A DNA stretch of 25,608 nt, taken from positions 1 through 25,608 of IMG/VR virus record IMGVR_UViG_3300048113_000776; one strand, given 5' to 3'. The stretch is from a virus. Below, piece after piece: positions 1 to 25,608 of this stretch. Under the pieces are notes generated by a model. The model saw only the letters and a program-made list of their open reading frames with translations. It had not been told where the DNA came from and made no database searches. The position numbers and the translations under genes are program-made. Within the stretch, counting starts at the first letter, position 1, and every line of letters starts with the position of its first letter.

Positions 1-2
1 CA

Positions 3-884
3 GAAACAGTCACCGATAGTGGAAATGATAATTACTATGTTGATGGATTAAGTTTCGATACTGGTAATGGTGTTCTTACGGCGAGTGTGAATGGGGCAAC
101 TAATCAGACAGTCGATTTAGACGGTAGGTATTTAGGAACAGGAGACAAGGCGGCAGATTCTGATTTACTTGATGGTTTAGACCTTCATACGGGACGTAAC
201 AATGAGGCAAATAAAGTAGTACGTACAGATGCAAACGGTTATATCCAAGCTGGTTGGATTAATACAACATCGGGAGCGAACGGTGCTTCAGATACCATAA
301 GTAGAATTTACGCGTCGGGAGATGGTTATATTAGATATTATAGTAAGGCCGACTTCATTAGTCAATTAGGTTTAATTACTACAGGTAATATTGGTTCACA
401 ATCTGTAAATTATGCAACAACGGCAGGATCGGCGGATATGATTGATGGTGTTGCATTTAGAAACACAAATTCAACTGGAGGGATTGATGCGGACTCCTTA
501 AATAGTGCGGGTATCACATACTACACAGGTGGTGTGACAAACTTCTCAGGTAACGCAACTGACGGAGCTCTTTACTCACAAATATATAGTTCATCATGGC
601 AACATCAAATTGCGGGTGACTATAGAAGTGGACGAATTGCGGTTAGAGGTAAAAATAATAATACTTGGCAATCTTGGAAAAAGATACCGGCGGTTAATGT
701 TTCTACATTCAGTAATGTGGGTACCGTTACTTTTACCCATGGTTTAGGAACCGACAACGTGATTGTACAGGTATATGATAGTAATGGTGATTTATTTTTC
801 CCTTCGGCAATAAATTCTTTAAATGGGGTGGTTGTGGTTAAATTTGAAACAAATAGATCAGGAAGAGTAGTCGTAACAGGATAA
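3..884 (+). CDS. Phage tail fibre, C-terminal part (5' end outside window)
   Basis: The reading frame is open from base 3, so the gene begins upstream of the window; the GTG at 87 is only an internal codon. The visible 293 residues carry features common in marine phage tail fibres: a motif ending VDLDGRYL (about residues 31-38), two ADSDLLDG/ADMIDG-like spacer motifs, a VVRTDANGYIQAGWINTTSG block and a YYSKADFISQLG block. Near the end, SQIYSSSWQHQIAGDY through TWQSWKKI resembles the pyocin-knob type of fibre tip, followed by a short beta-rich tail ending in VVVTG. It ends 11 bases before the first kelch-like paralog, so it probably forms a tail-adhesin unit with those genes. The role in host attachment is inferred from family resemblance. 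A large fibre or baseplate wedge fibre is equally possible, since the N-terminal attachment part is not visible. Confidence 0.85.
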   Translation, partial: ETVTDSGNDNYYVDGLSFDTGNGVLTASVNGATNQTVDLDGRYLGTGDKAADSDLLDGLDLHTGRNNEANKVVRTDANGYIQAGWINTTSGANGASDTISRIYASGDGYIRYYSKADFISQLGLITTGNIGSQSVNYATTAGSADMIDGVAFRNTNSTGGIDADSLNSAGITYYTGGVTNFSGNATDGALYSQIYSSSWQHQIAGDYRSGRIAVRGKNNNTWQSWKKIPAVNVSTFSNVGTVTFTHGLGTDNVIVQVYDSNGDLFFPSAINSLNGVVVVKFETNRSGRVVVTG

Positions 885-895
885 AAAAGAGTTAA

Positions 896-2035
896 ATGAT
901 TAGAGAAAACGTAATAGTTAGTGGTTCACTTGACGTGAGTGGACAATTTATCATACCAAGAGGTAGTAGAGGGGAAAGACCTACTTCACCTGAGATAGGT
1001 TCTATGTACTTAGAAGAATCTACAAGTGGTAGTTTCGTTGTTACATACACTGGTTCATCTAATTATGATGATGGTTGGGAACCAGTGGGTTCGCAAGATA
1101 CTGACAGAACAGGATTCAAATACAGACAAATAATAAACTATTCATATTTGGCAGGTGGATATAAGTCAGGTTCACCTTGGAAGAATGTACATAAAACAAT
1201 TAACGCAACCGACCAAACATCTCACTTAGGTGAGTTATTAGATTACCCTGCAAACTATACCTCAGGGGCGTGTAGTAAAACTAAATTATTTCTTTGGTCA
1301 ACAAATACGGATGGTGCTCATAAAGGCGCAACTAACATACACTCAACACATACATCAGGTATTGATATGGTGAATGAAACAACATACACCCACCAATCTA
1401 AATGGGATTTATTAAATGCGAGAGATGATTGTGGTACCCTATTTAAAGAAACGGAGTTTGCGTATGTTTTTGGTGGATCTGTAGCAACAGTTGAGAAATT
1501 CAATTTAACAAATGAGACAATGTATACCACTTATTATCCTGGTGGTTCACCATATGTAACAACAACTTCATCTATTACAAGTACTTTAGGTTCATCAGGA
1601 TTCTCTGATGAAAATTATGGTTACGGTTACGGTTCTGAAAGTGGAAACAAATGTCACTTTGCTACTGATGTGTTCGAGACAAGGGCATCCTCATGGGCGT
1701 CTAGTGGACAACAGAAAGGGATTAGTTCTAAGGTTGGTAAAGGGTATTGTGGAAATGAAGGTACATATAATGGGGGTTATAATTTGAGAAGATGGGATGT
1801 CTTTACTGAAACCAATATAGGTAATGTACCTAAACCCCACCAAAATTGTGGTGAAGAAAACTTCACATTAGGACAAGACCATCAATACATGTTAGCAACA
1901 TACGATGGTACAGGTCAAACAAATACAAGTTGGAAATTCTCATATACGACAGATACGGGTACGGTAAATCCTGCAGGGTTAGCACCAGGTGTTAACGCAG
2001 GTGCATCATCAGGACATTGTGGTTGGAGAAATTAA
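896..2035 (+). CDS. Kelch-like beta-propeller tail protein, paralog 1
   Basis: A 379-residue protein, the first of three tandem paralogs. Residues 1-65 form a shared head: an ENxxVSGSL start, then a RPTSP..GS.YLEES segment and a YTG....D.GWE segment, which looks like a small attachment or folding domain. From about residue 80 on, I see six evenly spaced aromatic-glycine segments, each followed by Trp/Asn/Thr-rich strands, at about 83, 131, 188, 240, 282 and 330. The clearest is AYVFGGSVATVEKFNLTNET (189-208), a typical kelch-blade pattern. This implies a six-bladed beta-propeller. Cysteines in SGAC, NCGEENF and the terminal GHCGWR are conserved in all three copies. A role in receptor binding is inferred from its place directly after the tail fibre. 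No Shine-Dalgarno is present; the start is preceded by AAAAAAGAGTTAA. Confidence 0.8.
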   Translation: MIRENVIVSGSLDVSGQFIIPRGSRGERPTSPEIGSMYLEESTSGSFVVTYTGSSNYDDGWEPVGSQDTDRTGFKYRQIINYSYLAGGYKSGSPWKNVHKTINATDQTSHLGELLDYPANYTSGACSKTKLFLWSTNTDGAHKGATNIHSTHTSGIDMVNETTYTHQSKWDLLNARDDCGTLFKETEFAYVFGGSVATVEKFNLTNETMYTTYYPGGSPYVTTTSSITSTLGSSGFSDENYGYGYGSESGNKCHFATDVFETRASSWASSGQQKGISSKVGKGYCGNEGTYNGGYNLRRWDVFTETNIGNVPKPHQNCGEENFTLGQDHQYMLATYDGTGQTNTSWKFSYTTDTGTVNPAGLAPGVNAGASSGHCGWRN

Positions 2036-2047
2036 CTATTTATAGAT

Positions 2048-3166
2048 ATGATATTTGAAAATTTAGAAATTAGTGGGTCGTTAAGAGGTCAGGGAATAAC
2101 AAGACCACCCTCAGGTGCAAAGGCGGATAGACCTTCCTCACCTGAAAAAGGATCTATGTTCTTAGAAATGACGACATCGGGTAGTTTCGACAATAGTTTT
2201 CTAATGGTTTACACGGGTAATGGAAATGATTCTGGTTGGGAGAGAATTGCGAATCAAAGTAATTTTGGTAAAACCAGTTTTAGGTTCAATCAAATTATTA
2301 ACTACTCTTATTTGGCGGGAGGGTATAAATCCTCATCACCTTGGAAGAATGTACATAAGACGGTAAACTCTACAGATCAAACATCACACTTGGGTGAATT
2401 GTTAGATTATCCTGCATCATATACTTCAGGTGCGTGTAGTAGAACTATTTTCTACGTATGGTCTGTTAATAATGATGGTGCATGGAAGAGTGCGAGTAAT
2501 GTACATGGTACATATACATCTGCGATTAATATGGTAACCGATACTAATTATACACACACCGCTGAGATGGATACTAATATAGCAAGAAGTGATTTAGGTA
2601 CGATGCATAAGGAAACAGAAATGGCATATCTTTTTAGTGGGGGTAGTGCCACTGTTGAGTTATTTAATTTAACCACAGAATCCTTACATACGGCATATAC
2701 ACTATCAACAATAAACGGTAGTGATGGTGGTTCGGCATTTTCGGATGAACTATATGGTTATGGTTGGACTTCAAGTGGAGGTGTCAAATTAAACTTTTCA
2801 ACGGAAACTTTTGCAACATCCCCTCATTGGTCAAACCATTCACAACAAAAAGGTATCTCATCTAAAGTTGGTAAAGGTTATGCCGGTAATGAAGGTTCAT
2901 ATAGTGGTGGTTATAACTTAAGGAGATGGAGTAATCAAACAGACACCAATATAGGTAATGTTGTCAAACCCGATGGTAACTGTGGTGAAGAGAATTTTAC
3001 TATGGGTCAAGATTGGCAATACATGTTAGGTAATTATAATGGTCTCCAAAACAATAATTCATGGAAATTTACATACGCAACTGATACGGGTACAACAAGT
3101 GTAAGTGGGTTAAATCCCGCAGTAAACGCTGGTACTTCATCAGGTCATTGTGGTTGGAGAGAATAA
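2048..3166 (+). CDS. Kelch-like beta-propeller tail protein, paralog 2
   Basis: A 372-residue paralog of its two neighbours, with the same head domain (about residues 1-72, with RPSSPEKGSMFLE and YTGNGNDSGWE) and the same six-blade body. Highly conserved patches are INYSYLAGGYKSSSPWKNVH, TSHLGELLDYPA, KGISSKVGKGYAGNEGSY, GGYNLRRW, NCGEENFTMGQDWQYMLG and the C-terminal NAGTSSGHCGWRE. The segments between these patches differ strongly from paralogs 1 and 3 (for example residues 205-260), as expected for exposed loops under diversifying selection on a conserved scaffold. Only 12 bases separate it from each neighbour. Its last 46 coding bases are identical to those of paralog 3. A structural or adhesin role is inferred; I know of no exact named family. 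Confidence 0.8.
   Translation: MIFENLEISGSLRGQGITRPPSGAKADRPSSPEKGSMFLEMTTSGSFDNSFLMVYTGNGNDSGWERIANQSNFGKTSFRFNQIINYSYLAGGYKSSSPWKNVHKTVNSTDQTSHLGELLDYPASYTSGACSRTIFYVWSVNNDGAWKSASNVHGTYTSAINMVTDTNYTHTAEMDTNIARSDLGTMHKETEMAYLFSGGSATVELFNLTTESLHTAYTLSTINGSDGGSAFSDELYGYGWTSSGGVKLNFSTETFATSPHWSNHSQQKGISSKVGKGYAGNEGSYSGGYNLRRWSNQTDTNIGNVVKPDGNCGEENFTMGQDWQYMLGNYNGLQNNNSWKFTYATDTGTTSVSGLNPAVNAGTSSGHCGWRE
3119..3165 (+). repeat. 47-bp direct repeat, copy A (3' end of paralog 2)
   Basis: An exact 47-base match to 4247-4293, covering the codons for AVNAGTSSGHCGWRE and part of the stop codon. The surrounding coding sequence of the two paralogs is much more diverged, so this run stands out. It could reflect recent gene conversion or very strong local constraint. 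Confidence 0.9.
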
Positions 3167-3178
3167 AATTTTAAGAAT

Positions 3179-4294
3179 ATGATATACGAAAATATGTCCG
3201 TTAGTGGTTCACTTAAAGTGGACAGAGTTACTGCAAGACCACCGAAAGGTGTTAAGTCACAGAGACCATCGAACCCATTATCTGGTTCTTTATTCTTGGA
3301 AGAATCATCAGAACACACAAGTTATTTAATGGTTTATACGGGTGTGTCTAATGTGGATGAGGGTTGGGAAAGAATTTCAGCACAACAAAACGAAGGAACT
3401 AATTTTAAGTACAGACAAATAATTAATTATTCTTACATCGCCGGTGGATATAAATCCTCATCACCTTGGAAGAACGTACATAAGGCAACCAACGCAACTG
3501 ATCAAACAACCCACATTGGTGAGTTATTGGACTATCCCGCAAACTACACATCAGGAGCGTGTAATCTTAGAATATTTTTTATGTGGTCTGTAAATACGGA
3601 TAGTGCACATAAAGGACCAACGTCTCTACATAGTAACACAACTTCTGCGGTCAACATGTTTACCGACACTAACTACGCCCACCAATCTAACCATGACTTA
3701 CAATATAGTAGGTCCGATTGTGGAACCATGTGGAAAGAACATGAGTTTGCTTGGATTTTTGCGGGTAACAGAACAGAGGTAGATAAATTTAATTTAACTA
3801 ATGAAACGACAATAACAAACTATGGGGTAACCTCGATAAGTAGTAGTGGTGGAGCGAGTTCTTTTTGTAATGAAACCCATGGATATGGATGGAGTACAAG
3901 TAGTATAAAAATGGAATTCTCTACGGAGACTATATCAAGTTCATCAAGTTCATGGTCAGCACACGGACAACAAAAAGGTATTCCATCTAAAGTTGGTAAG
4001 GGTTATGCCGGTAATGAGGGATCTTACCAAGGTGGTTACAATTTGAGAAGATGGGATACATCTACAGATACGAATATTGGTAATGTTGCAAAATTAAGAT
4101 CGAATTGTGGGGAAGAGAATTTCGCTATGGGCCAAGATTGGCAATACATGTTAGGTTGTTACGGTAGTTCTTTACAGAATAACGATAGTTGGAAAATGTA
4201 CTATCAAACAGATACGGGAGTTTTAAATCCCGCGGGTCTTCCACCGGCAGTAAACGCTGGTACTTCATCAGGTCATTGTGGTTGGAGAGAATAG
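3179..4294 (+). CDS. Kelch-like beta-propeller tail protein, paralog 3
   Basis: A 371-residue third copy. Head domain about residues 1-68 (MIYENMSVSGSLKVDRV, then RPSNPLSGSLFLEESS and YTGVSNVDEGWE), then the same propeller body with a FAWIFAGNRTEVDKFNLTNET blade near the middle, KVGKGYAGNEGSYQGGYNLRRW and the invariant C-terminal AVNAGTSSGHCGWRE. It is closer to paralog 2 than to paralog 1 over most conserved patches. Variable stretches are rich in Ser/Gly/Thr (for example SSSGGAS and SSSSSWS). It is the last gene of the adhesin cluster; about 58 bases without a gene follow. Products could assemble as different baseplate or fibre tips, or as alternative receptor binders; the sequence does not decide. 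Confidence 0.8.
   Translation: MIYENMSVSGSLKVDRVTARPPKGVKSQRPSNPLSGSLFLEESSEHTSYLMVYTGVSNVDEGWERISAQQNEGTNFKYRQIINYSYIAGGYKSSSPWKNVHKATNATDQTTHIGELLDYPANYTSGACNLRIFFMWSVNTDSAHKGPTSLHSNTTSAVNMFTDTNYAHQSNHDLQYSRSDCGTMWKEHEFAWIFAGNRTEVDKFNLTNETTITNYGVTSISSSGGASSFCNETHGYGWSTSSIKMEFSTETISSSSSSWSAHGQQKGIPSKVGKGYAGNEGSYQGGYNLRRWDTSTDTNIGNVAKLRSNCGEENFAMGQDWQYMLGCYGSSLQNNDSWKMYYQTDTGVLNPAGLPPAVNAGTSSGHCGWRE
4247..4293 (+). repeat. 47-bp direct repeat, copy B (3' end of paralog 3)
   Basis: The partner of 3119-3165. Identity stops at the third base of the stop codon (TAA in paralog 2, TAG in paralog 3). Confidence 0.9.
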
Positions 4295-4304
4295 TAATAA
4301 ACAC

Positions 4305-4335
4305 TTTATTTAATTGTTTTTTATACTTATATTAT
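4305..4335 (+). promoter_or_regulatory. Possible weak promoter before the 254-residue protein
   Basis: TTT at 4305-4307, 20 bases, then TATATTAT at 4328-4335. This keeps the spacing of the four better promoter sites in the window but matches each element imperfectly. It lies in the 58-base gap after the kelch-like genes, 17 bases before the start codon. In such AT-rich DNA the match may be chance. Confidence 0.25.
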
Positions 4336-4352
4336 AGTAAAATTTTTATTAT

Positions 4353-5117
4353 ATGAAAGAAGAGTATAAATATGAAAAAACCAACAACCTAAAAGATGGT
4401 TTAGATACTAAGTTAATTGAAGTTGCGGAACAAGTTTCATTCGCACTACCAAGGTACAAGGCAGAAAATTTTGTTGGGGGTGCACAAATAACACCTTATG
4501 CGAAACTAAAACAATGGTTACTTGAACTTAGAGGTAGAGAAGACGCCGTAGAACATTTAGAATATACCGTTAAAAAACAGGATTTGGAAATACAAATCCA
4601 AGAGGAGAGTAAAGAATTTTTAACAGACCCTAAAAGAAAACAGTTGGTAGATCTCACAATTTCAGATATGAAAATAGATCTTAGAAAATTTAAAAGAAAT
4701 CTTAAAGATGCTTACATAGAGAGACAAGGTTTTATTGATTTAATAAAAGATTTCTTAGATACTGACGATGCTAAACTACCTGATGGTAGTGATTTAATTG
4801 ATGTAATCGGTAATAAAGAATTAGAAGATAAATTTGAACATGAGTATTGGACTGTTAGGATGGCAAAACAAGCAATGTTAGATATGATTTCATATGGTAG
4901 GATCGGTACAGGTAACTTGGATTCTATTTTAATGATGTCCGCAGAACAACAAAAACAAGTTTTATCTCTCGCTTCTTCTTACACAGTATTTATAGATAAG
5001 AACATTAATCAATTAATGGCAAACGCAACTACAAATAGTTTCTCAATAGAAGAGTCATTGAGAAAACAATTAAAGTTGGGGGAGGCAGATAAACCTGATA
5101 CTGAAAAACTTTTATAA
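4353..5117 (+). CDS. Hypothetical phage protein, probably structural or assembly
   Basis: A 254-residue, highly charged, predominantly alpha-helical protein that I do not recognise. Residues about 65-125 are rich in Glu/Lys/Leu and could form a coiled coil (LEYTVKKQDLEIQIQEESKEF onward). The C-terminal third holds a short conserved-looking patch, MLDMISYGRIGTGNLDSILMM. There is no signal peptide, membrane segment or known catalytic motif. The stop codon shares one base with the ATG of the next gene (TAATG), implying translational coupling and probably a joint function. Its place between tail adhesins and the modification cassette suggests a tail or assembly role, which is inference. Confidence 0.75.
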   Translation: MKEEYKYEKTNNLKDGLDTKLIEVAEQVSFALPRYKAENFVGGAQITPYAKLKQWLLELRGREDAVEHLEYTVKKQDLEIQIQEESKEFLTDPKRKQLVDLTISDMKIDLRKFKRNLKDAYIERQGFIDLIKDFLDTDDAKLPDGSDLIDVIGNKELEDKFEHEYWTVRMAKQAMLDMISYGRIGTGNLDSILMMSAEQQKQVLSLASSYTVFIDKNINQLMANATTNSFSIEESLRKQLKLGEADKPDTEKLL

Positions 5118-5857
5118 TGAGACATATTATTTTTAAAATAACCGGAAACATACCTGGATACATACGAGTTGTTGGGTCCTACATGAATTACTATTATGGG
5201 CGTATTGATGACATCTATGACGATATGAGGTTGGAGTTAGATAAACTAAATGCATCGGTAATTACTGAAGAAGAAGGTAAGGGTTTCATTTTCGCTGACA
5301 TATACAAAGATTATATTAGTATTAGAACTAATTCATCGCTGATGGATGAGGTTCCGGTCTTAGCCGAATCTTCAGAAACTGATGAAGAAAAAGTTAAGTA
5401 TACACTTACTCAGGAAGATAGGGATTTAGGTGTTGTTTTTAATAAAGTGGTTTTATTAAAAGTTATTTCAGATAGATTTTATACGAGACATAAAGATTTA
5501 ATGGTTGATGCATCTAACTTAGAAAAGGATACTTGGGAAGAACAAAAAAGAGAGGCGTTTGCATATCAATTAGATAATTCGTATTCAACACCCGTTATTG
5601 ACATACTTTCATCTGGTAGAGGTATTGATAAACAAGTTTTGGTTGATAAAATAATATCTAACGTAACATCTTATAATACAAAATTAGCAACTTTATTACT
5701 TGAACAACAATTATTAGAACAAAGAGTAAAAGATTGTGTCACTTTGGCGGATTGTCACAGACTCAAACACGAGAAGTTTGGTATCTCCTTAAGTAAACAA
5801 CAAAGAGAAGAGGAAGGAATTGAGAGCACCCCATTGACACTGAAGATGGATTTCTAA
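5117..5857 (+). CDS. Hypothetical phage protein coupled to the upstream gene
   Basis: A 246-residue protein. The N-terminus (about 1-65) is compact, with aromatic residues in GYIRVVGSYMNYYYGRIDDI. An acidic linker lies at about 82-100, followed by a helical C-terminal half with REAFAYQLDNSYSTPVIDIL, the patch RGIDKQVLVDKIISNV, and a Leu/Gln-rich helix ending near KDCVTLADCHRL. The TPxIDxLxxxRGI patch reminds me of conserved phage proteins of unknown role, but I cannot name a family. It overlaps the upstream stop codon by one base, so the two are probably made together and may form a complex. Confidence 0.75.
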   Translation: MRHIIFKITGNIPGYIRVVGSYMNYYYGRIDDIYDDMRLELDKLNASVITEEEGKGFIFADIYKDYISIRTNSSLMDEVPVLAESSETDEEKVKYTLTQEDRDLGVVFNKVVLLKVISDRFYTRHKDLMVDASNLEKDTWEEQKREAFAYQLDNSYSTPVIDILSSGRGIDKQVLVDKIISNVTSYNTKLATLLLEQQLLEQRVKDCVTLADCHRLKHEKFGISLSKQQREEEGIESTPLTLKMDF

Positions 5858-5867
5858 AAAAAACTAA

Positions 5868-6866
5868 ATGAATTTAGCAATAAATGGTACATGTGCTAAA
5901 GGTTGTTCTTTCTGTTTCACAAAAGAAGATGCGAGACTAAAACATACTCTTGGTGAGATGTCAATAGAAAAAGTAGGTGAACTACTTGATCATTTTGATA
6001 TTGAAGGATCTAGAGAGGAGGTTACAATACTTGGAGGGGAACCCACACAACATTCAAATTTTATGGGTCTGATGGATTATATAATCTCAAGAGGTTATAA
6101 GGTTAATCTTGTCAGTAATTTACTATTTGGTAAAAGAACCTTAGATTATATAACAAACAACATAAAACATATTAGGTGGATATTACCTAATGGTGCTGAG
6201 TTGGATGAAAAAAATAGGTTAAATCTATTTAAGAAAAACTACTTATCACTTTACTCAACCTATGCAAACACATGGGGATTTGAGGACAATTCAAGATTAT
6301 TTATTGCAATAACACTTTCGTCCGATTGGAAGGAAAGAAAAATGTTTGAATACATTAAGTGGTTATATCATGCTTTGGATGGTAAATTAAATGCAATAAG
6401 GTTAGGTTTAGATTTAACAGGTACTTACCTAATTAACAATAAAGAAATGGGTAAAGAAGTTACTAAGATATTAAAGTTTGGACTTTACAATAATATTCAA
6501 GTGACCTCTGATTGTCAAGTACCACCGTGTTTGTGGGAGGGGGGAAACAAACAATCAATTATGGAGAACTCTTTAGGGTTCGCGACTTTCAAAATACCAG
6601 GTTACGATAAAATTTGTGGTTTCATGCCTTTAGATATATTCCCTGATGGATCCTCAATACACTGTTACCCATTACAAGATAAAGTTAAGATAGATAATGT
6701 ATTGAAAATATCGGGAGAAAACAATATATTATCATTGAGGGATAAGTTCGATGATTTATATCGAGAAAACCATAAAGATTATAGTATACCACAAGATTGT
6801 TTAGATTGTGTTTTTTATAAAACAGAATGTAATGGTATTTGTGGAGGTTGTTTAGAAAATGAGTAA
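5868..6866 (+). CDS. Radical SAM protein with SPASM-like C-terminus
   Basis: A 332-residue protein. The radical SAM cluster motif CAKGCSFC (CxxxCxxC; C9, C13, C16) sits at the very N-terminus, followed by GGEPT at 56-60, the SAM-binding motif after strand 2. The C-terminal part has the SPASM pattern: C250, then LDIFPDGSSIHC ending at C266, then a Cys cluster C311, C314, C321, C325, C328, which can bind one or two auxiliary Fe-S clusters. Family knowledge: radical SAM/SPASM enzymes mostly modify peptides or proteins (thioether, C-C crosslinks, epimerisation), and some act on sugars. There is no obvious small precursor peptide gene nearby, so this may act on a phage or host protein rather than on a RiPP. 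It overlaps the next gene by 8 bases. Radical SAM is firm; SPASM is likely; the substrate is unknown. Confidence 0.9.
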   Translation: MNLAINGTCAKGCSFCFTKEDARLKHTLGEMSIEKVGELLDHFDIEGSREEVTILGGEPTQHSNFMGLMDYIISRGYKVNLVSNLLFGKRTLDYITNNIKHIRWILPNGAELDEKNRLNLFKKNYLSLYSTYANTWGFEDNSRLFIAITLSSDWKERKMFEYIKWLYHALDGKLNAIRLGLDLTGTYLINNKEMGKEVTKILKFGLYNNIQVTSDCQVPPCLWEGGNKQSIMENSLGFATFKIPGYDKICGFMPLDIFPDGSSIHCYPLQDKVKIDNVLKISGENNILSLRDKFDDLYRENHKDYSIPQDCLDCVFYKTECNGICGGCLENE

Positions 6867-7899
6867 AATATTCTCAATACCATTAAATCCTATGTTAAGT
6901 GAACAGGCGTTCACACATGTATTCTATCCATTTCTACAAAAGAATAAGGATTGGATATATGATATATACTTTACCTGTAGAATACCCCCTTTTACTCAGG
7001 ATGCTATGGGGTCTGTTATAAATGAAGACGATAGATATTCAGTTTTTGATAATGCGTTGATGATACAGGAGACTTTAGGTATAAAAATTAGTGCTACATT
7101 CAATAATTTTAACGTGTCTCCCAAATATGAAAATTATAAATTATTTATTGAAAACTTAAAACCACTTTATGATAAAGGTTTAAGGTCCATGACGATACCT
7201 CACGGTCATTGGGTGGCTATGGGTTTAAAGGACCATTTTCCTGAGATGCATATTAAAAATACCATACTCAGGAAGGTTAATACCGCACAAGATTTTTGGT
7301 ACTCCGCCGAACAAGGGTTTGACTACATTAATGTTGATAGAATATTGATGAGGGATATGGAGGAACTAAAGAACATTAGAAGAGCACAACTCATGTTTCA
7401 ACAAAAACATGGTAGATACGTTGAGATTGCGTTATTAACAAATGAAGGTTGTTTAGGTAGATGTCCCGTTATGGATGAACACTACTCATATAATAACTTA
7501 AGAAAACCTAACGAATTACCGTATTTTCACCATGAGATATCAAAAGTCACATGTGAACATAAATGGGAAAACGAAATCGGTGCGTTCTTCTTTAAAACTG
7601 CAACCATACCACCATTTAAAAAAGAATTTGATGAATACCTAAATCATATCGATGTCTATAAAATGCATGGTAGGGATAGTTTTGATAGATTAAATGAAAC
7701 TATGGAAATAGTGGAATCTTATTCACAAGGTAAGGACATCTTATCAAAATCCTCAGAAATATATTTAGATGGTGTCCCTCATGAAGAGTTAAGGGGTTGG
7801 AGAAATAAGATCAAGAAATGTAAATTTCAATGTTGGGATTGTAATTATTGTGATATTGTCTCTGAACACAAAAAAAAGAAATTAAATGGATCTAATTAA
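6859..7899 (+). CDS. U32-like TIM-barrel iron-sulfur protein
   Basis: A 346-residue protein. Repeated strand-helix units fit a TIM barrel: DIYFTC, KISATFNN, LRSMTIPHG, INVDRIL and VEIALLTNEGC. The stretch RDMEELKNIRRAQ (165-177) followed by VEIALLTNEGCLGRCP and an H at 208 resembles the barrel exit of the U32 'peptidase' family (UbiU/UbiV, RlhA, TrhP), which are 4Fe-4S proteins doing oxygen-independent hydroxylation. Candidate cluster ligands are C198, C202, C232 and a C-terminal knot C321, C325, C328, C331. The spacing differs from classical U32 members, so this would be a divergent branch. It starts inside the end of the radical SAM gene and ends inside the start of the methyltransferase gene, so the three are surely co-translated. 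The fold assignment is moderate; the reaction is unknown. Confidence 0.75.
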   Translation: MSKIFSIPLNPMLSEQAFTHVFYPFLQKNKDWIYDIYFTCRIPPFTQDAMGSVINEDDRYSVFDNALMIQETLGIKISATFNNFNVSPKYENYKLFIENLKPLYDKGLRSMTIPHGHWVAMGLKDHFPEMHIKNTILRKVNTAQDFWYSAEQGFDYINVDRILMRDMEELKNIRRAQLMFQQKHGRYVEIALLTNEGCLGRCPVMDEHYSYNNLRKPNELPYFHHEISKVTCEHKWENEIGAFFFKTATIPPFKKEFDEYLNHIDVYKMHGRDSFDRLNETMEIVESYSQGKDILSKSSEIYLDGVPHEELRGWRNKIKKCKFQCWDCNYCDIVSEHKKKKLNGSN

Positions 7900-8551
7900 A
7901 CACATTGATGAATCCATTGAGTGGGGGAATAGAGAGGTTTCTAAACTTAACCAAGACGTACTCAACATTCACGGTATCACTAGTAACAAAGTTAGATGTT
8001 TCTTAAATAACCTATGTTCAATAGGTGGGACTTATTTGGAGATAGGTGTCTTCAGAGGAGCAACTTTTTGTTCATCAATCTACAATAATGATAATCTTCA
8101 CAGTATAGGTATTGATAATTTTGCATCACCCAACCTTATGCCGATGGGTGTGAGTCAGAAATTAGCAACATATTTAAAACAAGGTATTGACACCCCACCA
8201 CAAGAAGATTTTTTAAATAATGTTAAGAGGTTTGGAAAAACTGAACAGATTGACGTTTATAAAACAGACTATACCACATTTGATTACACCCAACTACCTA
8301 AGTTAGATATTATATTTTATGACGGGGATACTAAATTCCATGATCAGTATGTTACACTTAAAAAATTAATCCCCCAATTCTCAGACAAAACAATACTCAT
8401 AATGGATGATTGGAATTGGAACAGTGGTGCGTTAGATCGAGTGATACACGAGGAAAAACTATTTGTGACCCATCAAAGAGAAATTTATACAAGTGGTGAG
8501 GATATGTCAGATTTTTGGAATGGATTGGGTATTTTTTTATTTGAAAGGTAG
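7886..8551 (+). CDS. Class I SAM-dependent methyltransferase, TylF/Methyltransf_24-like
   Basis: A 221-residue protein. SAM-binding motif I is YLEIGVFRGATF (about residues 51-62); an acidic strand end follows at GIDNF. The catalytic region has IIFYDGDTKFHDQYVTLKKL and then ILIMDDWNW, which matches the macrocin O-methyltransferase (TylF) type, where Asp residues bind a metal and a His-Asp pair sits at the active site. That family O-methylates sugars and small aglycones, so a sugar or modified-residue target is plausible. It overlaps the U32-like gene by 14 bases. Its end meets the promoter of the outer-membrane gene, closing the three-gene cassette. Confidence 0.85.
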   Translation: MDLIKHIDESIEWGNREVSKLNQDVLNIHGITSNKVRCFLNNLCSIGGTYLEIGVFRGATFCSSIYNNDNLHSIGIDNFASPNLMPMGVSQKLATYLKQGIDTPPQEDFLNNVKRFGKTEQIDVYKTDYTTFDYTQLPKLDIIFYDGDTKFHDQYVTLKKLIPQFSDKTILIMDDWNWNSGALDRVIHEEKLFVTHQREIYTSGEDMSDFWNGLGIFLFER

Positions 8552-8582
8552 TTGACTATTGTCTAAATTTTATTTATATTTT
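8552..8582 (+). promoter_or_regulatory. Bacteroidota-type promoter for the outer-membrane/permease pair
   Basis: TTG at 8552-8554, 20-base spacer, TATATTTT at 8575-8582. This fits the Bacteroidota sigma-factor pattern (TTTG near -33, TAnnTTTG near -7). About 20 bases separate the -7 element from the ATG at 8603, giving a short A-rich leader. Confidence 0.65.
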
Positions 8583-8602
8583 ATCTAAATAAAAACATAT
8601 AC

Positions 8603-9460
8603 ATGCAAAAATTAATATTATCAATATTGTTAGTGTTAGGAACACATCAATTATCGGCACAATACTCGGGACGAGCACTTAGTAATGGTCAACAAGACAG
8701 TACACAAGTTAAAAAATTAAACGAGGTTGTAGTTACAGCCAAAAAGTATAGTCAATTCGAATTAGTGGGTGAGAATAACCAACCCGCTTGGACATTAGTA
8801 AGAAAATTTCCATCAACCAGAACTTATATTATGGTCCCTAAGGGTACTGTGATGTATGAAAAATGGTTCGATATGAGAACACCAAGAGGTGGTGACCCAA
8901 CAGAAGTTAGAATGAGAGATGAGATTGCATTTGGTCTAGCTAATAGATTAGAGTTGGATCTATATATTCACACAGTTTATAAATCTGATGGGTATGAATC
9001 TTCATACGGTTTCAGAGGGTTTTCGTGGGAGATAAGATACGCACTTGCCGAATGGGGTAAGATATGGGGTAATCCAACTTTGTACTTTGAACACAAATTA
9101 TTGGATGGTAAATACCAAGGTATAGAACCAAAACTACTTTTAGGTGATCGTATTGGTAAAAGAGGAATATGGGGCGTAAACTTAATTTATGAGGCGTATA
9201 CTGCACCAACACGAGAAGACCAAAAAAGAGAGTACGCTTATACCGCATCTTATGGTCAGGTAATAAATGATGATTTAACGATAGGTCTGTCTAACATGTT
9301 TAGACATAACGATGTAGATGGTTCAAATGAATGGTATGTTGGACCCGCACTACAATATAGATTTAACGGTAATGCATATGTAAACTTTGAATTACTGCCA
9401 GGTCTTAATGAAGATGCGAAGAAGTTTAGAAATACCATTATTTTTGGATGGAGATTCTAA
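8603..9460 (+). CDS. Bacteroidota-style outer-membrane beta-barrel protein
   Basis: A 285-residue protein with a signal peptide: basic start MQK, hydrophobic core LILSILLVLG, and probable cleavage after residue 19 (SA|Q), the usual Bacteroidota form. Mature residues 39-48, LNEVVVTAKK, match the plug-entry motif of Bacteroidota TonB-linked receptors, but there is no plug or 22-strand barrel. From about residue 100 on the chain alternates polar and hydrophobic residues with aromatic girdle positions (LDLYIHTVY, GVNLIYEAY, LTIGLSNMF, WYVGPALQYRF), typical of a 10-12 strand barrel. It ends in Phe (FGWRF), as outer-membrane barrels do. A phage copy would alter the infected cell's surface: uptake, superinfection exclusion or receptor masking are all possible. 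It overlaps the permease gene by 13 bases. Confidence 0.85.
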   Translation: MQKLILSILLVLGTHQLSAQYSGRALSNGQQDSTQVKKLNEVVVTAKKYSQFELVGENNQPAWTLVRKFPSTRTYIMVPKGTVMYEKWFDMRTPRGGDPTEVRMRDEIAFGLANRLELDLYIHTVYKSDGYESSYGFRGFSWEIRYALAEWGKIWGNPTLYFEHKLLDGKYQGIEPKLLLGDRIGKRGIWGVNLIYEAYTAPTREDQKREYAYTASYGQVINDDLTIGLSNMFRHNDVDGSNEWYVGPALQYRFNGNAYVNFELLPGLNEDAKKFRNTIIFGWRF

Positions 9461-10461
9461 TTAAAAACCAAGACTTCCTACTTTACTTAGGATTCATTAT
9501 GGTCATAACGGGAATCCTAAAAGAAAAGGGATACCTTACTGACGTATTTAGTCTTTTACTAAAGACAGTGAAATCAAAGAAAATAGTTTTATTTCTAATT
9601 TCACTATTTGGTGGGGTTTTACCGATACCTGGTAGGGTTGCGGTTTCTGCGGGAATACTCGATACAATTGCCCCAAAAGATAAGAGGGGTAGGGAGAATT
9701 ATGGTATCATAGATTACCTATCAACACACCACTATTACATATGGTCACCTTTAGAGAAAACGGTAATCATACCTATGGCGATATTAGGTGTAACTTATGG
9801 AGAACTAATCAATATATTGTATCCACTTTTAATTATATCTTTATTAGTTATATGTGGTTTTATATATAAATTTGAAGACGGTAATATAGAAATACCAAAA
9901 ATCCATAAGATCAATTATAAGAACGTTTATCTTATATTCTTACCGTTCATACTAACATTGGTATTATCGGGTCTTACGGATCGTTATTTACCTTTATTTT
10001 GTGGTTTTACTCTGTACTTAGTCAGTTACTCTAACTCGTGGGGTAAATTACTTAAACACGTCAATTGGAAATTGGTAATTAGTGTAGGGGTTGTGATTGT
10101 ATTTTCTAATTTCATATCTCAATACAATGAACAAATAAAAACATATTTAGAGGGGGTTACCACAACTTATAATATTTTTTTGGTTGGAGGTTTATGTTTC
10201 TTGAGTTCGTTCTTATTGGGGTCATCAGGTAAATACGCGGGAATAGTTTCAATAGTCAGCTCAATAGTGGGTATTGAATATTTTCTTTTCTTATTTACAA
10301 TGTGTTACTCAGGTTATTTATTATCTCCAACACATAAGTGTGTTTACATAGGACAACAATATTTTGGTACTCCCATAAAAAAATATATCTCATCCATTTC
10401 GGTATGGACAATAATTATGATAGTCTACAGTGTTTTAGACTTGACTTTTAAATTAAAATAA
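9448..10461 (+). CDS. DUF401-like multi-pass permease
   Basis: A 337-residue integral membrane protein with about 8-10 hydrophobic segments (roughly 9-27, 46-60, 103-139, 157-192, 207-223, 240-283, 317-333). Two family signatures of DUF401, a group related to ion-transporter-superfamily permeases, are visible: GGVLPIPGRVAVSAG (54-68), a probable re-entrant loop, and GYLLSPTHKCVYIGQQYFG near the end, resembling the SPxHxC...YF motif. Substrates of DUF401 proteins are not established. The ATG lies inside the last codons of the outer-membrane barrel gene, so the two are translationally coupled and may work together across the two membranes. Inner-membrane location is expected. It is an unusual phage cargo gene and probably host-derived. 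Confidence 0.8.
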   Translation: MEILIKNQDFLLYLGFIMVITGILKEKGYLTDVFSLLLKTVKSKKIVLFLISLFGGVLPIPGRVAVSAGILDTIAPKDKRGRENYGIIDYLSTHHYYIWSPLEKTVIIPMAILGVTYGELINILYPLLIISLLVICGFIYKFEDGNIEIPKIHKINYKNVYLIFLPFILTLVLSGLTDRYLPLFCGFTLYLVSYSNSWGKLLKHVNWKLVISVGVVIVFSNFISQYNEQIKTYLEGVTTTYNIFLVGGLCFLSSFLLGSSGKYAGIVSIVSSIVGIEYFLFLFTMCYSGYLLSPTHKCVYIGQQYFGTPIKKYISSISVWTIIMIVYSVLDLTFKLK

Positions 10462-10471
10462 ACTATATTTC
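10441..10471 (+). promoter_or_regulatory. Bacteroidota-type promoter for the 147-residue protein
   Basis: TTG at 10441-10443 (inside the end of the permease gene), 20 bases, TATATTTC at 10464-10471. The spacing is the same as at 8552, 18605 and 23981. About 15 bases lie between the -7 element and the ATG at 10487. Confidence 0.55.
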
Positions 10472-10486
10472 TAAAAAAATAACATT

Positions 10487-10930
10487 ATGTCAACAAAGTT
10501 AACAATCGATCAAATCTTACAATTAGATGCAGAAATAAACGGATATACCAATCCTCAAAATGGTGAAGTTATCTATGAAGGTTTTGCATCACAACCATTA
10601 TCAATTCTTTTAAAATACGAACTCAGAGAATTGTCTGATAAATTAAAAGAAGAAAGAACTAAGGTTGATGAATTAAGAAACGAACTAATTGAAAAATTTG
10701 GTGAAAAAACTGAAGAGGGTGGTATACAAATTACTCCTACAGTAGAACAAAAAAAGGGAAAGAAAACAGAAACGGTTAAAAATCCTAAGTATGTAGAATT
10801 CTTGAATGAATATAATAAGTTACTATCTAAGGAGATAGAGTTGGATCATCCTGTAATCACTAAAGAAGATCTTAAAGATGCGGGTAAAACCAAAGACCAA
10901 TATAACATCCTATTTAATTTGGTAGGATAA
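10487..10930 (+). CDS. Small coiled-coil phage protein, function unknown
   Basis: A 147-residue protein. The N-terminus has a conserved-looking patch, LDAEINGYTNPQNGEVIYEG, followed by a long charged helix (about 45-75, with LSDKLKEERTKVDELRNELI) that should form a coiled coil, a Lys-rich linker, and a second helix at NPKYVEFLNEYNKLLSKEIEL. I recall similar small proteins in other marine phages but no function. It has its own promoter-like site and ends 2 bases before the convergent stop of the glycosyltransferase operon. There is no clear terminator between the two. Confidence 0.75.
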   Translation: MSTKLTIDQILQLDAEINGYTNPQNGEVIYEGFASQPLSILLKYELRELSDKLKEERTKVDELRNELIEKFGEKTEEGGIQITPTVEQKKGKKTETVKNPKYVEFLNEYNKLLSKEIELDHPVITKEDLKDAGKTKDQYNILFNLVG

Positions 10931-10931
10931 A

Positions 10932-12032
10932 TTAAACTTTTCTTTTAATCACAATTTTCAAATTTCCGATTTGATATTCCCCTACATCGTAGTGTGGAAT
11001 TGATAATCGGATTTTGTTTATTACATGAAGATCTTCTTCGTTCATTGGTTCGGTCTCGATTATCGTAACATCCACCATATCAGTTAATAGAAATTTAGAT
11101 CTTAAATCGTAGTTGGTATTAGGTTGTTCGTTTGCAATATATTCAGTGGGTGTGGTACCCCCTAAATACAATTTATCAAAATAAGGTTCCAACTTATATA
11201 GGTGTCTATCACTCCTCAATTTAATACCCATATTAAAAGTGGGGTAATTAAAAATTTCGTCCTCCCAATAATACAGTTCATTAAAAGTGGGTATGGTAAT
11301 CCCCCATTTACGTATAAAGTTACGTATGTTTCTGTGTTCACTTAATTTACTTTCTTCGGACCTTAATACTCTACTGGTTTTAGAAACAAAATGATATACT
11401 ACGGCACATTCAGTTGTTTTAAGTAGGTAACCCTTTAATTTGGCTCTAATAATGAAATCATCATCTTCACAGAAAAAAGGGTCAAAAGTAAAACCATCGA
11501 ATAAACCAACATCAATAAATGTTTTCTTATAACCCGACATAAAAAATGTGGCCCCATTAACTAATTCCTTTCTTTCCTTAACTTTGTCAACGTATTGATC
11601 AAACAAGTGGTAATTAAAATCATTAAACCCTCTACCCAATTCTAATATAACTTTACCAGGTCTCTTATGTCCCTTAAAAATAGGGGGTTCAATAGTGGTA
11701 TATGTGATGAGAGACTTTTCATCAATTAGTTCTGATAAATTCTCTAAAAAATTCTTACCGATCACCATATCATTATGAATCAAAACCAATTTATCAGTAT
11801 CAACTAACTTGATCGCCGAATTATAATTGTCTGAGAAAGTTAATTGATCGTCATCATGTATGTAGGAAAGGTTATCATCATCCAAAGACTGTAACCAATC
11901 TAATGTACCATCCGTAGACCCACCACTACTAATAACCATAGGGGCATCAGGGTATATATCCCTAATCCTTTTATGTGTATTCTTAGTATAATCTAAGTTA
12001 TTAAAAACGGCAAGTACTAAAGAGATATCCAT
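10932..12032 (-). CDS. GT2-family glycosyltransferase
   Basis: A 366-residue protein. The N-terminal GT-A nucleotide-binding fold is clear: ISLVLAVFNNLDYT at the start, SSGGSTDGT in place of the usual DNxSxDGT, DDDQLTFSDNYNSAI, and LIHNDMVIG as a degenerate metal-binding DxD site. FFCEDDDFIIRAKLKGY fits the ED acceptor-site motif of GT2 enzymes. The C-terminal 100 residues are not recognised. It transfers a sugar from a nucleotide donor, probably onto a glycan. It is the last gene of the operon; its start overlaps the stop of the DUF3431 gene by one base. Confidence 0.85.
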   Translation of the reverse strand: MDISLVLAVFNNLDYTKNTHKRIRDIYPDAPMVISSGGSTDGTLDWLQSLDDDNLSYIHDDDQLTFSDNYNSAIKLVDTDKLVLIHNDMVIGKNFLENLSELIDEKSLITYTTIEPPIFKGHKRPGKVILELGRGFNDFNYHLFDQYVDKVKERKELVNGATFFMSGYKKTFIDVGLFDGFTFDPFFCEDDDFIIRAKLKGYLLKTTECAVVYHFVSKTSRVLRSEESKLSEHRNIRNFIRKWGITIPTFNELYYWEDEIFNYPTFNMGIKLRSDRHLYKLEPYFDKLYLGGTTPTEYIANEQPNTNYDLRSKFLLTDMVDVTIIETEPMNEEDLHVINKIRLSIPHYDVGEYQIGNLKIVIKRKV

Positions 12033-12634
12033 TACTTATTGGTGTTATCGAATATTGAAATGAATAGTCGTTCGAAGATCCACGGACCTAATACTTTATT
12101 GACACATAATTCATTAGCCCTTTTATAAAACTCCACACTTCTCATTCTGATAGTGTCTCTACTAACCGCAAATATTGCACCGGCGGTAAATGGATATAGT
12201 TCAAGAGGTGGATTTTCAAATAGTTCTACCCAAACACCATTTATGTCCATACCTCCGTGATGGGGAGTCCCGTTTGGTCTCGAATGTAAAACTCTTTTAA
12301 AGGGTCCATCACTAAAAAATAGTAACTCATTAGGTTTTTCAAAAACCACTGATTTGGTAATATTTGGAAACTCTTTTAAAACCTCTTTGTAATTTCTAAC
12401 GTGATCAAATGGGTGTCCTTGAGTAAAGAATACCCACTCACCTAAATTATCATAATTTTTTATTATGTGGGTTAGATAGGTGTTACCTTCTCGACCAACG
12501 TTAGGTAAATTAATTGAACCTTCGATAGGTTCCCCTTTATTATATAAGAAAATTCTATAATCAGAAAACTCTGATAACCAAGATATGTCTTCTCTATATC
12601 TACTTACTATTAAATCACCTTTGTAGTTCATCAT
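12032..12634 (-). CDS. DUF3431-family protein
   Basis: A 200-residue protein. Motifs of DUF3431 are clear: LIVSRYREDISWLSEF at 8-23, LPNVGREGNTYLTHII about 43-58, then YDNLGEWVFFTQGHPFDH. The C-terminal part has a GG-x-D context and FTAGAIFAVSRDTIR, which resembles the acceptor side of glycosyltransferase-like enzymes. DUF3431 is best known from fungal and other eukaryotic proteins and is often found beside glycosyltransferases; its reaction is not established. It overlaps the upstream GT2 gene by 20 bases. The start is MM, so either Met may be used. Confidence 0.85.
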   Translation of the reverse strand: MMNYKGDLIVSRYREDISWLSEFSDYRIFLYNKGEPIEGSINLPNVGREGNTYLTHIIKNYDNLGEWVFFTQGHPFDHVRNYKEVLKEFPNITKSVVFEKPNELLFFSDGPFKRVLHSRPNGTPHHGGMDINGVWVELFENPPLELYPFTAGAIFAVSRDTIRMRSVEFYKRANELCVNKVLGPWIFERLFISIFDNTNK

Positions 12635-13244
12635 AATAGTTATTTTGTTTTTCTTGTTTCTTAATATCTTTATGATGTATTAGTGAAAATGTTTCGTCCT
12701 CAGGTAAGTTGGTGTACGTGTTATAGTTTACTAACCTTTCATGTACCTTACCATACCATCTTATCCTACCCTCTCTTTTCCATATTCTTGTTTGTGTGTC
12801 AGGAAAATTAACCCATCCTTTTGAGTTTACATTCCATCCCCACTTCTTAATGTGCTCTTCCGTCAAACCCTCAACAGTGTTTACTCTTGAAATTAAGAAT
12901 ACTTCGTTTTTAGGGTTGGCCTCAAGTATCGTTGGTAGGTAATTAATTAAATTTGTATGAGGCATTTCATCTGCATCGATTTGAAAAATATAATCACCGT
13001 TACAGTAATCTGAAAGTTCATTCTTCCACTCACCAAAATGACCTTCAAAGAAACCTCTCCACATTTGGAAGTTAGGTAACTTATTATGTTTAATTAACCA
13101 TTCAGCAATCTCCTCAGAACCATTTTTATGATCGTACAAAATGACTATCTCATCTTTAGGTCTTTTAATTCTAAGTAGAAATTCAACCAATCGTTTTATT
13201 TCCTCGAATTCATTACAGACAGTTATAGCATAACTAATTTTCAT
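12615..13244 (-). CDS. GT2-family glycosyltransferase, short
   Basis: A 209-residue protein. It starts ISYAITVCNEFEEIKRLVEFL, a GT2 first strand and helix, and has DEIVILYDHKNGSEE and the metal site FQIDADEMPHTN with an intact DAD. NFPDTQTRIWKREGRIRWYGKVHERL resembles the family of small GT2 enzymes that add sugars to lipid- or protein-linked glycans, where a GKVHE segment is typical. There is no membrane segment. It sits directly after the epimerase gene (adjacent stop and start). Confidence 0.85.
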   Translation of the reverse strand: MKISYAITVCNEFEEIKRLVEFLLRIKRPKDEIVILYDHKNGSEEIAEWLIKHNKLPNFQMWRGFFEGHFGEWKNELSDYCNGDYIFQIDADEMPHTNLINYLPTILEANPKNEVFLISRVNTVEGLTEEHIKKWGWNVNSKGWVNFPDTQTRIWKREGRIRWYGKVHERLVNYNTYTNLPEDETFSLIHHKDIKKQEKQNNYYDELQR

Positions 13245-14093
13245 CTATAAGGTTTTTATATAGTCTTCCAATCTATCTTTAGGTGACCAACCTAATTTAT
13301 TTAAAGTATCGTCATTCTCTCTTTTAGTGGATCTATAATTACCTGGTTGATCAGGTATATTAATTTTTGGGTGATCACCAAACCTTTCAGTAAACATATT
13401 GTAAACTTGATTTATTGAGTAATTCATACCTGTTCCTAATTCCCATGCATCTTCATGTTTTTCATTTCCTGTACCCACTTTATAAAGTGCGTCAACGATG
13501 TCAATAACATGAGTGAAATCTCTTCTTTGTTCCCCATCACCAACTATCGTAATAGGTTCCCCTTTTGATACTTGGTGTCTCCATATACCTATCACTGCAG
13601 CCCATGTACCATCCACCAATTCGTTAGGACCATACACGTTATAAAATCTACAGATCTCGAAGTCACAACCATAAGCGGTTCTGTACATTTTGAATATATC
13701 TTCACCTGTTCTCTTATAAGTTGCGTACGGAGATGTTTGAGGGTTGCACCATCTTGAGGAGGAACCCGCATAAACCACTTTAATATTGTTTTCCTTAGCC
13801 CAATCAGCAACATACTGACAACCACCAGCATTAACTCTAAATGTTTCAGTAGGGTCATCAAACGAGGGTTGTATTCTTGACAACGCAGCTAAATGATAAC
13901 ATATATCAAAATTACCACCTATCGAATTGATTTGTTCGATGTCATTGTAATGGTAATCACACCCATCTATTTCGTATTCTTTTAATCCCGTAGATAGGTC
14001 ATCAATTGAGGACACTTCGTGACCCTCATCCATTAATCTACTGATTAAATTGGAACCAATAAACCCGTTCCCTCCTGTTACTAAAATTTTCAT
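13245..14093 (-). CDS. NAD-dependent sugar-nucleotide epimerase/dehydratase (extended SDR)
   Basis: A 282-residue protein, slightly short for the family (about 310-340). The NAD(P)-binding Rossmann motif is GGNGFIG (G7, G10, G13), followed by DDLSTG (31-36), DICYHLAA (63-70), the SSS active-site strand (111-113) and the catalytic YATYK (Y123, K127). Later motifs RFYNVYGP, VGDGEQRRDFTHVID and the Tyr-containing C-terminus are typical of GalE/Gmd/RmlB-type enzymes. It probably makes or converts a nucleotide sugar used by the four glycosyltransferases around it. The exact substrate cannot be told. UDP-glucose/GlcNAc 4-epimerase or a GDP-sugar epimerase are the best guesses. Confidence 0.9.
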   Translation of the reverse strand: MKILVTGGNGFIGSNLISRLMDEGHEVSSIDDLSTGLKEYEIDGCDYHYNDIEQINSIGGNFDICYHLAALSRIQPSFDDPTETFRVNAGGCQYVADWAKENNIKVVYAGSSSRWCNPQTSPYATYKRTGEDIFKMYRTAYGCDFEICRFYNVYGPNELVDGTWAAVIGIWRHQVSKGEPITIVGDGEQRRDFTHVIDIVDALYKVGTGNEKHEDAWELGTGMNYSINQVYNMFTERFGDHPKINIPDQPGNYRSTKRENDDTLNKLGWSPKDRLEDYIKTL

Positions 14094-14097
14094 ACTA

Positions 14098-15360
14098 TTA
14101 ATCTATTTTTTTTAATTCAGGTAAAACCAATTTAGTTTTCTTTGGTTTAACCTCGTTTATTATTACTGTTTTTAAAATTTCTTCAAATCTAATTGTTGTG
14201 GACTCTAATGAGAAGTTTTCATTATTTTCATCTCTGAGTATTTTAGATTTATCTAAAAATTCATCGTACTTCTCTTCTACTATTTTAAAGACCTCAACAA
14301 CCTCATTGTAATTACACGTAAACCATTTTGACTCTTTAAGTATAAAATCATCGGCAGCACTCTCATGTACTTTAGTTAATTTACCTCCTAACATTATTGC
14401 CTTATCCATCGGTAAGAAATCCTTATGTCCTGACCAGTTAGATGCAATAATTGGTTTACCCGTCATGGAAAATTCTAATAGGGGTCTACCAAAACCCTCA
14501 CCCTTTGTTAGTGTTACCATAGATTTTACTTTGGGGTGATTATACAAATCATTCATCTCATCATCAGTTAGTTGACCAAATAATAGATATACGTTAGGTG
14601 GGTTACTGTAGGTTGATGTAATTCTTTGTATTTTTTTTCTCATAACTTCCCTTTGTTTAATAGAGAAGTTAGCACTAGACGTCTTTAAAATCAATCCTGG
14701 TGCGTCTTCCACATCATTGAATGATTCACAAAAACATTTAATTAACATACCCACATCTTTTCTATCTTGACCGAGATCACCCTTCAACCAATGACCAACA
14801 AACAAATAATTAAAATCGTTTTCTAATTCTAATTTTAAGTTGGATTCTTTTTCATAGTATATTGAAGTGTCCACACCTTCATGAAGAACGTCTAAATCTA
14901 CGTTTACTTTATGTTGAGATATTAATTTACCTGTGACCTTATCTGTTTCATTATAAACTGTTTGTAATAACACATCTCTCGAAAACGTCGATGTGGTTAT
15001 AACTTTATCCATCCTATTTATCCCATCTATCCACTCCTTAGGTGCTGCGGTGGTCTCTATCCCTGCGGTTATACCAATATTGTACTTACCTTTTCTTTGA
15101 AATTCATTAGGTACGGTGACTTGAACATATATGTCAGGATGAAAATCTAAACTATCTATTATGTTCTCTTCGATCCAAGAATGAAATAGATTAACTTCAG
15201 GTTCTAATGCGGTCATAGGGGTCTTTCCCCAATTACAACTATCAATGTAGATATCGAATTTATCCATATCATATAAGGACTTCAATAAATCTCTTGAATG
15301 TGAACCGTAACCACTTAAAGTTTTGACTGGTCCTCTAAATAATAGTTTCTGTTTAATCAT
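14098..15360 (-). CDS. GT4-like (GT-B fold) glycosyltransferase
   Basis: A 420-residue protein. N-terminal domain start LLFRGPVKTLSGYGSHSRDLL has the Gly-rich acceptor-binding loop. GITAGIETT and KVITTSTFSRDVL lead to LHEGVDTSIY, the inter-domain switch typical of GT4. The C-terminal donor domain has FLFVGH-like YLFVGHWLKGD and the EX7E motif EGFGRPLLE (E288, E296), followed by GKPIIASNWSG. It probably adds hexoses from NDP-sugars. It lies between the 78-residue unknown and the epimerase in an operon with gaps of 4-6 bases. Confidence 0.88.
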   Translation of the reverse strand: MIKQKLLFRGPVKTLSGYGSHSRDLLKSLYDMDKFDIYIDSCNWGKTPMTALEPEVNLFHSWIEENIIDSLDFHPDIYVQVTVPNEFQRKGKYNIGITAGIETTAAPKEWIDGINRMDKVITTSTFSRDVLLQTVYNETDKVTGKLISQHKVNVDLDVLHEGVDTSIYYEKESNLKLELENDFNYLFVGHWLKGDLGQDRKDVGMLIKCFCESFNDVEDAPGLILKTSSANFSIKQREVMRKKIQRITSTYSNPPNVYLLFGQLTDDEMNDLYNHPKVKSMVTLTKGEGFGRPLLEFSMTGKPIIASNWSGHKDFLPMDKAIMLGGKLTKVHESAADDFILKESKWFTCNYNEVVEVFKIVEEKYDEFLDKSKILRDENNENFSLESTTIRFEEILKTVIINEVKPKKTKLVLPELKKID

Positions 15361-15366
15361 GTTGAT

Positions 15367-15603
15367 TTAATCTTCGGTTTGTTTATTTATAAACTCTTGA
15401 GGAAAATATTTCGTTAAGGTTGATAATTTATCATCAGCATCAACCAACATTGATAACGCCTCCTCTGCGTTTTTATAGAAGTCACCTGTTGAGTGATCCC
15501 CAATACCTGATCCTTTGTTACCTAAAAGATCTAAAGTTAATAACGCTTTTGATTTTTCTGCCAAGGCGTTAGTTCTTAGCATATCGATTAATTTAGTGTT
15601 CAT
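15367..15603 (-). CDS. Small unknown protein inside glycosyltransferase operon
   Basis: A 78-residue protein with a helical N-terminus (LIDMLRTNALAEKSKALLTLDLL), a central GIGDHSTGDFY and a second helix EEALSMLVDADDKLSTLTKYF. It has no catalytic motif or membrane segment. Gaps to the genes on either side are 2 and 6 bases, so it is made with the glycosyltransferases. It could be a small partner or chaperone of a GT-B enzyme, or a structural protein that happens to lie here. I do not recognise a named family. Confidence 0.7.
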   Translation of the reverse strand: MNTKLIDMLRTNALAEKSKALLTLDLLGNKGSGIGDHSTGDFYKNAEEALSMLVDADDKLSTLTKYFPQEFINKQTED

Positions 15604-15605
15604 AG

Positions 15606-16982
15606 TTATGTTATTTTAAATAATTCAAAATTTTTCTTAGGTGTGAATTTAGTTAAGGCGTTCTCCATACCTTTAATTAATGATTCACACATAGTTTTAG
15701 TTGAAAAGTTCTTTATCATGTATTTTCTACCTACAAGACCTCTTCTTTTTCTTTCCTCTCTACCTAAATCGTACATCTTCTGTATTGATGAAACAACATC
15801 ATAATGATTTATCCTATCATCAAATATGTAAGGTGTATTAATTGACCCGTTAAGAGTTGTAGATGCGGGCCACACAGGACTAACCCACTCACCGTGAGTA
15901 ACTTTATCTTCCCATTTTTTAGGATCATGAAGTGTACCTATATCAATGTAATCACCTGCAGTTAGTGGTTTACCATCTAATTTAAAACCACATTGATCTT
16001 GTAATCCACCAGTGACGTTTACTATTATTGGGGTACCCGACATTACAGACTCTGCGGTGGTTAGACCAAAACCTTCATTGTTAGCAATGTTTATTGTACA
16101 ATCTACTGTGTTGTATATTCTATTTAATTTATCCTGATCGAATTTATCGTTGGTGAATTTAACATCATACTTAGGACATAATTCATTGACGACAGCAACC
16201 AAGTCAGTACCGTTTTTATCTATTGACCTTGTATGCATCAGGAGTAAACACTTACTCGCATCCTCTTCTGAAAGAGTATCACAAAATGTTTTGTATGAAT
16301 AAATTACATCAGATGGTTGTTTACGTTTGATGTTTCTGTTATTAAAGAATAATATGAAATCATAGTCTTTGTCACCATGAATAAATTTTTTCATCTCATC
16401 ATCAACCTCTACGGGTTTGAATGTGTCTGGATTTATACCGTGAGGTACGTAACTTACCTGCCACTTTTTCAATGGGTTGTGAGTACTTTCCCTTTTAGAC
16501 ATACCAACTCTATTAACAATTCCATAGGTTTGTTTGGAGATACACCCCAACCAATCACAAGATTCATAGTAATCTCTATTGTAATAAGGATCTGGTAAAT
16601 CGTCCCATATATGATAAAAGAAAATTGGTACTTGTTGTCTTATTTCATGTTCGTTATCGTACAACCATTGCCAGTAATGTGGGTCAGTAAAATGTAATAT
16701 TGCGTCAGGTTTCTCTATAGAGATTAATTCTCTTAACCTTTCGATATTACCATAACCATTAGATGGGTATATTTTTACATTTGCATCTTTGACACCAGTT
16801 TTATTTCTAACATCATTATTAAGATCTACAATCTTACCGAATTCAGGGTGTTTTATTGCCGCACCTAATTGAACCCAATCAAATTTATCGACTGTACCGA
16901 TAACCATCTCTTTTGACATGGTCGCCACACCTGAAGTCATTCTCATGTCGTCAGATAAAAGTAAAATCTTTTTCTTACTCAT
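15606..16982 (-). CDS. GT4-like (GT-B fold) glycosyltransferase, large
   Basis: A 458-residue protein. It starts KKILLLSDDMRMTSGVATMS, with the acceptor-binding loop of GT4 enzymes, and continues with KPDAILHFTDPHYW, FFYHIWDDLPDPYYN and VSYVPHGINPDTFKP (the domain-switch region). The donor domain has FNNRNIKRKQPSD, then NNEGFGLTTAESVMSGTP with EX7E (E303, E311) and an IIVNVTGG strand. The C-terminal tail (about 60 residues) is basic. It is the first enzyme of the operon, 3 bases after the ribbon-helix-helix-like gene. It is probably involved in building a glycan on virion or host surface. Confidence 0.88.
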   Translation of the reverse strand: MSKKKILLLSDDMRMTSGVATMSKEMVIGTVDKFDWVQLGAAIKHPEFGKIVDLNNDVRNKTGVKDANVKIYPSNGYGNIERLRELISIEKPDAILHFTDPHYWQWLYDNEHEIRQQVPIFFYHIWDDLPDPYYNRDYYESCDWLGCISKQTYGIVNRVGMSKRESTHNPLKKWQVSYVPHGINPDTFKPVEVDDEMKKFIHGDKDYDFILFFNNRNIKRKQPSDVIYSYKTFCDTLSEEDASKCLLLMHTRSIDKNGTDLVAVVNELCPKYDVKFTNDKFDQDKLNRIYNTVDCTINIANNEGFGLTTAESVMSGTPIIVNVTGGLQDQCGFKLDGKPLTAGDYIDIGTLHDPKKWEDKVTHGEWVSPVWPASTTLNGSINTPYIFDDRINHYDVVSSIQKMYDLGREERKRRGLVGRKYMIKNFSTKTMCESLIKGMENALTKFTPKKNFELFKIT

Positions 16983-16985
16983 AAA

Positions 16986-17189
16986 TTAAAATCTTGAACC
17001 ACTAACGGCTAAAACATTATGACTATCAATTAGACCTCTAAATTCTTCATTGGTGTTATATAAATCTAAAGAACGATTTACCAATTTTTGAAAGTTAAGT
17101 CCATCAGTCTCTATCGTCTTGATTCTGAATTGTTTGTAAGTGTTTTCTATAACGTTAACAGTAGTTAACTTTGTCTTTGCTTTACTCAT
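16986..17189 (-). CDS. Small ribbon-helix-helix-like protein heading the glycan operon
   Basis: A 67-residue protein. A short strand (KLTTVNVIENTY) followed by two helices (KQFRIKTIETDG and NFQKLVNRSLDLYNTNEEFRGLI) fits the ribbon-helix-helix DNA-binding fold, and similar small proteins are frequent in myovirus-like marine phages. Basic N-terminus MSKAKTK. As the first gene of the operon it may regulate its own transcript, which is inference. No Shine-Dalgarno is visible before the ATG; the leader is TATATATAGAAATATATACAAGT. Confidence 0.75.
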   Translation of the reverse strand: MSKAKTKLTTVNVIENTYKQFRIKTIETDGLNFQKLVNRSLDLYNTNEEFRGLIDSHNVLAVSGSRF

Positions 17190-17223
17190 ACTTGTATATA
17201 TTTCTATATATATAGTTTATATC

Positions 17224-17258
17224 AAAAAAATACCACTGCAGAATAATACTGTGGTATT
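17224..17258 (-). terminator. Rho-independent-type terminator, minus strand
   Basis: Stem arms AATACCAC (17229-17236) and GTGGTATT (17251-17258) are perfectly complementary with a 14-base loop. Read on the minus strand the hairpin is followed by seven T. It ends the transcript of the small MGCGC gene at 17410-17288 and separates it from the glycan operon. Confidence 0.7.
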
Positions 17259-17273
17259 AATTAGATTCATAAA

Positions 17274-17287
17274 TCCACGTACGTGGA
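17274..17287. promoter_or_regulatory. 14-bp perfect palindrome, possible protein-binding site
   Basis: TCCACGTACGTGGA is its own reverse complement and abuts the stop codon of the small minus-strand gene. It is unusually GC-rich for the region. As RNA it could form a 5-bp stem with a 4-base GTAC loop. It may be an operator or, less likely, a second terminator stem (no T-tract follows directly). Confidence 0.5.
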
Positions 17288-17410
17288 CTACGAATTTTTC
17301 TTTGCCTCTTCTACCTTTACTATTACAGGACTGTTCGGTTCCTGTTGAATAATTTTAGTTGTCTGACTGGTTGTCTGTTGTGTTTTCTTTTTTTTACATC
17401 CACATCCCAT
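17288..17410 (-). CDS. Small MGCGC-K-rich protein (40 residues)
   Basis: Below the usual length cut-off but convincing: ATG at 17410, 40 codons, stop TAG, then a palindrome and a terminator hairpin. The protein begins MGCGCKKKKTQQ and ends VIVKVEEAKKNS, with two Cys in the first five residues and a Lys run. Small proteins starting M-x-CGCKKK are a recurrent unannotated type in phage genomes; their function is not known. The Cys pair could bind metal or be lipid- or disulfide-linked. The coding density of the gap (about 400 bases otherwise empty) supports it. Confidence 0.6.
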   Translation of the reverse strand: MGCGCKKKKTQQTTSQTTKIIQQEPNSPVIVKVEEAKKNS

Positions 17411-17516
17411 AATATAAAGTGTTTTATAATAATTATTTGGTTTATTAAAAAGTATCACTACTTCTTGTATAGTATAAATATTTTAAAATGATTTATCAAT
17501 AGTTAACTCAAATAAA

Positions 17517-17552
17517 AAATCCCACTTATTTTCTTTAGGGGGGGTTTCTTTT
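17517..17552. terminator. Possible bidirectional terminator hairpin
   Basis: AAATCCC (17517-17523) pairs with GGGGTTT (17541-17547, one G-T pair), loop of 17 bases. On the plus strand it runs into CTTTTC; on the minus strand the GGGATTT arm is followed by a T-rich tract. It could stop minus-strand transcripts from 18592 or plus-strand antisense transcripts. The long loop makes it a moderate candidate only. Confidence 0.35.
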
Positions 17553-17575
17553 CTAATTTATTTTATGTATATTTT
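17545..17575 (+). promoter_or_regulatory. Possible promoter for the DNA methyltransferase gene
   Basis: TATATTTT at 17568-17575 in the same GTATATTTTA context as 18628 and 24004. The -33 position 20 bases upstream is TTT instead of TTG (17545-17547). A 23-base leader precedes the ATG at 17599. Confidence 0.4.
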
Positions 17576-17598
17576 ATTATAATCAAACTCAGAATAGA

Positions 17599-18291
17599 AT
17601 GGAAGAAGTACAAAAAGATTTTAAAATGGTAAAGAGTGTTTACAACTCTAACTTTGAAACCATAACCAACATAATGCATCTCTACGGTATTGAGAAGTTT
17701 GATTTAGATTGTACTTACTCTAAAGGTAATTTTTGGAAGGGGTTACCAGACCCCACACATAAGACGGATTTAATTCCACATTATGAACATGTCATTCAGT
17801 CGGATTCTGAGAATCTTCCATTTGAAAATGAATCAATGAGTGCGATTATGTACGATCCCCCATTTATTATTGTTGGTAGTGGTAAGGGTTATAAAAAGAA
17901 TGGACCAAATAGTTCTATTATAGCAAAAAGATTCGAAGGTTATGGAACATATAATGACCTAAAAGAAAATTATTACAATACACTTAAAGAGTTGTATAGA
18001 CTCACTAAGAAAGGTGGTTTTGTGGTTATGAAATGTCAAGATACGGTTTCTGGTGGTAAACAACATTTCAGTCACGTCATGGTAATGAATATGGCATATT
18101 CTTTAGGGTTTTACCCAAGAGATATGTTCGTATTGACATCCAACGTTAGAGTAAATGCATTTAACGGAACTAAGTGGAAGAAACAGCACCACGCCAGAAA
18201 ATATCACTCTTATTTTTGGGTTTTTGAAAAACGTAAACCTAGAGTACCTTACGAGTTTAGTAATTTAGATTCACACGATCACCAACTTTAA
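17599..18291 (+). CDS. Phage DNA methyltransferase-like protein (DPPF motif)
   Basis: A 230-residue protein. The catalytic tetrapeptide of amino-group DNA methylases is present as DPPF (86-89) at the end of a strand (SAIMYDPPF), followed by a flexible loop with GSGKGYKKNGPNSS. ELYRLTKKGGFVVMKCQD and a late strand PRDMFVLTS fit the class I SAM fold. A canonical FxGxG motif I is not obvious; DLDCTYSKGNFW near residues 35-46 may replace part of it, as in compact phage enzymes where order is permuted. The target is probably adenine-N6 or cytosine-N4 in DNA, perhaps to evade host restriction. There is no endonuclease next to it. The 3' end overlaps the convergent DUF192 gene by 35 bases. Confidence 0.75.
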   Translation: MEEVQKDFKMVKSVYNSNFETITNIMHLYGIEKFDLDCTYSKGNFWKGLPDPTHKTDLIPHYEHVIQSDSENLPFENESMSAIMYDPPFIIVGSGKGYKKNGPNSSIIAKRFEGYGTYNDLKENYYNTLKELYRLTKKGGFVVMKCQDTVSGGKQHFSHVMVMNMAYSLGFYPRDMFVLTSNVRVNAFNGTKWKKQHHARKYHSYFWVFEKRKPRVPYEFSNLDSHDHQL

Positions 18292-18592
18292 GATTATTAC
18301 AAGTACCTGAAGGGAATTCTACTACATGATCCCCTATACCTGTATATCTCTTATCACATTCTAAATCACATGGTTGGCAATCTAAGTGTATATTCGTTAT
18401 TACATTTTTATTGACAAATATAATGTCCAAAGGAATTAGACATTTGTGCATCCAGAAACTGTGGTACCCCTTACCCATATCAAAAACCATACAACCCTTT
18501 AGTTCTTTACGACCCATCATACCCTGTTTTATTTGGTCGGGGGTTGTCATGTATTCTGCGTAAAATACTTGACCATCAATTATTACTGCCAT
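18257..18592 (-). CDS. DUF192-family protein
   Basis: A 111-residue protein. Family motifs: TPDQIKQGMMGRKEL (17-31), HSFWMHKCLIPLDIIFVN (44-61) and a final strand LKVGDRVNLNY. Compared with bacterial DUF192 proteins it lacks a signal peptide and has an unusual Cys-rich insert, LDCQPCDLECDK, where the family normally has a shorter loop. The function of DUF192 is unknown; it occurs in many phages and as secreted bacterial proteins. It is a lone minus-strand gene in a plus-strand block, with 3' ends overlapping the DNA methylase gene. Its start faces the promoter at 18605. Confidence 0.85.
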   Translation of the reverse strand: MAVIIDGQVFYAEYMTTPDQIKQGMMGRKELKGCMVFDMGKGYHSFWMHKCLIPLDIIFVNKNVITNIHLDCQPCDLECDKRYTGIGDHVVEFPSGTCNNLKVGDRVNLNY

Positions 18593-18604
18593 ATCTATAA
18601 TTAG

Positions 18605-18635
18605 TTGATATTTAAATTTAAATTACGTATATTTT
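18605..18635 (+). promoter_or_regulatory. Bacteroidota-type promoter giving a nearly leaderless mRNA
   Basis: TTG at 18605-18607, 20 bases, TATATTTT at 18628-18635. The ATG begins at 18640, only 4 bases after the -7 element, so the transcript should start at or within a few bases of the start codon. It drives the long operon 18640-22265. Confidence 0.65.
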
Positions 18636-18639
18636 AAAC

Positions 18640-18990
18640 ATGACAAAGTACAACGACTTAATTCTCGGAATAGTATATTTTTTAATAGGACATATTATGG
18701 TGTTCTACCAATTAAACGGTCAGTTCATTTGGAAGAGTTTCAAAGAGAATGAGGTGGTTGTTGCTGCAACAGGTATAATTATATCTTTTTTCTTTATATG
18801 GGGTACTAAGTACACTGTGGACGCGATGGACGGATTACTATGGCCCGCTAGATTTATTGGTTTCAGTATTGGTATGTTACAATATGCAATATTTGTAAAC
18901 ATCTATTTTAAAGAAGGTATAGATTTAAAAACGATCATTAGTTTAGGACTATGTTTCGTTCTAATTTCAATTCAAGTGTTGTGGAAATGA
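18640..18990 (+). CDS. Small four-helix membrane protein
   Basis: A 116-residue protein with four hydrophobic segments (about 8-24, 41-56, 68-88, 97-114) and short charged loops. No catalytic motif. The end, LKTIISLGLCFVLISIQVLWK, resembles small phage membrane proteins of unknown role often seen in marine phages. Its stop overlaps the start of the quinone reductase gene (ATGA), so the two are coupled. Inner-membrane location is expected. Confidence 0.75.
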   Translation: MTKYNDLILGIVYFLIGHIMVFYQLNGQFIWKSFKENEVVVAATGIIISFFFIWGTKYTVDAMDGLLWPARFIGFSIGMLQYAIFVNIYFKEGIDLKTIISLGLCFVLISIQVLWK

Positions 18991-19562
18991 AAAAACATTT
19001 AATAGTAATAGGACATCCCGATAAAAAATCATTTTGTTACAATGGTATTTTCAAAACTATCGTAAGAGAGTTAACCAGATATAAAGAAGAGTTTGAGATT
19101 ATTGATTTATATGATGATAAATTACATCGTGATAGAACCGAGTTAATCAAGGGATATAAAAAATTAGTTAAGTGGTCAACTCACATCTATTTTGTTTCAC
19201 CTGTTTGGTGGTTTAGACTTACCCCTAAAACTGAGACATTCTTCGATGAGGTACTCACACCAGGTTTTGCATATAAGTTCATACCATTGTTTGGTAAGTA
19301 TGCTTACCCAAAACCATTTCTTAGTGATAAGAAAGTTAGGACCTATATAACACATGGTGCACCGATGTTACCTGTTGTTACTTTATATCTTAATTCAGTT
19401 AAGTTAAGATTAGTAATGGGGGTTTACACGTTTGTGTTTGGATGGAAATTGAGTAGGTGGAGAAAAACAAAACAATTTTGGTCAGTACCATTTGTAGATG
19501 CGAAGAAACGAGCAAAATATTTACGAGTGGTAAAAAATGATATTAGGAAAGATTTAAAGTGA
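18987..19562 (+). CDS. NAD(P)H-quinone reductase-like flavodoxin-fold protein
   Basis: A 191-residue protein. I take ATG 18987, which overlaps the upstream stop as ATGA; an in-frame ATG at 18951 would add 12 residues lying wholly inside the membrane-protein gene. The start KKHLIVIGHPDKKSFCYNG is the FMN/FAD phosphate-binding strand of the MdaB/KefF/NQO1 family, which reads GHP..SF.. in bacteria. Later, HIYFVSPVWWFRLTPKTETFFDEVLTPGFAYKF matches the family core (P.WW...P...K...D.v...GFA). It would carry FAD/FMN and do two-electron quinone or nitro-group reduction. Coupling to a membrane protein is reminiscent of KefF-type soluble partners, but this is speculation. Residues about 150-191 are basic. 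Confidence 0.85.
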   Translation: MKKHLIVIGHPDKKSFCYNGIFKTIVRELTRYKEEFEIIDLYDDKLHRDRTELIKGYKKLVKWSTHIYFVSPVWWFRLTPKTETFFDEVLTPGFAYKFIPLFGKYAYPKPFLSDKKVRTYITHGAPMLPVVTLYLNSVKLRLVMGVYTFVFGWKLSRWRKTKQFWSVPFVDAKKRAKYLRVVKNDIRKDLK

Positions 19563-19789
19563 AGATAGAAGACTTAGATAGGATTATAGAAATGGCATGG
19601 GAAGATAGGACCCCCTTTGAAGCTATAGAATTCCAATTCGGTATTAAAGAGAATGAGGTTCGTAAGATAATGAGAACTCATATGAAAGAGTCATCATTTA
19701 AGATGTGGAGAGAACGTGTAAAAGGTAGAAAAACTAAACATAGTAAAACATCAGAATCAAATAGATTTAAATCTAAAAATCAGAAATAG
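19559..19789 (+). CDS. DUF2805 (TIGR03643-like) protein
   Basis: A 76-residue protein. DLDRIIEMAWEDRTPFEAIE followed by FGIKENEVRKIMRTHM and SSFKMWRERVKGRKTKH is the whole conserved core of DUF2805, a small helix-turn-helix-like family known from Bacteroidota and cyanobacteria. The GTG start overlaps the preceding stop (GTGA). The Lys/Ser-rich tail is variable. It could bind DNA; there is no direct evidence. Presence in a phage suggests host acquisition and agrees with a Bacteroidota host. Confidence 0.85.
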   Translation: MKIEDLDRIIEMAWEDRTPFEAIEFQFGIKENEVRKIMRTHMKESSFKMWRERVKGRKTKHSKTSESNRFKSKNQK

Positions 19790-19806
19790 TTGAACGATAA
19801 CCTTTA

Positions 19807-20337
19807 ATGGTAGATGTAGATAAAATAGTACAATACAGAATGGTCGATGGGGACCTAACGTCACGTAAGACTCCGTCATATTATTCTCTTCAATATGTTG
19901 ATGTAAATAATTACAAAACGTTTATTGATGACATCACTAAAGTATCTAACTTAATTATAAAACAAATACCTGATTGGGATGATGCTCCTACGGTAGAAAC
20001 AGTCATTAAAAGGTTTGAATCAAAATCGTATACTTATTTATTTTATTATAAAGATAAGTGTATTGGGTGGAATTGGGGTAACCCTAATTTTACATATAAT
20101 TGGATTGATGTTGATCAAGAATTAGAAGATGATGAAACTTACTTAGGTGGGTGTTTTGTCAATTTAGATAAGAAAGACAGACCTAATAACGCTGGTTATA
20201 TAATGTGTTATATGTTTTTCGAGGAGGAGAGTAGAAGAGGTTTTAAATCTATGTACGGTGTTACCGACGATTGGAACAGAAGAGCGTCGTTATTGTATTA
20301 TCGATTAGGTTGGAAAACGTACAATTTTATAAAATAA
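19807..20337 (+). CDS. GNAT-like acetyltransferase domain protein
   Basis: A 176-residue protein. The second half resembles the GNAT fold: SYTYLFYYKDKCIGWNWG (strands 2-3), YLGGCFVNLDKKDRPNNAGYIMCYMFF in place of the acetyl-CoA binding strand-helix, then YGVTDDWNRRASLLYYRLGWK, matching the N-x-xA-x-x-x-Y-x-x-x-GF/W end of GNAT proteins. A standard Q/R-x-x-G-x-G/A motif is not visible, so CoA binding may be altered. The N-terminal 50 residues are unknown. It is placed 6 bases before thymidylate synthase. Substrate unknown. Confidence 0.65.
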   Translation: MVDVDKIVQYRMVDGDLTSRKTPSYYSLQYVDVNNYKTFIDDITKVSNLIIKQIPDWDDAPTVETVIKRFESKSYTYLFYYKDKCIGWNWGNPNFTYNWIDVDQELEDDETYLGGCFVNLDKKDRPNNAGYIMCYMFFEEESRRGFKSMYGVTDDWNRRASLLYYRLGWKTYNFIK

Positions 20338-20343
20338 TTAATT

Positions 20344-21366
20344 ATGAATAAGTTAGATGCACAGTACCAAGGATTATTGGATGATATATTAAATTTCGGA
20401 GTAAAGAAGAATGATCGTACAGGGACAGGTACATTATCTGTGTTTGGTAGACAGATAAGACATAACATGAACGATGGTTTCCCTCTACTAACAACTAAAA
20501 AAATGGCGGTCAAATCCGTAATGACTGAATTAAAATGGTTTTTAAAAGGAGATACTAATATCAAATACTTAGTGGACAATGGTTGTAAAATTTGGAATGG
20601 TGATGCATATAAAAATTACTTAAACATTTACAACTATAATTTTAAAGATGACGATACTATTGAACCCCTCACTATAGAGGAGTTCATGGAGGATTTCAAT
20701 GAAGATCAAGAATTTAGAGATCAATGGGGTGAGTTAGGTCCTATCTACGGAAAACAATGGAGACATTGGTTTGGATATGATAGTAATGTTAACCCATATT
20801 ATGTAGATCAAATCTCAAATTTAATTAATGAACTTAAAGTTAATCCTGATAGTAGAAGATTGATGGTGTCGGCATGGAATGTTGGAGAGTTAAGTCAAAT
20901 GGTTTTACCTCCCTGTCATTATGGTTTCCAAGTGTATACCAGAGAATTAAATTTAGATGAAAGAATTGACTACCACAATAGAGGTTCTATAAACAAATCT
21001 TCAGATTATTTTAGTGAACATATGGATGCGATGGGGGTACCAAATAGATCCATATCCTTATCTTGGAATCAGAGATCTGTTGATACGTTTTTAGGTTTAC
21101 CATTCAACATAGCATCTTATGGGATGTTACTACATCTAATTGCTAAAGAAGTAAATATGGTACCCGAAGACCTTATAGGTAATTTAGGTGACACCCACTT
21201 ATATTTGAATCATGTGGAACAGGCGGAAGAACAATTAAGTAGAGAACCTAAACCCCACCTACCAAAATTGAAATTACTTAGTTCCGATATTATGAACGGT
21301 GATTTTGACTATGAGTTATTACATTATCATTCACACCCACCAATAAAAGCACCACTAAGTAATTAA
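20344..21366 (+). CDS. thyA: Thymidylate synthase ThyA
   Basis: A 340-residue protein, longer than the common 264-residue form. Converts dUMP to dTMP with methylene-tetrahydrofolate. Landmarks: NDRTGTGTLSVFGRQIRHN near the start, TELKWFLKGDTNIKYL, GPIYGKQWR (132-140), the phosphate-binding RR (171-172), catalytic Cys in LPPCHYGFQVY (C191), and SLSWNQRSVDTFLGLPFNIASYG. There are two insertions: an acidic one at about 100-128, and RELNLDERIDYHNRGSINKSSDYFSEHM between the catalytic Cys and the QRS motif, as in several phage and Bacteroidota enzymes. The final HPPIKAPLSN replaces the usual MAV end. It supplies dTMP for phage DNA replication in AT-rich DNA. Confidence 0.97.
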   Translation: MNKLDAQYQGLLDDILNFGVKKNDRTGTGTLSVFGRQIRHNMNDGFPLLTTKKMAVKSVMTELKWFLKGDTNIKYLVDNGCKIWNGDAYKNYLNIYNYNFKDDDTIEPLTIEEFMEDFNEDQEFRDQWGELGPIYGKQWRHWFGYDSNVNPYYVDQISNLINELKVNPDSRRLMVSAWNVGELSQMVLPPCHYGFQVYTRELNLDERIDYHNRGSINKSSDYFSEHMDAMGVPNRSISLSWNQRSVDTFLGLPFNIASYGMLLHLIAKEVNMVPEDLIGNLGDTHLYLNHVEQAEEQLSREPKPHLPKLKLLSSDIMNGDFDYELLHYHSHPPIKAPLSN

Positions 21367-21759
21367 ATGCAATTAATAACAACACACCCAATAAAGAAAT
21401 CAGATTTAGGTTTTCACGCTAACTTGTTTGGTGGTAAACTACTAGCATGGTTAGACGCTGCTGGTGCTGCATATGCAATGGAGATATGTGACACACCAAG
21501 AATGGTTACTGTCATGATTGATAAATGTATATTCAAAAAACCAGCTAAGGAAGGACAACTAATTAAGATTTATGGAAATGTAGTTCATGTTGGTAACACG
21601 TCAATTACGTTTTATTTAGAGGCGAGAGCCCATAATGTGTACTCAGGTAATCAAACGGTTATATTACAAACTAACATAAGATTTGTAAGGATAGATGAAA
21701 ATGGGGACTCCGTTCCATTATCTGACAAAATCAAAAACAAATATGGAACAAAAGAATAA
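21367..21759 (+). CDS. Acyl-CoA thioesterase, hotdog fold (YciA/ACOT-like)
   Basis: A 130-residue protein. HotDog helix motif N-L-F-GGKLLAWLDAAGAAYA (19-37, with N19 and D30 as the usual catalytic pair), followed by VTVMIDKCIFKKPAKEGQLIKIYG and the strand VGNTSITFYLEARA, typical of the YciA/ACOT7 family. It would release free fatty acid and CoA from acyl-CoA, probably as a hexamer. ATG follows immediately after the ThyA stop. The phage role is unknown: lipid remodelling of the host or recycling CoA are options. It overlaps the chorismate mutase-like gene by 17 bases. Confidence 0.85.
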   Translation: MQLITTHPIKKSDLGFHANLFGGKLLAWLDAAGAAYAMEICDTPRMVTVMIDKCIFKKPAKEGQLIKIYGNVVHVGNTSITFYLEARAHNVYSGNQTVILQTNIRFVRIDENGDSVPLSDKIKNKYGTKE

Positions 21760-22042
21760 TTATAATTTTCGTTTAGACATATTAAGAAGAAAGATTGATG
21801 TTTTGGATGATGCGTTGTATGGTTGTATTAAAAAAAGATTTAACGATACTAACCTCATAGGTAAGTTAAAAAGAGAATACCACATTACGGATATGTGTGA
21901 GAAGCGTAAAGAAGAAATTTACGGAAGACTTGAAACTAAATGTAATGATGATGGTTTACCACCACAATTACTTAAAGACATATACAACCTAATATTTGAG
22001 TACTCAATAAAAGACCAAAAAAGAATAATTGGTGAGAAGTAA
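21743..22042 (+). CDS. AroQ-type chorismate mutase-like protein
   Basis: A 99-residue all-helical protein of the usual AroQ monofunctional length. I take ATG 21743; an upstream in-frame ATG at 21695 would overlap the thioesterase gene by 65 bases. It aligns without gaps (offset +4) to the mutase domain of E. coli PheA as I recall that sequence: LRRKIDVLDD (R15 for R11), KKR (R32 for R28), GKLK (K43 for K39), R55 for R51, and SIKDQ (S88 and Q92 for S84 and Q88). Two positions differ: D48 is Cys52 and E52 is Lys56. It should convert chorismate to prephenate as a dimer, though the E52 change may lower activity. I know of no well-described phage chorismate mutase. Other helical AroQ-fold roles are possible. 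Confidence 0.8.
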   Translation: MEQKNNYNFRLDILRRKIDVLDDALYGCIKKRFNDTNLIGKLKREYHITDMCEKRKEEIYGRLETKCNDDGLPPQLLKDIYNLIFEYSIKDQKRIIGEK

Positions 22043-22265
22043 CGTTATTGATTTACATGGACTAAACAGGACGGAAGCGTTCATTCTTGTCGAAGATGAG
22101 TTATTAATTAGATCTAATAGTGGGACATTCAGTCTAACAATAATCACAGGTAATAGTAAACCCATGAGAGATGGGGTTATCCGTATATGTGAAACACACG
22201 GTTTTAGTTACGTGGTACCATCACACAATATGGGTGAAATAATAGTTAACTATTTTTCGTTTTAA
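22032..22265 (+). CDS. Smr-domain protein
   Basis: A 77-residue stand-alone Smr domain. The start is GTG 22032 or TTG 22029, both inside the end of the chorismate mutase gene. Motifs: VIDLHGL (5-11), a helix EAFILVEDELL, then the nuclease-loop strand LTIITGNS (35-42), followed by MRDGVIRICETHGFSYVVPSHNMGEIIV. The family cleaves or binds branched DNA or RNA; the classical TGxG is TGNS here. Closes the plus-strand operon. Confidence 0.85.
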   Translation: MRSNVIDLHGLNRTEAFILVEDELLIRSNSGTFSLTIITGNSKPMRDGVIRICETHGFSYVVPSHNMGEIIVNYFSF

Positions 22266-22269
22266 AACC

Positions 22270-22473
22270 CTACAGAACTCCTCTTTTTATAAGTTCTTTC
22301 TTAATTATATTCTTTTTTTTGTTATATGAGGGAGATTCGTACAGTTTTTTTAATTCTTCAGTAGAAGTATTGGAAGTAGTATGGTGCTTGTAGTACCACT
22401 TACTGTTCATTATTTTACCTTTAGAATCTCTCATGTATTCTTTAGAAGAAGGTTTAATTTTATTTGATGCCAT
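22270..22473 (-). CDS. Small basic phage protein (67 residues)
   Basis: I take the internal ATG at 22473, giving MASNKIKPSSKEYMRDSKGK; the longer frame upstream to 22530 begins with a low-complexity hydrophobic stretch over AT-rich leader DNA and is unlikely. Later patches, SKWYYKHHTTSNTSTEELKKLYES and KKKNIIKKELIKRGV, have the look of a conserved small protein I recall from other marine phages. Lys-rich, probably nucleic-acid binding or ribosome-associated, but this is a guess. Convergent with the Smr gene, 4 bases between stops. Confidence 0.75.
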   Translation of the reverse strand: MASNKIKPSSKEYMRDSKGKIMNSKWYYKHHTTSNTSTEELKKLYESPSYNKKKNIIKKELIKRGVL

Positions 22474-22558
22474 AATTTTATAAATATTATTATAAATACC
22501 TATATAAATTACTAAAATAACACTACACAATTATTTTTTTTTCACCTAAATTATTGGT

Positions 22559-23989
22559 GTGGAAAAGGTTTTCAATTACAAACAAAACAAGAAAACAGAT
22601 AAAGGTAAATGTCAGGAGAAATGTTCTATTGATATATATCATTACGATGATGTATTGATGGTAGAACTCTTTTACCTTTTTACCTATATGAGGTTCAACG
22701 AAAACAATGAAACCGAGTTCGAGTTAAGAAGACGAGTTGAGACAGAACATAAACTAACGATTGATTTAAAAACCTCTGACTTCCATGTGTTCTCACAAAC
22801 AACAAATAAAGGTTTTTTAGGGGATAAGAAATCCTCCAATGGAAGGACCTCCAAGAATAAGTTTTCACAGTTGGAGGATATAACAAGTGTTGGTTTTTTC
22901 GGGGGTTCTAAAAAAGGGTCAAGTTGGGGTAGTCGGTACAAAAAGAAGACTGAAGAGGCGTGGGAACTAATAAGGAAAATAATCCAACCTAGAATAAAAG
23001 ATGAGTACCTTTCAAAAAAGGGGTACAATAAAGTTGAGATAGATCCTTTATACGACCTTATAGTTGATTTTCACTTAGACAAAAAGAACATCAAAGGTCA
23101 CGATTTGATTTACATAGATATACAAGAGGATTATCCTAAACAAAAGTATTTAAAAACCAATGATCGTAAGTTTGTACCTGCGGTATTAGAACAATACGGT
23201 ATTAAAAACAGACAATTTATTAGTTCCATAAATAATGATAGTGAAGGGATGCCCATTATAATCAAAACACTTAATTATTTTAGTAAATTATTTGGTGACA
23301 ACTACATTGATTATATGAATAGGATAGATTGGCATTTACATTGTTATAAGGCACCCCCCAACAGGAAAGTACACCCACTTAAAAATGAAACAGAGAAAAG
23401 GAACATGGTTAAGTTGATACAAAGATGGGAAGAGGAGGGGTTAAGATTAAATACTGATCTTACATCTGATGGTACTTTGATTATGTCTTTATTTCGTTTG
23501 TTTGAATTAAGAAACAAGATTGAAAAGAGAGGTATTGAATTGAAATTTACCGCAACAAAGGATTCTGAATTAGATACGTTATTTGAAGAATGGGAATCCT
23601 TAAGAAAATATTTACAGAAGGGGTACAGAGTTAGATACCTTTTTCCCGATGAATTTGTGAAACATGTTGAACAACCAATAAAGATCGGAGATGTAACCTA
23701 CCAACCAAAATTACTATCTAAAGAAGAAGAGTTTAAAGTGGAGGGTCATATAATGAAAAATTGTATGGGTAATCAGTTTGTTCACGGTGTCGCGTCGATA
23801 TTTATATCTTTAAGGAAGGGTAAAAGATGGGTAGATGTACAGTATCGTAAAGGTAAAAAAACCATGTGTTACGGTAAGGCAAATTCCCCCACTCCTTCTG
23901 ATTTTAAAAGTGCAATAAACACACTCAACAAACGTATGAAAATTTATGATCAAGTTAAGTGGACTAAAGAGAAATATGATTTGTTATAA
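22559..23989 (+). CDS. PcfJ-like protein
   Basis: A 476-residue protein. The C-terminal region (about 385-460) carries the PcfJ-like core: H397 and C402 in GHIMKNCMGN, then ASIFISLRKGKRWVDVQYRKGKK and ANSPTPSDFKSAINTLNKRM, where the family normally has HCVG...Y....... I..lR....  T.E.....G. The first 380 residues are unknown and include a Gly/Ser/Lys-rich stretch (about 85-130). PcfJ was named from a conjugative plasmid; its function is unknown. The start is GTG, with no upstream in-frame ATG. An 85-base AT-rich gap precedes it, with no good promoter match. Confidence 0.75.
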   Translation: MEKVFNYKQNKKTDKGKCQEKCSIDIYHYDDVLMVELFYLFTYMRFNENNETEFELRRRVETEHKLTIDLKTSDFHVFSQTTNKGFLGDKKSSNGRTSKNKFSQLEDITSVGFFGGSKKGSSWGSRYKKKTEEAWELIRKIIQPRIKDEYLSKKGYNKVEIDPLYDLIVDFHLDKKNIKGHDLIYIDIQEDYPKQKYLKTNDRKFVPAVLEQYGIKNRQFISSINNDSEGMPIIIKTLNYFSKLFGDNYIDYMNRIDWHLHCYKAPPNRKVHPLKNETEKRNMVKLIQRWEEEGLRLNTDLTSDGTLIMSLFRLFELRNKIEKRGIELKFTATKDSELDTLFEEWESLRKYLQKGYRVRYLFPDEFVKHVEQPIKIGDVTYQPKLLSKEEEFKVEGHIMKNCMGNQFVHGVASIFISLRKGKRWVDVQYRKGKKTMCYGKANSPTPSDFKSAINTLNKRMKIYDQVKWTKEKYDLL

Positions 23990-24011
23990 ATTTTTATTTT
24001 TCGTATATTTT
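23981..24011 (+). promoter_or_regulatory. Bacteroidota-type promoter giving a nearly leaderless mRNA
   Basis: TTG at 23981-23983 (in the last codons of the PcfJ-like gene), 20 bases, TATATTTT at 24004-24011. The ATG at 24017 follows 5 bases later, so transcription should begin at about the start codon. The -7 context CGTATATTTTA is the same as at 18626-18636. Confidence 0.65.
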
Positions 24012-24016
24012 ATAAT

Positions 24017-24346
24017 ATGGTAGACGTAACAGAAATAGCAATAGAAAAAATAGTGGGTCTAATGATGGATGAAGGTATAACCCCCGACACTCACAATCTC
24101 AGGGTTGGTGTAAGTGGTGGAGGTTGTAGTGGATTACAATACGAAATGGACTTTGATGATAAAATAAATGAGGGTGATAGTGTCTTTGAAGTGGACGCAA
24201 TAAAGGTGGTTGTTAATAAACCTTCACTACTTTATTTAGCGGGAACAGTGTTAGATTTCCAAGGTGGTTTAAACGGTAAAGGGTTTGAATGGATCAACCC
24301 AAACGCATCAAGAACCTGTGGATGTGGGGAAAGTTTTAGTTTGTAA
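24017..24346 (+). CDS. A-type Fe-S carrier (IscA/ErpA/HesB family)
   Basis: A 109-residue protein, the family's usual length. The three ligand Cys are in place: C37 in SGGGCSGLQYEMDF and C101/C103 in RTCGCGESF. The central VVVNKPSLLYLAGTVLDFQ and GFEWINPNA are also standard. It would accept Fe-S clusters from the scaffold and pass them to apoproteins. Similar hesB-like genes are known from marine T4-like phages. In this window the likely clients are the radical SAM and U32-like proteins, though host enzymes are equally possible. Its own promoter is a near-leaderless site. Confidence 0.95.
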   Translation: MVDVTEIAIEKIVGLMMDEGITPDTHNLRVGVSGGGCSGLQYEMDFDDKINEGDSVFEVDAIKVVVNKPSLLYLAGTVLDFQGGLNGKGFEWINPNASRTCGCGESFSL

Positions 24347-24389
24347 GGTTTAAACTAATAAATAAAGTATTTATATATAAAACGATCTA

Positions 24390-25608
24390 ATGGAAGAATT
24401 AAGTAAAAAAGATATTTTGACTCTTATTGGTGAGAATCTAACCACTATAAGACGACCTGGGTATAAAGGTTTTGACGAATCTAAGGAGTTAGACGAAATG
24501 CCGTTAAGGCCAGACCAACTCCCAAAGAAAGAAATTGAACCAGGTAAACCCACAAAAAAATCTAAAAAAATTGTTTTAACTTTAGATAATGGTGAGGAGA
24601 TGACATTTAGTACATCACAATCAGTTATAAAAGTTGATGGAGAAAATAAGAACACTGTTAAGGTAACACAAATACAACCTGGTGATGTTATTGTTGACGA
24701 CAACAGAAGTGAACAAACCGTCTCTAGTGTGGATCAAAAGGAAGTAATTGCACCTTGGACAGCAATGTTCGAAACAGACAATGACGGTAAACCGATTGAA
24801 CATGTTGGTTGGTATAGATATGAAAACGGAGAGGTCACCCCAATTATTTTTACTTGTGAATGGGACGAACTGACAGAAAAACACCCTGATTTAGTACCTA
24901 AACTAAAAGAGAAATTTGGTAAGGTTAAGTTAAAAGAGGAGAACTGTCCATCATATAAACCAAGAGGTAGAGATATAGGGGGTGTAAAACCTATCCCTGG
25001 CGATGATGGGGAAGAGGTCACTTTTGATAATGCGGATCAAGTACCTGATGCAACAGGGACTAAAACTACATATACTAGGGAGAAGATAAATAGAACATTT
25101 AATTCTATCTTAAAAGATGAGTTAGTGGATGATGAAGATTTCGTAACTACATTAAAAAGAATAAGTTTACCTGAAATAGTTATCCTTAACCCAAAACACA
25201 GAAATAAATACAGTGAAGTAAACGATAAAGAGATTACATTTCAGTCACATAACATAAATTTATATAAAACACAGGAAGAGTTCCAAAATACCACAAGGAA
25301 AACGGTTATGAGGGGTAGAACACCTGAGTATTTTGAAAGTGATGAGTACAATCCAAAAAAATCCAATAGTTTAAGAAGACAATACAATTCAGGATATTCT
25401 AATTGGTCCAAAACACGTTTTACTCAACAAGGTGCTGGATACGGTAAAACACCTGTATTCAAATTAGATAGAGGTGATTTCCCAAATGAAGAAGATTTTT
25501 CAGTAATGGTATCATCTGATTTAGAAATAAAAGGTATTGCTCAGGGTGAAGGTGAGATGACATCTGGATATAGATGGGAATTAGTCTATACCGTTGAATA
25601 CGCAAAGA
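24390..25608 (+). CDS. Unknown phage protein, 5' part (406 codons, open at window end)
   Basis: The frame is open from ATG 24390 to the end of the window, so the gene is truncated here; it is the real frame, not the antisense frames opposite it. The N-terminal 58 residues are charged. Residues about 59-118 (KIVLTLDNGEEMTFST, then VKVTQIQPGDVIVDD and VSSVDQKEV) resemble the second half of a Hint (Hedgehog/intein) domain, but a catalytic N-terminal Cys is absent. The middle is Lys/Glu/Asp-rich, with GGVKPIPGDDGEE and ITFQSHNINLY. The last visible part (YGKTPVFKLDRGDFPNEEDF, then YRWELVYTVEYAK) looks like a new beta-rich domain. Large mosaic length suggests a structural or secreted phage protein; I do not recognise it. 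Confidence 0.85.
   Translation, partial: MEELSKKDILTLIGENLTTIRRPGYKGFDESKELDEMPLRPDQLPKKEIEPGKPTKKSKKIVLTLDNGEEMTFSTSQSVIKVDGENKNTVKVTQIQPGDVIVDDNRSEQTVSSVDQKEVIAPWTAMFETDNDGKPIEHVGWYRYENGEVTPIIFTCEWDELTEKHPDLVPKLKEKFGKVKLKEENCPSYKPRGRDIGGVKPIPGDDGEEVTFDNADQVPDATGTKTTYTREKINRTFNSILKDELVDDEDFVTTLKRISLPEIVILNPKHRNKYSEVNDKEITFQSHNINLYKTQEEFQNTTRKTVMRGRTPEYFESDEYNPKKSNSLRRQYNSGYSNWSKTRFTQQGAGYGKTPVFKLDRGDFPNEEDFSVMVSSDLEIKGIAQGEGEMTSGYRWELVYTVEYAK

What the first reader, a model, noticed from the sequence alone, without database searches (positions are those of the whole stretch)
21743..22042. Phage-encoded AroQ chorismate mutase-like protein
Seen: a 99-residue helical protein aligning without gaps to the E. 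coli PheA mutase domain as I recall it, with R11, R28, K39, R51, S84 and Q88 all matched at a constant offset of +4, but D48 changed to Cys and E52 to Lys. Known: these residues bind the dicarboxylate and ether oxygen of chorismate. A shikimate-branch enzyme is a rare phage cargo and I know of no described case.
Basis: partly seen in the sequence, partly recalled or inferred. Interest (0 to 1): 0.8.

Follow-up and report, generated by a model that had tools for sequence, protein, structure and literature searches.

The report
Phage-borne chorismate mutase-family protein
A bacterial virus carries its own small chorismate mutase-type protein, an enzyme family of aromatic amino acid making, with an unusual but conserved change in its active site; it is real, but similar genes already sit in some other phages, mostly unremarked.

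Summary
Window 21743-22042 (+) encodes 99 aa matching Pfam CM_2 over the whole domain (3e-12). The AlphaFold2 monomer (pLDDT 91.9) is closest to E. coli chorismate mutase 1ecm (TM 0.83/0.90). 'No described case' is wrong: 51 phage records carry a CM_2 relative by one search, some named so, and a rumen virome paper reports one. The best-matching cellular domains found, of DAHP synthase-CM fusions, also lack Glu52 but keep the other six. Most likely it makes prephenate from host chorismate. In T4-like phages a separately branching CM_2 gene adjoins a peptidase-U32 gene, a family with prephenate-dependent RNA hydroxylases, so phage CMs may feed prephenate to a modification enzyme. Against this, Mosigvirus, where 5-hydroxycytosine DNA is reported, has the U32 gene but no CM. 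For the window phage the link is inconclusive. Activity is untested.

The parts
21743..22042 (+). CM_2 (AroQ-type chorismate mutase family) protein, 99 aa; overlaps the gene before it by 17 bases and the ORF after it by 14
20344..21366 (+). thymidylate synthase, 340 aa, with the Asn of true thymidylate synthase (FNIASY; motif recalled); first gene of the TS-thioesterase-CM-Smr run
   Evidence: PF00303 5.6e-90; phrog_160 1.9e-105
21367..21759 (+). 4HBT thioesterase-superfamily protein, 130 aa, directly before the CM gene
   Evidence: PF03061 3.9e-17
22029..22265 (+). small Smr-domain-like ORF after the CM gene
   Evidence: PF01713 1.7e-4, 22.1 bits, below the cut-off of 25.7; ORF
6859..7899 (+). 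cysteine-rich TIM-barrel protein, possibly U32-like; candidate user of prephenate (inconclusive)
   Evidence: AF2 pLDDT 70; best PDB fold match U32 protein 5d88, Foldseek 4.2e-7 (216 matches at 0.001 or better), Z 14.6 against 14.2 for MTHFR, a tie; no Pfam U32 match; profile comparison no better than shuffled columns
5868..6866 (+). radical SAM protein overlapping the U32-like gene
   Evidence: PF04055 4.1e-10
7886..8551 (+). methyltransferase-like protein overlapping the U32-like gene; both match parts of one longer PHROG (phrog_1458, 519 positions)
   Evidence: PF13578 1.7e-6

Best explanation
A free-standing AroQ-type chorismate mutase carried by a large phage, perhaps captured from a cellular CM domain of the DAHP synthase-CM fusion type. 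Made from a compact run of overlapping genes (thymidylate synthase, thioesterase, CM, Smr-like), it would form the usual helical dimer. Arg32, Lys43, Arg55, Ser88 and Gln92 of one chain and Arg15 of the other would hold chorismate and drive the rearrangement to prephenate, with Cys/Ser at 52 and Lys/Arg/Gln at 56 replacing the usual contacts to the 4-hydroxyl. The phage would thereby pull host chorismate into prephenate, for Phe/Tyr or for a prephenate-using modification enzyme. Shown: family, fold, conserved residues, purifying selection, gene order. Inferred: dimer, activity, expression, origin, purpose.
For: CM_2 3e-12 over positions 1-80 of 80. Of 16 NCBIfam models with E up to 10, 15 are chorismate mutase, CM-family or CM-containing bifunctional models and one is isochorismate lyase; best 6.1e-10, none over its own cut-off. 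AF2 pLDDT 91.9, three helices; Foldseek 1ecm first, TMq 0.83, TMt 0.90, rmsd 1.3. Six binding residues invariant in 11 of 11 rows. dN/dS about 0.11 for one pair. A thymidylate synthase gene lies next but one before the CM in L010, L099, L100 and L101. DAHPS-CM domains score best against the viral-family model (68.3 and 58.5 bits; other sampled cellular CMs at most 47.0) and are its sister in the tree (85/82), with K/Q at 48 and W/Y at 52. Cys at 48 also occurs in the H. pylori CM 6al9, solved with prephenate.
Against: Glu52 is missing in all 11 rows. No activity data. No other gene of the aromatic pathway was seen in the 142.7-kb relative G002, but only 73 of its 123 ORFs of at least 90 aa were scanned with Pfam at E up to 1e-5. 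The CM gene sits in other settings in L105 and in L106/L108, so the thymidylate synthase link is not general. Tree support for the DAHPS-CM origin is moderate, the cellular sample is small, and one clade with T4-like phage CMs is not rejected (p-AU 0.373; with EcCM 0.173).
Confidence: 0.62

Rival explanations
1. Regulator, not a metabolic enzyme. A lone CM-type domain pairs with the host's own fused DAHP synthase-CM (or another CM partner) and changes its activity or feedback, raising flow into the shikimate pathway or blocking it.
For: The best-matching cellular domains found are those of DAHPS-CM fusions. PMC5526877 describes a CM-like domain of B. subtilis DAHP synthase with reduced catalytic activity (passage). 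Glu52 is lost.
Against: All six chorismate-binding residues stay invariant down to 32% identity, which a mere docking domain should not need (inference). The host is unknown and no partner was tested.
Confidence: 0.17
2. Changed substrate: a CM-fold lyase or mutase acting on isochorismate, 4-amino-4-deoxychorismate or a similar compound, with Lys/Arg/Gln56 reading a different group at C4.
For: PchB, an isochorismate-pyruvate lyase, shares the fold and, as recalled, also lacks Glu52 (Val). The CM-like subfamily TIGR01803 matches P0001 at 2.4e-6 and 11 of 11 rows at 0.01 or better; so does the isochorismate lyase model NF005475 (best 1.5e-8).
Against: NF005475 gives P0001 only 18.9 bits against a cut-off of 126. 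The best PchB chain ranks 14th by Foldseek, below 1ecm. No isochorismate or aminodeoxychorismate synthase family appeared among nine window neighbours and 73 ORFs of G002.
Confidence: 0.12
3. Prephenate for a phage hydroxylase. The CM serves a U32-type, prephenate-dependent enzyme that hydroxylates a nucleotide or RNA; in the window phage the candidate is the ORF at 6859-7899.
For: U32-family TrhP and RlhA need prephenate (PMC6599085, passages). In T4-like phages a U32 gene (PF01136 9.8e-12) is followed by a CM_2 gene in 14 of 17 loci scanned (several are near-duplicates), close to a thymidylate synthase-superfamily gene in those whose annotation was read. Shewanella phage Thanatos, with a pentose on cytosine (PMC12838424, passages), has both genes in its relative Thanatos-2. 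The window ORF's best solved-fold match is the U32 protein 5d88, and phrog_2895 matches it at 2.3e-5 and phage U32 at 0.018.
Against: Mosigvirus, the group for which 5-hydroxycytosine is reported (PMC13390438), has the U32 gene but no CM match (L016, L147). PMC13390438 credits a thymidylate synthase-superfamily enzyme with the hydroxyl step. No Pfam U32 match in 0 of 8 records of the window's kin. The window ORF family against phage U32 is not above shuffled columns (at least 5 of 40 scored higher; reversed control lower). The ORF is present without a CM match in 17 of 20 records searched (20 chosen of 80 fetched, leaving out ten records already known to carry the CM; many are fragments), and relatives occur in 123 cyanophage records. 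L105, L106 and L108 have a CM but no U32 match in the sequence held.
Confidence: 0.2

Closest known systems
AroQ-type chorismate mutase, E. coli P-protein mutase domain (EcCM, PDB 1ecm; PF01817)
   Same: Three-helix fold, TM 0.83/0.90; R11, R28, K39, R51, S84, Q88 kept
   Different: Stand-alone; D48 is Cys, E52 is Lys; 26% identity in the Foldseek alignment
C-terminal CM domain of bifunctional DAHP synthase/chorismate mutase type II (Pseudoalteromonas WP_308362832, L158; fecal contig L138)
   Same: Best scores with the viral-family profile, sister in the tree (85/82), lacks Glu52 and Asp48, keeps the other six residues
   Different: Fused to DAHP synthase; W or Y at 52, not K/R/Q; 34% identity for L158
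CM_2 proteins of T4-like phages (PHROG 10027 for Edwardsiella PEi26, Yersinia fHe-Yen9-01 and Shewanella Thanatos-2)
   Same: Free-standing CM_2 gene in a phage, near a thymidylate synthase-superfamily gene; P0001 matches phrog_10027 at 1.2e-6
   Different: Separate clade (98/95; common origin not rejected). Read by hand, L012, L014 and L017 keep Glu52 but have V or L at Arg51; the programs put a gap there or stop before it. They adjoin a U32 gene
PchB, isochorismate-pyruvate lyase
   Same: Same fold; Glu52 also absent (recalled)
   Different: Far below the isochorismate lyase cut-off: 18.9 against 126 bits

Membership tests
AroQ / CM_2 chorismate mutase family (PF01817) | Profile match over the curated cut-off across the whole domain | tested here: met
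   47 bits against 27, profile positions 1-80 of 80; 46.8 bits in the search of the record
AroQ / CM_2 chorismate mutase family (PF01817) | Three-helix AroQ fold | tested here: met
   AF2 pLDDT 91.9, helices 2-45, 53-70, 74-97; 1ecm top, TMq 0.83
AroQ / CM_2 chorismate mutase family (PF01817) | Arg11, Arg28, Lys39, Arg51, Gln88 (EcCM numbering) of the active site | tested here: met
   Present in 11 of 11 viral rows, as is Ser84
AroQ / CM_2 chorismate mutase family (PF01817) | Glu52 (and Asp48) of EcCM, usual in the family; not strictly defining, since proteins annotated as CM lack them | tested here: not met
   K/R/Q at 52 and C/S at 48 in 11 of 11 rows; E at 52 in 11 of 15 readable cellular rows, W, Y, V, V in the rest
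AroQ / CM_2 chorismate mutase family (PF01817) | Domain-swapped dimer with a closed pocket | not tested
   Only a monomer was modelled
AroQ / CM_2 chorismate mutase family (PF01817) | Chorismate to prephenate turnover | not testable with these tools
   Needs an enzyme assay
Isochorismate-pyruvate lyase (PchB type) | Match over the NCBIfam isochorismate lyase cut-off | tested here: not met
   NF005475 18.9 bits against 126 for P0001
Peptidase U32 family, for the window ORF 6859-7899 | PF01136 profile match | tested here: not met
   No match at E up to 1 or 10
Peptidase U32 family, for the window ORF 6859-7899 | U32 fold with conserved Glu and cysteines | tested here: inconclusive
   5d88 is the top fold match, tied with other TIM barrels; E196, C198, C202, C232 and four C-terminal Cys invariant in 14 rows, and profile comparison within shuffled controls

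The most novel reading that the evidence does not exclude
Phage chorismate mutases are a recurring way to secure prephenate for phage-made base or RNA modification: captured more than once, in T4-like phages beside a U32 hydroxylase-family gene and a thymidylate synthase-superfamily gene of the modified-cytosine pathway, and in this phage family beside thymidylate synthase with a U32-like barrel protein in the same genome. Relatives without the CM would live on host prephenate. The window family runs the reaction with a rebuilt 4-hydroxyl contact (Cys/Ser at EcCM 48, Lys/Arg/Gln at EcCM 52).
Probability: 0.22. Interest if true: 0.8.

Novelty: new variant of a known kind. Interest (0 to 1): 0.45.

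Why it matters
If active, this gene gives a phage direct control of a branch point of aromatic metabolism, and it bears on a point PMC12783734 leaves open: the availability of prephenate to phages that use it (passage). It also offers a natural AroQ family without Glu52 to test how far that contact matters. The T4-like gene neighbourhood found on the way gives a concrete, testable proposal about the 5-hydroxyl of modified cytosine in phage DNA.

Tried and rejected
Chance match of a helical protein: rejected. Decaying gene: rejected by dN/dS (one pair) and invariant residues. Host contamination: thought unlikely; the window and the 17 IMG/VR records with a relative are virus records, gene neighbourhoods were read only in the window, L002, L010, L099-L101 and L105-L108, and relative G002 has tail-spike chaperone (Peptidase_S74) and primase matches. 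Close cellular donor: two genome scans found none (one peptide pattern each, so weak). Cx-SAM route (CmoA): 0 of 18 records matched. P0001 itself had no match in the phages collection, so stretches of solved CMs were used to find phage CMs. Two 'Bacteriophage sp.' fecal records (MT836175, MT837090) carry bacterial-looking gene runs, judged by eye, and were not counted as phage; MT837090 (L138) served as a cellular DAHPS-CM example. AGRM01000002 is a Salmonella contig and was taken out of the 52 (leaving 51). The claim that window ORF 6859-7899 is a U32 enzyme was lowered to inconclusive after the shuffle control. Left out of the 30-row tree for under 70 aligned residues: 1ybz, the Azospirillum domain L163, L137 and L144. 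Dropped from alignment A7 as identical or nearly so: L001-L003, L005, L007, L008, L104. Papers: PMC10465536, PMC3483164, PMC6599085, PMC12838424, PMC6024577, PMC13390438, PMC5526877 and PMC12783734 were seen as passages only. Lee et al. 2025 (bioRxiv), He et al. 2026 (Nat Chem Biol) and Mahler et al. 2025 were seen only in the reference list of PMC13390438; they may already describe the U32 or CM gene of T4-like phages. I found no held paper that joins a phage CM or U32 gene with prephenate, by searches (only 15 of 141 listed; 20 of 60 listed) and 105 and the in-paper searches; the library is partial. PMC3483164 only names an integrase's best match. PMC6024577 and PMC12838424 hold neither 'chorismate' nor 'U32'.

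Full report
OBSERVATION. The ORF at 21743-22042 on the + strand is 99 codons and a stop. It overlaps the thioesterase-like gene before it (ends 21759) and the Smr-like ORF after it (starts 22029). The only Pfam family found is CM_2, 3e-12, 47 bits against a cut-off of 27, over the full profile. NCBIfam gives 16 models with E up to 10: 15 are chorismate mutase, CM-family or CM-containing bifunctional models, one is isochorismate lyase, and none is over its cut-off. PMC5526877 names these EcCM residues (passage).

FOLD. AlphaFold2 on the window protein with ten viral relatives gives pLDDT 91.9 and helices 2-45, 53-70, 74-97. Foldseek against the PDB ranks 1ecm (E. coli CM) first: E 3.6e-3, probability 1.00, TM 0.83 and 0.90, rmsd 1.3 A over 89 columns. 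No match reaches E 0.001, as can happen with short helical models; the first 28 rows are CM, CM-like domain or PchB chains, counting 1ybz, titled there 'conserved hypothetical' and called chorismate mutase. A dimer was not modelled.

RELATIVES. Scans of IMG/VR found 17 records with a relative. Eleven non-redundant rows, window included, run down to 32% identity. Thirteen columns are invariant, and all six named residues are among them. Position 48 is Cys in 7 and Ser in 4 of 11 rows; position 52 is Lys in 5, Arg in 4 and Gln in 2, never Glu. Window against L006 gives dN 0.029 and dS 0.266. This looks like a selected site, not decay.

CELLULAR COMPARISON. Cellular CMs were sampled from plasmid records, two fecal contigs and the PDB. 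Of 15 rows in which position 52 could be read, 11 have Glu; the others have W, Y, V and V. A profile of the viral rows scores two DAHP synthase-CM fusion domains best, 68.3 bits (Pseudoalteromonas plasmid) and 58.5 bits (fecal contig); the other cellular rows reach at most 47.0. Those two keep the six residues but have Lys or Gln at 48 and Trp or Tyr at 52. In a tree of 30 rows the viral family is one clade (100/99) with the fusions as sister (85/82, not starred); T4-like phage CMs form their own clade (98/95), and a CM-like ORF of a 484-kb phage record falls beside a Thermus CM (89/75). The AU test does not reject one clade of window family and T4-like CMs (p 0.373) or of window family and EcCM (p 0.173). 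So separate capture and a fusion-type donor are favoured but not shown.

OTHER PHAGE CMs. tblastn with the Edwardsiella phage PEi26 protein finds 52 records in 50,697, of which one is a Salmonella contig, leaving 51 phage records. Annotations include 'chorismate mutase' (ON630910), 'monofunctional chorismate mutase' (PP582757) and 'chorismate mutase domain-containing protein' (MZ634347); many are 'hypothetical protein'. PMC10465536 reports a chorismate mutase auxiliary gene in rumen viruses (passages). The claim that no case is described therefore fails.

NEIGHBOURHOOD. In the window the run is thymidylate synthase (20344-21366), thioesterase-like (21367-21759), CM, Smr-like (22029-22265), also seen in L010. 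A thymidylate synthase is likewise next but one to the CM in L099, L100 and L101 (in L101 a different 108-aa ORF replaces the thioesterase). In L105 the CM lies in a run of ORFs that by eye look like sugar-nucleotide genes, in L106 and L108 among small ORFs. In T4-like phages the CM lies between or near a U32 gene and the thymidylate synthase-superfamily gene 42. A phage U32 relative occurs in 218 of 50,697 records. Of 17 U32 loci scanned with a CM profile, 14 have a CM just downstream and three (L016, L146, L147) do not; several loci are near-duplicates, and four of the CMs (L011, L012, L014, L017) were in the profile.

WHY PREPHENATE. TrhP and RlhA, of the U32 family, need prephenate to form ho5U and ho5C in RNA (PMC6599085, passages). 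PMC13390438 states that Mosigvirus DNA carries arabinose on 5-hydroxycytosine and that 5-hydroxy-dCMP is made by a thymidylate synthase-superfamily enzyme (passages); it mentions neither U32, chorismate nor prephenate. PMC12783734 shows a phage CmoA using prephenate and calls for study of prephenate availability. So a phage CM has plausible clients. For T4-like phages this is a fair hypothesis from gene order, with one strong objection: the Mosigvirus locus L016 has the U32 gene but no CM; a host supply could explain that. For the window phage it is weak. ORF 6859-7899 folds most like U32 protein 5d88 (Foldseek 4.2e-7; Z 14.6, tied with other barrels at 14.2 and below), has invariant Glu196, Cys198, Cys202 and Cys232, and shares a weak PHROG match with phage U32 (phrog_2895, 2.3e-5 and 0.018). 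But no U32 profile matches it, profile comparison with phage U32 does not beat shuffled columns (at least 5 of 40 higher), and it is present without a CM match in 17 of 20 records searched, these being 20 of 80 fetched, chosen without ten known CM carriers and many of them fragments.

VERDICT. Family membership and fold are settled; catalytic activity is likely but untested. All other binding residues are kept, and cellular proteins annotated as CM also lack Glu52 (their activity was not tested here). The gene is a new phage-borne variant of a known enzyme family, not a new kind. The host is unknown; a Bacteroidota host is only a guess.

Noticed in passing
L012:115-4917 and 218 phage records: T4-like phages carry a peptidase-U32 gene, often followed by a CM_2 gene, between a nucleotidyltransferase ORF and gene 42; a prephenate-dependent step in cytosine modification would fit.
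   Followed up: partly
5868-8551: Three overlapping genes, radical SAM, cysteine-rich TIM barrel and methyltransferase-like; the last two match one longer PHROG (phrog_1458), and the barrel has relatives in 123 Synechococcus, Prochlorococcus and cyanophage records.
   Followed up: partly
24017-24346: A-type iron-sulphur carrier (TIGR00049 107.7 bits over the cut-off 58.8), which could serve the radical SAM and barrel proteins.
   Followed up: no
9448-10461: Membrane protein matching TIGR00529 (1.3e-16, below cut-off), an odd gene for a phage.
   Followed up: no
896-4294: Three tandem proteins of 371-379 aa that look related by eye, perhaps tail or fibre paralogues.
   Followed up: no
19559-19789: DUF2805 protein (1.5e-33), function unknown.
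   Followed up: no
L150-L157 (relative G002): The 142.7-kb relative matches S-adenosylmethionine synthetase, a D12-class DNA adenine methyltransferase and two radical SAM proteins by Pfam.
   Followed up: no
L137, L138: Two records of the phages collection (MT836175, MT837090) look like bacterial chromosome pieces.
   Followed up: partly
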